Shown here: positions 1-64,000 of the stretch, in pieces
How positions within the stretch are numbered: position 1 is the stretch's first letter
Layout of the letters: each line of letters opens with the position of its first letter
Origin: Jannaschia sp. M317
Lineage (GTDB): Bacteria; Pseudomonadota; Alphaproteobacteria; Rhodobacterales; Rhodobacteraceae
Assembly: GCF_025141175.1 (NCBI RefSeq)
Contig: NZ_CP081155.1
Span: 124,001 to 188,000, forward strand
DNA length: 64,000 nt
Reading direction: 5' to 3'
Notes under the pieces: model-generated
Database searches by the model: none
The model's input: the letters and a program-made list of their open reading frames with translations, nothing else
What the model was told of the DNA's origin: nothing
Program-made: the position numbers and the translations under genes

Positions 1-99
1 TTCCCACAGGGCCCGGCTGTCCCATTCCGGCACGCCCCAGTCGGTGTCGTGATACGCCTCGTACAAGGGATCCGCCCCGACCCAACCGCATCTTTCCAT
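1..99 (-). CDS. tag: DNA-3-methyladenine glycosylase I, N-terminal part (cut by window edge)
   Basis: The first 33 codons of a gene that runs off the left edge. The translation opens MERCGWVGADPLYEAYHD and continues with DTDWGVP, which matches the start of Tag-family glycosylases almost residue for residue. These enzymes excise 3-methyladenine from alkylated DNA. Cys4 and His17, two of the zinc ligands known in the family, are visible. The ATG is at 97-99. The gene is divergent from the PfpI-like gene, with about 75 bp between them. Catalytic residues further in cannot be assessed. Confidence 0.9.
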   Translation of the reverse strand, partial: MERCGWVGADPLYEAYHDTDWGVPEWDSRALWE

Positions 100-174
100 C
101 ACGTCACCTCTTCGGAACCTCGGCCGGACCCTGCCCGTTGAGGGCCCGAACCGCAATTGACGAAGGAGGCAGAC

Positions 175-735
175 ATGCCCGCCATGACCGACGCCAAGAT
201 CCTGATCCTCTCTACCCATGGGTTTGAACAATCCGAGCTGGAAAAACCCCGCGACGATCTGCGTGCCAAGGGCGCGACCGTTCACGTGGCCACGCCCGAC
301 GGCCAGGCGATCAAGGGCTGGGACGGGGACAATTGGGGCGATGAGGCCGCGGCCGACCTGGCCCTTTCGGATGTAAAGATGTCCGACTACGACGCCATCG
401 TGCTGCCCGGCGGCCAGATCAATCCCGACCTGTTGCGCGCCAACAAGGACGCCGTGGACCTGATCCGCGATTTCGTCGACGCGGGCCGCATCGTCGCCGC
501 CGTCTGCCACGCGCCCTGGCTGTTGATCGAGGCGGGCGTGGTCGAAGGGCGCGAGATGACCGCCTATCCCTCGATCCGCACCGACCTGAAAAACGCCGGT
601 GCCCATGTCGTCGACAAGCCCGTCGCCATTTCCAACGGCATCATCACCAGCCGGAACCCGGACGATTTGAACGATTTCGTGGCCAAGATCGTCGAAGAGG
701 TCGAAGAAGGCCGCCACGAACGCCGCGCCGCTTAA
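175..735 (+). CDS. PfpI/DJ-1 superfamily protein (YhbO-like)
   Basis: A 186-residue single-domain protein of the class I glutamine amidotransferase-like fold. The nucleophile elbow is AAVCHAPWLL (Cys111-His112) and the partner glutamate is in GFEQSEL (about residue 18), as in PfpI/YhbO/YajL proteins. Family members are described as intracellular proteases, glyoxalases or deglycases; which applies here is not shown by sequence. The frame is open from a TTG at 157, but a strong Shine-Dalgarno (aaggagg, 163-169) lies inside that extension, so the ATG at 175 is chosen; ATG 184 is possible. A second, distant DJ-1-like gene lies at 52416-53093. Confidence 0.85.
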   Translation: MPAMTDAKILILSTHGFEQSELEKPRDDLRAKGATVHVATPDGQAIKGWDGDNWGDEAAADLALSDVKMSDYDAIVLPGGQINPDLLRANKDAVDLIRDFVDAGRIVAAVCHAPWLLIEAGVVEGREMTAYPSIRTDLKNAGAHVVDKPVAISNGIITSRNPDDLNDFVAKIVEEVEEGRHERRAA

Positions 736-789
736 CGGCCCGGTAACGACCTGCATGGCACCTTGGCCCCACTCAGAGCCCGAGGTGCC

Positions 790-1632
790 ATGCCCCGCAG
801 AACCTTTGCCGACGTGGTCCCCGACGACCCGCTGACCTACGCCGTCACGGAACGCGACCGCGACATCCTGAACATGGTGCGTGGCGCGCTGACGTCGGGT
901 GAGGTTATCCTGGCCTTTCAACCGGTGGTCAGCGCCGAAACCGGGGCCCCGGTGTTCTACGAGGGGCTGATCAGGTTGCTCGATGAGACGGGCCGCATCA
1001 TCCCCGCCGGCCAGTTCATCGACGTGATCGAGGCGGAGGAGCTGGGCCGTCAGATCGATTGCGTCGCCCTCAATGCCGGCTTCGACGCCCTGTCCCGGCA
1101 ACCCGACCTGCGCCTGTCCATCAACATGTCTGCCAGGTCCATCGGCTATCCCCGCTGGATGCAGATCCTGCACCACTGGATCGACCGCGACCCGACCGTG
1201 GCCGAACGCTTGATCCTGGAGGTAACGGAAAGTTCCGCAATGCTCGTCCCGGAACTGGTCAAAAGCTTCATGGCCGAGCTTCAGGACAAGGGCATCACCT
1301 TTGCGCTCGACGATTTCGGGGCGGGTCAGACGTCGTTCCGCTATCTCAAGGAATTCTACTTCGACATTCTCAAGATCGACGGCAGTTTCATTCACGATTG
1401 CCACAAGGACCCCGACAATCAATGCCTTCTCAAGGCGCTGATCATGATCGGACAGCAGTTCGACATGTTCACGGTGGCCGAATCGGTGGAAACCAAGGCC
1501 GATGCGCAATTCCTGGTGGATGCGGGAATCGATTGTCTTCAGGGCTACTACTACGGCGCACCGTTGGTCCGCCCCCCCTGGGAAGGTGACAGGCCCGCGC
1601 TGCAACCGGCCCCGGCCCGCCGCCAGGGGTGA
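790..1632 (+). CDS. EAL-domain cyclic-di-GMP phosphodiesterase
   Basis: About 280 residues consisting of a single EAL domain without recognisable sensor or membrane segments, so a cytosolic enzyme predicted to hydrolyse cyclic-di-GMP to pGpG. The signature is EGL (Glu58) rather than EAL. Other catalytic positions look intact: Asn112 in SINMS, Glu144 in LEVTES, Asp174-Asp175 in ALDDFGAG, Lys195 in LKIDGSF, Glu231 in AESVE and Gln251 in QGYYYG. The frame is open from TTG 763; ATG 790 ([10 protein letters not shown]) is preferred although its ribosome site is weak. It follows the PfpI-like gene by about 55 bp and may be cotranscribed. Confidence 0.85.
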
Positions 1633-1852
1633 TCGTCGCGATAGCGCCAACAGCCGTTGTGGCACATGCAGTTGCGCCAGCCATGCCGGGGACGCAAGGC
1701 CGCTTTTCCATCTGTTGCTGTCGCAAACCGCCCGGAATGTTTGCGAATTTTGCCCGCAACCGCTAAGGCAGGCGCATATTCGTGCGCCGGGGGACCCCAC
1801 CGAATCCGGGGCCGATGCCCTGACCCTGCGGCGCAAGGAAAGGACGTCCTCT

Positions 1853-3028
1853 ATGACCAACGTTGTGATCGCCTCTGCCGCCCGCACACCCGTGGGCAGT
1901 TTCCTAGGCTCCTTCGCCACCACGCCCGCCCACGAACTGGGCCGCGCCGTGATCGAAGAGGTCGTCGCCCGCGCGGGTGTCGACAAGGCCGACGTCTCCG
2001 AGACGATCCTGGGTCAGGTCCTGACCGCCGGCCAGGGTCAGAACCCCGCCCGTCAGGCCCACATCAACGCCGGTCTCCCGCAGGAAGCCGCCGCTTGGGG
2101 CCTCAACCAGGTCTGCGGTTCGGGCCTGCGCGCCGTGGCGCTGGGCGCACAGCACATCATGCTGGGCGATGCCGCGATCGTCGTCGCGGGCGGACAGGAA
2201 AGCATGTCCCTCTCGCCCCATGCCCAGGCGATGCGTGCCGGGCAAAAGATGGGCGACATGAAATTGGTCGACACGATGATCAAGGACGGCCTGTGGGACG
2301 CGTTCAACAACTACCACATGGGCACCACCGCCGAAAACGTTGCCGAAAAATGGCAGATCTCCCGCGAGCAGCAGGACGAATTCGCCGTCGCCTCGCAGAA
2401 CAAGGCCGAGGCCGCCCAAAAGGCCGGCAAGTTCGACGATGAGATCGCCGCCTATACCGTCAAGACCCGCAAGGGCGACATCATCGTCGACAAGGACGAA
2501 TACATCCGCCACGGCGCGACCATGGAAGCGATGCAGAAACTGCGCCCCGCATTCTCCAAGGACGGTTCGGTCACCGCGGCCAATGCCTCCGGCCTCAACG
2601 ACGGCGCCGCCGCCACGCTTCTGATGTCCGCCGATGACGCGGAAAAGCGCGGGATCGAGCCGCTGGCCCGCATCGCCTCCTACGCGACCGCCGGTCTGGA
2701 CCCGTCGATCATGGGCGTGGGCCCGATCTACGCCTCGCGCAAGGCGCTGGACAAGGCGGGTTGGTCCGTCGACGACCTGGACCTGGTCGAGGCGAACGAA
2801 GCCTTCGCCGCCCAGGCCTGCGCCGTGAACAAGGAAATGGGCTGGGATCCGGCGATCGTGAACGTCAACGGTGGTGCCATCGCCATCGGTCACCCGATCG
2901 GTGCCTCCGGCTGCCGCGTGCTCAACACGCTGTTGTTCGAGATGCAGCGCCGCGGTGCCAAAAAGGGTCTCGCCACGCTGTGCATCGGCGGCGGCATGGG
3001 CGTCGCGCTCTGCGTTGAGCGGCCGTAA
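1853..3028 (+). CDS. phaA: acetyl-CoA acetyltransferase (beta-ketothiolase)
   Basis: 391 residues, the usual length for PhaA/AtoB thiolases, which condense two acetyl-CoA to acetoacetyl-CoA. The nucleophilic cysteine is in NQVCGSG (Cys88); the [10 protein letters not shown] histidine and the CIGGGMG cysteine complete the catalytic set. The frame is open from 1502, but ATG 1853 ([15 protein letters not shown]) follows a purine-rich ribosome site (aaggaaagga, 1836-1845) and matches the family N-terminus. phaB is 128 bp downstream, separated by a terminator-like hairpin, so phaB may have its own promoter. A phaC synthase is not in the window. Expected role: polyhydroxybutyrate synthesis. Confidence 0.95.
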
Positions 3029-3048
3029 GCCTCGGCATCACGGACCAA

Positions 3049-3073
3049 GGGGCGGGCGACCGCCCCTTTTTTT
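3049..3073 (+). terminator. intrinsic terminator after phaA
   Basis: A perfect 7-bp GC stem (ggggcgg at 3049-3055, ccgcccc at 3060-3066) with loop gcga, followed immediately by seven T (3067-3073). This is a textbook Rho-independent terminator between phaA and phaB and would lower phaB readthrough. Confidence 0.9.
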
Positions 3074-3156
3074 CACGCGCAGGCGCTTTGCGGGTCGACA
3101 GGCCCGAAGCCGGACGCGAAACTAAATATCAAATCATCGTCTGAGGAGGACACTTC

Positions 3157-3879
3157 ATGACTCGCACTGCACTCGTCACCGGCGGCAGCCGCGGCATCGG
3201 CGCCGCAATTGCCAAGGCGCTTCAGGAACAGGGCGCTCAGGTCGCCGCGACCTACGCCGGCAACGACGAACGGGCGAAGCAATTCACCGAAGAAACCGGC
3301 ATCAAGACCTACAAGTGGGACGTGGCCGACTACGATGCCTGCCAGGCGGGCATCGCCCAGGTCGAGGCCGATCTGGGCCCCGTCGACATTCTGGTCAACA
3401 ACGCGGGCATCACCCGCGACGCGCCGTTCCACAAGATGACGCCGCAGCACTGGAAAGAGGTCATCGACACCAACCTGAACGGTGTCTTCAACATGACCCA
3501 CAACGTCTGGGGCGGCATGCGCGAGCGTAAGTTCGGCCGCATCGTCACGATCAGCTCGATCAACGGCCAAAAGGGTCAGTTCGCCCAGGCCAACTATGCC
3601 GCGACCAAGGCCGGTGACATCGGCTTTACCAAGGCCCTGGCCCAGGAAGGTGCGCGCGCCAACATCACGGTGAACGTGGTGGCCCCTGGCTACATCAACA
3701 CCGACATGATGAGCACGATTCCCGAAAAGGTCATGGACGTCATCGTCGGCGCCATTCCGGTCGGCCGCCTGGGCGAAGCAGAGGAGATCGCGCGCTGCGT
3801 GGCCTTCCTGACGTCGGACGATGCGGGCTTCATCACCGGCTCGACCATCAGCGCGAATGGCGGACAGTACCTGGCCTGA
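3157..3879 (+). CDS. phaB: acetoacetyl-CoA reductase
   Basis: 240 residues of the short-chain dehydrogenase family. The NAD(P) motif TGGSRGIG (8-15), NNAG (81-84), catalytic Ser134 in TISSINGQKG, and Tyr147/Lys151 in YAATK are all present; the ISSINGQKGQFAQANY block is characteristic of PhaB. It reduces acetoacetyl-CoA to (R)-3-hydroxybutyryl-CoA, the monomer for polyhydroxybutyrate synthase. Start ATG 3157 has a strong ribosome site (gaggagga, 3143-3150). It follows phaA and is closed by two tandem stem-loops. Confidence 0.95.
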   Translation: MTRTALVTGGSRGIGAAIAKALQEQGAQVAATYAGNDERAKQFTEETGIKTYKWDVADYDACQAGIAQVEADLGPVDILVNNAGITRDAPFHKMTPQHWKEVIDTNLNGVFNMTHNVWGGMRERKFGRIVTISSINGQKGQFAQANYAATKAGDIGFTKALAQEGARANITVNVVAPGYINTDMMSTIPEKVMDVIVGAIPVGRLGEAEEIARCVAFLTSDDAGFITGSTISANGGQYLA

Positions 3880-3895
3880 GGCTTTTGTACAAAAC

Positions 3896-3974
3896 GGGGC
3901 AGACCCCCTGCGGGATCTGCCCCAAAACGTGAATACCTGGCCCGACCCCTTCCGCCGAAGGGGTCGGGCCTTTT
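3896..3974. terminator. tandem stem-loops, probably a bidirectional terminator
   Basis: Two hairpins follow phaB. The first pairs ggggcaga (3896-3903) with tctgcccc (3916-3923) and is followed by aaaa. The second pairs cccgacccctt (3941-3951) with aaggggtcggg (3958-3968) and is followed by a T-rich run from 3971. The second ends 3 bases before the stop codon of the convergent 45-aa ORF, so the pair probably serves both strands. Confidence 0.8.
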
Positions 3975-3976
3975 CT

Positions 3977-4114
3977 TCAGGCGTGGCGGGGGGACCGCCC
4001 CAGCATGAAGCTCGGCAGACGGAAGGTCAGCAGCGCGCGAAAGGCGGCGGCACGCTCGGCGCGGGCACGGGCAAAGGCTTCGTCATAGGTGCGGGTGGTA
4101 TGCGTCTCGAACAT
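3977..4114 (-). CDS. 45-aa ORF divergent from LysR regulator, function unknown
   Basis: A short ORF (MFETHTTRTYDEAFARARAE at its start) rich in Ala and Arg with one predicted amphipathic helix; I do not recognise a named family. Support for coding: ATG at 4112-4114 with a ribosome site aaggaat (4122-4128 on the minus strand), a divergent regulator with a palindrome between them, and a terminator at its 3' end. Its ribosome site abuts the stem of a 9-bp inverted repeat (4127-4157), which could hide it. There is no signal peptide or membrane segment. Alternatively it could be a leader peptide. Confidence 0.6.
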   Translation of the reverse strand: MFETHTTRTYDEAFARARAERAAAFRALLTFRLPSFMLGRSPRHA

Positions 4115-4126
4115 AACGGGTATTCC

Positions 4127-4157
4127 TTGAGTTCAATGTTTCTGTGTCTGAACTCAA
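4127..4157 (-). promoter_or_regulatory. inverted repeat in the leader of the 45-aa ORF, touching its ribosome site
   Basis: ttgagttca (4127-4135) and tgaactcaa (4149-4157) form a perfect 9-bp inverted repeat with a 13-nt spacer. On the minus-strand transcript the stem ends inside the ribosome-binding site of the ORF starting at 4114, so folding could block translation. It could equally be a protein-binding site for the LysR regulator. Confidence 0.5.
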
Positions 4158-4206
4158 TATGACGGCGATCATTACTCATAACAAACGAGACTTTCCAATG
4201 CCTCGG

Positions 4207-4221
4207 TTAAGTTATACTTAA
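4207..4221. promoter_or_regulatory. candidate LysR-type operator (T-N11-A palindrome)
   Basis: ttaagt (4207-4212), spacer tat, acttaa (4216-4221): a perfect palindrome in AT-rich DNA 5 bp upstream of the LysR ATG. Its spacing fits the T-N11-A box typical of LysR regulators, which usually repress their own gene and control the divergent one. Confidence 0.55.
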
Positions 4222-4226
4222 GCGTC

Positions 4227-5195
4227 ATGCCCGAACGCCTGCCCCCTCTCACCGCCCTCCGTGCCTTTGAGGCCGCCGCCCGTCACCTGTCATTCCAGGA
4301 CGCAGCAGCGGAGCTGTCGGTCACCCCCGCCGCCCTCTCGTTCCAGATCAAATCGCTGGAGGAACACCTGGGCGCCCCCCTCTTCCGCAGGCTCAACCGG
4401 CGGGTCGAACTGACCGAGGCAGGTCGCGCCCTGACGGAGCCTGCAACCCAAGGATTTCAGACACTTGCGGGCGGCTGGCGCGCGGCCAAGCGAACCCTGG
4501 ACAGCGGCATCCTGACGGTCACCGCAGGACCTGCCTTCACCGCCAAATGGCTCGCCCCGCGGCTGTTCCACTTTGCGCAGAAACACCCGGAGATCGAGCT
4601 TCGCTTTGCTGCCACGCTACGGATGCTCGACTTTTCCACCGACGACATCGACATCGCCATTCGCTTTGGCCCCAGCGACAGCAAGGCCGACGCCGGGCTG
4701 CACCTGGCGATGCAGATTGGTGAATGGCTGACCCCCATGATGCACCCGGATCTGGTCGCCAAATACCCCACGCCCGAAAGCCTGCTGGAGGCACCGATCA
4801 TTTTCGACGATTCGATTGCTTTCTTGCAGAATTCAGTCTCTTGGGCGGACTGGTTCGGTGCCAACGGCATCCGCGCAGACGACCTGCACGGCCCCCATTT
4901 CAGCCAGGCCGATCACGCAATCGACGCCGCGCAATCGGGGGCAGGCGTGGTGCTGGGGCGTTTGTCCCTGGCCGAAAGTTCCCTGCGCAAGGGCCAGTTG
5001 ATCGCGCCCTTCGAACTGGCGCTTGTTCCGCGCGCATTCTTTAGCGTGCTGACGCCAAAGGGTGCCGAGACGCGGCCCAACACGCGCGCCTTTCTCGATT
5101 GGCTGGCCGCCGAGGTGGCACGCATGGACGATCACACCAAGGGGCGCCGGATGATTGATGCAGGCAGCCTGGAGCCCATGAAAAAGGCCCGCTGA
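4227..5195 (+). CDS. LysR-family transcriptional regulator (GcvA-like)
   Basis: 322 residues. The N-terminal winged helix-turn-helix (about 1-65, opening LPPLTALRAFEAAARHLSFQ, with LSVTPAALSFQIKSLEEHLG as recognition region) is typical of the GcvA subgroup. It is followed by a periplasmic-binding-like effector domain (about 95-300). The effector is unknown. It is divergent from the 45-aa ORF, a likely target. The last codons and stop overlap an intrinsic terminator that serves the convergent ydcH-like gene. Confidence 0.9.
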   Translation: MPERLPPLTALRAFEAAARHLSFQDAAAELSVTPAALSFQIKSLEEHLGAPLFRRLNRRVELTEAGRALTEPATQGFQTLAGGWRAAKRTLDSGILTVTAGPAFTAKWLAPRLFHFAQKHPEIELRFAATLRMLDFSTDDIDIAIRFGPSDSKADAGLHLAMQIGEWLTPMMHPDLVAKYPTPESLLEAPIIFDDSIAFLQNSVSWADWFGANGIRADDLHGPHFSQADHAIDAAQSGAGVVLGRLSLAESSLRKGQLIAPFELALVPRAFFSVLTPKGAETRPNTRAFLDWLAAEVARMDDHTKGRRMIDAGSLEPMKKAR

Positions 5196-5205
5196 AAGCG
5201 GGCCT
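5181..5205 (-). terminator. intrinsic terminator of the YdcH-like gene, embedded in the LysR stop region
   Basis: ggcccgc (5186-5192) pairs with gcgggcc (5198-5204) around loop tgaaa; the loop contains the TGA of the LysR gene. The AAAAA at 5181-5185 reads as a U-run on the minus strand, so it terminates transcription arriving from 5230. Confidence 0.85.
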
Positions 5206-5229
5206 ACGGTTCATCTTGTGGGGGCGCGG

Positions 5230-5406
5230 TCAGTGCGTGGCCGCGCTGGAAAGCTTCTCGATCTGTTGCTTGATCGCCAGCTTGCGTTTCTTCATCTCGC
5301 TGAGTGCGACACTGTCGGAGCCCGGACTCCGTTGTTCCTCTTCCACCTGCCGGGAGAGTGTCTCGTGCTTCTTCCGCAGTTCTTGAAGGTGCGAGGTAAG
5401 CGACAT
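5230..5406 (-). CDS. YdcH family protein (DUF465)
   Basis: 58 residues (MSLTSHLQELRKKHETLSRQ at the start), fully charged and predicted as a helical hairpin or coiled coil, with the MKKRKLAIKQQIEKL segment typical of DUF465/YdcH proteins. These tiny proteins are common in alphaproteobacteria and have no firmly assigned function. The ATG at 5404-5406 follows a good ribosome site (aaaggaga on the minus strand). A longer open frame on the same strand (5204-5455) is out of register and has no family resemblance. Confidence 0.85.
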   Translation of the reverse strand: MSLTSHLQELRKKHETLSRQVEEEQRSPGSDSVALSEMKKRKLAIKQQIEKLSSAATH

Positions 5407-5509
5407 GGCAGTCTCCTTTGATGTTGATGTCCTTGCAGTGCAGCACGACCGTCACGTATCTGTCACGAAAAATCGAAACGCTGCGGCGGATTGTTGCAAG
5501 GCATTCGAT

Positions 5510-6235
5510 CTATCGCAGGGACAATGGGCCCATGTTTCGCAGGATCTCTTCCGCCTCTGGTGCGTAGCCGTCGCTGCCGTCTGCTGCATGCAGATTGAGC
5601 GGCGCGCACAAACGCAGGGCGGCGCGGGATCCCTTCACCCCCTGCACGATGACGCGTTTGGCGGGGGTTCCGGGGCGGGCGGCGACCGGTTGGACCACCA
5701 GCCCACCCAGGGCCGCGGCCATCGGCGTCACCAGATCCGCCAACCTGTCCGCGCGGGCAATCAGCGTCACGCTGCCCTTGGGGGCCGCGCGCTTGCAGGC
5801 GATTTCGACCCAGCGGCGCAGGTCCCCCGGTCGCGCCTCGCGCAGGCCGGCTTCGCGCGCGGGCGCATGGGCCGGCGACCCGGCGGAGGCCCCAAAATAG
5901 GGCGGGTTCGACACGACGTGATCCCACTGCCTGTTGCGCAGATCGGGCGGCAGGGTCAGCACATCCGCCTCTGCCACCTCGGCGGTGCCGTTGGCACGGG
6001 CCAGGGCGGCGGCGACGGGTTCTGTCTCCAGGCCCGTCAAGGTCAGACCGGGCACCCGCGTGCCCAGGCAATACATCACGGCCCCCACACCGCAGCCCAG
6101 ATCCAGCACGCTTTGCCCCGCACGGGCCGGCACGGCGGCGGCCAGCAACACGGCGTCGGATCCGGCACGGAACCCTGTCACCGTTTGCCGCAGCACCAGC
6201 CGCCCGCCAAGGAACGCATCCCGCGTCTGGGTCAT
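5510..6235 (-). CDS. class I SAM methyltransferase, TrmN6/YfiC-like
   Basis: 241 residues. A Rossmann SAM-binding motif LDLGCGVGAV lies near residue 45 and the catalytic NPPY motif (VVSNPPYFG) near residue 110, as in N6-adenine methyltransferases that modify A37 of tRNA-Val1. The N-terminal FLGGRLVLRQTVTGFRAGSD block is characteristic of the TrmN6-like family. The ATG overlaps the stop of the upstream DUF2007 gene (ATGA, 6232-6235), so translation is probably coupled. The exact tRNA target is inferred from family only. Confidence 0.85.
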   Translation of the reverse strand: MTQTRDAFLGGRLVLRQTVTGFRAGSDAVLLAAAVPARAGQSVLDLGCGVGAVMYCLGTRVPGLTLTGLETEPVAAALARANGTAEVAEADVLTLPPDLRNRQWDHVVSNPPYFGASAGSPAHAPAREAGLREARPGDLRRWVEIACKRAAPKGSVTLIARADRLADLVTPMAAALGGLVVQPVAARPGTPAKRVIVQGVKGSRAALRLCAPLNLHAADGSDGYAPEAEEILRNMGPLSLR

Positions 6236-6447
6236 TCGGACACGGCGACCCCGTTGTCGGACATCGTGGCGCGCGCCAGGAACAGATCCCGGTCCGCCAC
6301 CATCATCCGGCGCGGCAATATGCCGATGGATCCCTCCAACACCGACGTGTTGGCGTCCAGAACGAAGCAGTCTATACCCTCGCCGTCCAGAAGGGCGGAA
6401 GCAAATGCGATGATCGTCGGGTCGTTGGTGCGCAGAAGTTCTTTCAT
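6232..6447 (-). CDS. DUF2007 domain protein
   Basis: 71 residues (MKELLRTNDPTIIAFASALL at the start) of the DUF2007 family, small cytosolic proteins annotated as putative signal-transducing proteins without proven function. It is the first gene of a two-gene unit with the TrmN6-like methyltransferase, which starts inside its stop codon. It is divergent from the polyprenyl synthase gene, with a 47-bp shared upstream region. Confidence 0.8.
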   Translation of the reverse strand: MKELLRTNDPTIIAFASALLDGEGIDCFVLDANTSVLEGSIGILPRRMMVADRDLFLARATMSDNGVAVSE

Positions 6448-6494
6448 GGCAAACAGCTATGGGCCCGCGCGGCCCTTGTCGAGATAGGGACCCC

Positions 6495-7487
6495 ATGACC
6501 GACGCCAAACCGATCAAACCGCACGAACGTCTTGCAGCCGCCTGCGCCGCCGAGATGGAGTCGGTGAATGCGGTCATCCGGGGACGCATGGCCTCGGAGC
6601 ACGCGCCGCGGATTCCCGAGGTGACGGCCCATCTGGTCGAGGCGGGCGGCAAACGGGTCCGCCCCCTGCTGACCGTGGCCTGTGCCAAGATGTGCGGTGT
6701 CCAGGGCGACGACCACATCAAGCTGGCCGCGACGGTAGAGTTCATCCACACCGCCACCCTGCTGCACGACGACGTCGTCGACGAAAGCGATCAGCGCCGC
6801 GGGCGGCCCACGGCGAACCTGCTGTGGGACAACCAGTCCAGCGTCCTGGTCGGCGACTATCTGTTCGCCCGCTCGTTCCAGTTGATGGTCGAGACGGGCA
6901 GCCTGCGGGTGCTCGACATCCTGTCGGGCGCGGCGGCCACGATCGCCGAGGGCGAGGTCCTGCAACTGACCGCCGCGCGCAATCTGGCAACCACGGAGGC
7001 AACCTATCTGCAGGTGGTGCGCGGCAAGACGGCGGCGCTGTTCGAAGCGGCGGCCAAGGTTGGCGGCGTGGTTGCAGGGGCCCCCGAAGACCAGGTGGAG
7101 GCCCTGGCGGAGTTTGGCGACGCGCTGGGGGTCAGCTTTCAGATCGTGGATGACTGGCTGGACTATGGCGGCGCCGGCGACAGTATCGGCAAGAACCTGG
7201 GCGATGACTTCCGCGAGGGCAAGCTGACCCTGCCGGTGATCCGCGCCCTGGCCCGTGGCGACGACGCGGAACGGGCGTTCTGGAAGGCCGCGCTTGAACA
7301 GGGCAAGGCCGACGACCTGGACCGCGCCCGCGCCATCCTGGCCCGACACGGCACGCTGGACGAAACCCGGCTGGAGGCACTGGCCTGGCGCGACCGCGCC
7401 AAGGCGGCGCTGACCCGCCTGCCGCCATCCGATCTGCGCGATATGCTGGGCGATCTGGCCGATTACGTGGTGGCCCGCGCGCATTGA
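6495..7487 (+). CDS. polyprenyl diphosphate synthase (octa/decaprenyl type)
   Basis: 330 residues of the trans-prenyltransferase family. The first aspartate-rich motif DDVVD is at 92-96 and the second DDWLD at about 219-223; the GGKRVRP isopentenyl diphosphate site is at 51-57. It elongates farnesyl diphosphate with isopentenyl diphosphate to make the ubiquinone side chain; alphaproteobacteria normally use ten isoprene units, but chain length cannot be read reliably from sequence. ATG 6495 is used because the frame upstream has no better start. It is convergent with ispE, another isoprenoid gene. Confidence 0.9.
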   Translation: MTDAKPIKPHERLAAACAAEMESVNAVIRGRMASEHAPRIPEVTAHLVEAGGKRVRPLLTVACAKMCGVQGDDHIKLAATVEFIHTATLLHDDVVDESDQRRGRPTANLLWDNQSSVLVGDYLFARSFQLMVETGSLRVLDILSGAAATIAEGEVLQLTAARNLATTEATYLQVVRGKTAALFEAAAKVGGVVAGAPEDQVEALAEFGDALGVSFQIVDDWLDYGGAGDSIGKNLGDDFREGKLTLPVIRALARGDDAERAFWKAALEQGKADDLDRARAILARHGTLDETRLEALAWRDRAKAALTRLPPSDLRDMLGDLADYVVARAH

Positions 7488-7569
7488 CGGGTCAGGCGGC
7501 CTGAAGCCCGCCCTACGGCCTTATGATTGCTGGCGGTTGCGTTCACACGTCGGCCGCCCGGCGATCCAG

Positions 7570-8376
7570 TCAGGACAGGCGCGTCGCGCGCACCCACCAT
7601 CCCGGCCGCGCAAGGTGGCGGGCGGCGCGGGCGGCGGCGGCTTGGGTGGGATACAGACCAAAGCAGGTTGCCCCCGATCCCGACATCCGCACGACGCCGG
7701 CATCCGTCTGATGCAGGGCCGTGCGAACCTCGTCGATGCCGGGGGCCACGGCCATCGCCGGGTTTTCAAGGTCGTTGCGCTGTCGCCGCAGCCAATGGAT
7801 CAACGCCTCTGCATCGTGCCAGCGCGGCAGGTCCCCGTGGCCCATGTTGTCGGGCGAGGCCAGCCCTGCGAACACCGCACCCGTCGGCACCGCAAGGCCG
7901 GGATTGACCAACACCGCGTGCACCTTTGGCATCGACACCGCCGCAACCCGATCCCCGATCCCCCGCATGTGCGCTGCGCGCCCAAGCGTGCAAACCGGCA
8001 GATCGGCCCCCAACGTCAAAAGCTGCGCCACGCCGGGGTCCGCCCCCACCCCCCGCAGCGCGGCGGCGGCATCGGCGGAGCCACCGCCGATGCCCGCCGG
8101 ATGGGGCAGCTGCTTGTCCAGGGTAACGGCCCGCGGCTGTCCGACCAGGGTCAGCGCGCGACGGATCAGGTTTCGGTCGTCGGTGGGCACGCCTTTGGCA
8201 AAGGGCCCCGTGACCCGTAGGTGGTCGCCTGGCGCCAACACCAGACGATCCCCCACATCCGCAAAGGCCACCAGCGAGTCGAGCAGGTGGTATCCATCCG
8301 CCCGCCGTCCCGTCACATGCAGCGTCAGGTTGATCTTGGCGGCGGCAAAGACCTCTTCGGTCCCGGAGGCCGGCAT
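7570..8376 (-). CDS. ispE: 4-diphosphocytidyl-2-C-methyl-D-erythritol kinase
   Basis: 268 residues of the GHMP kinase family. AAAKINLTLHVTGRRADGYH at the N-terminus, the glycine-rich ATP loop PAGIGGGSADAAA and the C-terminal MSGSGATCFGLY motif are diagnostic of IspE. The enzyme phosphorylates CDP-methylerythritol in the non-mevalonate isoprenoid pathway. The gene starts 1 bp after the stop of the upstream TPR gene and is probably cotranscribed with it. Confidence 0.95.
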   Translation of the reverse strand: MPASGTEEVFAAAKINLTLHVTGRRADGYHLLDSLVAFADVGDRLVLAPGDHLRVTGPFAKGVPTDDRNLIRRALTLVGQPRAVTLDKQLPHPAGIGGGSADAAAALRGVGADPGVAQLLTLGADLPVCTLGRAAHMRGIGDRVAAVSMPKVHAVLVNPGLAVPTGAVFAGLASPDNMGHGDLPRWHDAEALIHWLRRQRNDLENPAMAVAPGIDEVRTALHQTDAGVVRMSGSGATCFGLYPTQAAAARAARHLARPGWWVRATRLS

Positions 8377-8377
8377 A

Positions 8378-10072
8378 TCAGTCCTGCGCGGCCTTCAGGG
8401 GGCCGGCACCGCCTTCCTCTTCGAGGACGACATCCAGACCGACCTCCAGCTTGCGGCGGATGCGGACGGCCTCGTCTTCTTCGGGGTCGAGCGACAGCGC
8501 GCGGTGCCACTGAAACTCCGCCTCTCGCTTGCGGCCAACAGTCCAGAGAACGTCACCCAGGTGATCGTTGATGATCGGGTCGAGCGGTTCAAGTTGGGCC
8601 GCCCGCTCCATCGGGGCCACCGCCTCCTCATAGCGGCCCAGGCGGTAGTAGACCCAGCCAAGCGAATCCGTGATGTAGCCATCGTCCGGCCGGGCGGCGA
8701 CGGCCCGTTCGATCATGTCCAGCGCCTCGGCCAGTTTCACCCGCTTTTCCACCAGGCCATACCCGAGGTAGTTCAGAACCTGCGGCTGATCCGGGTTCAG
8801 TTCCAGCGCCTTGCGGAAATCTGCCTCTGCCGCGTCCCAAAGGTCCTGTCGTTCCTGGGTGATCCCGCGCACGTAGTGCAGATACCAATCGCGGCGGCTC
8901 TCCTCTTCGATCATGGAGATGGCCTGACCATAGGCAGATGTGCTTTCGGCAAAGCGGTCCAACCGGCGCAGGGTATCGCCATAAGCGGCCCAGACTTCCC
9001 GCCGTTCGGGGTTGGATTTGGTCAGGGCCGACAGCACTTCGACTGCCGCGTCTTCCTTGCCCGAGGCCAGCAGAACCTCTGCGCGGGTGATTTCCGCCCC
9101 GAAAAAGGCCGGGTGATTGCGCGGCACGCGGTTGAGCACCTCGTTGGCGAGATCGTATTGGCCCTGCTCTTCGAGCAGCTCGGCGGTCAGGACCAAGGCT
9201 TCCATGTGGCTGGGGCGCAAGGCATTGGCAGCGCGCGCCGACAACAGCGTGAACGTCGGCGATGTCTCTCCGGCGAAGATGGCGGCCAGGGTAAAGTAGG
9301 CCTCGGCCATGCCGTCGGGTGCCTGGGTGATAAAATTCCAGCCGATGTCTTGACCGGCTTCTACGCGGGCGGCCAGATCCTGCAGGGCCGGGCTGTTGGT
9401 CGCATCGTTGGCCTGGGCCAGCATTTCCAGGGCGTCATCGCTCCGATCCAGTTGCAACAGGATCTGCGCATGAGCCTCGACCCCCCGGCTGGACACACCG
9501 ATCGGGCCAAAGGCCCGGCCAGACAGGATCTCATCCGCGCCAGCGAAATCGCCCGACCAGGCAAGCACATAGGCACGGTGCAGATGCGCGATGGGCGCAA
9601 ACCCTTCGGTCGTGGCCAGCGCGTCCAGCGCGGCCAGCGCGTCCTCGGTCCGGCCCTGCCCCACGGCAATCCAACCACGCAGCAGCCCATCCAGCAGCGC
9701 CCCCGCCACGCCGCGTTCGTCGATCAGCGCCAGCGCCGCGTCATAGTCCCCCTCGCGCAGGAAGTTCACCAGTTCGGCACCATCCGCGAACTGGCTGGGC
9801 GTGTTGGATGCGCGCAGCAGACCCGCCGCCCGCGCGGCCCGGTCGAAATCGCCCACGGCGGAATAGATCACGACGGCATTTTCCAGGATGCGCGGGTTCG
9901 CGGCACCGCGCGCGATCAGCGCGTCGTAATAGGTCGCGGCATTGTCGTAGTCGTTGGAATAGCCTGCGATCCGGGCCGCCAGATAGGGACCGGACAGGCC
10001 CTGCGCCTGCACCGCCGCCCCCAGGGGCGCGATCAGCAGGGTGGAGGCCACAAGCAGGGAACGAAACAGCAT
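8378..10072 (-). CDS. exported TPR-repeat protein
   Basis: 564 residues with an N-terminal signal peptide (MLFRSLLVASTLLIAPLGAA, cleavage likely after VQAQ). The rest is a tetratricopeptide array; the clearest units are near the C-terminus (NPDQPQVLNYLGYGLVEK and DDGYITDSLGWVYYRLGRYE). Such proteins occur beside ispE in many Rhodobacterales; the function is unknown, presumably a periplasmic scaffold. ATG 10072 is chosen because it starts the signal peptide and has gagga 10 bases upstream; the frame remains open to 10159. Confidence 0.85.
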   Translation of the reverse strand: MLFRSLLVASTLLIAPLGAAVQAQGLSGPYLAARIAGYSNDYDNAATYYDALIARGAANPRILENAVVIYSAVGDFDRAARAAGLLRASNTPSQFADGAELVNFLREGDYDAALALIDERGVAGALLDGLLRGWIAVGQGRTEDALAALDALATTEGFAPIAHLHRAYVLAWSGDFAGADEILSGRAFGPIGVSSRGVEAHAQILLQLDRSDDALEMLAQANDATNSPALQDLAARVEAGQDIGWNFITQAPDGMAEAYFTLAAIFAGETSPTFTLLSARAANALRPSHMEALVLTAELLEEQGQYDLANEVLNRVPRNHPAFFGAEITRAEVLLASGKEDAAVEVLSALTKSNPERREVWAAYGDTLRRLDRFAESTSAYGQAISMIEEESRRDWYLHYVRGITQERQDLWDAAEADFRKALELNPDQPQVLNYLGYGLVEKRVKLAEALDMIERAVAARPDDGYITDSLGWVYYRLGRYEEAVAPMERAAQLEPLDPIINDHLGDVLWTVGRKREAEFQWHRALSLDPEEDEAVRIRRKLEVGLDVVLEEEGGAGPLKAAQD

Positions 10073-10195
10073 CGACGCAATCCTCGAACAGGGGGTTCGC
10101 GCCACGCTAGGGGGCCGCCGCGACCGGCGCAAGCGGACCGAGGTCTGCACGGGGGCCATGGGCGGCCCACCGCGTTCACAGGTTCGTGGGGTGGG

Positions 10196-11845
10196 TTACA
10201 TGTTCGGGTAATTCGGCCCGTCACCGCCCTGTGGCACGGTCCAGACGATGTTCTGCGCCGGATCCTTGATGTCGCAGGTCTTGCAGTGGACGCAGTTCTG
10301 GAAGTTGATCACGAACTTCACATCCGGCTCTTCGCCCACGAATTCGTAGACGCCCGCCGGGCAGTAGCGCTGCGAAGGACCGGCATATTGCCGATAGTCG
10401 ACCTGCACCGGCACCATCGGATCCTTCAGCGTCAGGTGCGCGGGCTGGCTTTCTTCGTGGTTGGTCGCGGCAAAAGCCACGTTGGTCAGCCGGTCGAAAG
10501 ACAGCTTGCCGTCAGGTTTGGGGTAGTCGATCGGCTCGTGCAGGGTGGCGAGCTGGGTGGACTCCGCGTCGGACTTGCCATGTTTCGCGGTAAAGGGCGA
10601 CCAGCCGACCAGGTTGTTCATCCACATAGATGCGCCACCGACGGTCAGTGACGCCATGAGGCCGTAGTTCGACCACAGCGGCTTGACGTTGCGCACCCGC
10701 TTCAGGTCCTTGCCGATAGGGCCCTGTCGGACCTCGGCGTTGTAGTCGTCCAGGGTGTCCGATGCACGGCCCGCCTCGATGGCGGCATGGGCGGCCTCGG
10801 CCGCGGCCTTGCCCGACAGCATGGCGTTGTGGTTGCCCTTGATGCGCGGCACGTTGACCATGCCCGCCGCACAGCCCAGCAGCGTGCCGCCCGGAAAGGC
10901 CGTCTTGGGCAGCGACTGCCAGCCGCCCTCGGTGATGGCGCGCGCGCCATAGGCCACGCGCTTGCCGCCTTCCAGCAGCTCGGCCACCATCGGGTGATGC
11001 TTGAACCGCTGAAATTCCATGTAGGGGAAGACGTAGGGGTTCTTGTAGTTCAGGTGCACGACAAAGCCGACATAGACTTGGTTGTTGTCCAGGTGATAGA
11101 TGAACGACCCGCCGCCCGCATTGGACCCCAGGGGCCAGCCCATGGTGTGCACGACCTTGCCGGGCTGATGCTTGGCGGGGTCGATTTCCCAGATTTCCTT
11201 CATGCCGAGGCCGTATTTCTGCACGTCCGCGTCGGCGGCCAGATCGAACTTTTCGATAACCTGTTTCGACAGCGAACCGCGCACGCCTTCGCCCAGCATC
11301 ACGTATTTGCCGTGCAGCTCCATCCCCGGCTCATAGCCGTCGCCCCTGGACCCATCGGCGGCCTTGCCGAATTCGCCAGCGACGACGCCCTTCACCGCGC
11401 CGCTGTCGTCATAGACCAGCTCCGAACAGGCCATGCCCGGAAAGATCTCGACGCCCAGCTCCTCGGCCTGTTCGGCCATCCAGCGACAGACGTTGCCCAT
11501 GGAAACGACGTAGTTGCCGTGGTTGTTCATCAGCGGCGGCATGGCAAAATTGGGCACCCGCGCGCGCCCTTCCGGGCCCAGCAGATAGAAGCTGTCGGAG
11601 GTGACGGGCACGTTCAGGGGGGCGCCCTTTTCCTTCCAGTCGGGGATCAGCGCGTTCAGGCCCGAAGGGTCGAGAACCGCCCCAGACAGGATATGCGCCC
11701 CCACTTCGGACCCCTTTTCCAACACGACGACCGACCGGTCCGGGTCCAGCTGCTTGAGCCGGATCGCCGCCGACAGGCCCGCAGGCCCTGCACCGACGAT
11801 GACGACGTCGTATTCCATGCTTTCGCGCTCAATGGTGTCGGACAT
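10196..11845 (-). CDS. electron transfer flavoprotein-ubiquinone oxidoreductase
   Basis: 549 residues, the normal ETF-QO length. The N-terminal FAD motif VVIVGAGPAGLSAAIRLKQL lies near residues 13-32, and the C-terminal [4Fe-4S] ligands are in RYCPAGVYEF and NCVHCKTCDIKDP. It passes electrons from acyl-CoA and amino-acid dehydrogenases through ETF to ubiquinone at the inner membrane. The frame is open far beyond the true start (to 16171) only because the opposite strand is GC-rich coding DNA; ATG 11845 begins the family N-terminus. Confidence 0.95.
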   Translation of the reverse strand: MSDTIERESMEYDVVIVGAGPAGLSAAIRLKQLDPDRSVVVLEKGSEVGAHILSGAVLDPSGLNALIPDWKEKGAPLNVPVTSDSFYLLGPEGRARVPNFAMPPLMNNHGNYVVSMGNVCRWMAEQAEELGVEIFPGMACSELVYDDSGAVKGVVAGEFGKAADGSRGDGYEPGMELHGKYVMLGEGVRGSLSKQVIEKFDLAADADVQKYGLGMKEIWEIDPAKHQPGKVVHTMGWPLGSNAGGGSFIYHLDNNQVYVGFVVHLNYKNPYVFPYMEFQRFKHHPMVAELLEGGKRVAYGARAITEGGWQSLPKTAFPGGTLLGCAAGMVNVPRIKGNHNAMLSGKAAAEAAHAAIEAGRASDTLDDYNAEVRQGPIGKDLKRVRNVKPLWSNYGLMASLTVGGASMWMNNLVGWSPFTAKHGKSDAESTQLATLHEPIDYPKPDGKLSFDRLTNVAFAATNHEESQPAHLTLKDPMVPVQVDYRQYAGPSQRYCPAGVYEFVGEEPDVKFVINFQNCVHCKTCDIKDPAQNIVWTVPQGGDGPNYPNM

Positions 11846-12094
11846 GGCTCGGCTCCCTGGAAAACTGTTGGCGTGGGTATGAGGCGGGCGCGCCAGAGGG
11901 TCAATCGAGACGCAGCGACGCGCAACATCATGTCGCAAAGAAAGTCGCACCTGCAGCGCAGGCAGGCGTTGCGGATCGGAAACGCGGCAGGTTTCTTCTT
12001 GGCCCAAACACAGCCGCCGAAGGCACCGAGTGTTCCCCCGCCCGCGCGCCTCCGCTAAGGGGGCGCAACCCGCCCGCGTTCCCCGGAGACTGCC

Positions 12095-12403
12095 ATGACC
12101 CCGTTTCGCATCGTGATGCTGATCCTCTGCGTTCTGGGCGTCGTGTTGCCGATGCGGTATTTTCTGCCCTGGCTGTCGGCCAACGACTGGGACCTGGGCG
12201 CGATGGTCGATGCCTGGCACGTCAATGACGCGTCGTCGGGGCTGGTCTGGGATCTGACCGTGGCCGCCGTGACCCTGACGGTCTGGATCATCTGGGAATG
12301 TGTTCGCAAACGCGACTGGCTGGGCCTGATCGCCATTCCCGCCACCTATTTCGTGGGCGTCTCGCTGGGCCTGCCCCTTTATCTCTATCTGCGGAGCCGT
12401 TGA
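12095..12403 (+). CDS. DUF2834-like integral membrane protein
   Basis: 102 residues with three likely transmembrane helices (about 4-24, 50-68 and 76-97) separated by a short polar loop with the YFLPWLSAND segment. This resembles the DUF2834 family, which has no known function. ATG 12095 follows a weak ribosome site (ccggagac). It ends 3 bp before lysA and is probably in the same transcript. Confidence 0.7.
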   Translation: MTPFRIVMLILCVLGVVLPMRYFLPWLSANDWDLGAMVDAWHVNDASSGLVWDLTVAAVTLTVWIIWECVRKRDWLGLIAIPATYFVGVSLGLPLYLYLRSR

Positions 12404-12406
12404 TCC

Positions 12407-13681
12407 ATGGACCATTTTCTTTACCGCGACGGCACCCTCCATGCCGAAGACGTGCCCCTGACCGACATCGCGCGCACCGTCGGCACACCGGCCTACGTCT
12501 ATTCCGCCGCCACCTTGCTGCGGCACTACGCCCTGTTCGACGACGCGCTGGCCTGGGGGCCGCATCTGGTCTGCTATGCGGTCAAGGCGGCGTCCAACGT
12601 GGCGATCCTGAAGCTGCTGGGCGATGCGGGGGCGGGGATGGATGTCGTCTCCGAAGGCGAATACCGCCGCGCGCGGGCCGCAGGCGTGCCCGGTGACCGG
12701 ATCGTCTTTTCCGGCGTGGGCAAGACCGAGGGCGAAATGCGCTACGTGCTGACCCACGGCATCCGCCAGATCAACCTGGAGAGCGAGCCGGAGTACCGCC
12801 TGCTGAGCCGTGTCGCGACCGAGTTGGGCGTCGAGGTGCCCGTAACCGTGCGCGTGAACCCCGACGTGGACGCCAAGACCCACGAAAAGATCGCCACCGG
12901 CAAATCCGACAACAAGTTCGGCATCCCCATCGCCCGTGCCCGCGACGTCTATGCGGAAATCGCGGCGCTGCCCGGTCTGCGGATCGTGGGAATCGACGTG
13001 CACATCGGGTCGCAACTGGTCGATCTGGACCCGTTCCGGCTGGCCTATCGCAAGGTGGCGCAGTTGACCGAGGCCCTGCGCGCGGACGGCCACAGCATTG
13101 AACGGCTGGATCTGGGGGGCGGGCTGGGCATTCCTTACGCCCGGTCCAACCTGGCCCCTCCGGTGCCGATGGAATACGGTCAGGTCATTCGCGACGAAGT
13201 CGGCCACCTGGGCTGCGAAATCGAGATCGAGCCGGGCCGCCTGATCGCGGGCAACGCGGGCATCCTGCTGACGCAGACGATCTTTGTGAAGGAAGGCGAG
13301 GGCCGCGATTTCCTGATCGTCGACGCCGCCATGAACGACCTGATCCGCCCGGCCATGTACGGCGCGCACCACGACATCGTCCCGGTGATCGAACCGGCCC
13401 CCGGCACCGATCAGCGTCCCTATGACATCGTCGGTCCGATCTGCGAGAGCGGCGATACCTTTGCCAAGGGCCGCGACATGGTGCCGCTGTCGGCGGGCGA
13501 CCTGATCGCCTTTCGCAGCGCCGGGGCCTACGGCGCGGTCATGTCCAGCGAGTATAATTCGCGCCCCCTGATCCCCGAAGTGCTGGTCCAGGGTGATCAC
13601 TACGCGGTGATCCGCGCACGTCCGACCTTTGACGAGATGATTTCCCGCGATACCATTCCCGAATGGCTTGGCGACGACTAG
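12407..13681 (+). CDS. lysA: diaminopimelate decarboxylase
   Basis: 424 residues of the fold III PLP-dependent decarboxylases. The PLP lysine is in CYAVKAASN (about residue 62), the phosphate-binding HIGSQ near 204 and glycine-rich LDLGGGLGIPY near 230; the C-terminal CESGDTFAKGR and GAYG motifs carry the subunit-exchanged active-site residues. It makes L-lysine from meso-diaminopimelate. DUF4175 follows 30 bp downstream on the same strand. Confidence 0.95.
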   Translation: MDHFLYRDGTLHAEDVPLTDIARTVGTPAYVYSAATLLRHYALFDDALAWGPHLVCYAVKAASNVAILKLLGDAGAGMDVVSEGEYRRARAAGVPGDRIVFSGVGKTEGEMRYVLTHGIRQINLESEPEYRLLSRVATELGVEVPVTVRVNPDVDAKTHEKIATGKSDNKFGIPIARARDVYAEIAALPGLRIVGIDVHIGSQLVDLDPFRLAYRKVAQLTEALRADGHSIERLDLGGGLGIPYARSNLAPPVPMEYGQVIRDEVGHLGCEIEIEPGRLIAGNAGILLTQTIFVKEGEGRDFLIVDAAMNDLIRPAMYGAHHDIVPVIEPAPGTDQRPYDIVGPICESGDTFAKGRDMVPLSAGDLIAFRSAGAYGAVMSSEYNSRPLIPEVLVQGDHYAVIRARPTFDEMISRDTIPEWLGDD

Positions 13682-13711
13682 GTACAAGCCAACCCCCAGC
13701 GGGAGAGACGG

Positions 13712-16300
13712 GTGGCCGACGCTAAGGACGATCAGACCTTCACCAACCTGCAAGGCCAACTTCGGCTGACCCGCGCGGGCCTTTGGGCCGAGCGTCTGAC
13801 ACGGGCGTTCTGGCCCGCCTGGTCCGTGGCCTTTGTCGCGCTCGCCGTCTGGTCCGCCGAAATGATCCCCCCGTTTTGGACCAATGGCCTGTTGGTCGCC
13901 CTGGCGGGTCTTTGCCTCGTGCTGGTGGTCCTCGGCGTGCGCGCCTTTCGGGTGCCGACCGCGGCCGAGGCGCGGGATCGGCTGGACGCCACCCTGCCCG
14001 GTCGGCCCCTGGCGACGCTGGACGACGATCAGGCGATCGGCGCGGCAGACCCGGCGTCGGCCGCGGTCTGGGCCGCGCACCGCCGCCGTATGGCCGCCCG
14101 GCTGTCCGGTGCCCGCGCCGTCGCCCCCGACCTGAAGGTCGCCAGCCGCGACCCCTACGCGCTGCGCTACATGGCGGTTCTGCTGGCCGCACTCGGCCTG
14201 CTGTTCGGCACGATCCTGCGGGTGCCGGAGGCACCTGTTCTGTCGGGCCCCGGCCAACAGCTCGCCACCGGCCCCGCCTGGGAAGGCTGGCTGGAACCGC
14301 CACGCCACACCGGTCTGCCGACGCTTGCCCTGTCGGAACTCCCCACCGGAGAGGTCGAGATCCCCGAAGGCACCCGTGTCACCCTGCGGCTCTATGGCGA
14401 GGTTGGAGCGCTGTCGGTGGCCGAGACCGTCTCTGGCCGTGCCGAGACGGGCCCGACCGAGCCGATCCAGGACTTTACGGTCACCCGATCCGGCACCCTC
14501 ACGATCGAGGGCCCCGAAAACGCGCCCAGTTGGTCGCTGATCGCCACCCCCGACGCCGCCCCCGAGATTTCCATCGACGGCGCGCCGGGGTTTGAGCATC
14601 CCGACCTGGTCACCCTGCCCTGGCGCGCGTCTGACGACTTTGGCGTGGTGGCCGCGCAGATCACACTGGCGCTGGATGGCAACGCCGCCGACCGCCGCCA
14701 CGGCCTGATGGTCGAGCCGGAGCCGCGCGACGCCCTGACCCTGGACATGTCGTTGCCGATCTCTGGCGACCGCTCCGAAATCGTCGAAATCTTCCGGGCG
14801 GATCTGACCAAACATCCGCTGGCGGGCATGCCGGTCACCGCAACCCTGGTGGCCGAAGACGCCGCCGGTCAACTGGGCGACAGCCTTCACGCGATCATCC
14901 TGCCGGGGCGCGCGTTTTACGACAAGACCGCTGCCGCCCTGATCGAACAGCGCCGCGACCTGTTCTGGGCACGGGCCAATCAGCGACGCGTGACGCAGAT
15001 CCTGAAGGCCGTCACCTGGAAGGCGGACGATCTGTTTACCAATCCCTCCGCCTATCTGATCACGCGGATGGCCATCCGCCGGCTGGAAGGCGGACCGCTT
15101 ACGCAACAGACGCGGGACGAGGTGGCAGAGATGCTCTGGCAGGCGGCTGTGCGGCTGGAGGAAAACTCTCTCGACAGCGCGCGCGAACGTCTGGAACAGG
15201 CGCAGGAACGTTTGTCCGAAGCCATCCGCCAGAACGCCCCGCCCGAGGAAATCGCACGCCTGATGCAGGAAATGCGCGAGGCGATGGACGATTACACCCG
15301 CCAGTTGGCGCAGCAGCAGGGCCAGGAGGGACAGCAAGGGCAACAGCAGGCCCAGGGCGAGATGCAGGAAGTCACGCCGGACATGCTGGACCAGATGATG
15401 CAGCGCATCGAAGAGCTGATGGAACAGGGCCGCACCGCCGAGGCGCAGGAATTGCTGCGTCAGCTTCAGGAAATGATGGAAAACATGCAGGTCACCCAGG
15501 GCCAGCCCGGTCAGGGCGGCGAGGGGCAGCAGGGCGAAGGCCAGCAAGCCATGGAAGACCTGCGCGACCAGCTGCGTGAACAACAGGGCCTGTCGGACGA
15601 GGCGTTCCGCGAGTTGCAGGAACAATTCAATCCCAACGCCCAGGCCGGTGAAAGCGCCGAGAACGAGGGCCGCAATGGCGGTCAGGGGCGCGGGACCGAG
15701 CATTCGCAGCAAGGCCAGGGCGGCGAGGGGCAGCAGGCGCAGGAACCGGGTGCCGGGTCCGAGGGCCAGCAGCAGGGACAAAGCCAGGGGGGCAGCGGCG
15801 AGCAGAGCCTCGCCCAGCGCCAGGAACAGCTGCGCCGCCAGTTGGAACAACTGCGCGGCAACCTGCCCGGTGCCGGAACCGAGGCCGGCGACGCCGCCCG
15901 CGATGCCCTGGGCCGTGCCGAACGCGCCATGCGCGAGGCCGAACGGGATCTGGAAAACGGCAACCTGGGCGGGGCGCTCGACGATCAGGCACAGGCGATG
16001 GACGCGCTGCGCGACGGCATGCAGGAACTGGGCCGTGCCATGGCCGAGGATCGCCAGAACGGACAGGGCCAGAACCAGGGCCAGGCCGCCACGCGCGAAG
16101 GCGACGGCTTTACCCGCGACCCGCTGGGCCGTCAAAGCGGCGAGGGCGGGCAGCTGGGCACGGATGAACAATTCCTGGGCGGAGCCGAAGCCGCCCGCCG
16201 GGCGCGTGACCTGATGGATGAGATCCGCAAACGGTCGGGGGAACGGGACCGGCCCAAGATCGAGCTGGACTACCTCAAACGCCTGTTGGAGCGGTTCTAG
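13712..16300 (+). CDS. DUF4175 (TIGR02302) family protein, large membrane-anchored
   Basis: 862 residues from a GTG start preceded by gggagaga. Two transmembrane helices lie near residues 32-76 and one near 150-170. A beta-rich middle part and a long coiled, Gln/Gly/Glu-rich segment (about 490-830, runs such as QQQGQEGQQGQQQAQGEMQE) follow. This architecture is that of TIGR02302, an alphaproteobacterial family of unknown function. The low-complexity C-terminal region is compositionally odd and leaves the opposite strand without stops for about 6 kb. Location after lysA is commonly seen in Rhodobacterales. Confidence 0.85.
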   Translation: MADAKDDQTFTNLQGQLRLTRAGLWAERLTRAFWPAWSVAFVALAVWSAEMIPPFWTNGLLVALAGLCLVLVVLGVRAFRVPTAAEARDRLDATLPGRPLATLDDDQAIGAADPASAAVWAAHRRRMAARLSGARAVAPDLKVASRDPYALRYMAVLLAALGLLFGTILRVPEAPVLSGPGQQLATGPAWEGWLEPPRHTGLPTLALSELPTGEVEIPEGTRVTLRLYGEVGALSVAETVSGRAETGPTEPIQDFTVTRSGTLTIEGPENAPSWSLIATPDAAPEISIDGAPGFEHPDLVTLPWRASDDFGVVAAQITLALDGNAADRRHGLMVEPEPRDALTLDMSLPISGDRSEIVEIFRADLTKHPLAGMPVTATLVAEDAAGQLGDSLHAIILPGRAFYDKTAAALIEQRRDLFWARANQRRVTQILKAVTWKADDLFTNPSAYLITRMAIRRLEGGPLTQQTRDEVAEMLWQAAVRLEENSLDSARERLEQAQERLSEAIRQNAPPEEIARLMQEMREAMDDYTRQLAQQQGQEGQQGQQQAQGEMQEVTPDMLDQMMQRIEELMEQGRTAEAQELLRQLQEMMENMQVTQGQPGQGGEGQQGEGQQAMEDLRDQLREQQGLSDEAFRELQEQFNPNAQAGESAENEGRNGGQGRGTEHSQQGQGGEGQQAQEPGAGSEGQQQGQSQGGSGEQSLAQRQEQLRRQLEQLRGNLPGAGTEAGDAARDALGRAERAMREAERDLENGNLGGALDDQAQAMDALRDGMQELGRAMAEDRQNGQGQNQGQAATREGDGFTRDPLGRQSGEGGQLGTDEQFLGGAEAARRARDLMDEIRKRSGERDRPKIELDYLKRLLERF

Positions 16301-16303
16301 CCC

Positions 16304-17272
16304 TCAGCCTTCGGGCGGCAGCAAACGCGTGGTCAGCGCGTCGATGCTGACCTCCAGCGCGATCCTCTGGGCGTCGACCCAGTTGACATAGCCTGCGAGC
16401 GTATCGCCCAGGGCGGGCACCGCAGCAGCGATGGGCTGGGCAAAGACATAGGCCCCGACCAGCAGCAGCACGAGCGCCCCGATCGCCAGAAACCCGACCC
16501 GGAACCCCGAAGAGGTCGCCGGATCCGTCTCTTCGGCGGCGATCCCTGCCTCCTCGGCCTCCAGCGCGCGTTCATCGGGTCGCAGCGAAGAATTGATCTC
16601 TTCGATGTCCGGCAGCAGGTCGCGGCGCGAGGCCCGTGTGGTGCTGGCTTCGACCTGCACATCGTCATCCATGGGGGGCGCGTCCCCATCTAGATGCGAC
16701 ACCTCGGCGTCGCGCAAGGCGAGTGCGATGGCGTCCTGAACCTCGTCCCGGTCTTCTGCCTTGGGGGGCGCGGGCGCGACCTCGGGCTCCGTAGGCTCCG
16801 GCTCTCTTGGGGGCTCCACCGCGTCGCGGGCGCGCGCAACCGATGCCGCAGCAGCCATGCGGGCGCGTTCAGCGGCGGCGGCGGCGCGGGGGTCCGGCTC
16901 GACCGGATCACGGTCTTCTGGTTCTGGGGCTGGCGGGGCCTGCTCCTCTTCGCTGGTCTCACCCGCAGACTTGCGGCGGCGTTCGATGGCCCGACGACGG
17001 GCCTCGTGCGCGCGTTCCTGGCGCAGAATGTCCAGCGTTTCCTGGTCGGCCAACGGTCTTCTCGGGGCGGCTGCGGGAGCCGCGGCCACCTCCTCTTCGG
17101 GGGTGTCGTCTTCGTCGATTTCTTCGATGGGGTCGGCCACCGGTTCGGCCCCGCGCGGGGGCTGGAACCAGGTCGTGCCACAGTTGGAGCACTGCACATC
17201 CCGTCCGTCCGCCGGGATCATATCCACGGCGACTTCGTACTGAGCACTGCAATTGGGGCAGATAAGGCGCAT
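16304..17272 (-). CDS. zinc-ribbon (MJ0042-type) membrane protein
   Basis: 322 residues. The N-terminus MRLICPNCSAQYEVAVDMIP followed by VQCSNCGTTWFQP is a Cys4 zinc ribbon (CxxC...CxxC). A long acidic, Pro/Ala/Glu-rich linker (about 45-240) leads to one transmembrane helix (GFLAIGALVLLLVGAYVFAQ, about 257-276) and a short C-terminal tail. Proteins of this layout are usual beside ftsE in alphaproteobacteria; function unknown. ATG 17272 matches the ribbon start; the frame stays open upstream to 18106 over ftsE, which is spurious. Confidence 0.8.
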   Translation of the reverse strand: MRLICPNCSAQYEVAVDMIPADGRDVQCSNCGTTWFQPPRGAEPVADPIEEIDEDDTPEEEVAAAPAAAPRRPLADQETLDILRQERAHEARRRAIERRRKSAGETSEEEQAPPAPEPEDRDPVEPDPRAAAAAERARMAAAASVARARDAVEPPREPEPTEPEVAPAPPKAEDRDEVQDAIALALRDAEVSHLDGDAPPMDDDVQVEASTTRASRRDLLPDIEEINSSLRPDERALEAEEAGIAAEETDPATSSGFRVGFLAIGALVLLLVGAYVFAQPIAAAVPALGDTLAGYVNWVDAQRIALEVSIDALTTRLLPPEG

Positions 17273-17455
17273 GTCAGGTCTGCTATATCCCTTGGGACAG
17301 GATGAACAATCCTTGTTACCGCGCCTGATCGTTGCCGCAGTGTCAACCCCTTGGGCCCCGGCACGCCCCCCGAACGTGACCGGTTCGCAAGATTGCGTCG
17401 AAACTGTGGCTGGGGCAAAAGGTGCGCAAAGCCACCCCCGGAGAGCAGGCATATC

Positions 17456-18133
17456 GTGATCGAGTTGAAGCGCGCGGGCTATTCCTACGGCGGCGGCGGC
17501 ATCCTGTCGGGGCTGGACCTGGTGTTGCAGCCGGGATCCTTCCATTTCCTGACGGGCCCCAGCGGTGCCGGCAAGACGACCCTGCTGAAGCTCTGCTATG
17601 GCGAGTTGAAACCGTCCGAGGGCGTCGTCGAGCTGTTCGGACGCGACAGCCGCAGCCTGACCCGCGACGGTCTGGCGCGCCTGCGCCAGAGGGTCGGCGT
17701 CGTGCACCAGGATTGTCTGTTTCTGGATCATCTGCCGATCTCCGAGAACATCGCCCTGCCCCTGACCGTCGCCGGACGCGACGTCGCCTCCGAGGCCGAA
17801 AGCCTGAGCCAGCTGATCACCTGGGTCGGCTTGTCCCACCGCGCCGAGGCCCGCCCACCAGAGCTGTCGGGCGGGGAACGCCAACGCGCGGCCCTGGCAC
17901 GCGCCATCATCATGGACCCCGACGTCATCATCGCGGACGAGCCGACCGGCAACATCGACTGGGACATGTCCCAGCGCCTGCTGACCCTGCTGGTCGAGCT
18001 GAACCGCCTGGGCAAGACCATCCTGATCGCAACCCATGACCTGGCCCTGATCCGGGCGGCCAAGTCGCAGGTGTCGGCCCGCGTGTTGCGCCTGGCGGGC
18101 GGGCAAGTGATGGCCGCGGGGGCCGAGTTGTGA
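17456..18133 (+). CDS. ftsE: cell division ABC transporter ATP-binding protein FtsE
   Basis: 225 residues from a GTG (VIELKRAGYSYGGGG). Walker A GPSGAGKTT, signature LSGGERQR, Walker B VIIADEPTGN and the H-loop THD are complete. FtsE with FtsX couples the divisome to peptidoglycan hydrolases at the septum. The GTG at 17456 has ggag 13 bases upstream; in-frame extension to 17351 has no homology. Its stop overlaps the ftsX start (GTGA, 18130-18133), so the two are translationally coupled. Confidence 0.9.
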   Translation: MIELKRAGYSYGGGGILSGLDLVLQPGSFHFLTGPSGAGKTTLLKLCYGELKPSEGVVELFGRDSRSLTRDGLARLRQRVGVVHQDCLFLDHLPISENIALPLTVAGRDVASEAESLSQLITWVGLSHRAEARPPELSGGERQRAALARAIIMDPDVIIADEPTGNIDWDMSQRLLTLLVELNRLGKTILIATHDLALIRAAKSQVSARVLRLAGGQVMAAGAEL

Positions 18134-19038
18134 GCGCGCTGGCCGACCGATTGAGCGGGATTGCCGCGCTGGCCATTGGCGACCGGCAGGCCGACCGCGT
18201 GGTGCCGCCCACGGGGTTCACCGTCTGGCTGACCGTCCTCACCTCGGCGGCGATGGCCTTTCTCGCGGTCTTTGCCCTGGCGCTGACGCTGGCGACAGGG
18301 CGGCTGGCCGATCGGTGGTCCGACAGTCTGGCGCAGGCCATGACCATCCGCATTTCCGCCCCCGCCGAACAGGCGCAGGCCCAGACCGATGCGGTGCTGG
18401 CGATTCTGGACGGCACGCCGGGTGTTGCATCTGCCCGAGCGCTGGATGCCGCCGAACAGGCCGCCCTGCTGGAGCCGTGGCTGGGCCCCGACCTGCCGCT
18501 GGACCGTCTGCCCCTGCCCCGCCTGATCGAAGTCGTGGGCGACGCCCTGGACGCGCGGGGCCTGCGCCTGCGCCTGGCCGCCGAGGTGCCCGGTGCCGTG
18601 CTGGACGATCACACCCGCTGGCGCGCACCCCTGGTCGAGGCGGCGGGACGCCTGCGCCTGCTGGGCTGGACCGCACTGCTGCTGATTGCGGGGGTTCTGG
18701 GGGCCATGGTGACCCTGGGCGCGCAGGCGGCGCTCGCCGCCAATGCAGCGGTCATTCGCGTGCTGCGCCTTGTGGGGGCCCGCGACACCTATGTCGCCCG
18801 CGCCTTTACCCGGCGGTTCACCCTGCGTGCCTTGACCGGGGCGGTTCTGGGCACGGGCCTGGGCATGGCTGCGATTGCCGCCCTGCCCAGCACCGAGGCG
18901 GCGGGCGGTTTCCTGACCGGACTGGCCTTTGCCGGATGGGGCTGGGTGCTACCGCTGGTCATCCCGCCCTTTGCAGCCACGGTCGCGTTCGCGGCCACCC
19001 GCCGCGCGGCCTTTCGCGCGCTCACCCGTTTCGAGTAA
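18130..19038 (+). CDS. ftsX: cell division protein FtsX
   Basis: 302 residues. A first transmembrane helix (about 30-55, FTVWLTVLTSAAMAFLAVFA) is followed by a periplasmic domain, then three helices at about 175-200, 235-255 and 265-290, the FtsX topology. Its partner is the ATPase encoded by ftsE, whose stop it overlaps. It starts with GTG. plsC follows after 9 bp. Confidence 0.9.
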   Translation: MSALADRLSGIAALAIGDRQADRVVPPTGFTVWLTVLTSAAMAFLAVFALALTLATGRLADRWSDSLAQAMTIRISAPAEQAQAQTDAVLAILDGTPGVASARALDAAEQAALLEPWLGPDLPLDRLPLPRLIEVVGDALDARGLRLRLAAEVPGAVLDDHTRWRAPLVEAAGRLRLLGWTALLLIAGVLGAMVTLGAQAALAANAAVIRVLRLVGARDTYVARAFTRRFTLRALTGAVLGTGLGMAAIAALPSTEAAGGFLTGLAFAGWGWVLPLVIPPFAATVAFAATRRAAFRALTRFE

Positions 19039-19047
19039 GGTCGCCCG

Positions 19048-19830
19048 ATGCAACTGATCCGATCCCTCGCGTTCAACGCGTCCATGTATGTCTGGATGGC
19101 CATTGTGGGCATCGCCTTTGCCCCCTGGGCCATCGCCTCGCCCGAGGGCGCGCGCGCCGGGTGCAGCTATTACGCGTCCTCGGTGCGCAAGATGCTGGCC
19201 GCGATGACGGGCCTGCGCACCGAAGTGCGGGGGCCGATCCCGTCGGGCGAAGTCCTGGTCGCGGCCAAGCACCAGTCGTTCCTCGACATCATCGTGATCT
19301 GGGATGCGCTGTCGCGGCCATTCTTCATCATGAAGGCCATCCTGCGGTTTGCCCCGTTCCTGGGCCAATACGCCCTGCGCCTGGGGTGCATCCCGGTGCA
19401 TCGCGGCAAACGCACCGAAGCGATCAAGATGATGCTGGCCGAGGTCCGGTCCGGGAAACGGGCGGGCGGGCAATTGCTGATCTATCCGCAAGGCACCCGC
19501 GTCGCGCCCGGGGTCAAACGGCCCTACAAGATCGGGACCTTTGCGCTTTATGACCAGATGAAGCAGCCCTGCGTGCCAGTCGCGACCAATGTGGGGGTGT
19601 TCTGGCCCAAGCGCGGCGCGTTGCGCAAACCGGGCCTGGGGGTCGTCGAGTTCCTGGAACCGATCCCGCCAGGCCTGGACCGCGCGACGTTCATGGCGCT
19701 GCTGGAAGAGCGGATCGAAACGGCGTCGAACCGTCTGCTGCAAGAAGCAGGCTTTCCAGTCGCGCCCGGCGTGGCCCCCCTATCTGATCCCGCCGCGATC
19801 CCACCGGAGGAGATCACCGACAAGCGGTGA
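19048..19830 (+). CDS. plsC: 1-acyl-sn-glycerol-3-phosphate acyltransferase
   Basis: 260 residues. Acyltransferase block I is KHQSFLD (HX4D) near residue 74 and block III is YPQGTR, where most family members have EGTR. An N-terminal hydrophobic segment (about 10-30) anchors it in the inner membrane. It makes phosphatidic acid from lysophosphatidic acid. It follows ftsX by 9 bp, a common arrangement in Rhodobacterales. A 9-bp perfect inverted repeat overlaps its last codons and stop. Confidence 0.85.
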   Translation: MQLIRSLAFNASMYVWMAIVGIAFAPWAIASPEGARAGCSYYASSVRKMLAAMTGLRTEVRGPIPSGEVLVAAKHQSFLDIIVIWDALSRPFFIMKAILRFAPFLGQYALRLGCIPVHRGKRTEAIKMMLAEVRSGKRAGGQLLIYPQGTRVAPGVKRPYKIGTFALYDQMKQPCVPVATNVGVFWPKRGALRKPGLGVVEFLEPIPPGLDRATFMALLEERIETASNRLLQEAGFPVAPGVAPLSDPAAIPPEEITDKR

Positions 19831-19834
19831 TCTC
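19810..19834 (+). terminator. stem-loop across the plsC stop codon
   Basis: gagatcacc (19810-19818) and ggtgatctc (19826-19834) pair perfectly around a 7-nt loop that includes coding sequence; the stem contains the TGA. No U-run follows, so it is either a Rho-dependent stop helper or a 3' stabiliser. Confidence 0.5.
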
Positions 19835-19990
19835 AGGGTGCTCGCCCCCCGGCCTTCGGCAGAGGCATTTAGGGCCAAGTAGCAAGGGCACCGCGCTGTC
19901 GACGGGCATCCGGGCGGCCTTGCGGTCTGCGGCCCGCTCCGAAAAGAGGGCAGCGGGCGTGGTCGGGTTTGACAGGAAGGCGGAGCAGCA

Positions 19991-21448
19991 ATGACACGGG
20001 CGATCATGGTGCAGGGCGCGGGCTCCAACGTGGGCAAGTCGATGCTGGTCGCGGGACTGTGTCGCCACTTTGCGCGCCAAGGCCTGCGGGTCCGGCCCTT
20101 CAAGCCGCAGAACATGTCCAACAACGCCGCCGTCACCGCCGATGGTGGCGAGATCGGGCGGGCGCAGGCCTTGCAAGCGCTGGCCTGCGGGGTGCCCCCC
20201 GTGGTGGACATGAACCCCGTCCTGCTGAAGCCCGAAACGGAGACCGGCTCTCAGGTCATCGTGCAGGGGCAGCGGTTGGCCACCGTCAAGGCGCGGGACT
20301 ATGCGGCCCTGAAACCGCAGTTGCTGGCGGCCTGCCTGGACAGCTTTCATCGTCTGGCACGGGACGCCGATCTGGTGATCGTGGAGGGGGCGGGCAGCCC
20401 AGCAGAGATCAACCTGCGCGCGGGCGACATCGCCAACATGGGCTTTGCCGAGGCGGCGGACGTGCCGGTCATCCTGGCCGGCGACATCGACCGGGGCGGC
20501 GTGATCGCGCAACTGGTGGGCACCAAGGCGGTTCTGGACCCGCGCGATGCCGCGCGGATCAAGGGGTTTCTGGTCAACAAGTTCCGGGGCGATGTCACCC
20601 TGTTCGACGAGGGCATGACCCAGATCGCCGCGCGCACCGATTGGGCGGCTCTGGGGGTCGTTCCCTGGTTCACAGAGGCCCACCGCCTGCCCGCCGAAGA
20701 CATCCTCGACATCCGCAGCACCCCGCGCGCGGGGGCCTTTCGCATCGCCGTGCCGCGCCTGACGCGGATCGCGAACTTCGACGATCTGGACCCGCTCAGC
20801 GCGGATCCCGCGCTGTCGGTCGAGGTCATCTCGCCGGGCCGTCCCCTGCCGGTTTGCGACCTGGTGCTGATCCCGGGATCGAAAACGACGATCGCGGATC
20901 TGGCGGCCTTTCGCGCCGAAGGCTGGGATATCGACCTGGCCGCGCATGTCCGGCGGGGCGGTCACGTTCTGGGCATTTGCGGCGGCTACCAGATGCTTGG
21001 CCAGACCATTTCCGACCCCGACGGATTGGAAGGCCCGCCCCGAACGGTGCCGGGCCTGGGGCTGTTGGATGTGGCGACCGTGATGCGACCGCAGAAGCAC
21101 CTGAGCCGCGTCACCGCGCGCGACCTGGCGTCGGACACCCCCGTTACCGGCTACGAGATCCACCTGGGCGACACCACCGGCCCCGACACGGCGCGCGGCT
21201 GGTTGGAGCGGGCGGGCACACGGATCGGAGCCGAAGACCCCAGCGGGCGGGTGCGCGGATGCTACCTGCACGGGCTGTTTTCGGGCGACGCCTTTCGCGC
21301 GGCCTACCTCCGGCGACTGGGCGCGCAGGCGACCGAAGGCGACTATGGCGCGGGGGTCGAGGCGGTGCTGGACCAGTTGGCCGGGCACCTTGACGGATCG
21401 CTCGATCTGCCGCTGATTCTGTCGATGTCGGGGCCGGTTATCCCATAA
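19991..21448 (+). CDS. cobQ: cobyric acid synthase
   Basis: 485 residues. The N-terminal ATPase part has the P-loop-like GAGSNVGKS and KPQNMSNNA; the C-terminal glutamine amidotransferase part has the nucleophile GICGGYQM and the histidine in YEIHLGD / CYLHGLF. It amidates adenosylcobyrinic acid side chains in cobalamin synthesis. ATG 19991 has a purine-rich ribosome site (ggcggagc). No other cobalamin genes are adjacent. I looked for a cobalamin riboswitch in the 160 bp upstream and saw no B12-box. Confidence 0.95.
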
Positions 21449-21516
21449 CGATTGCCGCAGGGGCGGCGCGTGTTATCCTTCTGCCCGATAGTGAAGCAAG
21501 CATTTCGGAGCCCTGC

Positions 21517-22338
21517 ATGTCCAAACGCCCCTTTCTCAAGACGCTCGCCGTTCTTTTGACCCTTGGTGCCGCGCCCGCCATGGCGGCACAATGCATCACC
21601 AGCCAGAACCAGTTCGGCGCCTACAAAGCCGGTCTGGCGCAGGATGCGGCGGCCGCAGGCGTGGGGCAGCGCGGGCTGCAAGCCCTTCAGGGTGCGACAC
21701 TTTCCGGGATCACCTGGCGGTTCGAATCGAACCCGGCCAGTCAAAGCGGCGTGTCGCAGGGCGATCCGGCGACGTTCCTGGCAAAACGGTCCGGCAGCTC
21801 GGCGCAGAGCTTCGTCAACCGCGTCCAGCAAAAGGTAAACGCCAACGCCAACACCTTTGCCGCGTTGGAGCGGTCCTACGGCGTGCCCGGTTCGATCCTG
21901 GCGACGATCTGGGGCTTGGAGACATCCTGGGGGGGCTACACGGGCCGGACGCCGATCGTGGACGGGGCCGTGACGCTGGCGTCCTACTGCCGTCGTCACC
22001 CACGGTTCGAAAGCCATGCGATCGCGGCGCTGAAGCTTGCGGATCAAGGGGTTATCAACCAAGGCACCCAGGGCGGGCCATCGGGCGAACTGGGCCACAT
22101 GCAGTTTCTGGCGGGCAACTGGGCGCGGTTCGGCGTAGATGCCACGGGCGACGGGCGGGCCGATCCCTATAACGCGGTGGATGCCTTGGCGTCGGCTGCG
22201 AACATGTTGCGCGCAAACGGCTGGCGCGCCGGGCAGCCGTTCGGCGAGGGGACCGCGAACTTCCGCGTTTTGTCCGCCTGGAACGACAGCGGCAATTACC
22301 AGCGCGCGATTGCCTATTCGGCTGAACGGGTTCGGTAA
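21517..22338 (+). CDS. lytic murein transglycosylase (MltB/SLT_2 family)
   Basis: 273 residues with a signal peptide (MSKRPFLKTLAVLLTLGAAP, cleavage near AMA-AQ). The catalytic glutamate is in IWGLETSWG and the family blocks RYGVPGSILATIWGLE-like and GELGHMQFLAGNWARFGVDA are present. It cleaves glycan strands of peptidoglycan with 1,6-anhydro ring formation in the periplasm. There is no lipobox cysteine after the signal peptide, so it is soluble rather than a lipoprotein. A terminator overlaps the stop codon. Confidence 0.9.
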   Translation: MSKRPFLKTLAVLLTLGAAPAMAAQCITSQNQFGAYKAGLAQDAAAAGVGQRGLQALQGATLSGITWRFESNPASQSGVSQGDPATFLAKRSGSSAQSFVNRVQQKVNANANTFAALERSYGVPGSILATIWGLETSWGGYTGRTPIVDGAVTLASYCRRHPRFESHAIAALKLADQGVINQGTQGGPSGELGHMQFLAGNWARFGVDATGDGRADPYNAVDALASAANMLRANGWRAGQPFGEGTANFRVLSAWNDSGNYQRAIAYSAERVR

Positions 22339-22357
22339 CGGGGGATTCCCCCGTTTT
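22337..22357 (+). terminator. intrinsic terminator after the lytic transglycosylase gene
   Basis: aacggggg (22337-22344) pairs with cccccgtt (22348-22355) around a 3-nt loop att, followed by further T. The stem starts inside the TAA stop codon. Confidence 0.7.
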
Positions 22358-22506
22358 GGGGGACCTTTCCCAGGCCATTTGTACGTTTTGGGGGAAACGA
22401 GCGGGACGCGGTTTTGATCAACCAGCGGTCCGCTCGTCAGATGATCCTGAAATGACCGTCACCGTTTGGTGGGGCGTCAGACTGTCCCTTTGTGACAGGC
22501 GACGTG

Positions 22507-22588
22507 TGCGGGTGGCGGGACTCGAACCCGCACGGGCGATGCCCTTCAGATTTTAAGTCTGATGTGTCTACCATTCCACCACACCCGC
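22507..22588 (-). tRNA. tRNA-Leu (UAA)
   Basis: On the minus strand a complete type II tRNA: acceptor arms GCGGGTG / CACCCGC with discriminator A, anticodon stem TCAGA/TCTGA enclosing loop CTTAAAA (anticodon TAA), a long variable arm (GGGC-ATC-GCCC), and T-arm GCGGGTTCGAGTCCCGC. The CCA end is not encoded. No recombinase or repeat is linked to it. Confidence 0.95.
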
Positions 22589-22627
22589 ATGACCCCGCTT
22601 TAGGCAGGGGGGCCGGGCCTTGGCAAG

Positions 22628-23188
22628 TCAGAGATCGATGGCGCGGTCTTCGGGATCGACGGCGAGGTCGAGGAACCGCCGTTCGCTGAGCCAGGGGTTC
22701 AGCGCCATTGCGGCGCGAATGGCGGCCTGTCCGTCGGCCACACGATCCAGCGCGATCAGCGTCAGCCCCCTGCCCGCAATCGCCGCCACGTGGCGCGGGC
22801 GCAACTCGATGGCGCGGTCCAGATCCACAAGGGCCGCCTCGTAATCTTCGCGGATGAAGTTGGCAAAGGCGCGCTGGTTGTAGCCCTCGGCGTAGCGCGG
22901 GCAGTAGGCGATCAAGGCGTCGAAGGCGATGACCGCGCCCGTCAGATCGAAGGCCTGTCGCCGTTGCATTCCTTCGTCCAGAAGTTCCTGCGCGCGGAGG
23001 TCGGGGGCCTTGACCCACTCCTCCCACATGCGGGCGGATACGCCGCGCGCGGCCTGTTCGCTGCCGACCTGCTGCACCTCGGCCAGGAGGGCGTCCATCC
23101 GGGCGGAAATGTCGGGCGCGGGCGGGCAGTCGGCCCAGCCGGGTCCGGTCAGAGCGAGGAGGCAGGCAAAGGCGACACGGGTAAGCAT
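22628..23188 (-). CDS. exported TPR-domain protein
   Basis: 186 residues with a signal peptide (MLTRVAFACLLALTGPGWAD, cleavage near WA-DC). Two to three tetratricopeptide-like units follow (AFDLTGAVIAFDALIAYCPR, DYEAALVDLDRAIELRPRHV, DGQAAIRAAMALNPWL). Probably a periplasmic protein-protein interaction module; a cysteine next to the cleavage site also allows a lipoprotein, but the lipobox is poor. It stands upstream of the two protease genes' 3' side and on the same strand; no function can be assigned. Confidence 0.75.
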   Translation of the reverse strand: MLTRVAFACLLALTGPGWADCPPAPDISARMDALLAEVQQVGSEQAARGVSARMWEEWVKAPDLRAQELLDEGMQRRQAFDLTGAVIAFDALIAYCPRYAEGYNQRAFANFIREDYEAALVDLDRAIELRPRHVAAIAGRGLTLIALDRVADGQAAIRAAMALNPWLSERRFLDLAVDPEDRAIDL

Positions 23189-23254
23189 GGCCTGAATGGT
23201 GCCACGATCCGGCGATCCGTCAAGTCACAAGGCGGTGCGCCCGCCCTGCCCCAG

Positions 23255-24046
23255 TCAGTTGCGCGCGGTTTCCACCGCCGAGACGGTCTTACCCACCGGG
23301 GCAAAGGCTGGTGTGCGGGCAAATTCCGAGATCAGGGCGTCCAGCTCCCCTTCCATCACAGCGGCCAGGGCGACGGGGCGTCCCTCCCACTCGGCCTTGG
23401 CGGAAATGACCGAGACGACGCGGACTTCGCCGTTGTAGGTCGCGAACACCGGTGCCCCGGAGGAGCCGAATTCGACCGAGCAGGACAACACCAGAACGTC
23501 GTCGTCGCGGGTCAGGATAGAGCAGTCGTTTTCATGGGCCGGGGCTTCGGCGCGGTTCTTGCCGTAGCTGACGACCTGCACGCTTTGACCGGCATGCACG
23601 CGGACCTGGGTGCGGAAGGGTTGAACGTAGCCGTTGCGCACGGGCCGGTCGAGTTCCAGAAGCGCGATATCGGCCCCCACGCGGCCCAGCCGGTCGGGAT
23701 CATAGAAGTCGTATTCCGGGTGGATCACAACCCGACGGATCCCGCGATAGGCCTCGGCCCGGCCAAAGCGAAGCCCGGCCTGAAACTCGATCTCTTCTAC
23801 CGGAACGGGTTCGTTGGTGACCTTGTCATAAAGGCAATGCGCCGCCGTCAGCACCACATCCGCCGTCACCAGCGCCGCCGTGCAAAAACCGGTGTCGCCA
23901 AAGTTGAGGCGGCCCACCGCCTCCCAGCCGCGGTTGTCGTCGGCGGTCCGCAGGGTTTGCAGGTTGGTCTCGTCCGCCAGGCCCGGCAGGGTGGCGGCAA
24001 GGCCGAGGATCGCGGCTGCGACAGTCTTGCGCAATGTGGTCATCAT
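23255..24046 (-). CDS. secreted trypsin-like serine protease, copy 1
   Basis: 263 residues. A signal peptide (MMTTLRKTVAAAILGLAATL) precedes a chymotrypsin-fold domain. The catalytic triad is visible: His in LTAAHCLYD, Asp in DIALLELDRP and Ser in FGSSGAPVF. A GTG at 24055 in frame is possible, but ATG 24046 has ggggtg at a suitable distance and fits the signal peptide. It is about 35-40% similar by eye to the neighbour at 24157-24939 and both keep the RSEAPxHExxC-type loop (AEAPAHENDC here), so this is a tandem duplication. Likely periplasmic; substrate unknown. Confidence 0.85.
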   Translation of the reverse strand: MMTTLRKTVAAAILGLAATLPGLADETNLQTLRTADDNRGWEAVGRLNFGDTGFCTAALVTADVVLTAAHCLYDKVTNEPVPVEEIEFQAGLRFGRAEAYRGIRRVVIHPEYDFYDPDRLGRVGADIALLELDRPVRNGYVQPFRTQVRVHAGQSVQVVSYGKNRAEAPAHENDCSILTRDDDVLVLSCSVEFGSSGAPVFATYNGEVRVVSVISAKAEWEGRPVALAAVMEGELDALISEFARTPAFAPVGKTVSAVETARN

Positions 24047-24156
24047 CGAAGGCACCCCAATTTATCTGACCCCGGAATAGGGGGCGAAGGCGGCAACCTC
24101 GGGTCCGGATTGTTGCCGGAACGGGAAAAGATAAGGGTGATTTTAGGCGTATTGTG

Positions 24157-24939
24157 TCAGTTTTCGGGCCTGACAAAGCGGATTGTCCCGCTGCGCGCCG
24201 CCCCTGGGCGCAATGTTTTGCGCACCGGCGGCAGGGCCGGATTGCGGGCAAACGCGCGGGTCAGGGCATCCAGCCCCGCCTCGACCGGGACGGCCAGGGC
24301 CACCTTCTGCCCAGACAGCCGCGACATGGCCGAGATCAGCGCCACGATGCGCAGGCCCTGGGGCGTGGCCACGAAAACGGGCGAACCGGAGGCCCCGAAA
24401 TCCACATCACAGGTCAGCACGAGCAACCGCGCGTCCCGGTCCAGAACGGTGCAGCCATCTTCGTGCGAGGGGGCCTCGGACCGGCCGCGGGCGTAGCTGA
24501 TGACCTGAACGGCCGCGCCGCGCGCCAGGCGGCCATGGGCGGGAAACGGCTGGATGCCGGGTGTATCGAGCGCGCGGTCAAGCTCCAACAAGGCGACATC
24601 GGCGGCGATGGCCGCGCCGCTGGCCCCATTGCCGTGGCGATAGTCGGGATGAATCACCATGCGACGCACCCGGCGGATGGCGGCGGCCTGCCCCGCGTTA
24701 AGCCCCGCACGGAAGGTCATCGTATCGATCTGCGCAGGCGTGTTGGTGTCGGCAAACAGGCAATGCGCGGCGGTCAGCACCAGCCGTGGCGAAACCAGCG
24801 CCCCGGTGCAGAACGCCCGCGTGCCGATATCGAGGCGTCCCACCGCCTCGACCCCGCGCATCTGATCCGAGGAAAGCGCGCGCAGCCCCTGGGCCCCGGC
24901 GGGCAGAGCGAACAGGCAGAGCAGAAGCAGAAGGCGCAT
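24157..24939 (-). CDS. secreted trypsin-like serine protease, copy 2
   Basis: 260 residues. Signal peptide MRLLLLLCLFALPAGAQ, then a trypsin-like domain with His in LTAAHCLFAD, Asp in DVALLELDRA and Ser in FGASGSPVF. The RGRSEAPSHEDGC loop aligns with the same loop in the downstream copy. ATG at 24939 precedes the signal peptide; the frame is open to 25395 but the extension overlaps glcF's 3' end and has no family match. With 23255-24046 it forms a paralogous pair separated by 110 bp. Confidence 0.85.
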   Translation of the reverse strand: MRLLLLLCLFALPAGAQGLRALSSDQMRGVEAVGRLDIGTRAFCTGALVSPRLVLTAAHCLFADTNTPAQIDTMTFRAGLNAGQAAAIRRVRRMVIHPDYRHGNGASGAAIAADVALLELDRALDTPGIQPFPAHGRLARGAAVQVISYARGRSEAPSHEDGCTVLDRDARLLVLTCDVDFGASGSPVFVATPQGLRIVALISAMSRLSGQKVALAVPVEAGLDALTRAFARNPALPPVRKTLRPGAARSGTIRFVRPEN

Positions 24940-25124
24940 GGCGGATCCCCGGTCGTGTCGGTCCCATGTCGCAACGGGGTGCGGCGAAACCGGGGCACAC
25001 CTGCGGCAACGGTCGGGACACGCGCAGGGGGCCGGGGGACGCCCCCCGGACCCCCGTGGGCCAACAACAGCGCATCGCCTTGGCTGGGTCGTCGGGGGGC
25101 CAGCGTGGAAGGCCCCCGTCCGTA

Positions 25125-26525
<1,401 letters not shown>

Positions 26526-26528
26526 GGC

Positions 26529-27617
26529 TCAGCCCTCCGCAGTCTGAAACAGGCCGCGGGGGTCGAAGCGGTCGCGGATTCCCCGCGTGATCGCGGCCAG
26601 CGCCGGGGCCTCGGGCGGCAGGGCGCCGGGACCGGTGCCGCGCAGGCGGGTGGCGTGGCCGTCGAAGGACCCCAGCCGCGCGCGCAGGTCGATCCCACCT
26701 TGCGCGCGCAGCCAGAGCAGCCCGCCGCCCCAGTCGAGCAGGGCCGCCTCTGCCCCGGCCCTTGCCACGAGGTCGGGGGCCAGGCTGGGCCGGGTCGAGA
26801 CGCGCCAGAGGTCGCCCTCCCCTGCGACGCTCCGGGCATCTCGTACGGCCGCCCAGAAGGCAGCGGACCCGTCCGGGTCCAGCCGCCCGGTCGCGCCGAA
26901 GGGGGCGAGGGTCGTCGCCAACGCCCCGGCGCGGTAGTCAACGGAGCCTTCCAGCCCCTCGATCCGCAGCGCGGTCACCCCGGTCGCGGGATCGTGGGCC
27001 GCCCCCGTCACCTCAAAGGGGGAGGACAGGCCCGCGGCCAAGGCGCGCACCGCCTGGGCCACGGTCAGCCCCTGCAGCGTCAGGGTCGCCTGGGTCTGGG
27101 CAGCGGGCAGCACCTTGAAGGCCACCTCGGTCAGAACCCCGAGCCGCCCGGCGGATCCCGCCAGCAGCTTGACCAAGTCGTAGCCGGTGACGTTCTTCAT
27201 CACCCGCCCCCCGTTCTTGATCACGGCCCCGGTCCCGTCGACGAAACGCACACCGATCAAGCTGTCGCGGCAGGCCCCGACGGCGACCCGGCGCGGGCCG
27301 GAGACGTTCATGGCCACGGCTCCGCCGATGGTCGGCGTGCCCTCGGACCCCAACACGGCGCGGTGGTCCATCGGCTCGAACGGCAGGCGCTGATTCTCGG
27401 CAGCCAATGTCGCTTCGATCTCGGCCATGGGCGTGCCCGCACGGGCCACTAGGGTCAGCGCGCCAGGTTCATAGAGCGTGACACCGGTGAGGCCCGCGGT
27501 GGTCAGCGCCGCGCCCTGCCCCGGCCTGTGCCGGGTGCCGCCGCCGCGCAACGACAAGGGGCCGCTTGCCCCCCGGACGATGTCGGCCAGATGCTCTTCG
27601 GTTTCAGGTGTCAGCAC
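26529..27617 (-). CDS. glcE: glycolate oxidase FAD-binding subunit
   Basis: 362 residues of the FAD-binding PCMH type (LSLRGGGTRHRPGQG, TIGGAVAMNVSGPRR, NGGRVMKNVTGYDL). GlcE is the second flavin-fold subunit of glycolate dehydrogenase. GTG 27617 is chosen: a strong ribosome site gaaggaga lies 6 bases upstream, whereas the in-frame extension to 27650 would put it inside the coding region. Two AT-rich palindromes fill the gap to glcD. Confidence 0.9.
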   Translation of the reverse strand: MLTPETEEHLADIVRGASGPLSLRGGGTRHRPGQGAALTTAGLTGVTLYEPGALTLVARAGTPMAEIEATLAAENQRLPFEPMDHRAVLGSEGTPTIGGAVAMNVSGPRRVAVGACRDSLIGVRFVDGTGAVIKNGGRVMKNVTGYDLVKLLAGSAGRLGVLTEVAFKVLPAAQTQATLTLQGLTVAQAVRALAAGLSSPFEVTGAAHDPATGVTALRIEGLEGSVDYRAGALATTLAPFGATGRLDPDGSAAFWAAVRDARSVAGEGDLWRVSTRPSLAPDLVARAGAEAALLDWGGGLLWLRAQGGIDLRARLGSFDGHATRLRGTGPGALPPEAPALAAITRGIRDRFDPRGLFQTAEG

Positions 27618-27636
27618 GGAGCTCTCCTTCGGTAGA

Positions 27637-27683
27637 CAAGATTTTCGCAAAAATCTTGGCCAGAATTTTAGCTAAAATTCTGG
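27637..27683. repeat. two adjacent AT-rich palindromes between glcD and glcE
   Basis: First: caagatttt (27637-27645), loop cgca, aaaatcttg (27650-27658). Second: a perfect 24-bp palindrome, ccagaattttag joined to ctaaaattctgg (27660-27683), overlapping the glcD stop codon. Both share the core attttnGCnaaaa, which suggests related copies of one small repeat. They stand out in DNA of about 65% GC. On the transcript each would fold as a hairpin within the glc operon. Confidence 0.75.
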
Positions 27684-29110
27684 GCCCGGCGGGCCTCAGT
27701 GGTGGCGAGGGGGAAGACCTTGGCCGGGTTCAGCAGCCATTTGGGGTCCATGACATCCTTGATGCGCAGCTGCGCCTCCATGTCCTCGGGGGTGAACTGG
27801 TGATGCATGAGGTCGCGTTTCTCGATGCCGACACCGTGTTCCCCCGTCAGACAGCCGCCGACCTCGACGCAGAGCTTGAGGATCTCGGCCCCCAGCTCTT
27901 CGCAGATCTCCAGGTCGCCGGGCTTGTTGGCGTTGTACATGATCAGGGGGTGCATGTTGCCGTCACCCGCATGAAAGACGTTGCCGACGCGCAGGCCGTA
28001 CTTGTCCGACAGCGCCGAAATCCCCGCCAGGACGCGGGGCAGTTCGCTGACCGGGATGGTCCCGTCCAGGCACATGTAGTCGGAGATGCGGCCCGTCGCC
28101 CCGAAGGCCGATTTGCGGCCCAGCCAGATCTTGGCCGCCTCGTCGGAGGATTGCGATTGACGCAGTTCCACCGGGTCGTGACGGCGGGCGATGTCTTCGA
28201 TCAGGGCCAGTTGTTCGTCGATTTCCGCGTCGGAGCCTTCGACCTCGACGATCAGCAGAGCCTCGCAATCAGGGTAACCGGCATGGGCGTAATCCTCGAC
28301 GATGCCGATGATGATACGGTCCATGAATTCGATCGCAACGGGCAGGACGCCGGCCTTGATGATGTCGGCCACGCAGGCCCCTGCCACCTCCAGCGAGTCG
28401 AAGCCGATCAGGACCGGGCGCGCGCCTTCGGGCTTGGGCAGGATGCGCAGGGTCGCCTCGGTCACCACGCCAAGCTGCCCCTCGGAGCCGCAGACGACGC
28501 CCAACAGGTCGAGACCGCCCGCATCCATGTGAGCCCCGCCGATTTCAACCACGGTGCCGTCCATCTGCACCAGTGTCACGCCCAGCAGGTTGTTGGTGGT
28601 GACGCCATATTTCAGGCAATGCGCCCCGCCGGAATTCATCGCGATGTTGCCCGCGATGGCACAGGCCAGCTGGCTGCTGGGATCGGGGGCGTAGAAGAAC
28701 CCATCGCCTTCGACGGCGCCGGTGACCGACAGGTTCGTGCGCCCGGTCTGCACGCGGATGATGCGGTCGTCGTAGTCGACCTCCAACACCTCGGTCAGGC
28801 GGGCGACGCCCAGGATCACGCTGTCCGCGGTGGGCAGCGCCCCGCCCGCCAGCGATGTGCCGGACCCGCGGGGCACCACGGGCACGTTCATGTCGTGACA
28901 GATCCTGAGGACGGCCGCGACCTCGGCGGTGGAGGATGGCAGGACGGCGGCCAGAGGCGGGCAGCGATACGCGCTGAGCGCGTCGCATTCGTAGGCGCGC
29001 GTTTCTTCGAGTTCGTGGATCACGGCCTCGTCCGGCAGGACGGTCAGCAAACGGGACACCAGTTCCGCCTTGCGGTCGAGCACGAAGGGATCGGGCTTGG
29101 GCATTTCCAT
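27668..29110 (-). CDS. glcD: glycolate oxidase subunit GlcD
   Basis: 480 residues. The FAD-binding PCMH domain (about 50-230) shows VPRGSGTSLAGGALP and PDPSSQLACAIAGNIAMNSG; the C-terminal FAD-oxidase domain has GNVFHAGDGNMHPLI and TGEHGVGIEK. It is the catalytic flavoprotein of glycolate dehydrogenase. ATG 29110 has agagga at 9-14 bases upstream; ATG 29104 is an alternative. The frame is open to 29944 without homology. An inverted repeat resembling a GntR operator lies 25-50 bp upstream. Confidence 0.95.
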   Translation of the reverse strand: MEMPKPDPFVLDRKAELVSRLLTVLPDEAVIHELEETRAYECDALSAYRCPPLAAVLPSSTAEVAAVLRICHDMNVPVVPRGSGTSLAGGALPTADSVILGVARLTEVLEVDYDDRIIRVQTGRTNLSVTGAVEGDGFFYAPDPSSQLACAIAGNIAMNSGGAHCLKYGVTTNNLLGVTLVQMDGTVVEIGGAHMDAGGLDLLGVVCGSEGQLGVVTEATLRILPKPEGARPVLIGFDSLEVAGACVADIIKAGVLPVAIEFMDRIIIGIVEDYAHAGYPDCEALLIVEVEGSDAEIDEQLALIEDIARRHDPVELRQSQSSDEAAKIWLGRKSAFGATGRISDYMCLDGTIPVSELPRVLAGISALSDKYGLRVGNVFHAGDGNMHPLIMYNANKPGDLEICEELGAEILKLCVEVGGCLTGEHGVGIEKRDLMHHQFTPEDMEAQLRIKDVMDPKWLLNPAKVFPLATTEARRAQNFS

Positions 29111-29134
29111 GGCGGGTCCTCTGGCGTTTCGAAG

Positions 29135-29159
29135 AATTGGTAAAGTTATATAACCAATT
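29135..29159. promoter_or_regulatory. candidate GntR/FadR-type operator and promoter upstream of glcD
   Basis: aattggt (29135-29141) and accaatt (29153-29159) are inverted half-sites; between them lies a perfect 10-bp palindrome gttatataac (29145-29154). FadR-subfamily GntR regulators such as GlcC, PdhR and LldR bind TTGGT/ACCAA-type palindromes, though usually with a shorter spacer. It sits between the divergent glcD and GNAT genes. No glcC-like gene is adjacent. Confidence 0.55.
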
Positions 29160-29248
29160 TCCGAAATGACAAGCCCGGAGTCACCGTCGTCGCCTTGACG
29201 ACCGCAATCCGGAACCGCGAGGTGACAGACAGACCGGAGAGTGAACAG

Positions 29249-29770
29249 ATGCCGAACCGCACCGACGCCCTTGTCGCCGTCTATGAAGCAGCCTTTGCAG
29301 CGTCGGACGGCGCGGACGAAGGTCGGCTTGTCGGAACGCTTGCCCGTGGCCTGCTGACGCGGGTGGAACAGGCGGACCTGCGTGTCCAGGCCACCTGGGA
29401 CGGGGACGTGGCGACCGGCTGCATCATCTGGACACGTCTTCGGTTCATAGCAGAGGGGCCGGTCGTCTATCTTTTGTCGCCGGTCGCGGTCGCGCCGGGT
29501 CATCAGGGGCAGGGCCTGGGTCAGGAATTGATCCGCCGCGGGTTGGACGCGCTCCGGGGGGAAGGGGTTGCGATGGCTGTCACCTATGGCAGCCCCGACT
29601 ATTATGGGCGCGTCGGCTTTCGGCCTGTCGCGCCGTCGGACGTCGCTCCGCCGCATCCCTTGTCGCAGCCGGAGGGCTGGCTGGCACGTTCGTTGGACGC
29701 AACGGCGCCGACCTCGCTGCGCGGTGCGTCCCGATGTGTCGGGCCGCTCGACGATCCGGCCTATTGGTAG
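29249..29770 (+). CDS. GNAT-family N-acetyltransferase
   Basis: 173 residues. The acetyl-CoA binding motif A is VAPGHQGQGLGQELIRRGLD (R/Q-x-x-G-x-G type) and is followed by TYGSPDYYGRVGF, a pattern of putative YhbS/YedL-like acetyltransferases. The substrate is unknown. ATG 29249 is preferred because ggagag lies 8 bases upstream; the frame extends to a TTG at 29195. The gene is divergent from glcD. Confidence 0.8.
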   Translation: MPNRTDALVAVYEAAFAASDGADEGRLVGTLARGLLTRVEQADLRVQATWDGDVATGCIIWTRLRFIAEGPVVYLLSPVAVAPGHQGQGLGQELIRRGLDALRGEGVAMAVTYGSPDYYGRVGFRPVAPSDVAPPHPLSQPEGWLARSLDATAPTSLRGASRCVGPLDDPAYW

Positions 29771-29982
29771 GGCACCGGATGACCGCGCGCCGCGTGCCGG
29801 GCGCGCCCGACCGTTGACCAGATGGAGCGTTGCCGGGCGGGAGGAACCGGTGCCGTCAGCGGGTTCGTCCGAGTGACAGGGACCGCGAACCCGCACCGAG
29901 GGGTGCACACTCGGGCATCGCCCCCTCCCGCCCGTTTGGGACACACGGTGCCAACTGGCAGACGGGCACCGTGCATGGGCCG
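29771..29982. other. intergenic segment with two inverted repeats
   Basis: No ORF with support. gcgggttcg (29859-29867) pairs with cgaacccgc (29886-29894), and cacggtgcc (29944-29952) pairs with ggcaccgtg (29965-29973). The second lies 10 bp past the OsmC stop codon and may mark the 3' end of the long minus-strand transport operon, although no U-run follows it. Confidence 0.5.
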
Positions 29983-30438
29983 TCAGGCCCGTTCCCAGCT
30001 TTCGACGATATCACAGCCCGCTTCGCGCAAGATGACGGAAACGGGGCATTTTTCGGCCACCGTATCGCGCAGTTGGGCGATCTGTTCGTCGGTGGCGTCG
30101 GTCGTCAGGATCACCCGCAACTCGATCTTGGGAAAGGGTTTGCGCACCTCGGCCTTGCCGAAGACGCCGCGGGTATCGAAGTGGCCGGTCAGCTCGAACT
30201 GCATGTCGGTCAGCTTGATCTTCATCAGACCGGCGACGTAGCTGGTGATGACATTGGTGCAGCCCAGGAACGACGACAGCATCGTTTCCAGCGGGGTGGC
30301 ATGCAGATCGGTGCCCCCCCTTTCCTTGGGCTCATCGGTGATGACCTGGTGGCCGCGTGCCGTGAGGACGGTCTTTGCCGCCGTCTCGGAGCCGCCGCCC
30401 ACGTGGATCTTGAACAGGTCGGGCATGACATGCGCCAT
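29983..30438 (-). CDS. OsmC family protein
   Basis: 151 residues of the OsmC/Ohr fold. The two redox cysteines are in SFLGCTNVIT and EKCPVSVIL, the usual pair for thiol-dependent peroxide reduction. The subgroup resembles YhfA/OsmC-like proteins more than Ohr. ATG 30438 with aaggaga upstream. It is the last gene of the long unit beginning at 36165 and starts 17 bp after livF, so a role in detoxifying something linked to the transported substrate is possible but unproven. Confidence 0.85.
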   Translation of the reverse strand: MAHVMPDLFKIHVGGGSETAAKTVLTARGHQVITDEPKERGGTDLHATPLETMLSSFLGCTNVITSYVAGLMKIKLTDMQFELTGHFDTRGVFGKAEVRKPFPKIELRVILTTDATDEQIAQLRDTVAEKCPVSVILREAGCDIVESWERA

Positions 30439-30455
30439 TGCGTGTCTCCTTGAAA

Positions 30456-31160
30456 TCAGACGGTAAGGTAGCGTTTCACGAGGTCGGGATCGTCCCGCAC
30501 CTCTTGCGGTTTGCCCTCGAATTTCACCTCGCCCTTTTCCAGGATGTAGACCCGGTCCGAGAGCGACAGGACGAATTCGAGGTTCTGTTCGGCCAGGACC
30601 AGCGACAGCCCCCCCGCCTTGAGCGAGGCAATCTGGTCGCGCAGCTTGTCGACGACCAGCGGGGCCAGCCCCTCGGACGGCTCGTCCAGCAGCAGGATGT
30701 CGGGGTTGCCCATGAGCGACCGCGCGATGGTCAGCATCTGTTGCTGCCCGCCGGACAGATAACCGCCCTTGCGCTCCTTGAAGGTCTCCAACTCCGGGAA
30801 GAGGGCATAGACCTTGGCCTCGTCCCATTCGTCGGCCTTGCCGCGCGACCGGCGTGCGATGTCGAGGTTTTCCCAAACCGTGAGTTCGGGAAAGACGCGG
30901 CGGTCTTCGGGGACGAACCCGATGCCGAGGCGGGCGATATCGTAGGTTTCCATCCCCAGGGTTTCCTGCCCCTTCCACTTGACCGACCCGGAATGCGGCG
31001 GCGTCAGCCCGTTGATGGACCGCATGGTGGTGGATTTGCCCACGCCGTTGCGGCCCAGCAGGCCCACGCATTCGCCGTCTTCGACCCTGATCGAGATGCC
31101 GAAAAGGACTTCGGAAATGCCGTAGGCAGTGTGGATTCCTGATACGTCAAGCAGCGTCAT
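30456..31160 (-). CDS. livF: branched-chain amino acid-type ABC transporter ATPase LivF
   Basis: 234 residues. Walker A GRNGVGKST, signature LSGGQQQM, Walker B ILLLDEPSEGLAP and switch-region residues AEQN are complete; the EDRRVFPELTVWENL block is typical of LivF. It energises uptake through LivHM. Its ATG lies inside the 3' end of livG (14-bp overlap). The substrate cannot be fixed; the operon context (lactonase and tautomerase) suggests something other than a plain amino acid. Confidence 0.9.
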   Translation of the reverse strand: MTLLDVSGIHTAYGISEVLFGISIRVEDGECVGLLGRNGVGKSTTMRSINGLTPPHSGSVKWKGQETLGMETYDIARLGIGFVPEDRRVFPELTVWENLDIARRSRGKADEWDEAKVYALFPELETFKERKGGYLSGGQQQMLTIARSLMGNPDILLLDEPSEGLAPLVVDKLRDQIASLKAGGLSLVLAEQNLEFVLSLSDRVYILEKGEVKFEGKPQEVRDDPDLVKRYLTV

Positions 31161-31902
31161 CGGCGTGCCCCCCCAGATAGATCCGGCGGACCTCTGCGTT
31201 GTTGCGCACCTCTTCGGGGCTGCCGGTTGCGATCAGCTCTCCGTGGTGCAGGACGGACATGCGGTCGGCGATGGCAAAGACCACCTGCATGTCGTGTTCG
31301 GTGAACAGAAGCGTCAGCTTGCGGCGCGAGGCGATGTCCCCGATCAGCTTGATCGATTCCAGCGTTTCCTGCGGCGACATGCCCGCCGTCGGCTCGTCCA
31401 GCAGCAGCAGGTCCGGCTCGGACGACAGGGCGATGGCCAGTTCCAGCTGCTTCTGCTTGCCGTAGGACATGAGGCCGGCGGTGGTGTCCGCCTCTTCGGT
31501 CAGGCGCACGAGATCCAGCATGCGGGCGGTTTCCTCGCGGAACAGGGTCGCCCCCGGAGACCACAGGTTGAACATCAGGTTCTTGTCCGCAATCAACGCG
31601 ACCTGCACGTTTTCGAACACCGACAGCTTGGGATAGATGTTGATGCGCTGAAACGACCGCGCGATCCCCATCTTGACGATCCGACTGGGGGATTTGCCCG
31701 TGATCAGCTCGCCCTTGTAGTGGACCTTGCCCGCAGTGGGCATCAACTGCCCGGTGATCGAGTTGAAGAAGGTCGTCTTGCCCGCCCCGTTGGGGCCGAG
31801 GATCGCGTGTTTCTCGCCCTCCTCCAGGTCCAGGTGAATGCCGTTGAGCGCCTGGAACCCGGAGAAATTCATGCCGAGGTCTTTGATCGACAACATGCTC
31901 AT
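31147..31902 (-). CDS. livG: branched-chain amino acid-type ABC transporter ATPase LivG
   Basis: 251 residues. Walker A GPNGAGKTT, the LivG-type GIARSFQRINIYPKLSVFEN block, signature-like SYGKQKQLELA and Walker B LLLLDEPTAGMSP. The signature is SYGKQ rather than LSGGQ, a feature shared by many LivG proteins that have LSYGxQ. ATG 31902 overlaps the livM stop (ATGA, 31899-31902). Partner of LivF at the cytoplasmic face of LivHM. Confidence 0.9.
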   Translation of the reverse strand: MSMLSIKDLGMNFSGFQALNGIHLDLEEGEKHAILGPNGAGKTTFFNSITGQLMPTAGKVHYKGELITGKSPSRIVKMGIARSFQRINIYPKLSVFENVQVALIADKNLMFNLWSPGATLFREETARMLDLVRLTEEADTTAGLMSYGKQKQLELAIALSSEPDLLLLDEPTAGMSPQETLESIKLIGDIASRRKLTLLFTEHDMQVVFAIADRMSVLHHGELIATGSPEEVRNNAEVRRIYLGGHADDAA

Positions 31903-32822
31903 TTCTTCTTCTCCGCGCGCTTGGTGGTGACGCCCATGATCCCGTCGGGCATGAAGAACAGCACCAGCAAAAGGATGATCCCCAGAACGGTCGGCCAGTA
32001 GATCGTGATTTCGGTGATGAAGCGGTCCAGAAGGATCAGCACCGCCGCCCCCACCGCCGGGCCGACAAAGGACCCGAAGCCGCCAAGGATGGTCATGATC
32101 ATCACTTCGGCCGATTGCGTCCACCAGGCGGATTCCACGAACACCGCGTGGTTGAACATGGTGAACAGCGCCCCGGCCAGTCCGGCAAAGGTCCCCGCCA
32201 GAACAAAGGCGACCAATTGGATGCGCCGCACATCGACGCCGATGAATTCGGCCCGGTTGCGGTTTTCGCGGGTCGCGACCAGCGTGAAGCCATAGGCCGA
32301 GTTCACGATCCGCCACATGACCCAGGCGCACAGGCCCAGCATGAACAACGTGAAGTAGAAGAACCGCACGGGTTCATCCAGCCAGGTCGGCACGGCCACG
32401 CCAATGAACCCGGTGTCGCCATTGGTCACCGCGACCCATTTGAACGCCACGGCCCAGACCAGCATCCCGAAAGCCAGCGTCAGCATCGAGAAGTAGATTT
32501 CTGTCAGCTTGACGCAGAAATAGCCGATCACGAGGGCACAGACGCCCGACAGCAGGACCGAGGCCGGGAAGGCCAGGATGAAGGGCCAACCCAGCGTGGT
32601 CAGCAAGACCGCGCAGGCATAGGCCCCGATCGCGAAGTAGGCGGCATGGCCGAAAGAGATCAGGCCGCCATAGCCCAGCAGGATATTGAAGCTGAGCGCG
32701 AAGAGCGCGAAAATCATGATCTCGGTCGTCAGGTAGACCAGGAACAGACCGCCAAACAGGGGCACCAGCGCCAGCGCGGCTGCGACCGCGGCCAGAATGA
32801 TAAGGTTACGTTTCGTGATCAT
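31899..32822 (-). CDS. livM: branched-chain amino acid-type ABC transporter permease LivM
   Basis: 307 residues, 8-9 hydrophobic helices. The LivM motif GYGGLISFGHAAYFAIGAYA lies near residue 49 and the C-terminal NHAVFVESAWWTQSAEVMIM / ILGGFGSFVGPAVGA block is conserved. It forms the membrane channel with LivH. Stop overlaps livG start; it begins 1 bp after the livH stop. Confidence 0.9.
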   Translation of the reverse strand: MITKRNLIILAAVAAALALVPLFGGLFLVYLTTEIMIFALFALSFNILLGYGGLISFGHAAYFAIGAYACAVLLTTLGWPFILAFPASVLLSGVCALVIGYFCVKLTEIYFSMLTLAFGMLVWAVAFKWVAVTNGDTGFIGVAVPTWLDEPVRFFYFTLFMLGLCAWVMWRIVNSAYGFTLVATRENRNRAEFIGVDVRRIQLVAFVLAGTFAGLAGALFTMFNHAVFVESAWWTQSAEVMIMTILGGFGSFVGPAVGAAVLILLDRFITEITIYWPTVLGIILLLVLFFMPDGIMGVTTKRAEKKK

Positions 32823-32823
32823 G

Positions 32824-33714
32824 TCACTTCGCCTCCGGCTTGCCGAGAATGCCCCAGGGGCGGACCATCAGAACGACGACCATCACCAGGTAGACCAGCA
32901 CGATTTCGAAGTCGGGCAGCAGCATCACTCCGAAGGAGTTCAGCAGCCCGAGGATGAGGGCACCGAGGAAGGCACCGCCGAGGCTGCCCAGACCGCCGAT
33001 GATGACGATGATGAAGCACTGCACGATGATTTCCGCATCCATGCCCGCCGAGAGCGAGATGGCCGGTGCCGCAAGCGCCCCGCCGAAGCCCGCAAGGGCC
33101 GATCCGGCGACGAAGACCAGCAGATAGATGCGGCCCACATTGATCCCGAGGCTTTCGAGCATCTCACGATCCTGCGTCGCGGCGCGCACGAAACGGCCTG
33201 CGCGGGTGCGGTTGACGAAATACCACATGGTCAGGGCCACAACGACGCCGATGACGCACAGCAGAAGGCGATAGGTGGGATACCAGGCAATCCCCAGATC
33301 GGTGGCCCCGGTAAAGCCGGGCGGCAACGATACCGACAGAACCTGCGTGCCCCAGGTGACCTTGACCAGGTCCCCGATGATCATCACCAGCGCGAAGGTA
33401 AACAGCAGCTGATAGAGATGGTCGCGGTCATAGAGATGGCGCAGCATCGTGCGCTCTACCCCGTAGGCAAAGACGGCCAGCGCCGCAGCCGAGCCGAGCA
33501 CCGCGAACCAGAAGCCGCCCGGAAAGCCCGAAAGCCAGCCCACCAGCGAAAAGCAGACGTAGCCGCCCAGCATGTAGAACGCGCCATGGGCAAAGTTCAG
33601 CACGCGCAGCACGCCAAGGATAAGTGTCAGTCCGGCTGCAATGATGAACAGGCTCATCCCGAGGGAGACGCCGTTGAGCAGCTGGATGAAGAGAAGCATT
33701 GGATTGTTGAACAT
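32824..33714 (-). CDS. livH: branched-chain amino acid-type ABC transporter permease LivH
   Basis: 296 residues with eight predicted helices. FIQLLNGVSLGMSLFIIAAG and LNFAHGAFYMLGGY near the N-terminus and GGLGSLGGAFLGALILG near the C-terminus are LivH signatures. It is preceded by a terminator-like hairpin that separates it from the binding-protein gene. Confidence 0.9.
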   Translation of the reverse strand: MFNNPMLLFIQLLNGVSLGMSLFIIAAGLTLILGVLRVLNFAHGAFYMLGGYVCFSLVGWLSGFPGGFWFAVLGSAAALAVFAYGVERTMLRHLYDRDHLYQLLFTFALVMIIGDLVKVTWGTQVLSVSLPPGFTGATDLGIAWYPTYRLLLCVIGVVVALTMWYFVNRTRAGRFVRAATQDREMLESLGINVGRIYLLVFVAGSALAGFGGALAAPAISLSAGMDAEIIVQCFIIVIIGGLGSLGGAFLGALILGLLNSFGVMLLPDFEIVLVYLVMVVVLMVRPWGILGKPEAK

Positions 33715-33734
33715 TCACCTGGTCCCGTGTTTCC

Positions 33735-33796
33735 AAAAAAGTCGGCCGACCGGGGAACGCGCCCGGAGCAGATGCCCCGGACGCACGGCCGGCCGA
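33735..33796 (-). terminator. partial terminator between binding-protein gene and livH
   Basis: On the minus strand, tcggccgg...ccgg-type arms (33742-33755 with 33775-33796 on the plus strand: tcggccgaccgggg and ccccgg...cggccga) form a long GC hairpin followed by six U (complement of 33735-33740). Lying between livK-like and livH genes, it would let the binding protein be made in excess over the permease, as is usual in such operons. Confidence 0.7.
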
Positions 33797-33808
33797 AGGG
33801 AGGAACAG

Positions 33809-35011
33809 TCAGTCCATGATGTCGTCGGCGGGGATGTACTCGACCGGGTCCATGCGCCGGTACGGGTAGGCCGCATCGCTCGACTGGACCATCTTGCCCC
33901 AGAACTGGCCACGGTTGGCCTGGTGATCAGAGGCGCGCATGTGCTGCGGCCCGATCGGGGTGTCGATGGTCAGCCCTTCGAGGGCTGCAATCACGGCGTC
34001 CGTCTCGTCGGTGCCCGCCTTGGCGATGGCCTCGGTCAGGAACTTGGCCGAGACATAGCCGGTCACCGGCCAGGACGGGGCGTGATCGACGCCCAGGCGT
34101 TCGTTCACGGCGGCGGTGAATTCCAGGTGCTCGGGCGTTTCCGGGAAATAGAACACCTCGTAGGAGTTGGCCCAGATGCCTTCGGGCATGTCGGCACCCA
34201 TCTGCTCGGCGATTTCGGGCGAACCGACTTCACCGGCGGTGATGTATTCGACCTGCTGGAAGAAACCGAAGGGTGCCGCCTGCTTGGCGAAGGCCGGGAA
34301 CAGGCCGCCCCAGATGCCCGAGAACACGCCGTCACAGCCGGCGGCCATCAGGTTGGTGATATGCGCCGTATAGTCGGTCGTGCCGTTCTTGGGCCATTCC
34401 TGGGCGACGATTTCCGCACCCGGACGGATCTGGGCGATATGGGCCGAGAACGCCTCGTCCAGGGAGTGGCCGTAGGAATAATCCATCAGGATCGTGCAGA
34501 TCCGGTCCAGACCCAGACGGTCGGCCAGGATCGCGGCGGACTTACCTTCGGTGTTGGTGTTGGCCGCGGCGCGGAACACGTACTTGTGGAAGTTCTCGGC
34601 GTTGGTGATCTGCGTCGTCTTGGGAATGGCGGCGATGTAGATCGTCTCTTCCTGCTTGGCGACGGCGGAAATCGCCTGTCCCTCGGACGAGCTGACGCCG
34701 CCGATCAGGAAGTCGACCTCTTCGCGGGCGATCAATTCGCGCGCCATGGCGGTCGCCTCGGAGGGGTCGCATTTGGAATCGCGGTGCACCAGCACGACCG
34801 GCTTGCCGTTCAGGCCGCCATTGGCATTGATGCCTTCGACCAGCATTTCGGTGCCTTCCAGAGCGAAACTGCCAAAGATCTGGCAGGGGCCCGACGTCGG
34901 ATAGAGCAGGCCGATGCGGACCTCGCTGTCGTCGGCCATCGCGAACGTCGGGACCAGCGCGGTGGTCGTCAGCGCGGCAACCGCACCGAGGGTGGTAAGT
35001 TTCTTAGACAT
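33809..35011 (-). CDS. ABC transporter substrate-binding protein (LivK/UrtA-like)
   Basis: 400 residues, with a signal peptide (MSKKLTTLGAVAALTTTALV, cleavage near FAMA-DD) and a type I periplasmic-binding fold (VRIGLLYPTSGPCQIFG, DFLIGGVSSSEGQAISAVAK, YSYGHSLDEAF). The SGPCQIFG start and EYIPADDIMD end resemble the UrtA/FmdD-like and amide/urea-binding subgroup more than classic leucine-binding proteins. ATG 35011 has a strong ggagga ribosome site. The gene lies 60 bp downstream of the SMP-30 gene. Confidence 0.85.
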   Translation of the reverse strand: MSKKLTTLGAVAALTTTALVPTFAMADDSEVRIGLLYPTSGPCQIFGSFALEGTEMLVEGINANGGLNGKPVVLVHRDSKCDPSEATAMARELIAREEVDFLIGGVSSSEGQAISAVAKQEETIYIAAIPKTTQITNAENFHKYVFRAAANTNTEGKSAAILADRLGLDRICTILMDYSYGHSLDEAFSAHIAQIRPGAEIVAQEWPKNGTTDYTAHITNLMAAGCDGVFSGIWGGLFPAFAKQAAPFGFFQQVEYITAGEVGSPEIAEQMGADMPEGIWANSYEVFYFPETPEHLEFTAAVNERLGVDHAPSWPVTGYVSAKFLTEAIAKAGTDETDAVIAALEGLTIDTPIGPQHMRASDHQANRGQFWGKMVQSSDAAYPYRRMDPVEYIPADDIMD

Positions 35012-35071
35012 TTCATGTCCTCCCATGGGTTTGTGTATCGGGCTCCGGCGGGTCCTCCTCCGCCGGTCCGA

Positions 35072-35959
35072 TCAGAACAGCGGCAGCCCCGCCGTCCTGG
35101 TCTTCGTCCGGTAGAGCGAGGTGGATGACGTGAAGAACATCTCCTTCAGGTCGTCGCCGCCCCAGGCGAAATTCGCGGTGAACTCTTCCATCTCGATCAC
35201 GCCGAGACAGGTCTTGTCGGGGGTGACCACATGCACCCCGCCCGGCCCCGTGCAGTAGAGATTGCCGGCGCTGTCGATCTTCATGCCGTCGGGATGCCCG
35301 GGCTTGTCGCCGGTCAGTTCCGTCCAGACGTCGCCGCCCGTGACACCGCCATCTGCGGCCACGTCGAAGCAGCGGATGTGCTTGTGCTCGGTGTCGTTGA
35401 CGAACAGCCTGGAGTGGTCGAGCGAGAAGCAAAGACCATTCGGCTGCCCGAAATCATCGGCCAGGCAGGTCAGCGTTTCGCCGTCCGGGGTCACGACATA
35501 GACGCCCTGGTAATCCAGCTCGCAGTCCCGTTCGACCCCGTAGTAATCAAGCCGTCCGTAGGTCGGATCGGTGAAATAGATCAACCCGTCGCGCCGCACG
35601 ACGATGTCGTTGGGGCTGTTCAGCTCCTTGCCGTTGTAGTGGCTGGCCAGCACGGTGATCGTGCCGTCCTGTTCGGTCCGGGTCACACGGCTGGTGGCGT
35701 GTTCGCAGGTCACCATGCGGCCCTGCGCATCGTAGGTATTGCCGTTGGCCATGTCGGACGGCTTGCGGAATGTCTCGATCCGGCCATCGGGGTGCCAGCG
35801 GCGGATGTGATTGCCGGGCATATCCGAAAAGGTCAGGTGCTTTTCGACCGGGTGCCAGATCGGACCTTCGGTGAAGTCGAAACCGGTGCCCAGCTTTTCC
35901 AGAACGCAATCGTCACCGATGACATCCCGAAACCGTTCGTCGCGGATTTCGACGCTCAT
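35072..35959 (-). CDS. SMP-30/gluconolactonase family protein
   Basis: 295 residues of the six-bladed beta-propeller SMP-30/Gnl/LRE family. Metal-binding residues are suggested by FTEGPIWHP (Glu), NSPNDIVV (Asn-Asp) and HPDGMKID (Asp). These enzymes hydrolyse sugar or other lactones; no signal peptide is seen, so cytosolic. Its ATG overlaps the stop of the tautomerase gene (35956-35959), so the two are coupled and probably act in sequence on the substrate brought in by the downstream transporter. Confidence 0.85.
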   Translation of the reverse strand: MSVEIRDERFRDVIGDDCVLEKLGTGFDFTEGPIWHPVEKHLTFSDMPGNHIRRWHPDGRIETFRKPSDMANGNTYDAQGRMVTCEHATSRVTRTEQDGTITVLASHYNGKELNSPNDIVVRRDGLIYFTDPTYGRLDYYGVERDCELDYQGVYVVTPDGETLTCLADDFGQPNGLCFSLDHSRLFVNDTEHKHIRCFDVAADGGVTGGDVWTELTGDKPGHPDGMKIDSAGNLYCTGPGGVHVVTPDKTCLGVIEMEEFTANFAWGGDDLKEMFFTSSTSLYRTKTRTAGLPLF

Positions 35960-36165
35960 GACTCGGCCCGAAGCTCTTTGACGCGGACGCCGCCGGCGAA
36001 CCAGTCGGTCTCGGCGACCTCTTCGAAGACGACCCAGACGTTTTCCCTGGGGATGCCCGCCGCGTCGCTGATCGCATCGGTGACGGCGGTATTCACCTTG
36101 GCTTTGATGCCCTCGGGGTCATGGGCAATGACCTCCTTGACGATGCGAATGTTTACGAATGGCAT
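35956..36165 (-). CDS. 4-oxalocrotonate tautomerase family protein
   Basis: 69 residues beginning MPFVNIRI: after removal of Met, Pro1 would be the catalytic base of the tautomerase superfamily. KVNTAVTDAISDAAGIPREN and VWVVFEEV fit the 4-OT-like fold. Enzymes of this group tautomerise or dehalogenate small keto acids. It is the first gene of the long operon that includes SMP-30 and the Liv transporter. Upstream lies a 20-bp palindrome shared with the neighbouring two-component operon. Confidence 0.85.
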   Translation of the reverse strand: MPFVNIRIVKEVIAHDPEGIKAKVNTAVTDAISDAAGIPRENVWVVFEEVAETDWFAGGVRVKELRAES

Positions 36166-36293
36166 CTCAGTTCTCTCCCTTGTCTCGCACCTGGTCCGCC
36201 ATGGCGGGGCCGGGTGGTTGATCGAAGGCTAGGCGAGCGGTGCGGCCACGTATCCGTGACAATGCGCAAAGCCTGAGCGGTGCCCCGCATTAA

Positions 36294-36313
36294 CCTTGCG
36301 GGTTCCCGCAAGG
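36294..36313. promoter_or_regulatory. 20-bp palindrome, candidate response-regulator operator (site 1)
   Basis: ccttgcggg (36294-36302), tt, cccgcaagg (36305-36313): perfect 9-bp arms. The same core TGCGGG-NN-CCCGCA recurs at 38464-38477 upstream of the histidine kinase gene. This copy is 129 bp upstream of the tautomerase start and 17 bp after the response-regulator stop, so a terminator role is also possible, but no U-run follows on the minus strand. Confidence 0.6.
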
Positions 36314-36329
36314 CTTTGTCGTAAAATGA

Positions 36330-37064
36330 TTATACCGCTGTCTGTCGCCCCATCCAGCTTTGCAGACGCTCCTCCTCCTGCTTGATGGCGTTGGTATTGA
36401 GCAGTCCGCGCGACAGCGCGATGGACAACGCGCGGGTGCGCGAGTTGTAGCTGGGCCCCCACGCATGACGGGGGATATCGCCCTTATCGAGGCCGAGTTT
36501 CAGGTATAGCTGCTGAAGCCTGCTTTGCGCCCCGCGCAGCGACACGTTGCGGCGCGCAGCGATAGCCTTGTCGGTCAGGCCAAGGCTGAGATCGATCAGC
36601 GCCTCATATTCCATATCCGTCAGCGAGGTGACGCGGTCGCTGGCGCGTTGCTGCACGCCGCGGACTTCGCGGTCGATGACGCATTGGTCGGACAGGAACA
36701 CGCCCTGGATCGCCAGTTTCAGCCGGTCTTCGGGCGCGGATTTCAACACGTAGCCATAGACGCTGTCGATCGGGACGATCTTGGTGATGCCCCGGATATA
36801 GGCCTCTTCGGCGTAGTTCGACCAGAACAGGATGCGGGTTTTCGGGCTGCGCGACCAGATCGCCTTGGCGGCGTCGACCCCGGTCACATGGGGCATCTGC
36901 AAATCAAGGATGACCGAATCGAACGGATCCTGGGAGAAAAGCTCCAACGCGCGGGCCCCGTCCGCTGCCTCTTCCAACTGGGTCAGGTCCGGCAGGACGC
37001 CCTTTGTCACGGTCTTGAGAAAGGACCGGTGCAGACTGTCGTCTTCAGCGATGAGCAGGCGCAT
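36330..37064 (-). CDS. response regulator, receiver plus LuxR-type helix-turn-helix
   Basis: 244 residues. The receiver domain has acidic pocket AEDDS (7-9) and phospho-acceptor Asp54 in ILDLQMPH; Lys in VLKSA is the conserved partner. The C-terminal part (about 140-215) has the LuxR-type LTDKAIAARRNVSLRGAQSR LQQLY helix-turn-helix. Its start lies 20 bp inside the 3' end of the histidine kinase gene, so the pair is a single operon. Likely targets are the palindromes at 36294 and 38464. Confidence 0.85.
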   Translation of the reverse strand: MRLLIAEDDSLHRSFLKTVTKGVLPDLTQLEEAADGARALELFSQDPFDSVILDLQMPHVTGVDAAKAIWSRSPKTRILFWSNYAEEAYIRGITKIVPIDSVYGYVLKSAPEDRLKLAIQGVFLSDQCVIDREVRGVQQRASDRVTSLTDMEYEALIDLSLGLTDKAIAARRNVSLRGAQSRLQQLYLKLGLDKGDIPRHAWGPSYNSRTRALSIALSRGLLNTNAIKQEEERLQSWMGRQTAV

Positions 37065-38382
37065 GGCGGGTGTCTCCGGTCAGGGGGGCGGCGGCGAGAC
37101 TGGGCTCGACCGCGGCCGCATAGGGCATAAGGATGCGCAGGATGGTGCCGGATTCCGGGCTGCGCGACTGGATCGTCACATCGGCCGAGATCAGGCTGGC
37201 GCGGGTCCGGATCGTGCCGATGCCACTGGCCGATTGCAGGTCGTCATCGCTGATCCCGCTGCCGTTGTCGGTGATCGTGATCTGCAGCCAAAGCGGATTG
37301 CTGTCGATGTCGATGTCGATGCAACTGGCACCGCTGTGCTTGAAGGCGTTGTTCACGCCTTCCTGCACGATACGGAAAACCGCGGTGCGCACGGTGTCGG
37401 GCAGGCTGTCGATCTGGCCGTCGGTCCGATCGGTCACCCGAGTTCTGAAGCGGCGGGCCATGTTGGCGAGGGCCCGTTGCAGATGCGCCTCCACCGCTTC
37501 GGTGAAGCCGAACAGCTGCAGCACGCCGGGGCGCATATCCTCCACGATGTGCCGCACGTCGTCGAGCGAGGTCTCCAACTCCGCTTCGATGGCCCGCAGC
37601 TCATCCTCGCTGCCCTCAGGCAGGGTCGCGGCGATGCGCGACAGGCGGCGTTTGATCCGGGCCAGGTCGGCCAGCGTCTGATCGTGCAGATCCATCCCCA
37701 GACGCTGCCGCTCCCGCTCCATGCCTTCGGTCAGGCGCAGGGCCCCAAGGCGAAGCGCCTCTTCGCGGCCCCGCGCCTCGCTTTCGGCGACGGCGGCGTC
37801 GCGCGCCTCCTTGCCGCGTTCCAGCGCGAACAGATAGGCGGAGACAAGGTCGGCGGCCCCCTGAGCGAGCACAACCAGATCCTGATCGTAAACGCCGATC
37901 TGGTGGCTGGAAATCGCCATGGAACCGGTGATTTCCCCCTGCACGCGCAGGGGAACGACGATCCGGCTGTGCAGATTGGCATCGAACAGCGGTTTGCTGT
38001 CGGAACCGGGAAAGTGGAATCGCGCGTCGGTCCAGGCGTCGTCGGTCAACATGAAGGGCAGATCGCCACGCAGGACGGCCCGGATCGGGCTGCGTTCGGT
38101 GGCGATGGAGGGGCTGTCCTCACGGCTCCAGTTGGTGTGCAGACGCGCCTCGTAGCAGATCTGCGTCCCGGAGGGGTGCAACAGGACAATGTCGAGGTGA
38201 TCATGCGAGATCAGACCGCGCAGGCGGGCGGCGAAGTTTTCCAGCACGAGCTCATAGTCGGTCGGACCGGCAATCGCGCGGGCGATCGACAGGAAACAGG
38301 TCAGTGTTTCGTCGGGGCTGGGCATCGGGGTACGATAGGCTCCTGCGGGGTTGGGCGGTGTCTTTCTCTCTGTCTTGTCCAC
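37045..38382 (-). CDS. sensor histidine kinase, GAF and HisKA_3 (NarL-type partner)
   Basis: About 445 residues, with no transmembrane helix. A GAF domain occupies roughly 30-190; the dimerisation motif REEALRLG...MDLHDQTLADLARIKRRL carries phospho-acceptor His233; the ATPase domain shows EGVNNAFKHSGA (N-box) and DNGSGI (G1). This is a soluble GAF-sensor of the HisKA_3 class that pairs with LuxR-type regulators. GTG 38382 is chosen for its aggggt ribosome site 6 bases upstream; ATG 38325 is an alternative. The GAF ligand is unknown. Confidence 0.85.
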   Translation of the reverse strand: MDKTERKTPPNPAGAYRTPMPSPDETLTCFLSIARAIAGPTDYELVLENFAARLRGLISHDHLDIVLLHPSGTQICYEARLHTNWSREDSPSIATERSPIRAVLRGDLPFMLTDDAWTDARFHFPGSDSKPLFDANLHSRIVVPLRVQGEITGSMAISSHQIGVYDQDLVVLAQGAADLVSAYLFALERGKEARDAAVAESEARGREEALRLGALRLTEGMERERQRLGMDLHDQTLADLARIKRRLSRIAATLPEGSEDELRAIEAELETSLDDVRHIVEDMRPGVLQLFGFTEAVEAHLQRALANMARRFRTRVTDRTDGQIDSLPDTVRTAVFRIVQEGVNNAFKHSGASCIDIDIDSNPLWLQITITDNGSGISDDDLQSASGIGTIRTRASLISADVTIQSRSPESGTILRILMPYAAAVEPSLAAAPLTGDTRHAPAHR

Positions 38383-38463
38383 GTGCCACCCCTGCCTTCG
38401 AAGTAAGGGGACATTGCTAACCCCCTGACCACAGGGGCCGAAGCGGGAAACACGCAGATCATC

Positions 38464-38492
38464 TGCGGGAACCCGCAAGACGGGGTCCCGCA
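38464..38492. promoter_or_regulatory. palindrome, candidate response-regulator operator (site 2)
   Basis: tgcggg (38464-38469), aa, cccgca (38472-38477), followed by a half-matching second copy acggggtcccgca (38480-38492). The site is 82 bp upstream of the histidine kinase start and matches the core of the palindrome at 36294-36313, consistent with autoregulation. Confidence 0.6.
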
Positions 38493-38499
38493 GGGTTTC

Positions 38500-39033
38500 T
38501 CATGCCGGGGCGACTTCGCCGCGGGCGGGGTAGTTGGCGGCCATGGCACCATCGACCGCCGTCAGCAGATCCTTGAAGCTGGGCCGCACGAACGGCATCG
38601 ACTGGATCGACACATAGTAGAGCGCGCGGTTCGGCTGCACGAGGAAAATTCCCGGTTCTGCGAAGAGCGCCGGTTCTTCTATCCCGAGCGAGGATTTGCC
38701 CCGCGAGGTCGAAACATACAGGCCCCAGTCCCGCGCCTCTTCGATGGACAGGCCATAGCCCAGCCGCAGGCTGTTGCGCCCGATCTTGTCGGCCATGGCC
38801 TCGGCCCGGTCCTGCGGGTCGGTGGACAGCGCGACGGTGCCGATGCCGCGTTCGGCATAGTCGGGGGTCAGACGCTCCAACTCCTTGAGGTAGGTGGCGC
38901 AGAGCGGACAGTGCAGGCCGCGATAGACGCAGACCAGGGTGCCTCGGGCGTTCTGCTCCTGCGACAGGGTAAAGGACCCGCCCCCCACGAGGGAAACGGT
39001 CAGGTCAGGTGTCTGCTTGCGGGGTAGGATCAT
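38500..39033 (-). CDS. peroxiredoxin-like / AhpC-TSA family protein
   Basis: 177 residues of the thioredoxin fold. The RGLHCPLCATYLKELE motif has a CxxC pair in place of the peroxiredoxin T-x-x-C, which occurs in the redoxin-domain AhpC/TSA relatives of unknown substrate. No signal peptide. It stands alone between the two-component operon and the tct operon on the minus strand, 29 bp after the GntR stop, and could be the tail of the tct operon. Confidence 0.75.
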   Translation of the reverse strand: MILPRKQTPDLTVSLVGGGSFTLSQEQNARGTLVCVYRGLHCPLCATYLKELERLTPDYAERGIGTVALSTDPQDRAEAMADKIGRNSLRLGYGLSIEEARDWGLYVSTSRGKSSLGIEEPALFAEPGIFLVQPNRALYYVSIQSMPFVRPSFKDLLTAVDGAMAANYPARGEVAPA

Positions 39034-39062
39034 CTTTGTCTCCGGTATGGGGGCTTTGTGCC

Positions 39063-39761
39063 TCAGGCGGATTGGCTGAGGGCAACATCGGGGCGGATTT
39101 CGCCGCGTTTGATCATCGCCTCGACCTGCAAGGCCGTATGGGCCGAGGTGTCGAAGGTTGTTTCCAGCGCCGCCATCGCGGCGGCTTCGTCGCCTGCGGC
39201 AATCGCCTCGGCCAGGGCCGAGTGGGTGGCGACCGCCTCTCCGGGGCCGCGCCCCTTCTTGATGGCGAACAGGTATCCGATCCGGCGCGAGATCGCGTGC
39301 AACGGGAACACCATCTTGCAGGCAATGTCATGACGCGCGGCCTGCGCCACCTGTCCGTTCAATTCCCGGTCGAGACGCATGAATTCAAAGGTATCGCCGG
39401 TCTCGGCCGTTGCCTGCATCCGTTCGGACAAATCGCGGAAGCGCCATTTCTGGACCTCCTCGGCGTATTGCACGGCGCGCGCGGTCAGGAACGGCTCCAA
39501 CCGGCGACGCACGTCCAGGGTCATAAGCGCGCGCTGCGCGTCGACAGGTTCGATCAGGACGCCGCGCCGGGGGATGACCGAGACGATCAGGTCCCTTTCC
39601 AGCTTTTGCACGGCTTCGCGCACCGGGGTGCGCCCGAAACCGCTGATTGTGCACAGCTCCTGCTCGGTCACCATCTGTCCCGCCCCGATCTGGAGCGTGA
39701 CGATCTTTTCCTCCAGCTCCTTGTAGGCGCTGTCGGAGTGTTTGCCCGTCCCCGCGCTCAT
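39063..39761 (-). CDS. GntR-family regulator, FCD subfamily
   Basis: 232 residues. The N-terminal winged helix (SAYKELEEKIVTLQIGAGQM, FGRTPVREAVQKLERD) is that of FadR-like GntR regulators and the C-terminal helical FCD domain has the metal-binding histidines in RLDRELN and ATHSALAEAI. The gene overlaps the tctA stop (ATGA, 39758-39761), so the regulator is translated from the transporter mRNA and probably represses it; ligand is likely the transported carboxylate. Confidence 0.85.
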   Translation of the reverse strand: MSAGTGKHSDSAYKELEEKIVTLQIGAGQMVTEQELCTISGFGRTPVREAVQKLERDLIVSVIPRRGVLIEPVDAQRALMTLDVRRRLEPFLTARAVQYAEEVQKWRFRDLSERMQATAETGDTFEFMRLDRELNGQVAQAARHDIACKMVFPLHAISRRIGYLFAIKKGRGPGEAVATHSALAEAIAAGDEAAAMAALETTFDTSAHTALQVEAMIKRGEIRPDVALSQSA

Positions 39762-41248
39762 GCGGCCGGTGCCCGGCGTTTGCGCACCGCGCCCCAGATC
39801 AGCGGCACGACGACCAATGACAGGGTTACGGCCCCCAGTGATCCAGCCAGCGGGCGAGAGAAGAATTCCATGTAGTTCCCCTGTGCTTTGGCCAAGGACG
39901 TCAGAAAGGTCGATTCCAGGATCGGCCCAAGAACAACGCCCAGAATGGCGGGCGCAAGGGGGATGCCGTTTTCTTCCATGTAGAAGCCCAGCAAACCCGC
40001 CCCCAGCATCACCAGGACGGCAAAGGTGGTGTTTTCAACCGCAAAGGCACCAACGATGCAGGCCAGGACAACCAGCGACATCACCACACCCGGCGGGGCC
40101 GACAGGATCCGGCGGAACAGCGCGATGGCCCCGAAGCCGAAGGGCACCATGATGATATTGGCCAGAAGAAACGCGAAGAAGATCGCATAAAGCAGCGTCG
40201 GCTGCATGATGAAGACGGTTGGCCCGGGGTTCAGCCCCTTCATGTAGAGCACACCGATGATCACCGCCGTCAGGCTGTCGCCGGGAATGCCGAAGACCGT
40301 CGCGGGGATCAGTGCACCACCGACAGAGGCGTTGTTGGCCGCCGTCGCAGGCGCGATGCCATCCACCGTGCCGGTGCCGAATTTCGAGCCGTTGGGCGAC
40401 AGTTTGCGTGCTACCGCATAGGAGATATAGGCCGCGATATCGGCCCCCGCCCCGGGGATCGCGCCGACGATCGCGCCGATGCCGGCCCCGCGTCCGATGG
40501 ACCATTTCAGCCGCCGAACGTGCCCCCAGATGCCCCGGAACATCGAGCCGACCTTCATCGGCAACATTTCAGGGCGGCCAACCGGTTCGATGCCGTATCG
40601 CAGCGCCTCGGACACCGCGAACAGACCGATGAGCACCGGAATGAAGCCCAGCCCCCCGATCAGGTCGGACGAGCCGAAGGTAAACCTTTGCTGCCCCATG
40701 ACCGGGTCCAACCCGACCATCCCGATGCTGAGCCCGATAAAGAGCGCGATGGCCCCCTTGGCCGGATGGGCGTCCGTCGCGGCAATGGCCGCGACCAGCC
40801 CCAGGCAAGCCAGCCAGAAATACTCGAAGCTGGAGAATTTGAGCGCGACCTCGGCCAGCGCGGGGGCCGCGATCAACAGCAGCAGCGCGCCGAACACCCC
40901 GCCAATGGCAGATGCAATCAGCCCCATGCCCAGCGCCGTTTCGGCATCGCCGCGCCGCGCCATCTGATAGCTTTCGTCGGCATAGGCGGCAGAGGCGGGC
41001 GTGCCCGGCATCCGCAACAAGGCACCAGGAATGTCACCCGCAAAGATCGCCATCGCGGCCAGCGTGACCACCCCGGCCAGCGCAGGCACCGGATCCATGA
41101 AATAGGTGACCGGCACCAGCAGGGCCACGGCCATGGTCGCGGTGAAGCCCGGGATCGCGCCGACGGTCAACCCGTAGACCGCACAGGCCAGCATCACCAG
41201 AATCGTCTGCGGATCGAACAGCAGGGCGAGCGCGTCGAGCATTACCAT
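39758..41248 (-). CDS. tctA: tripartite tricarboxylate transporter large permease TctA
   Basis: About 496 residues with 10-12 helices. Conserved TctA blocks: VGAIPGFTATMAVALLVPVT, GAIPGAGADIAAYISYAVAR and FGIPGDSLTAVIIGVLYMKG. It is the large membrane subunit that couples ion flux to carboxylate uptake. ATG 41248 and ATG 41242 are both possible; the latter gives a TAATG overlap with the tctB stop. A longer open frame to 41872 is spurious and covers tctB. Confidence 0.9.
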   Translation of the reverse strand: MVMLDALALLFDPQTILVMLACAVYGLTVGAIPGFTATMAVALLVPVTYFMDPVPALAGVVTLAAMAIFAGDIPGALLRMPGTPASAAYADESYQMARRGDAETALGMGLIASAIGGVFGALLLLIAAPALAEVALKFSSFEYFWLACLGLVAAIAATDAHPAKGAIALFIGLSIGMVGLDPVMGQQRFTFGSSDLIGGLGFIPVLIGLFAVSEALRYGIEPVGRPEMLPMKVGSMFRGIWGHVRRLKWSIGRGAGIGAIVGAIPGAGADIAAYISYAVARKLSPNGSKFGTGTVDGIAPATAANNASVGGALIPATVFGIPGDSLTAVIIGVLYMKGLNPGPTVFIMQPTLLYAIFFAFLLANIIMVPFGFGAIALFRRILSAPPGVVMSLVVLACIVGAFAVENTTFAVLVMLGAGLLGFYMEENGIPLAPAILGVVLGPILESTFLTSLAKAQGNYMEFFSRPLAGSLGAVTLSLVVVPLIWGAVRKRRAPAA

Positions 41249-41727
41249 GTCAGGACCCCCGACCACGGCTTCAACGGGCCCCAGGGCAGTGGCGCGGACA
41301 TGATCTGATAGAAGAAGCTGTGAAAGACGAAAGTGCCCACAACGGCGATCACGGCGGCGCGGATCGGCTTGCGCTCGAACCACCAGACCATCGCGAACAA
41401 TAGAATCGGAGCGGTCAGAAGAAAGCCCAGCGTGTCGACCAGCAGGACGTAGGCCAGCACCGTCCCCAGAACGACGGCAAAACCGATCAGGCTTTGACGA
41501 CCGCGCCCGCGAAAGGCAATCAGCCCCGCGACCGCCCCACCGCCGGACAGGATACGCCGCCCGATCAGCGTGCCGCCTGCCAGGATCAACCCCCAGCCGA
41601 CCAGCATCGGAAAGAAGCCCGGACCGTAGTCGATATGGGCCATGTCCGGCAGGGTCCGCGCATAAAGCACCATGCCCACGCCCCCCAGAACGGCCAGAAG
41701 CCCGTTGACCCCATCGTCGAATTTCAT
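41242..41727 (-). CDS. tctB: tripartite tricarboxylate transporter small subunit TctB
   Basis: 161 residues with four predicted helices (about 10-27, 38-58, 75-105, 115-140), including the TctB-type DYGPGFFPMLVGWGLILAGG segment. It partners TctA. Coupled to tctA by overlap at 41242-41248. A very stable hairpin separates it from tctC. Confidence 0.85.
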   Translation of the reverse strand: MKFDDGVNGLLAVLGGVGMVLYARTLPDMAHIDYGPGFFPMLVGWGLILAGGTLIGRRILSGGGAVAGLIAFRGRGRQSLIGFAVVLGTVLAYVLLVDTLGFLLTAPILLFAMVWWFERKPIRAAVIAVVGTFVFHSFFYQIMSAPLPWGPLKPWSGVLTW

Positions 41728-41749
41728 GATCCGCCTCCCGCAGAAATGA

Positions 41750-41780
41750 GGCGCGCGCGGGGGATGCCCCCGCGCGCGCC
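41750..41780. repeat. 14-bp GC hairpin between tctC and tctB
   Basis: ggcgcgcgcggggg (41750-41763) and cccccgcgcgcgcc (41767-41780) pair perfectly around a 3-nt loop (atg). No U-run follows, so rather than terminating it probably protects the 3' end of a processed tctC message, giving more binding protein than permease. Confidence 0.75.
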
Positions 41781-41787
41781 CAGAGCC

Positions 41788-42744
41788 TTACAGACCGAGG
41801 ATACCCACGATCTCGCGCACCGAGTCCTCTTCGCCGCGCATGAAGGCCTCGAAGTCGGCGGCCGGTTTCCATTCGATGCCAAAGCCGCGACCCGTCATCT
41901 GCTCGCGCCAGCTGTCATCGGCGACGATTTCCTGCATCGCGGCCTCCAACTGAGCGGCGATATCGGCGTCCAGACCGGCAGGGGCCACCACGCCGCGCCA
42001 GGCGCCCAGCGCGTTGTCGAGGCCGGTTTCTTCCTTCAACGTCGGAATGTCGGGGAAGGCGGCCAGACGCTCGGCCCCGAAGACGGCCAGGCCCTTGACG
42101 CGACCGGCGTCGATCAGCGGCCCGGCTTCGGGCACCGAAGACGGCACCACATCGAAGCCACCGGCAACCATGTCCTGCAACGCCCCCGCAGCCCCCTGCC
42201 CGGCAATCATGCGCACCTGGGTCATGTCGACATCCCAGGCATTCAGCAGCGTCGCCAGCGCGATCGGCCAGGAGCCACCGCACCCGCCGCCGCAAGAGAT
42301 GGAATAATCTGCGGGCGCCGCCTTGATCGCGTCCAGGGCTTCGGTGATCGACCCCCAGTCGTTGTCGGCGCTGACGTGGAAGCCGGCAGGGTCGAAGTTG
42401 TATTGCGCGATCGGCGTGAAGTCATCGACGTTGAAATCGGCCTGCCCCATCGGCTTGTAGTGACCGAAGTTGTAGATCACCCCGATGGTGTAGCCGTCGG
42501 CCTCTGCCTCCTTGATGGAGGTGATGCCGACGACGCCGCCGCCCTGGCCTTGGTTCACGACATTGAACGGCACGCCAAACCTGGCCTGCAGACGCTCCGC
42601 GAGCATCCGTGCGGTTGAATCGGTGCCCCCTCCGGCACCGGCCGGCACGATGATGGACACGGGACGTTCCGGCCAGTCGGCCAAGGCCATGCCGGGGGCG
42701 ATAGCGGCAACGAGCGCGCCGAAAAGCAACGGGAATTTAACCAT
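41788..42744 (-). CDS. tctC: tripartite tricarboxylate transporter substrate-binding protein TctC
   Basis: 318 residues with signal peptide MVKFPLLFGALVAAIAPGMA (cleavage near ALA-DW) and the Bug-family periplasmic fold: WPERPVSIIVPAGAGGGTDS, VVNQGQGGGVVG, and the C-terminal EADDS-like WREQMTGRGF. It delivers a carboxylate to TctAB. First gene of tctC-tctB-tctA-gntR. The ligand is unknown; the CGGGCGGS loop near residue 160 is unusually cysteine-containing. Confidence 0.9.
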   Translation of the reverse strand: MVKFPLLFGALVAAIAPGMALADWPERPVSIIVPAGAGGGTDSTARMLAERLQARFGVPFNVVNQGQGGGVVGITSIKEAEADGYTIGVIYNFGHYKPMGQADFNVDDFTPIAQYNFDPAGFHVSADNDWGSITEALDAIKAAPADYSISCGGGCGGSWPIALATLLNAWDVDMTQVRMIAGQGAAGALQDMVAGGFDVVPSSVPEAGPLIDAGRVKGLAVFGAERLAAFPDIPTLKEETGLDNALGAWRGVVAPAGLDADIAAQLEAAMQEIVADDSWREQMTGRGFGIEWKPAADFEAFMRGEEDSVREIVGILGL

Positions 42745-43093
42745 GATTTCCTCCTCTGATCCTGTGATATATTACGATATACCAAACCCGATCAGTCAAG
42801 ACCGGAGCTGCGCCGCAGGTGCAAAGGCGCATTGTGGCAGCAGTTTTTCAGTCGCCCGATTCGTGAGCATTCATCTGAAAGCATGAGCAATTCGCGGCTC
42901 ACCTTCGACGAGCAGACAGGCGCGAAAGCGGGTCGTGGATATGGCCCTGTGTGCACAAACAGGTAGGTTTGCCCCCGCCCCTTTGCAGTTGCAGCATGCC
43001 GAGGTGGCCCGAGCGGGCCGTTGCGGTGACCGGTGATTCGCCTCTCCGGTGTTGGATGATTGTGGCCTGCCCCGCCCCCCGCTAAGCAGGGGC
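42745..43093. other. 349-bp intergenic region between tctC and DUF599 gene
   Basis: Shared upstream region of two divergent genes. Next to tctC it holds an AT-rich stretch (42764-42783: gtgatatattacgatatacc) that could be the tctC promoter and GntR site. The rest (42800-43090) shows no supported ORF on either strand, no tRNA and no terminator; a 115-codon minus frame (42871-43218) overlaps the DUF599 start and has no recognisable features. Confidence 0.5.
42764..42783. promoter_or_regulatory. AT-rich imperfect palindrome upstream of tctC
   Basis: gatatattacgatatac sits 20-40 bp upstream of the tctC ATG. Its near-symmetry and the presence of a GntR/FCD gene in the operon make it a candidate operator; it could also simply be the promoter -10 region. 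Confidence 0.35.
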
Positions 43094-43783
43094 ATGATCG
43101 CGCTTCTCTCGTCGACGTTTACCCTGTTTGACCTTGCCGCCCTGCTCCTGCTCGGGGCGGGCTGGTGGGGCAGCGGCCATCTGATCGAACATCCGCCCGC
43201 CAACCGCAGCTCGGTCACAGTCCTGATGCGGGCCTATCGACGGGACTGGATGACCGAAATGCTGACCCGGCAGCCGCGCATTTTCGACGCAGCGATCCTG
43301 TCCAGCCTGCGGCAGGGCACCACCTTTATGACGTCTGCCTCGATCATTGCGGTGGGCGGGGTTCTGGCGCTGGCGGGAAATGTGGATCGGCTGGACAGTT
43401 TCGTCATGGGCGTGGGTGTACAGGGACATTCGCCCGTTTTCTGGCAGGCCAAGCTGGGCGTCGTGATCATTCTGCTGACGCATTCGGTGTTCAAGTTTAT
43501 CTGGTCGAACCGCCTGTTCGGCTATTGCGCGATCGTCATGGCCTCGGTCCCGAATGACCCGGACGATCCGAAATGCATCCCGCGCGCGTCCAAGGCCGCC
43601 GAAATCAACTTCCGCGCCGCGCTGAATTTCAACCGGGGGCTGAGATCGATCTATTTCGCCTTTGCCGCGCTTGGCTGGATCTTGGGGCCCTGGGGCCTGT
43701 TGATCGGAACGGCGATCACCACCCGCGTCGTGCTGTCACGGGAATTTGCATCGACGTCGCGGGGGGTTCTGGTGGATGACTGA
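43094..43783 (+). CDS. DUF599 family membrane protein
   Basis: 229 residues with about four transmembrane helices (near 10-27, 75-95, 115-135 and 185-215). The SSVTVLMRAYRRDWMTEMLT and RQGTTFMTSASIIAVGGVLA blocks are DUF599 signatures; function unknown. ATG 43094 follows aggggc. It ends 3 bp before the next small exported-protein gene. Confidence 0.8.
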   Translation: MIALLSSTFTLFDLAALLLLGAGWWGSGHLIEHPPANRSSVTVLMRAYRRDWMTEMLTRQPRIFDAAILSSLRQGTTFMTSASIIAVGGVLALAGNVDRLDSFVMGVGVQGHSPVFWQAKLGVVIILLTHSVFKFIWSNRLFGYCAIVMASVPNDPDDPKCIPRASKAAEINFRAALNFNRGLRSIYFAFAALGWILGPWGLLIGTAITTRVVLSREFASTSRGVLVDD

Positions 43784-43786
43784 GGC

Positions 43787-44134
43787 ATGAAAAGATTGCT
43801 TCTGCCCCTCATATTCCTGGCTGCCCCCGCCCTGGCCGATGCGCCGGTGGTCGAAGACGCGGTCGCCACACAAACCGCAAGCGGCTGGTCGTTCAGCGTG
43901 ACAGTCAGGCATCCAGACACCGGATGGGATCACTATGCCGATGGCTGGGCCATCCTGGCACCCGATGGGACGGAACTGGGCTATCGCAAGCTACATCACC
44001 CCCACGAGACAGAGCAGCCGTTCACCCGGTCGCTGGGCGGCGTGACACTCCCGGCGGGGATCGAGACGGTGACGATTCGCGCCCATGACAGCGTCCATGG
44101 CTGGGGCGAAGGCTACAGTCTGGATCTGCCCTGA
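43787..44134 (+). CDS. small exported protein, conserved hypothetical
   Basis: 115 residues with a signal peptide (MKRLLLPLIFLAAPALADAP). The mature part (FSVTVRHPDTGWDHYADGWA, RKLHHPHETEQPFTRS) is predicted all-beta; similar short periplasmic proteins with the TGWDHYADGW motif occur in Rhodobacterales, function unknown. It begins 3 bp after DUF599 and is probably cotranscribed. Confidence 0.7.
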   Translation: MKRLLLPLIFLAAPALADAPVVEDAVATQTASGWSFSVTVRHPDTGWDHYADGWAILAPDGTELGYRKLHHPHETEQPFTRSLGGVTLPAGIETVTIRAHDSVHGWGEGYSLDLP

Positions 44135-44141
44135 CACTCTG

Positions 44142-44771
44142 TCAGTAGAGGCGCGTCGCCTCGTCTTCGCTGTGGATCTTCTGCACTTGATGAAGGCTCT
44201 GGTCGGTCTCCACCACGGATTTCACCCATTCCGCCAGCGTCGGCGCGCCTCCGGCCAGGGTCCAACTTTCTGGGTGCCAGAGACGGGAACGGACGTAGGC
44301 CTTGGCGCAATGCATGAAAACCTGCGTGACGTGAACGACCAGGACCAGATCCGGCAGACGCCCGTTGATCGCGAAGGGTGCGCGCAAGGCGTCGTCTGCC
44401 GCGATACGCCCCGTGCCCGCAATGCGCAGGGTATCCTTGTGACCTGGGATCGTGAACAGCAGGCCAAGTTGCGGATTGGTCAGCAGATTCTCGAAGCTGT
44501 CGAGGCGGTGATTGCCCAGCCGGTCCGGGATCAGAAGGGTGCGATCGTCGTGGACTGTGACAAAGCCCGGCGCATCGCCCCGTGGGGACACGTCGTGCCG
44601 CCCATCGGCCGCAGATGTCGACAGGACACAGAAGGGCGACCTGGCAATGAAGGCCCGCGCGACCTCGTTGACGTGGTCGGCGTCCTTGCGGCTGGCGTTG
44701 CCGGTCCAGCGCGGCAGGACGGCGCGCAGCTCGGGCTCGGTTCTGATCGGATTGGAAATGTTAACTGCCAT
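44142..44771 (-). CDS. pyridoxamine 5'-phosphate oxidase-like flavoprotein
   Basis: 209 residues of the PNPOx-like split barrel (FCVLSTSAADGRHDVSPRGD, TLLIPDRLGNHRLDSFENLL, GLLFTIPGHKDTLRIAGTGR). The SPRGD...DRLGNHRLDS pattern fits the MSMEG_1061-type FMN-binding family rather than true PdxH. Probably binds FMN; the substrate is unknown. It is convergent with the small exported-protein gene. Confidence 0.75.
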   Translation of the reverse strand: MAVNISNPIRTEPELRAVLPRWTGNASRKDADHVNEVARAFIARSPFCVLSTSAADGRHDVSPRGDAPGFVTVHDDRTLLIPDRLGNHRLDSFENLLTNPQLGLLFTIPGHKDTLRIAGTGRIAADDALRAPFAINGRLPDLVLVVHVTQVFMHCAKAYVRSRLWHPESWTLAGGAPTLAEWVKSVVETDQSLHQVQKIHSEDEATRLY

Positions 44772-44832
44772 GATGCCCCCCCTGGATGGCTTCGGGGCAG
44801 CATGGCACGGGGACGGCGGGGCCCCCTAAAAG

Positions 44833-44861
44833 AAAAAGGACGCGCCGTTCCCGGCACGCCC
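44833..44861 (-). terminator. intrinsic terminator of the cold-shock gene
   Basis: On the minus strand gggcgtgccg (complement of 44852-44861) pairs with cggcgcgtcc (complement of 44838-44847) with two G-U pairs around a 4-nt loop, followed by five U (complement of 44833-44837) and more U after one C. Confidence 0.8.
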
Positions 44862-44897
44862 CTGCATCACTTGGTGCGCCCGAAGGCGCGGCCGGCC

Positions 44898-45104
44898 TCA
44901 GGCCAGGGCCAGATTCGTCGCGCTCTCGCGGCCGTCACGGCCGGGCTCGATGTCGAAGGTCACTTTCTGGTTGTCGGCCAGACCGGTCAGACCGGCGCGC
45001 TCGACTGCAGAAATGTGCACGAAGACGTCCTTGGACGCCCCATCGGGTGCGATAAAGCCGAAGCCTTTAGTTTCGTTGAACCATTTGACGGTGCCAGTAG
45101 CCAT
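44898..45104 (-). CDS. cold-shock domain protein (CspA family)
   Basis: 68 residues, one OB-fold cold-shock domain. RNP1 KGFGFIAP and RNP2 DVFVHIS are intact, as is the [18 protein letters not shown] opening. It binds single-stranded RNA/DNA and acts as an RNA chaperone. It is about 190 bp downstream of trpA on the same strand; that long leader (45105-45296) contains no ORF and may hold the promoter and a cold-responsive 5' UTR. Confidence 0.95.
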
Positions 45105-45296
45105 CGTCTGTCTCCTATAATACTGCCCACGGGATGCGGCAGGTCGGCTTAGTCAGGGCTAGATCGGGTGACTGAATCCGGAAGGAGCGGTCGCGATAGA
45201 GATAACGTAGCAAGCACCACGTCGGGCTTTTGCGACTCAAATACAAGGGGAAACTCATTATATTTCGATGACAGCAGGAAGCTGCCTACGATTCAA

Positions 45297-46088
45297 TCAC
45301 GCGGAATGGGCCCCGTCTGCCAGGGTTTTCACATAGGCCAGAACGTCGGCCACGCTGTCGCCCTTGGCAATCCGGTCCACAATCGCCGAACCGACGACAC
45401 AACCATCGGCCACGGCGGCGATGTCGCGCGACGCGTCGGGCGTCTTGATGCCGAAACCGACGATGACCGGCAGATCGGTCGAAGCTTTGATTCGGGCCAC
45501 TTCGGGGCCGACCTTGTCAGCGCTGGCAGACCCCGACCCGGTGATTCCGGTGATCGAGACATAATAGACAAAGCCGGACGTGTTCTGCAGCACCTTTGGC
45601 AGACGCTTTGCATCGGTGGTTGGGGTGGCCAGACGAATGAAATTCAGACCCGCGGCCTGGGCGGGCAAGCACAGCTCTTCGTCTTCTTCGGGCGGCAGAT
45701 CGACGATGATCAGACCGTCAACGCCCGCTTCCTTGGCCTGCGCCAGGAAGGTATCGACGCCGCGCGAATAGATCGGGTTGTAATAGCCCATCAGCACGAC
45801 CGGCGTGGTGGTGTTTTCGGCGCGCAGCGCACGGACCGTGTCCAGCGTCGCATCCAGGGTCATCCCACCTTCCAGCGCGCGCTGACCGGCAAGCTGGATT
45901 GTGGGGCCATCGGCCATGGGATCGGTGAAGGGCAGGCCCAATTCGATGATGTCGACGCCAGCCGCGGGCAGCCCCTTGACCACCTCGGTGGCGGTGGGCG
46001 CATCGGGATCGCCTGCCATGACATAGGCCACGAAAGCCTTGCGGCCCTCAGATTTGAGGCGGGCGAAGGTATCGTCGATGCGGGTCAT
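45297..46088 (-). CDS. trpA: tryptophan synthase alpha subunit
   Basis: 263 residues, a TIM barrel. Catalytic Glu in [16 protein letters not shown] and Asp in [10 protein letters not shown] are present, with the glycerol-phosphate binding GFGIKTP loop. It splits indole-3-glycerol phosphate for the TrpB subunit. ATG 46088 follows aaggagg; the frame is open upstream to 46175. trpB is not adjacent in the window. Confidence 0.95.
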
Positions 46089-46351
46089 GGGCCCCTCCTT
46101 GATCTTGGCGACCGGAGTGCGACACCCGGACGGGAAGGTCAATCGCTTGCACCCCCGAGAGGACAGGTTGGTCACCGATTGGGGTCAGAAGCGGCCCGAG
46201 TGCCGCCCCCCCATGCAGGGGGCGGATACCAGGGCACGGCCAATTGGTTGCAGACGAAGTAGACAAGGCAGGCCCCGTTCAATTCTCTGCGTCAAGGAAC
46301 ACAATGGGGTCGGGTCTGGAACTTTTCAGTCGCCACACCCATTTGGTCTGC

Positions 46352-46537
46352 ATGAATTACTTGCTCGCCATTCTGCTGCCGCCCCTGTCGATCCTTCTGG
46401 CAGGTCGCCCGATCGTCGGCATCCTGACCTTTCTGATCTGGATACCCGCCTTGTTGCTGTCGGGTGGGTTGACCCATCCGATGTTCATCCTGCTGGCGTG
46501 GTTTATCATTTTCGAAGGACGCAATCGATCTGACTGA
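46352..46537 (+). CDS. Pmp3/YqaE-like small membrane protein
   Basis: 61 residues, almost entirely two hydrophobic helices (LLAILLPPLSILLAGRP and FLIWIPALLLSGGLTHPMF). The ILLPPLSILL segment and the PIVGILTFLIWIPALL turn resemble the UPF0057 (Pmp3/YqaE) family, small stress-associated membrane peptides. ATG 46352 is used; the frame extends to 46244 without homology and no strong ribosome site is seen. Confidence 0.6.
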   Translation: MNYLLAILLPPLSILLAGRPIVGILTFLIWIPALLLSGGLTHPMFILLAWFIIFEGRNRSD

Positions 46538-46709
46538 TCGCAAAGGAGCGGTTGCGAAGCCGTGGTCGGATTTGAGTATTTTTGCCGAGAAGAAGCCCCG
46601 GCCAGGGATGAGAGAACAATTTTAGTCAATTTGTGTGGAAATGGGGTCACCCTTGCCCCGCCCCCCTGCCCCGGCTATGGCGACGCGGTCTGAACCGGAG
46701 GGTGTCAAT

Positions 46710-47807
46710 ATGGGCTTCAAGATGGGCATCGTGGGTCTGCCGAACGTCGGCAAGTCGACCCTGTTCAACGCGCTGACGCGCACTGCCGCCGCGCAGGCCG
46801 CCAACTTTCCGTTTTGTACGATTGACCCCAACGTGGGCGATGTTGCCGTGCCGGACGCCCGTCTGGATACCTTGGCCGCCATTGCCAAATCGAAAGAGAC
46901 CATCCCGACGCGGATGACCTTTGTGGACATCGCCGGTCTGGTAAAGGGTGCCTCCAAGGGCGAAGGGCTGGGCAATCAGTTCCTGGCCAACATCCGCGAG
47001 ACGGACGCCATCGCCCATGTCCTGCGCTGTTTCGAGGACGGCGACGTGACCCACGTTGAGGATCGTGTGAATCCGGTCGAGGACGCCGAGATCATCGAGA
47101 CCGAGCTGATGATCGCCGACATGGAATCGATCGAAAAGCGGCTGCAGGGCTTGTCCCGCAAGGTCCGGGGCGGCGACAAGGAGGCAGTCCAGCAGGAACG
47201 CCTGTTGAAGATGGCCCTGTCCGCGCTGGAAAGCGGTCAACCGGCACGCACGGTCGAGGTGGCCGACGACGATCTGAAGGCCTGGTCCCTGCTGCAAATG
47301 CTGACGTCCAAGCCGATCCTCTATGTGTGCAACGTCGACGAAGGTTCCGCCGCCGAAGGCAACGCCCATTCCGCCGCCGTGGCGGCCATGGCCGAGGCGC
47401 AGGGGGCCGCCCATGTCATCATCTCTGCCCAGATCGAAGAGGAAATCGCCCAGCTGTCCGACGAGGAAGCCGCCGAATTCCTGTCCGAGATGGGCCTCGA
47501 AGAGCCGGGGCTGGATCGGTTGATCCGCGCGGGTTATTCCCTGCTGTCGCTGGAAACCTATTTTACCGTCGGTCCGAAAGAGGCCCGCGCCTGGACAATC
47601 CGTCAGGGTACCAGCGCGCCGAAAGCAGCGGGCGTGATTCACGGGGACTTCGAAAAGGGTTTCATTCGGGCCGAGACCATTGCCTACGACGATTTCGTCA
47701 CGCTGGGGGGGGAGCAGCCCGCCAAGGAAGCCGGCAAGATGCGGGCCGAGGGCAAGGCCTATATCGTCAAGGACGGCGACGTCCTGCATTTCCTGTTCAA
47801 CACCTGA
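46710..47807 (+). CDS. ychF: ribosome-binding ATPase YchF
   Basis: 365 residues of the OBG-type GTPase family. P-loop GLPNVGKST (9-17), switch motif TFVDIAGLVKGASKGEGLG, and the C-terminal TGS-like domain (ARAWTIRQGTSAPKAAGVIH, GDFEKGFIRAE, KDGDVLHFLF) match YchF, which hydrolyses ATP and binds ribosomes. ATG 46710 follows ccggaggg. Confidence 0.95.
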   Translation: MGFKMGIVGLPNVGKSTLFNALTRTAAAQAANFPFCTIDPNVGDVAVPDARLDTLAAIAKSKETIPTRMTFVDIAGLVKGASKGEGLGNQFLANIRETDAIAHVLRCFEDGDVTHVEDRVNPVEDAEIIETELMIADMESIEKRLQGLSRKVRGGDKEAVQQERLLKMALSALESGQPARTVEVADDDLKAWSLLQMLTSKPILYVCNVDEGSAAEGNAHSAAVAAMAEAQGAAHVIISAQIEEEIAQLSDEEAAEFLSEMGLEEPGLDRLIRAGYSLLSLETYFTVGPKEARAWTIRQGTSAPKAAGVIHGDFEKGFIRAETIAYDDFVTLGGEQPAKEAGKMRAEGKAYIVKDGDVLHFLFNT

Positions 47808-47962
47808 ATGTGTCACGGACCCAACGCCCGGACTGCCGGGTCTTGTGATCCTGTTGCCCTGATTGAATTGTGATCAAGGAAACCTTGTCGGCGCTCAGGC
47901 GTTGTGTTGAGACATATGCGACAGAGATGTCCGACGGCGATGGATGGAGCGGGAGACGAGTG

Positions 47963-48526
47963 ATGCAGAGACGTGAATTGATCGCCGGTGGGGCGGCTTT
48001 GGGCTTGATGGGCCTTGGCGCGGTAGAAGCCAATGCGCAGGGCACCCCCCTGTCGATGCAGCCTGTCGAGGTCCGGATCCGTGCGGATATCGCCCCGAAC
48101 GAGGTTCACGTGATCCCCGACGCCTTCATGCTGTATTGGACCCAGCCGAACCAACGCGCCATTCGCTACATGGTGCGGGTCGGCCGCGACGACCTGTATG
48201 AGCCGGGCGAGTATTTCGTCGGGGCCAAGAAGGAATGGCCGAGCTGGACCCCGACCCCCGCCATGATCGAGCGCAACCCTGCCTACAAGCAGTGGGAAGA
48301 CGGACAGCCGGGTGGGCCGAACAACCCGCTGGGCGCGCGCGCGCTCTACCTGTTTCAGCCGGGGCGGGGCGACACGTTCCTGCGCGTCCATGGCACCAAC
48401 GCGCCCAGCACGATCGGCCGGGCCGTATCGAATGGCTGCGCGGGAATGCTCAACGACCATATCGTCGATCTTTACAGCCGCGTGCCGATGCGCAGCCGGG
48501 TGGTGCTCCATCCGAAGACGGCCTGA
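47963..48526 (+). CDS. L,D-transpeptidase (YkuD domain), probably Tat-exported
   Basis: 187 residues. The N-terminus MQRRELIAGGAALGLMGLGA has a twin-arginine-like RRELIA before a hydrophobic segment. The YkuD catalytic block is VHGTNAPSTIGRAVSNGCAG (His, Ser/Gly, Cys). Such enzymes form 3-3 crosslinks or attach lipoproteins to peptidoglycan in the periplasm. ATG 47963 has gggaga upstream; an in-frame extension to 47870 would mask the signal. A terminator follows. Confidence 0.85.
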   Translation: MQRRELIAGGAALGLMGLGAVEANAQGTPLSMQPVEVRIRADIAPNEVHVIPDAFMLYWTQPNQRAIRYMVRVGRDDLYEPGEYFVGAKKEWPSWTPTPAMIERNPAYKQWEDGQPGGPNNPLGARALYLFQPGRGDTFLRVHGTNAPSTIGRAVSNGCAGMLNDHIVDLYSRVPMRSRVVLHPKTA

Positions 48527-48551
48527 CTGCGGGTCGCATCCCCTCCGACAG

Positions 48552-48579
48552 GGCCCGGTTTCACGACCGGGCCTTTTTT
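48552..48579 (+). terminator. intrinsic terminator after the L,D-transpeptidase gene
   Basis: ggcccggt (48552-48559) pairs with accgggcc (48566-48573) around a 6-nt loop and is followed by six T. Confidence 0.9.
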
Positions 48580-48670
48580 AATGGGTAGAATGTGCCTGCA
48601 CGAAAATTTGCCTGTCCTGCACAGGAATATCGCCTTGTTTCCTCAGCTTTCGCCACGTAGACCGACCAGC

Positions 48671-48760
48671 GGAGACGTGGCCGAGTGGTCGAAGGCGCTC
48701 CCCTGCTAAGGGAGTAGGCGGGAAACCGTCTCGAGGGTTCGAATCCCTTCGTCTCCGCCA
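48671..48760 (+). tRNA. tRNA-Ser (GCU)
   Basis: Complete type II tRNA with encoded CCA: acceptor ggagacg / cgtctcc, anticodon stem ctccc/gggag around loop ctgctaa (anticodon GCT), a long variable arm, and T-arm gagggttcgaatccctt. A tyrosine integrase starts 143 bp downstream in the same direction, so the 3' half is probably an attachment site. I found no second copy of its 3' end downstream in the window. Confidence 0.95.
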
Positions 48761-48903
48761 GATTTTTCACCCCACCAGTGACGTTCTAGCCTTATAAACA
48801 AGGGCTTTTGCGTCGTTTTCGCTCTAAGCCATCCGTCAAAACTGCTTGATTTGCTGCACAATCGTCTGCACACTCTGTGATACCACGGCGGAAGGCAGAC
48901 CGA

Positions 48904-50172
48904 ATGACCATCACCAAGCGCGGCAGCAGCTATTACCTTCGCAAGCGGGTGCCCCGGCGCTATCAGTCGGTGGAGTCGCGCGGCGTGGTCTGGATCAGCC
49001 TGCACACCGATTCTGAGACTGTGGCAAAGGTGAAGGCCCCGGCGGCGTGGTCCCATCTGATCGAAGGTTGGGAAGCCCGTCTTGCCGGTGACACGTCCGA
49101 CGCCGAACGCCGGTTCGATGCCGCCCGCGAATTGGCGGCTGTGCGGGGCTTTCGATACCTGCCCTTCGATAAGGTGGCAGACCTGCCGATTGCCGAATTG
49201 CGGGCGCGGCTGGACGCGGCCAAGGGGCGCGACGGTGAGCCTGACACGCGCGAAGCGGCGGCTGTGCTGGGGGGCACGGCGGAACCTGCCATCACAGTCA
49301 CGCGGGCGCTGGACCTGTTCTGGACGCTGGCCAAGGACAAGTCGCTGGGGAAGTCTGCCGATCAGTTGCGGCGTTGGGAAACCCCCCGCAAGAAAGCCGT
49401 GGCCAACTTCGTCGCGGTCGTCGGGGACAAGCCGCTCGCAGAGATTTCCGGCGACGACATGCTTGATTTCCGGCAATGGTGGACGGAACGGCTGGAGTCC
49501 GAAGGGCTGACACCGAATAGCGCCAACAAGGATTTGATCCACCTTGGCGACGTGATGAAGACCGTTAACAAGATGAAACGGCTGGGGCTTGTCCTTCCCC
49601 TGTCCGACCTGTCGTTCAAAGAGGGTGAGGCCAAACAGCGCCCGCCGTTCAGCACAGCTTGGATCACGGAACGGCTTCTGGCCCCTGGCGCACTGGACGG
49701 CTTGAACACGGAAGCGCGTTGTGTGGTGCTGGGGATGGTCAACACCGGATACCGGCCCAGCGAAGGGGCGAACCTGTTGCCCGCCCATATCCGGCTTGCA
49801 GACAGGGTGCCGCATATCTCGATTGAACCGGCGGGACGGCAATTGAAGTCGGCCTATGCGCGCCGGATCATCCCGCTTGCCGGGGTCAGCCTTGAAGCCT
49901 TCAAAGAATGTCCGAAAGGGTTCCCCCGCTATCGGGACAACGCCAGCCTGTCGGCCACTGTGAACAAGTTCCTGCGGGAACGCGGGTTGATGGAGTCGCC
50001 CGATCACGTCCTTTACAGCCTGCGGCACAGTTTTGAGGACCGGATGCTGAATGCCGGAATTGATGACCGGATCAGGCGCGACCTGTTCGGGCACCGCCTC
50101 ACACGCGAGCGCTACGGCAAGGGGGCATCGCTGGACCATCTTGCAGAGTGCATTCAACGGGTTGCGCTTTGA
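48904..50172 (+). CDS. tyrosine-type site-specific integrase (DUF6538 N-terminus)
   Basis: 422 residues. An arm-binding DUF6538-like N-terminus (YYLRKRVPRRYQ) is followed by a core-binding domain (about 125-225) and the catalytic domain. Arg284 in NTGYRPSEG, Arg374 in YSLRHSF, His396 in FGHRL and the nucleophile Tyr404 in RERYG are present; the usual first His of HxxR is Tyr, as in several integrases of this group. Placement next to tRNA-Ser shows the integration target. ATG 48904. It overlaps a convergent small ORF by 19 bp. Confidence 0.9.
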   Translation: MTITKRGSSYYLRKRVPRRYQSVESRGVVWISLHTDSETVAKVKAPAAWSHLIEGWEARLAGDTSDAERRFDAARELAAVRGFRYLPFDKVADLPIAELRARLDAAKGRDGEPDTREAAAVLGGTAEPAITVTRALDLFWTLAKDKSLGKSADQLRRWETPRKKAVANFVAVVGDKPLAEISGDDMLDFRQWWTERLESEGLTPNSANKDLIHLGDVMKTVNKMKRLGLVLPLSDLSFKEGEAKQRPPFSTAWITERLLAPGALDGLNTEARCVVLGMVNTGYRPSEGANLLPAHIRLADRVPHISIEPAGRQLKSAYARRIIPLAGVSLEAFKECPKGFPRYRDNASLSATVNKFLRERGLMESPDHVLYSLRHSFEDRMLNAGIDDRIRRDLFGHRLTRERYGKGASLDHLAECIQRVAL

Positions 50173-50375
50173 GCGGCCACAGCCCGCGCACGGGCCAGCG
50201 CGCCGCCTGACATGGCGGCTTCTGCGTCTGCCACGTCCCTTTCCAGCCGTTCGAAGATCGGCACGTAAACGGGATCGGCCAAGACCAGCTTGGCAGCGAA
50301 GGCAAGATCGCTTCGGAGTTGTTCAAGGTCGCAGCCGTTGGCCGCGATTGGATCGTGTGACATCTGATTGACCAA
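50154..50375 (-). CDS. small phage-island hypothetical protein
   Basis: Up to 73 residues (MVNQMSHDPIAANGCDLEQL at the start; ATG 50363 is an alternative start). Predicted mainly helical with LVLADPVYVPIFERLERDVA; I do not assign a family. It overlaps the integrase 3' end by 19 bp in convergent orientation and lies before the DUF2190 gene on the same strand, so it is likely cargo or remnant of the integrated element. No clear ribosome site is seen. Confidence 0.5.
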   Translation of the reverse strand: MVNQMSHDPIAANGCDLEQLRSDLAFAAKLVLADPVYVPIFERLERDVADAEAAMSGGALARARAVAAQSATR

Positions 50376-50432
50376 ACAATTGCGGTGCTGTCAGGCTGAC
50401 GCTTGGTCGTTCCACAGATGATCGGGTGCCGA

Positions 50433-50762
50433 TCAGAAGGTGCCGTTGAGCCGAACCGGGACACTGGCGCTCGGGTTCGCGGCGGCTGTGACGGCCACCC
50501 CGATCTTGGTGTTGCCACTGGCGGTGGATGTGACCACCTTGGCGGTGTCATCCCAATAGACCACAGCCCCTTCGGCAAAGTTGTTCGCGGCCACCTTGGG
50601 CATGTCGAAGACACCGACCGTTACCAGATCGGCAGTTTCGCCACTGGCAGCGTCACCAGCGGCCACGCCGAAGATCAGGCCCGTCTTGCACCCACCGCCA
50701 CTGGTGACGGCGTAGGGGGCTGTGAGGGTCAGGTTTTCCCCCTTCTGCACATAGTTCTTCAT
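50433..50762 (-). CDS. DUF2190 phage capsid-cement-type protein
   Basis: 109 residues (MKNYVQKGENLTLTAPYAVT) of the DUF2190 family, small beta-rich proteins found in phage head modules and thought to stabilise capsids. The Gly/Ala/Val-rich repeats (GVFDMPKVAANNFAEGAVVY) fit. ATG at 50762 follows aaagga. Its expected neighbours (protease, major capsid) are missing; the IS lies just upstream, so this is a prophage remnant. Confidence 0.8.
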   Translation of the reverse strand: MKNYVQKGENLTLTAPYAVTSGGGCKTGLIFGVAAGDAASGETADLVTVGVFDMPKVAANNFAEGAVVYWDDTAKVVTSTASGNTKIGVAVTAAANPSASVPVRLNGTF

Positions 50763-50787
50763 TTCAGAGTCCTTTCGAGGTTTTGAA

Positions 50788-50803
50788 GGCTCTGTTGCAC
50801 AAA
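50788..50803. repeat. IS left terminal inverted repeat
   Basis: ggctctgttgcacaaa, exact reverse complement of the right end at 52006-52021. Confidence 0.95.
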
Positions 50804-50937
50804 CCCGGTGAGGGATTCATCTTGTGTATCCAGCGTGGTAGCTGGAGGTCATGAACAGACCCACACCCCCCGCCTACAGGATCAGGAACTGGTCGTCTTA
50901 CAATGAAGCGCTCAAGCGTCGTGGATCGCTGACGATC

Positions 50938-50978
50938 CACTGACCGGCAGGGTATTGCGCAGCAATGTCCCGAGAGGT
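50938..50978 (-). repeat. 41-nt hairpin element, copy A (reverse orientation)
   Basis: Inserted between codons for Ile (atc, 50935-50937) and Trp (tgg, 50979-50981) of the transposase. Read on the minus strand it begins acctctcggga, ends ctgccggtcagtg and aligns gap-free with copies B and C. Its stem occupies 50950-50971 (GGG/CCC, bulged A, ATTGC/GCAAT, loop TGC), with one mismatch next to the bulge. It introduces an in-frame TGA. Confidence 0.85.
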
Positions 50979-51080
50979 TGGTTCGATCCCACCATGACCT
51001 GGGAAGCCGCACCGACCGGCAAACGGGGCCGACAGCCCGGCTATAGCGATGCCGCGATCCAGACTTGCCTTTCGATGAAG

Positions 51081-51141
51081 GGTGAAGGGCGTCCCGGAAT
51101 TGATCCAGTGGATCAATTCAGCCCTAAACGGGCGGAGCCCC
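51081..51141 (+). repeat. about 61-nt palindromic element of a second type
   Basis: Lies between codon Lys (aag, 51078-51080) and ctg-ttc-ggc (51145). Contains a perfect 10-bp hairpin gaattgatcc / ggatcaattc (51097-51106 and 51110-51119, loop agt) and a second small hairpin gccc / gggc (51121-51124 and 51130-51133). It does not align with the 41-nt elements. Exact ends are uncertain by one or two bases because G runs flank both sides. Confidence 0.8.
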
Positions 51142-51312
51142 GGGCTGTTCGGCATGGCGCTCAGGCAGACGACAGGGTTTGTCGAGAGCCTTCTGCGCCT
51201 GACCAGTCTGGGTTGGTCGGTGCCAAACTTCAGCACCCTGAGCCGAAGGCAAAAGACCCTTAAGGTCAACATTCCCTATCGTGGATCAGACGGCCCGCTG
51301 CACCTCTTGATC

Positions 51313-51353
51313 CCCTCTCGTGACATCACTGCGTGATGCACTGCCGGGCAGCG
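51313..51353 (+). repeat. 41-nt hairpin element, copy B
   Basis: Inserted between atc (51310-51312) and gac (51354-51356) of the transposase. Begins ccctctcgtga and ends ctgccgggcagcg. Stem at 51320-51341: GTG/CAC, bulged A, CATCAC/GTGATG, loop TGC. Removing it exactly restores the family sequence LHLLIDSTGIKV. Confidence 0.85.
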
Positions 51354-51575
51354 GACAGCACCGGGATCAAGGTCGAGGGCGAAGGGGAATGGAACGCCCG
51401 CAAGCACGGTGGCACCAAGCGCCGCGTCTAGCGCAAGGTCCACATAGGAATTGACGAACAATCGCTGGAAATCCGGGCTGCCGAGTTCACCACCAGCGAC
51501 GTAGGCGACGCGCCCATGCTGCCCGAACTGCTGGACCAGATCCCACCCGATCAAGAGATCGCCAGCGTCACAGCC

Positions 51576-51616
51576 CCCTCTCGGGATCATGCTTTGCATG
51601 ACCCTGCCGGGCAATG
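51576..51616 (+). repeat. 41-nt hairpin element, copy C
   Basis: Inserted between gcc (51573-51575) and gac (51617-51619). Begins ccctctcggga and ends ctgccgggcaatg. Stem at 51583-51604: GGG/CCC, bulged A, TCATGC/GCATGA, loop TTT. Removing it restores the family sequence VTADGAFDTRK. Confidence 0.85.
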
Positions 51617-52005
51617 GACGGGGCCTTCGACACCCGAAAGTACCACGACGCCATTGCCGCACGTGGGGCTGCGGCCATCATTCCGCCCCGCAAGAACGCA
51701 AAACTATGGAAGCCCGACAGTCTCGGCGCCGTCGCGCGGAACGATGCCCTCCGCGCATCAAAACGCTTCGGCCGGACGATCTGGCGCAGATGGAGCGGGT
51801 ATCACCGCCGAAGCCGCGTCGAGACAAAGATGCATTGTGTCAAACTTCTGGGCCAAAGCCTGGCCGCCCGGGACTTCGACCGTCAGGTTGCCGAGGTCCA
51901 AATCCGAGTGGCAGTGCTGAACGGCTTCACCGCGCTCGGAACGCCGATCACTGAAGTCGTGGGATGAGTCCGTCCGGGCAAAGGGGAGCCTCGGCCATCA
52001 AGCGA

Positions 52006-52021
52006 TTTGTGCAACAGAGCC
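52006..52021. repeat. IS right terminal inverted repeat
   Basis: tttgtgcaacagagcc, exact reverse complement of the left end at 50788-50803. Confidence 0.95.
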
Positions 52022-52198
52022 CGCTAGGGTGATCGCATCGGCGGTCTCGATCTGGATTTCAGCTGCACGACAGCAGAACCAATCGGCCAGGAGACTGGCT
52101 GCCAATGAAAACGGTCCTGATCCCCCGAACGCCCGATCCTGATGCGTCGTCACACACCAACTGGCCTCGAGTTCGGTGATCTCTGCGTCCTGCGTCAA
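52022..52198 (-). pseudogene. 5' fragment of an unknown gene truncated at the IS boundary
   Basis: An open frame begins at a TTG (52196-52198; MTQDAEITELEASWCVTTHQ if read as start) and runs into the IS right end, where it stops after six foreign codons. The 59-codon part outside the IS (ending AAEIQIETADAITLAG) looks protein-like but I recognise no family. It is probably the beginning of an island gene whose remainder was lost with the deletion that accompanied or followed IS insertion. It could also be non-coding. Confidence 0.35.
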
Positions 52199-52415
52199 CG
52201 ACGCCTGCCAAATCCCAGCGCACGGAGTCCGCAGCCAGTGATTTTAGCCCGCACGGGGAACATCAATGCTGTTTCACTTCCTTTGAAAAGGCTGGCCAAT
52301 TTCACAGACAACAAGGACGGATTCGCAAAGCAAATCCGTCCTGATCGCCAATACATGTTTTTCGATGCCCGTAGTGGGACTCGGTTCACGTTTCGTCTTG
52401 GTGCAGGGTTCGTCC
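52199..52415. other. 217-bp intergenic segment, includes a likely terminator
   Basis: No supported ORF. ggacggatt (52315-52323) pairs with aatccgtcc (52333-52341) around a 9-nt loop; on the minus strand it is followed by ttgttgt and lies about 75 nt past the DJ-1-like stop, so it is the best candidate for the 3' end of the nemR-ohr-yqhD operon. The segment is somewhat AT-richer than its surroundings. Confidence 0.45.
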
Positions 52416-53093
52416 CTATTTCAGCAAAGCAAGGATTTCCTGCGCCGCCGCGGCCGATGAGGCGGGATTCTGGCCGGTCACCAGATTGCCGTCGCGCAAG
52501 ACGAAGCTGCTCCAATCCGCTCCCTTTTCGTAGGTGCCACCATTTGCCTTCAGCATGTCCTCGACTAAGAAAGGCACAATGTCGGTGAGGGCCACGGCCT
52601 CTTCTTCGGTGTTGGTAAATCCTGTTACCCGACGGCCGGAAACCAGCGGCTTGTTATCCGGCCCCTGTGTGTGGCGGAACACGGCGGGGGCGTGACAGAC
52701 GGCACCAACGGGCCTGTTGGCGGCGTTGAAAGCCTCTATCAGGCGCTTGCTGTCCGTATCTTCGGCCAGATCCCACAAGGGGCCATGGCCGCCCGGATAG
52801 AAGATCGCGTCAAACCCGTCTTCGGTGACATCCGAGAGTGTCAGAGTGTTCGCCAGATGCGCCTGCGCGTCGGCATCGTCCTTGAAGCGGCGGGTATCGT
52901 CGGTCTGCGCGTCCGAGCTGTCGCTGGAGGGATCAATCGGCGGCTGCCCCCCTTTGGGCGAGGCCAATGTGATCTCGGTGCCCGCGTCCTTGAAGACGTA
53001 GTAGGGTGCCGCGAATTCTTCCAGCCAGAAGCCAGTTTTCTTACCAGTGTCCCCGAGCGTGTCGTGGGATGTCAGTACCATCAGGATTTTCAT
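52416..53093 (-). CDS. DJ-1/PfpI superfamily protein, Hsp31/glyoxalase III-like
   Basis: 225 residues. MKILMVLTSHDTLGDTGKKT at the N-terminus, GFWLEEFAAPYYVF (conserved Glu), FYPGGHGPLWDLAED and the nucleophile AVCHAPAVF are those of the type 1 glutamine amidotransferase-like proteins related to Hsp31 and fungal glyoxalase III, which remove methylglyoxal without cofactors. Last gene of the minus-strand electrophile operon; ATG 53093 with aaaggc upstream. The family match is strong, the exact activity inferred from context. Confidence 0.85.
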   Translation of the reverse strand: MKILMVLTSHDTLGDTGKKTGFWLEEFAAPYYVFKDAGTEITLASPKGGQPPIDPSSDSSDAQTDDTRRFKDDADAQAHLANTLTLSDVTEDGFDAIFYPGGHGPLWDLAEDTDSKRLIEAFNAANRPVGAVCHAPAVFRHTQGPDNKPLVSGRRVTGFTNTEEEAVALTDIVPFLVEDMLKANGGTYEKGADWSSFVLRDGNLVTGQNPASSAAAAQEILALLK

Positions 53094-53104
53094 GGTCTTG
53101 CCTT

Positions 53105-54139
53105 TCAGTTGCGGCCAACGCGAATGACGCGCTTGCCAAAGTTTTCGCCGTTCAGCAGTCCGATGAAGGCTTCGGGCGCGTTTTCCAGCCCATCGATGAT
53201 CTCTTCGCGGTACTTGATTTGTCCGCCTTCGATCCACGCCGTCATGTCCTTGGCGAAGTCCGGGTAGAGATGGCCGAAGTCGTCAAAAATGATGAACCCC
53301 TGCATCTTGATCTTGTTCCGAAGGATCTGACCCATGAGCCAGTTCATCCGGTCTGGCCCATCGGGCAGGCTGGTGGCGTTGTATTGCGAAACAATGCCGC
53401 AAACCGGCACGCGCGCGTTCGGGTTCAAGAGCGGAAGGACGCCATCAAGTACCTTGCCGCCGACATTTTCAAAGTAGACGTCGATGCCTTCGGGGCTGGC
53501 CGCGGCAAGCTGTTCGGCGAAGTCATCCGACTTGTGGTCAATACAGGCATCAAAGCCCAACTCGTTGACTGCATAGGCGCATTTATCCGGTCCGCCCGCT
53601 ATGCCGACCACGCGGCAGCCCAGGATCTTGCCGATCTGCCCCACGGTTGCCCCGACCGGCCCGGTTGCAGCCGCCACGGCAATTGTCTCGCCCGGCTTGG
53701 GCGCGCCGATCTGTGTGAGACCGGCCCAGGCTGTGAAGCCGGGCATGCCCATGATCCCCAGCGCCCAGGACGGATGCGCAGGCGACTTGCCCAGGTTGGT
53801 GACGCCCGACCCATCGCTGAGCGCATAATCCTGCCAGCCATTGAAGCTGAGCACAAAATCGCCCGGTGCGAACCCGTCGACGTTCGAGGTCACGACCTGC
53901 GCGACTGTTCCGCCCACCATGACCCCGTCAATTTCCACCGGAGCAGCGTAGGATTTAGCATCACTCATGCGCCCGCGCATGTAGGGATCCAGCGACAGGA
54001 ATTCCGTGCGCAAAAGCATCTCGCCCGGACCTGCAGAGGGCACCTGCCCTTCGACCAGGCGGAGTGTGTCCTTGGTTGGTGCGCCCTTGGGACGCTCTGC
54101 CAGCACAAGCTGGCGGTTCACTGTTTCGGTCTGCGTCAT
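53105..54139 (-). CDS. zinc-independent MDR oxidoreductase (CurA / leukotriene B4 dehydrogenase type)
   Basis: 344 residues. NRQLVLAERPKGAPTKDTLR at the N-terminus, LSLDPYMRGRMSD, the NADPH loop AAATGPVGATVGQIGKILGC and VYFENVGGKVLDGVLPLL are hallmarks of the MDR2 subfamily, which reduces alpha,beta-unsaturated carbonyls with NADPH. A GTG at 54145 is in frame, but ATG 54139 has agga at 10 bases. Placed after yqhD in the electrophile operon, consistent with detoxifying enals and enones. Confidence 0.9.
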   Translation of the reverse strand: MTQTETVNRQLVLAERPKGAPTKDTLRLVEGQVPSAGPGEMLLRTEFLSLDPYMRGRMSDAKSYAAPVEIDGVMVGGTVAQVVTSNVDGFAPGDFVLSFNGWQDYALSDGSGVTNLGKSPAHPSWALGIMGMPGFTAWAGLTQIGAPKPGETIAVAAATGPVGATVGQIGKILGCRVVGIAGGPDKCAYAVNELGFDACIDHKSDDFAEQLAAASPEGIDVYFENVGGKVLDGVLPLLNPNARVPVCGIVSQYNATSLPDGPDRMNWLMGQILRNKIKMQGFIIFDDFGHLYPDFAKDMTAWIEGGQIKYREEIIDGLENAPEAFIGLLNGENFGKRVIRVGRN

Positions 54140-54151
54140 GTTCACAATGTC

Positions 54152-55309
54152 CTACAAGGCAGCTTCAAGGATGCGGCGCGCATCGTCGGGGGTGATGGCG
54201 GCATGTTCGCCAATCGCGGTCATGCCGTGATCCTTCAGGGCCGTGACGATGCGATCGATCTCGGGCTCGGCGATGCCGTAATCACCAAGCCGGGTCTTGA
54301 TCCCGATCGACTCGAAGAACCCGCGCGTGGCCGCGATGGCCGCGTCGATCCGATCGTCATCGGCCCCGTCGTGAATGCCCCAGACATTGGCCGCGTATTG
54401 CAGCAGTTTCTCGCGTTTGGGACCGCGTTGATCGTTCATGAGTGACGGCAGCACGACGGCCAGCGTGCGCGCGTGATCAGTATCGTTCAGCGCAGTTATC
54501 TCATGCCCGATCATGTGGCTCGACCAGTCCTGCGGCACGCCTGCGCCTATCAACCCGTTGAGCGCGAGCGTTGCGGTCCACATCAGGTTGGCACGGATAT
54601 CGTAGTCTTCCGGCGCGTCCATTGCTTTGGGCCCCAGCTCGATCAGGGTCCGCAGCAGGGTTTCTGAGAACCCGTCCTGCACGCGCGCCGCCGCCGGGTA
54701 TGTGAGATACTGTTCAATGACATGAACGAAGGCATCGGCAACACCGTTCGCAATCTGGCGGGGCGGCAGAGAGTAGGTGACCTCCGGGTCCAGCACCGAA
54801 AAGACCGGATAGCAATGTGCGGTCATGAATGGGAGCTTGGCGCCCTTTCCCGCGTGCGTGATCACAGAGGCCGGGTTCATCTCCGACCCTGTCGCGGGCA
54901 GTGTCAGCACGGTTCCGAACGGCATGGCAGCTGTCACCACCGACCCGCGCGATGTCAGGATATCCCAAGCGTCGCCGTCATACAGGGCCGCAGCCGCAAT
55001 GAATTTTGTTGCGTCGATGACCGACCCGCCGCCGACGGCAAGCAGGAAGGTGATGTCTTCCTGGCCAATCAATTCGACTGCCTTGAGCGCGGTTTCAAAC
55101 CTTGGATTGGGTTCGATTCCACCGAATTCGACCAGCGTGCGATCTGCAAGCGCATCTCGCACCTGTGCAAGAATGCCGGTCCGTTCAGCGCTGCCCCCGC
55201 CGTAGACAACAAGGACCTTTGCGTCCTCCGGGACTTGATCTTTCAGATCAGCGATCCGGCCCTTGCCGAACAGGATGTGGGTCGGGTTGCGATAATCGAA
55301 ATTGTTCAT
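54152..55309 (-). CDS. yqhD: NADPH-dependent aldehyde reductase, iron-type alcohol dehydrogenase (YqhD-like)
   Basis: 385 residues, close in length and sequence to E. coli YqhD: MNNFDYRNPTHILFGKGRIA, FGGIEPNPRFETALKAV, FLLAVGGGSVIDATKFIAAA, PATGSEMNPASVI and GLIGAGVPQDWSSHMIGHEI. Metal ligands are expected in NGVADAFVHVIEQY (Asp, His) and in the HMIGHE and NDTDHARTL histidines. YqhD reduces short-chain and lipid-derived aldehydes with NADPH. ATG 55309. It begins 4 bp after the ohr stop. Confidence 0.9.
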   Translation of the reverse strand: MNNFDYRNPTHILFGKGRIADLKDQVPEDAKVLVVYGGGSAERTGILAQVRDALADRTLVEFGGIEPNPRFETALKAVELIGQEDITFLLAVGGGSVIDATKFIAAAALYDGDAWDILTSRGSVVTAAMPFGTVLTLPATGSEMNPASVITHAGKGAKLPFMTAHCYPVFSVLDPEVTYSLPPRQIANGVADAFVHVIEQYLTYPAAARVQDGFSETLLRTLIELGPKAMDAPEDYDIRANLMWTATLALNGLIGAGVPQDWSSHMIGHEITALNDTDHARTLAVVLPSLMNDQRGPKREKLLQYAANVWGIHDGADDDRIDAAIAATRGFFESIGIKTRLGDYGIAEPEIDRIVTALKDHGMTAIGEHAAITPDDARRILEAAL

Positions 55310-55313
55310 TGGT

Positions 55314-55730
55314 TCAGGCCTCTTCGGTTTGAACGTGCAGGCGCACGTCAATGTTGCCGCGCGTGGCGTTGGAATAGGGACAAACCTGATGCGTCGCCTC
55401 GACCAGACGCTGTGCATCATCCCGGGCCATGCCCGGCAAATGGACCGTGATGTCCAGATCCAGCCCATAACCGCCCTCGGCGCGTTGGCCGATCCCGACG
55501 TCAATCGTGGTCTTGGATCCGGTGACATCCAGCTTGAGCTGCGTGGCCGAGAGATCCATCGCGCTGTCGAAACAGGCAGCGTAGCCAAGTGCGAACAGCT
55601 GTTCGGGATTGACCCCCGCCGCGTCACTGTCCGGGGGGACCATCTGGACAGAAAAGCTGCCGTCATTCAGAGCGGCCGTCCCCGAGCGACCGCCGGTCGC
55701 CGTGGCGGTGGTCCTGTAGAAGATCTTCAT
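55314..55730 (-). CDS. ohr: organic hydroperoxide resistance protein Ohr
   Basis: 138 residues. Opens KIFYRTTATATGGRSGTA; the peroxidatic cysteine is in QLFALGYAACFDSAM and the resolving cysteine in HQVCPYSNATRGN, the diagnostic Ohr blocks. It reduces organic hydroperoxides with lipoylated partners. The regulator here is a NemR-like TetR protein instead of the usual OhrR (MarR). A palindrome identical in core to one upstream of nemR lies 15-37 bp upstream of the ATG. Confidence 0.95.
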   Translation of the reverse strand: MKIFYRTTATATGGRSGTAALNDGSFSVQMVPPDSDAAGVNPEQLFALGYAACFDSAMDLSATQLKLDVTGSKTTIDVGIGQRAEGGYGLDLDITVHLPGMARDDAQRLVEATHQVCPYSNATRGNIDVRLHVQTEEA

Positions 55731-55744
55731 TGGTATTCCTTCCT

Positions 55745-55767
55745 GAAATAGACCGGTCGTCTATTTC
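55745..55767. promoter_or_regulatory. candidate NemR-type operator upstream of ohr (site 1)
   Basis: gaaatagac (55745-55753), cggtc, gtctatttc (55759-55767): perfect 9-bp arms. The core TAGAC-CNGTC-GTCTA recurs upstream of the TetR gene (56397-56411). Lying between the regulator gene and ohr, it suggests that the downstream genes have their own regulated promoter. Confidence 0.75.
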
Positions 55768-55787
55768 ACTGGCAAAATTTTTGAGGG

Positions 55788-56375
55788 TCAGGGCGCTGGA
55801 ACAAGCGCCGTGGTCGCGTCCATCGCGGAATTGAGCGCAGCATCACTGTGCGAAATGCTCGCAATCAAGCTGGCCCCAAGCCACATGTGATAGATCATTT
55901 CGGCGCGCGCTTCGGGGTTTTCAAGCGAGACGATCGTGCCATCCTCCGCCCCCTGCTCAAGGGTCCGCGCCAGATGCGCAATGATATCGGACACCCCTTT
56001 TTGCAGGATACTGCTCATGTCTTCGGACAGGTCAGCAACCTCCGCCGACAGCTTGACGACCAGACACCGGTCCTCCGGGTTCGAGCTGAGTTGTTTCGTG
56101 CGCCAGCCTTCAAAATAGGTAAAAAGCCGCGACCGCGCATCCATGTCGGGATGCGCGAGGGATGCCTTCAGGCGAACGCCATACTCGGTCACGAATTCGT
56201 TCAACAGCGCGCATCCATAAGCCTCCTTGGAGGCGAAGTAGTGATAGAATGACCCCTTCGGCACCCCGGCCTCTTTCAAAAGAGCGTTCAGGCCTACGCC
56301 CGTATAGCCCTGTTGGGCCGTCAGGCGGCGACCTGTGGTCAAGATCTGTGAACGGGTGTCGTTTCGGTGTTCCAT
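55788..56375 (-). CDS. TetR-family regulator, NemR-like
   Basis: 195 residues. The helix-turn-helix is GYTGVGLNALLKEAGVPKGS FYHYF; the effector domain contains Cys104 in RCLVVKLSAEVADLSEDM, aligning with the redox-sensitive Cys106 region of E. coli NemR (from memory), and WLGASLIASISHS. NemR is inactivated by electrophiles and hypochlorite and derepresses detoxification genes. It heads nemR-ohr-yqhD-MDR-DJ-1 on the minus strand, with matching operators upstream of itself and of ohr. Confidence 0.85.
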   Translation of the reverse strand: MEHRNDTRSQILTTGRRLTAQQGYTGVGLNALLKEAGVPKGSFYHYFASKEAYGCALLNEFVTEYGVRLKASLAHPDMDARSRLFTYFEGWRTKQLSSNPEDRCLVVKLSAEVADLSEDMSSILQKGVSDIIAHLARTLEQGAEDGTIVSLENPEARAEMIYHMWLGASLIASISHSDAALNSAMDATTALVPAP

Positions 56376-56396
56376 GCAGGGCTACATAGGATCGAT

Positions 56397-56411
56397 TAGA
56401 CCAGTCGTCTA
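56397..56411. promoter_or_regulatory. candidate NemR-type operator upstream of the TetR gene (site 2)
   Basis: tagac (56397-56401), cagtc, gtcta (56407-56411), 22 bp upstream of the regulator ATG. Same core and spacing as the site at 55745-55767, consistent with autorepression. Confidence 0.75.
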
Positions 56412-56515
56412 GAGGCGCCACAATTTCACCCGATCACTGATAGGTGCGACAGGGTTTCATGCCCTGTAACGGGCGTGATCCTCATCGTCAGGGATTAGTC
56501 CACCGAACTTGAAAA

Positions 56516-56535
56516 TACTTATATCTGATTTATAC
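56516..56535. promoter_or_regulatory. AT-rich candidate promoter/operator of the sulfur island
   Basis: tacttatatctgatttatac lies 19-38 bp upstream of the Rrf2 start. The near-symmetric ttata...tata pattern fits either a promoter -10 region or an Rrf2-type binding site for autoregulation; the sequence alone cannot separate these. Confidence 0.4.
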
Positions 56536-56553
56536 TTTTGATCGGAGGATGCC

Positions 56554-57024
56554 ATGAAACTCACCGCCTATTCGAACTATGCGTTGCGGTCTTTACAGCT
56601 CGCCGCACTCAAGGCCCCGGATCGCATCAAGGTCGACGACGTGGTGCGTGTGCATGGCCTGGCGCGACCTCATATCGTCAAGATCGTGCACGAGCTTGGA
56701 CGCGCGGGGTATCTTGAAACCCTTCGCGGACGTGGTGGCGGTTTTCGCCTGGCCCGGCCTGCCGAAGACATCGTGATCGGCGACGTGGTCCGACTGACCG
56801 AGGGCCCGCTTGAACTTGTCGAGTGCTTCAATCCGGAACGGAACACTTGCCCGTTGATCGGCATCTGCAAGCTGTCGCGCGCACTGCAAACCGCCACGCG
56901 GGCGTTCATGGCGGTACTGGACGACCTGACCCTTGCAGATATCGCATCGAACAAGGGCGAGCTTCTGGCGCGGATCGCACCCATCGAAGAGGGCATCGTC
57001 ATGCCCAAGCGGAGGCAGCCATGA
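56554..57024 (+). CDS. Rrf2-family iron-sulfur transcriptional regulator (NsrR-like)
   Basis: 156 residues. Winged helix at the N-terminus (MKLTAYSNYALRSLQLAALK, LARPHIVKIVHELGRAGYLE, GRGGGFRLARP) and three cysteines Cys91, Cys99 and Cys105 (ECFNPERNTCPLIGIC) as expected for an [Fe-S] cluster. NsrR-type regulators sense nitric oxide; here the sulfide genes downstream make a sulfur or redox signal equally plausible. The start has a strong ribosome site (ggagga). Its stop overlaps the Crp/Fnr ATG (57021-57024). Confidence 0.85.
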   Translation: MKLTAYSNYALRSLQLAALKAPDRIKVDDVVRVHGLARPHIVKIVHELGRAGYLETLRGRGGGFRLARPAEDIVIGDVVRLTEGPLELVECFNPERNTCPLIGICKLSRALQTATRAFMAVLDDLTLADIASNKGELLARIAPIEEGIVMPKRRQP

Positions 57025-57686
57025 CCATCGACGACTGGACAGAGCGATTTCAGGGCACCCGGACCTTGCCGCGCGCGGTGCGTGACAGGCTGTTGCAGGT
57101 GGCGCAGGTCAGGTCCTATCCCAAAGGCCAACAGGTGTTCGGCCCGCAAAACGTGCCCGACAGCCTGTTGTTTCTGTTCGAAGGCACGATCCGCGTGTCG
57201 CAGACATCGGAGAACGGCCGGGACATCGTTCTTTATCGTGTCGATGCAGGTGAAAGCTGTGTGCTGACCACGGCCTGCATGCTGGCCGAAGAAGCCTACA
57301 ATGCCGAAGGTGTGGCCGAAACCGACATCATCGCCGTCGTCCTGCCAAGGCTTTCGTTCGATGCCCTTGTCGCGGAAGAACCGGCTTTTCGCAGCTTCGT
57401 TTTCGCGGCCTATTCAAGGCGCCTGATCGATCTTCTGCGTGTCGTCGACGATGTTGCCTTCGGCCGGATCGACGTGCGTCTTGCCGACCGGTTGCTGGCC
57501 CTTGTTGGTGGCGACAAGGAAATCGCGGCAACCCATGCGCAGATCGCAAGCGAGCTCGGGACGGCGCGCGAGGTCATCAGCCGCGTTCTGCACGACTTCC
57601 AGAAACGAGGATTCATCGCCCAGTCACGCGGACGGATTGCGGTGACCGACAAGGCGGCCCTGCGCGCACTGGCCGACAGCACCTGA
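57021..57686 (+). CDS. Crp/Fnr-family transcriptional regulator
   Basis: 221 residues: cyclic-nucleotide-binding-like beta barrel (about 20-120, with VDAGESCVLTTACMLAEEAY in the usual GE...C position), dimer helix and a C-terminal winged helix (IASELGTAREVISRVLHDFQ KRGFI). The two cysteines Cys78 and Cys84 region could serve thiol sensing as in sulfide-responsive Crp-type regulators (inference). It lacks the Fnr N-terminal cysteine cluster. Starts inside the Rrf2 stop codon, so both regulators are coexpressed. Confidence 0.85.
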   Translation: MTIDDWTERFQGTRTLPRAVRDRLLQVAQVRSYPKGQQVFGPQNVPDSLLFLFEGTIRVSQTSENGRDIVLYRVDAGESCVLTTACMLAEEAYNAEGVAETDIIAVVLPRLSFDALVAEEPAFRSFVFAAYSRRLIDLLRVVDDVAFGRIDVRLADRLLALVGGDKEIAATHAQIASELGTAREVISRVLHDFQKRGFIAQSRGRIAVTDKAALRALADST

Positions 57687-57713
57687 CGGCGGACGGGAAA
57701 AAATCGCGCGGGT

Positions 57714-57726
57714 GTGACATTGTCAC
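57714..57726. promoter_or_regulatory. palindrome upstream of the DUF2892 gene, candidate Crp/Fnr site
   Basis: gtgac (57714-57718), att, gtcac (57722-57726), 59 bp upstream of the DUF2892 start. It resembles a Crp-type TGTGA-N-TCACA site with a shorter spacer and could be bound by the Crp/Fnr protein encoded just upstream. A second inverted repeat, ccagat / atctgg, reaches into the ribosome site of the next gene (57752-57774). Confidence 0.5.
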
Positions 57727-57784
57727 TGAAGCCCGCATCCCAAAGTTATATTTCCAGATCAACTTACAAATCTGGAGAAGCGCC

Positions 57785-58000
57785 ATGTCCCCCAATGTCG
57801 GAACCATTGACCGCACCCTGCGCGCTGCGCTGGGCGCAGTTTTGCTCTATCTTGCCTTCCTCAGCGGGTTGTCGCTCTTTGCCACGCCGCTCTTCCAATA
57901 CGGCGCGGCCGCGATCGGCCTCGTCATGCTTGCGACATCCGCTTTCAAGTTCTGCCCGCTCTACTCCGTGCTCGGCCTCAAGACCTGCAAAGAGTGCTGA
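57785..58000 (+). CDS. DUF2892 (YgaP-TM-like) small membrane protein
   Basis: 71 residues. MSPNVGTIDRTLRAALGAVL starts the typical DUF2892 pattern NVGxxDRxxR; two helices (about 15-33 and 38-55) follow and the C-terminal FCPLYSVLGLKTCKEC carries three cysteines. Such domains are fused to rhodanese in YgaP and often accompany sulfane-sulfur genes. ATG 57785 follows ctggagaa. Confidence 0.85.
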   Translation: MSPNVGTIDRTLRAALGAVLLYLAFLSGLSLFATPLFQYGAAAIGLVMLATSAFKFCPLYSVLGLKTCKEC

Positions 58001-58002
58001 AA

Positions 58003-58434
58003 ATGGAAACCGCCTTCACCCCATTAGCCTCGCTCGGCGGTGGCTTGCTGATCGGCCTTGGTGCGGTCCTGCTCATGCTCGGGCTGGGGCGCATATTCGG
58101 TGCCACGGGCGTTCTGTCAGGGACGGTGTTCGTCGAAAGCCGCGACGAGATGATGTGGCGATTGGCGCTGATCGCGGGAATGATCCTCGCTCCGGGTGTG
58201 ATCTTCCTTGTGACCGGCGTCATGCCGACGCTCACCGTCCCCGTCAGCCCCGCCATGATCGTGATCGGCGGCGTGATCGTGGGCCTTGGTGCCAGTCTGG
58301 GATCCGGGTGCACCTCGGGGCACGGGGTTTGCGGGCTGTCCCGCCTGTCTATCCGCTCGCTTGTGGCTGTGCCGACCTTCATGGCCACGGCCGCGATCAC
58401 GGTGTTCCTGATCCGTCACGTTTTCGGAGGCTGA
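58003..58434 (+). CDS. YeeE/YedE-family transporter half (PmpA-like)
   Basis: 143 residues with four helices. The GLGASLGSGCTSGHGVCGLS motif is the sulfur-transport signature, its cysteines likely handling sulfur transfer. Paired with the following gene as the two halves of a YeeE/YedE transporter, thought to move thiosulfate or sulfane sulfur. ATG 58003; a GTG at 57994 overlapping the DUF2892 stop is an alternative. Confidence 0.85.
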   Translation: METAFTPLASLGGGLLIGLGAVLLMLGLGRIFGATGVLSGTVFVESRDEMMWRLALIAGMILAPGVIFLVTGVMPTLTVPVSPAMIVIGGVIVGLGASLGSGCTSGHGVCGLSRLSIRSLVAVPTFMATAAITVFLIRHVFGG

Positions 58435-58438
58435 AGCG

Positions 58439-58867
58439 ATGAAACTTCTGTTCGCACTTTTGACCGGTCTCGTCTTCGGCATCGGGATCGCGATTTCGGG
58501 GATGATGGATCCCGCGAAGGTCCTGAACTTTTTCGACCTCGCGGGCGCCTGGGACCCCAGCCTTGCATTCGTGATGGGCGGCGCATTGATCGTCACGTTC
58601 ATCGGCTATCGCCTTGCCTTGCGGCGGGCCGCCCCCCTGTTTGGCGGACGGTTCCAGATCCCGACCACGACGGCTATCGATCGTCGCCTGGTCGGCGGTT
58701 CGGCCCTGTTCGGCATCGGCTGGGGCATCGCTGGCTTCTGCCCCGGAGCGGCCATCCCCGCGCTCGGTACGGGCCGATGGGAGGTCGCGCTGTTCCTTCT
58801 TGCGGTTGTCGCAGGCTTCTTCGTGCGCCGCCTGCTGCCAAGCGCGCAGTCCAGGGCCACCACCTGA
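58439..58867 (+). CDS. YeeE/YedE-family transporter half (PmpB-like, DUF6691)
   Basis: 142 residues, four helices. The second-half motif GIGWGIAGFCPGAAIPALG contains the conserved cysteine; the N-terminal GLVFGIGIAISGMMDPAKVL is typical. It begins 4 bp after the PmpA-like gene, so the two are coexpressed and form one transporter. Confidence 0.85.
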   Translation: MKLLFALLTGLVFGIGIAISGMMDPAKVLNFFDLAGAWDPSLAFVMGGALIVTFIGYRLALRRAAPLFGGRFQIPTTTAIDRRLVGGSALFGIGWGIAGFCPGAAIPALGTGRWEVALFLLAVVAGFFVRRLLPSAQSRATT

Positions 58868-58895
58868 TCCAAGAAACGCTTTCGGAGGATACGAG

Positions 58896-59780
58896 ATGAC
58901 CGATTACCCCGTGAACATGGATGTGAACCCCGACGTCCAGGCCTTTTTCGACCAGGCCACCAATACCATCAGCTATATCGTAAAGGATCCGGCATCGACC
59001 GCCTGCGCCATCGTCGATAGCGTGATGGACATCGACTACGCGGCGGGCCGCATCACCTACGACCATGCCGACGCCCTGATCCGCCAGATCGAGACGCAAG
59101 GCCTGACCCTGGAATGGATCATCGAGACCCATGTTCACGCCGATCACCTGAGCGCTGCGCCCTACATTCAGCAAAAGCTGGGCGGCAAGATCGGAATCGG
59201 TGCCAAGATCATGGTGGTGCAGGACACTTTCGGAAAGGTCTTCAACGAGGGCACCGAATTCCAACGTGACGGGAGCCAGTTCGACCGCCTGTTCGAGGAC
59301 GGCGATACCTACATGATTGGCACGATGCAGGCCGTCGCCATGTACACGCCCGGCCACACCCCGGCCTGCATGGTTCACGTGATGGGCAATACGGCCTTTG
59401 TCGGCGACACGCTGTTCATGCCCGATGGCGGATCGGCGCGCGCGGATTTTCCCGGCGGGGACGCGGGCGTTTTGTACGACAGCATCCAGAAGGTGCTGGC
59501 CCTGCCCGACGATATGCGGCTTTTCATGTGCCACGATTACGGTCCGAACGGTCGTGACATCGCCTGGGAAACCACGGTCGGCGACGAAAAAGCCCACAAC
59601 ATCCACGTCGGTGCGGGCAAGACGAAGGAAGACTTCGTCAAGTTCCGCACCGAGCGGGATGCCCAACTGGCCATGCCCCGACTGATCATTCCGTCGCTTC
59701 AGGTCAACATGCGCGCAGGTACCATGCCCACCGACGAGGACGGCAATCCCGTGCTCAAGGTGCCCGTGAACGCGCTTTGA
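58896..59780 (+). CDS. metallo-beta-lactamase-fold persulfide dioxygenase-like protein (Blh/ETHE1-type)
   Basis: 294 residues. The metal motif ETHVHADHLSAA (His79, His81, Asp83, His84), TPGHTPACM and VGDTLFMPDGGSARADFPGG match the Blh/ETHE1 group that oxidises glutathione persulfide to sulfite with a mononuclear iron, typically cotranscribed with SQR. ATG 58896 follows ttcggagg. It ends 29 bp before the bacterioferritin-like gene. Confidence 0.9.
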   Translation: MTDYPVNMDVNPDVQAFFDQATNTISYIVKDPASTACAIVDSVMDIDYAAGRITYDHADALIRQIETQGLTLEWIIETHVHADHLSAAPYIQQKLGGKIGIGAKIMVVQDTFGKVFNEGTEFQRDGSQFDRLFEDGDTYMIGTMQAVAMYTPGHTPACMVHVMGNTAFVGDTLFMPDGGSARADFPGGDAGVLYDSIQKVLALPDDMRLFMCHDYGPNGRDIAWETTVGDEKAHNIHVGAGKTKEDFVKFRTERDAQLAMPRLIIPSLQVNMRAGTMPTDEDGNPVLKVPVNAL

Positions 59781-59809
59781 CGCCAAGCCAGCAAGGAAGG
59801 AGAGGTCAC

Positions 59810-60304
59810 ATGTCGAACGCAAGGACACTCGCGAACCTCAACACGGCGCTTCAGATGGAAATGACGGCGGGGCACCAGTACCAGCTTCATGCCCATGTGC
59901 TGGACGACTGGGGGCTGGACAGGCTTGCCACGATGATGCGCAAAGAGCAGGCCGAGGAAATCGTCCATTCCGACCGCTTCATCGCGCGTATCCTGTTCCT
60001 CGGAGGCGATCCGATGATTGCCTTCGCCAAGACCCCGACACGGGCCGGGACCTTGCTGGAGATGTTCCAGGCGGACCTCGCGGACGAAAAGGAGGCTGTC
60101 GCCTTCTACAGCCAATCGGCCAAGGACGCCGATGCGGAAAACGATCTCGGTTCGCGCAGGTTGTTCGAGGAAATCGCCCTGGATGAAGAGGCCCACAGGG
60201 CGTGGCTCGAACTGCAGATCAACCTCATCGAACGCATCGGTGAAGCCGCCTACAGCGCCAGGCAGGTCACGTTTGCCGCGTCAGCCGATGACAGCAACGC
60301 CTGA
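59810..60304 (+). CDS. bacterioferritin-like four-helix protein, haem ligand absent
   Basis: 164 residues. The ferroxidase-type ligands are in LQMEMTAGHQYQLHAH (Glu), EQAEEIVHSDRFIARILFLG (Glu, His) and IALDEEAHRAWLE (Glu, His). In bacterioferritin the EEMKHAD motif supplies a haem methionine; here it is EEIVHSD, so haem binding is unlikely. Its place between persulfide dioxygenase and SQR genes suggests iron supply or storage linked to those iron/flavin enzymes. Strong ribosome site aaggaagg. Confidence 0.8.
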   Translation: MSNARTLANLNTALQMEMTAGHQYQLHAHVLDDWGLDRLATMMRKEQAEEIVHSDRFIARILFLGGDPMIAFAKTPTRAGTLLEMFQADLADEKEAVAFYSQSAKDADAENDLGSRRLFEEIALDEEAHRAWLELQINLIERIGEAAYSARQVTFAASADDSNA

Positions 60305-60344
60305 ACGACGGCACTCAAACATATCGCTCGTCAGGACACAGGTT

Positions 60345-62024
60345 ATGGACATCAGGAAAATCACCGAGCGGGTGTCGGTTGCGCCGCAGATCAACCCGCG
60401 CGACATGGCTGAAATCGCCACGGCAGGCTATCGCGCGATCATCTGCAACCGCCCCGATGGCGAAGGCGCGGACCAGCCGTCTTTCGAAGAAATCGAAATC
60501 GCCGCCAGGGCCGCCGGGCTGGAGGCGCGCTATGTGCCTGTCCAGACCGGCATGGTCAAAGATGAAGATGTGATTGCGTTCGGCGATGCCCTGGCAGAGG
60601 TTCAGCGCCCCGTGCTGGCCTATTGCCGGACCGGCACCCGCTCGGCGACGCTCTGGTCCTTTTGCGAGAGCCGGAAACGCCCGATGGCCGAGATCCTGAG
60701 CAGGACCAAGGCTGCCGGATATGACATGAATGGTGTGGCCCGACGCATCGCAAATGGCGGCAAGACGCCGACGGACACCGGGGATGCACATTTCGAAGTC
60801 GTGATCGTCGGTGCGGGCGCAGGCGGCATTGCCGTCGCGGCGAGCCTGAGATCCCGAAAGCCCGGACTGAAGATCGCGGTGATCGATCCGGCGGATATCC
60901 ACTACTACCAGCCCGGATGGACCATGGTCGGCGGCGGGATATTCGACGCGCAGTCCACGGCCAAGACGATGGGCAGCCTGATCCCGAATGGCGTGCACTG
61001 GATCAAGGCCGCCGTGGCCGCCTTTGAGCCGAAGAACGATGCCGTGATCCTCGATGGCTGCCGGGTGGTCAAGTACGACCGGTTGGTGGTTTGCCCCGGG
61101 CTGAAGCTTGATTGGGGCCGGATCGAGGGACTGGAAGAGACGCTGGGCCGCAACGGCGTGACATCGAATTATCGCTATGACCTTGCGCCCTACACCTGGC
61201 AACTGGTGCAGGAAATGAAACAGGGCCGCGCGCTGTTTACCCAACCGCCGATGCCGATCAAATGCGCCGGTGCCCCGCAAAAGGCGCTGTATCTTTCAGG
61301 CGATGCCTGGTTCCGCCGCCGCGTCCTCAAGAATATCGACATCCAGTTCATGAATGCAGGCGGCGTGCTGTTCGGCGTGAAGGACTATGTGCCCGCGCTG
61401 ATGCAATATATCGAGAAATACGACGCCACGCTGAACTTCTTTCACGATCTCGTCTCGGTCGACGGCCCCGCCAAAAAGGCGACGTTCCGGGTCGCAAAGC
61501 CCGACACCGATCCGGAACACGTGACCGTGGACTTCGACATGATGCATGTCTGCCCGCCGCAAGTGGCACCGGATTTCATCCGCGTCTCGCCTCTGGCCGA
61601 TGCCGCCGGATGGGTCGATGTCGATCAGGCGACACTGCGTCACAAGACCTATGACAACATCTGGTCCCTCGGTGACGTCATGAACGCCCCCAATGCCAAG
61701 ACGGCGGCCGCCGCGCGCAAGCAGGCGCCGACCGTGGCCGACAACATCGTGGCCGATATCGCGGGCCGTTCAGCCGTGGCGCAATATGATGGCTACGGCT
61801 CCTGCCCCCTGACGGTCGAACGCGGCAAGATTGTCCTGGCTGAATTCGGCTATGGCGGCGTGCTCAAACCCTCGTTCCCGTCTTGGGCGATCGACGGCAC
61901 GAAACCGACCCGCACGGCATGGTTCCTCAAGGAAAAGCTGCTGCCGCCGATTTATTGGCAAGCCATGCTGAAGGGCAAGGAATGGATGGCCAAGCCCGAA
62001 CGGTTGGGCACACCCCTCAAATAG
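60345..62024 (+). CDS. DUF442/phosphatase-like domain fused to sulfide:quinone oxidoreductase
   Basis: 559 residues, a two-domain fusion. Residues 1-135 form a TIGR01244 (DUF442) domain with the phosphatase-like loop AYCRTGTRSA (Cys94, Arg99). Residues 150-559 form a type II SQR with FAD motif VIVGAGAGGIAVAASL, redox cysteines in RLVVCPGLKLDWG and PIKCAGAPQK, and C-terminal membrane-binding FPSWAIDGTKPTRTAWFLKE. SQR oxidises sulfide at the membrane and passes electrons to quinone. The partner domain may act on a sulfur or thiol intermediate; unknown. Confidence 0.9.
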   Translation: MDIRKITERVSVAPQINPRDMAEIATAGYRAIICNRPDGEGADQPSFEEIEIAARAAGLEARYVPVQTGMVKDEDVIAFGDALAEVQRPVLAYCRTGTRSATLWSFCESRKRPMAEILSRTKAAGYDMNGVARRIANGGKTPTDTGDAHFEVVIVGAGAGGIAVAASLRSRKPGLKIAVIDPADIHYYQPGWTMVGGGIFDAQSTAKTMGSLIPNGVHWIKAAVAAFEPKNDAVILDGCRVVKYDRLVVCPGLKLDWGRIEGLEETLGRNGVTSNYRYDLAPYTWQLVQEMKQGRALFTQPPMPIKCAGAPQKALYLSGDAWFRRRVLKNIDIQFMNAGGVLFGVKDYVPALMQYIEKYDATLNFFHDLVSVDGPAKKATFRVAKPDTDPEHVTVDFDMMHVCPPQVAPDFIRVSPLADAAGWVDVDQATLRHKTYDNIWSLGDVMNAPNAKTAAAARKQAPTVADNIVADIAGRSAVAQYDGYGSCPLTVERGKIVLAEFGYGGVLKPSFPSWAIDGTKPTRTAWFLKEKLLPPIYWQAMLKGKEWMAKPERLGTPLK

Positions 62025-62037
62025 CGCTGTCCTGTCG

Positions 62038-62063
62038 GGGGCGGGTCGCCGCCCCTGCTTTTG
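62038..62063 (+). terminator. terminator-like hairpin after SQR
   Basis: ggggcgg (62038-62044) pairs with ccgcccc (62049-62055) around a 4-nt loop, followed by tgctttt. It may separate the SQR transcript from the sulP gene or attenuate readthrough. Confidence 0.6.
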
Positions 62064-62145
62064 CCCAGAAACCTCCACCGGTCGCACCCGGTCGGTCAGG
62101 AAGCCTGCCACTTCCGGCTGCACAGTTCCGAATTGTGATCCATCG

Positions 62146-63882
62146 ATGACCAGCTTTCGCCAGTATTTCCCCATTCTCGACTGGGGCCGCTCCTACAACC
62201 GGTCGGCGCTGTCGAACGACCTGATTGCGGCGGTCATCGTGACGATCATGCTGATCCCGCAATCGCTGGCCTATGCGTTGCTTGCGGGGCTCCCGCCCGA
62301 GGCCGGGATCTATGCGTCCATTGTGCCGATCCTGCTCTACGCGATCTTTGGGACCAGCCGGGCGCTGGCGGTCGGGCCGGTCGCGGTCGTGTCTTTGCTG
62401 ACGGCCTCTGCCATCGGGCAGGTGGCGGACCAGGGAACAGCCGGTTACGGCGTGGCCGCCTTGACGCTGGCCTTTCTATCGGGCGGTTTTCTGGTCCTGA
62501 TGGGTGTGTTCCGGTTGGGATTCCTTGCCAACTTTCTCAGCCATCCGGTGATTGCGGGGTTCATCACGGCATCCGGCATCCTGATCGCCACCAGCCAGCT
62601 GAAACATATCCTTGGCGTGACGGCGCATGGGCATACCCTGCCGGAAATGCTGGGCTCGATCTTTGCGCATCTCAACGAGATCAACTGGATCACCGTTGTC
62701 ATCGGCAGTGCCGCGACTGGGTTTCTTTTCTGGGTGCGCAAGAACCTGAAGCCCGGACTGCGCAGACTTGGTGTCCCGCCGCTGCTTGCCGATGTCCTGA
62801 CCAAGGCGGGCCCCGTCGCCGCGGTCGTCGCCACCACCGTCGCCGTCTGGGCATTCGATCTCGCCGGGCGCGGCGTGAACATCGTGGGCACTGTGCCTCA
62901 GAGCCTGCCGCCGCTGACCCTGCCGGGCCTGTCCCCGGATCTGATGAAAACCCTTTTGGTGCCCGCGATCCTGATTTCGGTCATCGGCTTTGTCGAAAGC
63001 GTTTCCGTGGCGCAGACCCTTGCGGCGAAGAAACGTCAGCGTATCGACCCCAACCAGGAACTGATCGGCCTGGGCGCGGCCAACCTGGGCGCGGCCTTTA
63101 CCGGCGGCTATCCGGTAACCGGCGGCTTTTCCCGGTCCGTGGTCAATTTCGATGCCGGGGCGGAAACCCCGGCTGCCGGTGCCTTTACCGCGATTGGCCT
63201 TGGCATTGCCGCGGTCGCCTTGACACCGCTGGTCTATTACCTGCCCAACGCCACGCTGGCCGCGACGATCATCGTGGCTGTCCTGAGCCTTGTTGATCTG
63301 TCGATCCTGCAAAAGACGTGGCGATATTCGCGCGCCGATTTTTCCGCGGTTGCGGTGACGATCCTGCTGACGCTTGGCCTGGGCGTCGAGATCGGTGTGG
63401 CCGCCGGCGTCGCGATCTCGGTGGTCTTGCACCTCTACAAAACATCCCGCCCGCACGTGGCCGAGGTCGGTCTCGTGCCGGACAGCCAGCATTTCCGCAA
63501 CATCCGCCGCCATAAGGTGTCCACCGACCCGACGCTGGTGACACTGCGGGTGGATGAAAGCCTTTACTTCGTGAACGCCCGCTTCCTGGAGGATCTGGTT
63601 CAACGTCGGGTCGCCGATGGCTGTGCGATCCGCAACGTCGTGCTGATGTGCTCCGCGATCAACGATGTGGATTACTCTGCTTTGGAAAGCCTGGAGGCGA
63701 TCAATCATCGGTTGAAGGATATGGGCGTGGGTCTTCATCTGTCAGAGGTCAAAGGCCCCGTGATGGACAGGCTGACACGCTCCCACTTCATCGCTGACCT
63801 GAATGGCCAGGTCTTCTTGTCGCAATTTGACGCGTGGAAGGTACTGACGGATCCGACACGGATGGCAAATGCTGTGGAATGA
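62146..63882 (+). CDS. SulP-family anion transporter with STAS domain
   Basis: 578 residues. LTNDLIAAVIVTIMLIPQSL-like N-terminus (SNDLIAAVIVTIMLIPQSLA), AGLPPEAGIYASIVP and GGYPVTGGFSRSVVNFDAGA are SulP signatures; 11-13 helices to about residue 430, then a cytosolic STAS domain (about 450-560, VLMCSAINDVDYSALESLEA). Likely exports or imports sulfate/sulfite; as the last gene of the sulfide island it may export the oxidation product. ATG at 62146 with a weak ribosome site. Confidence 0.9.
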   Translation: MTSFRQYFPILDWGRSYNRSALSNDLIAAVIVTIMLIPQSLAYALLAGLPPEAGIYASIVPILLYAIFGTSRALAVGPVAVVSLLTASAIGQVADQGTAGYGVAALTLAFLSGGFLVLMGVFRLGFLANFLSHPVIAGFITASGILIATSQLKHILGVTAHGHTLPEMLGSIFAHLNEINWITVVIGSAATGFLFWVRKNLKPGLRRLGVPPLLADVLTKAGPVAAVVATTVAVWAFDLAGRGVNIVGTVPQSLPPLTLPGLSPDLMKTLLVPAILISVIGFVESVSVAQTLAAKKRQRIDPNQELIGLGAANLGAAFTGGYPVTGGFSRSVVNFDAGAETPAAGAFTAIGLGIAAVALTPLVYYLPNATLAATIIVAVLSLVDLSILQKTWRYSRADFSAVAVTILLTLGLGVEIGVAAGVAISVVLHLYKTSRPHVAEVGLVPDSQHFRNIRRHKVSTDPTLVTLRVDESLYFVNARFLEDLVQRRVADGCAIRNVVLMCSAINDVDYSALESLEAINHRLKDMGVGLHLSEVKGPVMDRLTRSHFIADLNGQVFLSQFDAWKVLTDPTRMANAVE

Positions 63883-63931
63883 CCCGAAAGCACAGAACGT
63901 CATGACGATCTCTAACACCGAAAGATGCCTT

Positions 63932-63952
63932 GCGCGGCCCGAGTAGCCGCGC
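63932..63952. terminator. inverted repeat after SulP, candidate transcription end
   Basis: gcgcggc (63932-63938) and gccgcgc (63946-63952) around a 7-nt loop, 50 bp past the SulP stop. No T-run follows. The final bases to 64000 contain no supported gene start. Confidence 0.4.
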
Positions 63953-64000
63953 GGCTTCGGGGCAAGGGGCCGGGACCACCCGGTGTGGCCAGGCCCGATC

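Follow-up and report, generated by a model that had tools for sequence, protein, structure and literature searches.

A family of hairpin elements of some 34-45 nt from marine alphaproteobacteria, three copies of which interrupt a single transposase gene of Jannaschia sp. M317, is best read as a set of non-autonomous mobile hairpins that move as a folded single strand, are joined to their targets in trans and parasitise insertion sequences (IS), an interpretation to which we assign a probability of roughly 0.55. The three copies lie in a window of 64,000 nucleotides (contig NZ_CP081155.1, positions 124,001 to 188,000), where a first-pass annotation had picked them out as 41-nt inserts with conserved ends and covarying stems. 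The features of the host IS are, in window coordinates:

50788..52022, (+) strand: host insertion sequence, IS5 family, ISSpo9-like, with terminal inverted repeats GGCTCTGTTGCACAAA / TTTGTGCAACAGAGCC, by alignment to ISSpo9 and relatives
50851..51967, (+) strand: host-IS transposase gene, interrupted by three 41-nt inserts and one of 61 nt, with an in-frame TAG at 51429-51431
50938..50978, (-) strand: hairpin element copy 1, 41 nt, inverted relative to the transposase gene, between ACGATC and TGGTTC; covariance model 64.3 bits
51081..51141, (+) strand: 61-nt insert, a different hairpin-bearing repeat in the same transposase gene, by alignment
51313..51353, (+) strand: hairpin element copy 2, 41 nt, sense; covariance model 62.3 bits
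51576..51616, (+) strand: hairpin element copy 3, 41 nt, sense; covariance model 65.1 bits

The pattern CCTCTCG-N20-CTGCCGG had exactly three exact matches in the window, compared to none in 100 shuffles, and the three inserts aligned to each other without gaps, which bears out their places and orientations. Alignment to intact relatives, namely plasmid IS copies of Roseicitreum, Pseudosulfitobacter and Ruegeria (ISSpo9) that are continuous at all three places, gave the exact junctions ACGATC|TGGTTC (for the inverted copy), TTGATC|GACAGC and GCC|GACGG, and confirmed that each insert is exactly 41 nt long. Copy 2 is thereby placed immediately 5' of the first Asp codon (LLI|DST) and copy 3 immediately 5' of the second (VTA|DGAF); these two residues and the Glu of the ISSpo9-type transposase are what we take to be its catalytic residues. 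The bulged A, the pairing scheme and the GAC, GAC and GAT that follow the inserts were likewise as first described. Because the gene also carries the 61-nt insert of another type and the TAG stop, the transposase in the window is very probably dead. A search of Rfam with window positions 49000-53500 gave no match up to an E-value of 1. The site of the 61-nt insert is also occupied in Roseivivax marinus (L439); this repeat type has a GAATTGATCC..GGATCAATTC hairpin, and similar sequence was seen at three further loci (L068, L070 and L183). A tRNA-Ser gene at 48671-48760 is followed by a 431-aa ORF at 48877-50172, whose apparently integrase-like character suggests the edge of a genomic island adjoining the IS.

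The annotation had proposed a covariance-model search, and a model built from 70 distinct copies indeed found copies beyond the window, in the own genome as well as in the class. Five copies were found by the model in the 3.94 Mb of the own genome, and the same five by exact pattern; a scan of this genome with three mismatches allowed was uninformative, the control pattern being commoner than the matches. The two copies outside the window are identical inserts in a 1,092-bp sequence found unchanged at two places in the chromosome (L004/L005), with IS ends on both sides and a transposase frame that is open over 313 codons once the insert is left out. As the same 1,092 bp, IS and insert together, occur at two different places, this IS has, judging from its sequence, multiplied while carrying the hairpin, either by residual activity of its own or in trans.

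Across the order, 128 of 390 genomes matched the family pattern (fixed at 16 bases, with one purine and a variable middle), while the reversed control pattern gave ten scattered matches among the matches listed, and four genomes carry 43-56 copies each. At the level of the class, 10 of the 289 genomes drawn matched the model, seven of these outside the family of the window, with assembly contamination a possible source. A GTDB-wide scan returned at least 120 stretches, mostly from Rhodobacterales among the 80 matches listed, and 100 of these 120 hold a copy passing the palindrome filter; from the viral collection, 10 of 27 stretches passed, at least two of them doubtful. In total, 346 palindromic copies with distinct surroundings and 243 different cores were collected, after 23 of 369 pattern matches had failed the filter and been left out. 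The unit can be written 5'-N CCTCTCG (variable stem, often with one bulged A) CTGCCGG KCARYG-3', in which the fixed ends are partly imposed by the gathering of copies through exact CCTCTCG and CTGCCGG; point-mutated ends exist. Over distinct cores, the unit lengths were 41 (100), 43 (41), 37 (33), 39 (18), 40 (16) and 45 nt (12), with others fewer, and some junctions fit 40 rather than 41 nt (at the second site in the alignment of Leisingera NJS204, and at L146). A multiple of three was found in 36 of 243 distinct cores, which shows no selection for frame.

The stem covariation described for the window copies holds over 70 ungapped distinct 41-mers, taken from 94 listed ones: 95.5% of the pair cells were standard pairs, 9 of 12 pairs had changed on both sides, and 123 double-changed pair cells were observed, compared to 31.5 in shuffles and no more than 43 with the partner slid. 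The palindrome filter favours pairing, yet not double changes at given columns. Over the 243 distinct cores, the mismatches on the strand first read comprised 67 C·A, 26 G·T and 35 others (binomial p 2.5e-5 for the excess of C·A over G·T, without correction for shared ancestry). Since C·A mismatches become G·T wobbles on the complement, selection probably acts on the fold of the complement, assuming that mutation is equal on both strands. The original proposal that a folded strand or an RNA is mobilised could thus be narrowed to this complementary strand, whose consensus is 5'-CAYTGC CCGGCAG stem CGAGAGG-3'; in its fold one T is extrahelical, and GGCA/GAGA form an internal loop. The bulged T (a bulged A on the other strand) is present in 90% of the 94 rows and missing from many shorter cores.

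Insertion was precise, usually without loss of target, at sites resembling C|GAYG, which is the junction found at unique sites. Read on the folded strand, RTC is the trinucleotide immediately 5' of the unit in 149 of the 282 unique sites considered (those with the standard tail among 306 near-unique sites), compared to a background of 3.6%, and the target tetranucleotides include CATC (71 sites), CGTC (25) and TGTC (23). It had been remarked of the window copies that the first base of the insert equals the preceding target base; this applies at 204 of the 282 sites, chiefly since both bases are usually C, and breaks down as a general rule, with agreement at 12 of the 75 sites with a target base other than C. 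Position 1 of the unit pairs with position 36, which is T in 9 of the 12 copies with A at position 1, compared to 10 of 309 others, and the rare A/T version follows a target A in 9 of 9 unique sites. That position 36 pairs with the base at the opposite junction is suggestive of a guide-like reading of the target.

Transposase genes are the main recognised hosts. The host scan used one flanking frame each, unedited, for 150 of 304 sites, chosen by a rule of length and composition that sometimes takes the wrong frame. The 25 commonest of the 44 Pfam families matched were all transposase or recombinase domains, or helix-turn-helix domains that such enzymes carry, except for one solute-binding protein family. 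Among the best 25 of 58 NCBIfam families, the matches were to IS3 (34), IS481 (29), IS5_2 (19), IS66 (5), IS110 (3), IS256 (2) and IS200 (1), and to an outer-membrane efflux family (1). At least 64 of the 150 sites lie in transposases, if the IS3, IS5_2, IS66, IS110, IS256 and IS200 matches do not overlap, and the true share is probably higher, as wrong frames give no match.

The 346 copies fell into 246 site clusters, 59 of which hold two or more copies, and in 52 of these 59 the copies at one site have different stems. In the ISSpo9-type transposase, where 53 copies could be mapped (33 sense and 20 antisense, in all three codon phases), 16 are located directly before the first Asp codon, three before the second and five just past the Glu; recurrent sites elsewhere include DATYLK and RIEIMF in another IS5 group and MDETTAP in IS66. 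With a short target motif trained on 241 other sites, the share of the weight that fell to the first-Asp junction was 0.4% in the orientation observed and 3.5% in the opposite one, yet 16 of the 53 copies are found there, and the motif does not account for this hot spot. On a tree of 29 IS copies, 10 of them occupied, occupancy of the first-Asp site required 10 changes, at least seven of which are forced by well supported branches, and the changes were no fewer than in shuffles. Of 35 distinct IS rows, 13 occupied and 22 empty, this tree includes 29 (10 and 19, respectively); five rows were omitted for identity below 50%, and L469 was excluded by name. Among the five, L146 has an element near the first-Asp site, yet was scored empty by the script. 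Three long branches and one possibly false join were flagged, and the long branches leave details of the tree unsure. Gains and precise losses are indistinguishable on this tree, and either of them amounts to mobility.

Empty alleles were found at nucleotide resolution. An IS5 on a plasmid of Phaeobacter inhibens, 98.3% identical to the copy in Leisingera M658, lacks the insert and reads exactly ATGATC|GACGC; in the same alignment, Leisingera NJS204 is empty at that site and carries a different, inverted copy, counted as 40 nt, at a second site. No near-identical plasmid allele was found in a search made for one further locus (L047). No flanking target duplication was seen at three sets of occupied and empty pairs, and for a fourth pair the gap placement of the aligner was ambiguous. 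The proposal that these are mobile elements has therefore held up, related intact IS copies lacking the segments and the segments being widespread elsewhere with occupied and empty site pairs. Leisingera M658 also harbours a triple-occupied IS in seven copies of 99-100% identity; since the frame of the one copy tested is not intact even without the inserts, this IS has presumably been moved in trans.

For the mobilising enzyme, 20 element-rich genomes (at least 5 copies) and 20 element-free genomes (no match to the strict pattern) were picked by us from the 390. Y1_Tnp (PF01797), present in 45 of the 390 genomes, was found in 8 of 20 element-rich and 0 of 20 element-free genomes; it was absent from the own genome (G000), from G154 and from the element-rich G162 and G285 (Leisingera M658), and two Y1 neighbourhoods with an element (L467 and L469) resemble ordinary hosts. 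Y2_Tnp of the IS91 type was enriched, in 13 of 20 compared to 1 of 20 genomes, and was missing from seven of the 20 element-rich genomes, the own genome among them. As IS66, an unrelated IS family serving as a control for general IS load, was itself found in 15 of 20 element-rich and 7 of 20 element-free genomes, the enrichment of Y2 is confounded by IS load, and Y2 is the best lead to a mobiliser at this point. The idea that the mobilising factor is encoded elsewhere fits the data: no larger autonomous element with the same ends was recognised in 1.67 Mb of fetched loci through paired stem halves, nor in 1.87 Mb through orphan halves of the commonest stem classes, the orphan halves being point-mutated or cut-off copies together with a few chance matches.

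A flank shared repeatedly between G162 and one MAG of the Rhodobacteraceae (L070, L183, L186, L198 and L269) was considered as an autonomous end and set aside, as it looks like another host IS end. In L186, L198 and L269, a shared segment of about 110 nt, apparently structured, lies 3' of the element between the hairpin and a second GCCGGGCAGTGG. The left ends of IS91-type elements (L472-L487, from G075, G162 and G202) contain CTGCCGCGGCAATGG and small hairpins whose loops are TCTC or TGCC; these resemble the conserved blocks of the 41-nt units, with no shared target or boundary seen, and are regarded as a lead. In L477, two IS91 copies are arranged in direct tandem.

Under the preferred reading, the unit would be excised as a folded single strand, the complement of the strand first read, and joined 3' of an RTC-type target such as CATC, CGTC or TGTC. 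The joining enzyme would act in trans and would most likely be of the HUH type, either an IS200/IS605 Y1, an IS91 Y2 or an unrecognised relative, while position 36, by pairing with the base at the opposite junction, could provide a guide-like choice of target. Occupied IS copies would then spread the hairpin as a passenger.

An RNA-borne route, in which a reverse transcriptase supplied in trans copies the transcribed hairpin into nicked target DNA in a SINE-like manner, would also be served by a covarying fold with an internal loop and wobble tolerance mainly on one strand, and by exact insertion without two-sided target duplication. We consider it unlikely, as RVT_1 does not track the elements (8 of 20 element-rich compared to 5 of 20 element-free genomes) and no RVT_1 gene was found in G000, G162, G285 or G181. 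Integron attC sites have paired feet, an unpaired central spacer, a stem with an extrahelical base, a variable tip and a folded bottom strand, and their core boxes are GTTRRRY and RYYYAAC. The family has a similar anatomy, and a tyrosine recombinase might recognise the folded bottom strands of its units as attC-type hairpins and insert them at secondary sites; this seems improbable, however, since the 70-row consensus contains neither box and the target is C|GAYG rather than G|TT.

The clustering at catalytic codons could also be taken to mean that the hairpin is removed or skipped at the level of the RNA or the ribosome, leaving the host transposase active and making insertion at conserved codons tolerable, and it is true that some hosts have no other frame lesion (as in the 313-codon frame of L004/L005) and that occupied IS copies do multiply. 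Such intron-like behaviour is very improbable considering that the inserts occur in both orientations and all codon phases, that the favoured fold is on the complementary strand and not on the mRNA for sense insertions, that the lengths are not selected for frame, and that the multiplied triple-occupied IS, in the one copy tested, is broken even without its inserts. The RNA splicing or bypass that the annotation had raised is accordingly not supported. Most improbable of all is that these are old insertions which were inherited with IS lineages, drifted in their stems through compensatory changes and no longer move. Stem classes are indeed partly tied to sites, but identical 41-mers sit in IS copies whose flanks diverge close to the insert, so simple inheritance fails as an explanation; moreover, IS copies with an occupied and with an empty first-Asp site are intermingled on the tree, and a 98%-identical empty allele exists, which leaves repeated precise loss as the main escape.

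Among known systems, Rickettsia palindromic elements are likewise palindromic inserts inside genes; they stay in frame, whereas the lengths of the present family are mostly frame-breaking and its recognised hosts are IS genes. Introns and inteins habitually insert at conserved catalytic codons of homologous genes, as these hairpins repeatedly do, but 34-45 nt are too short for an endonuclease and self-removal is not supported. IS608 has an extrahelical base and inserts without target duplication, two properties shared by the family. In contrast to IS200/IS605 elements and their MITEs, the family has one hairpin between exact junctions, with no left and right pair and no transposase gene between the ends, and in contrast to classical DDE MITEs it lacks terminal inverted repeats and a two-sided target duplication. 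For IS200/IS605, the passages cited here describe hairpin ends that are recognised by the enzyme and a flanking tetranucleotide that sets cleavage (PMC6006769).

In the parts of the REP literature drawn on, GTAG REPs are described as small single hairpins of 21-65 nt, some of them bulged, that occur in many copies and are thought to be moved in trans (PMC6006769, PMC3733652). The 41-nt family is likewise a single small multicopy hairpin. It differs in that neither GTAG nor GTGG occurs in the adjacent target tetranucleotide at any of the 282 unique sites, the consensus 5' of the hairpin foot being CAYTG, in that its recognised hosts are transposase genes and not intergenic space, and, compared to GTAG REPs with their RAYT/TnpA-REP, in that several element-rich genomes lack a Y1 gene. 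CGTC REPs, in the sections of the source used, are mainly alphaproteobacterial, with a CGTC/TGTC tag beside the hairpin, stems of 8-9 bp starting with AT, mostly a CCA tail and no known transposase (PMC3733652). The folded strand of the family is preceded by CATC, CGTC or TGTC, but these 71 CATC, 25 CGTC and 23 TGTC among 282 sites lie in the target and not in the element. On the other strand, the unit begins with CCTC, which also counts as a form of the CGTC REP tag. As far as those sections describe CGTC REPs, the family differs in having no 8-9-bp stem starting with AT, no CCA tail and an internal loop. By its sequence features, the family would therefore work like a single-strand hairpin of the REP or IS200/IS605 type, and appears to fall outside the definitions of both GTAG and CGTC REPs. 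No description of it was found among the papers listed by searches of the open-access literature, most subscription journals and all preprints being outside the scope of this search.

Hairpins of 34-45 nt would rank among the smallest known mobile elements. Their exact ends, empty alleles, target motif and repeated insertion at one codon make the movement of transposase-less REP-like repeats testable, and they add a third layer of parasitism, with minimal DNA hairpins inside insertion sequences inside bacteria. Insertion at active sites also suggests a natural route of transposase silencing. It is conceivable, if rather speculative, that IS hyperparasites home as folded single strands to active-site codons, that the YRTC target explains the 'tag' of CGTC REPs, and that one unrecognised class of ssDNA-joining enzymes moves both in alphaproteobacteria.

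Finally, a few individual inserts in related transposase genes deserve mention. A 39-nt copy at the first-Asp site of an IS5 on plasmid 2 of Loktanella salsilacus (L437, 162-1133) preserves the frame of a gene annotated as a full-length IS5 transposase. In Leisingera NJS201 (L098), an insert of 45 nt whose hairpin is of another type, AAAAGGATC..GATCCTTTT, ends in TG|GATG before GATGAACTGC, at a site near the catalytic Glu that is also used by the 41-nt family. A further hairpin type, GGCAAACAGTCC..GGACTGTTTGC, is seen in a 42-nt insert in the same IS5 gene of Paracoccus sp. MC1862 (L436).
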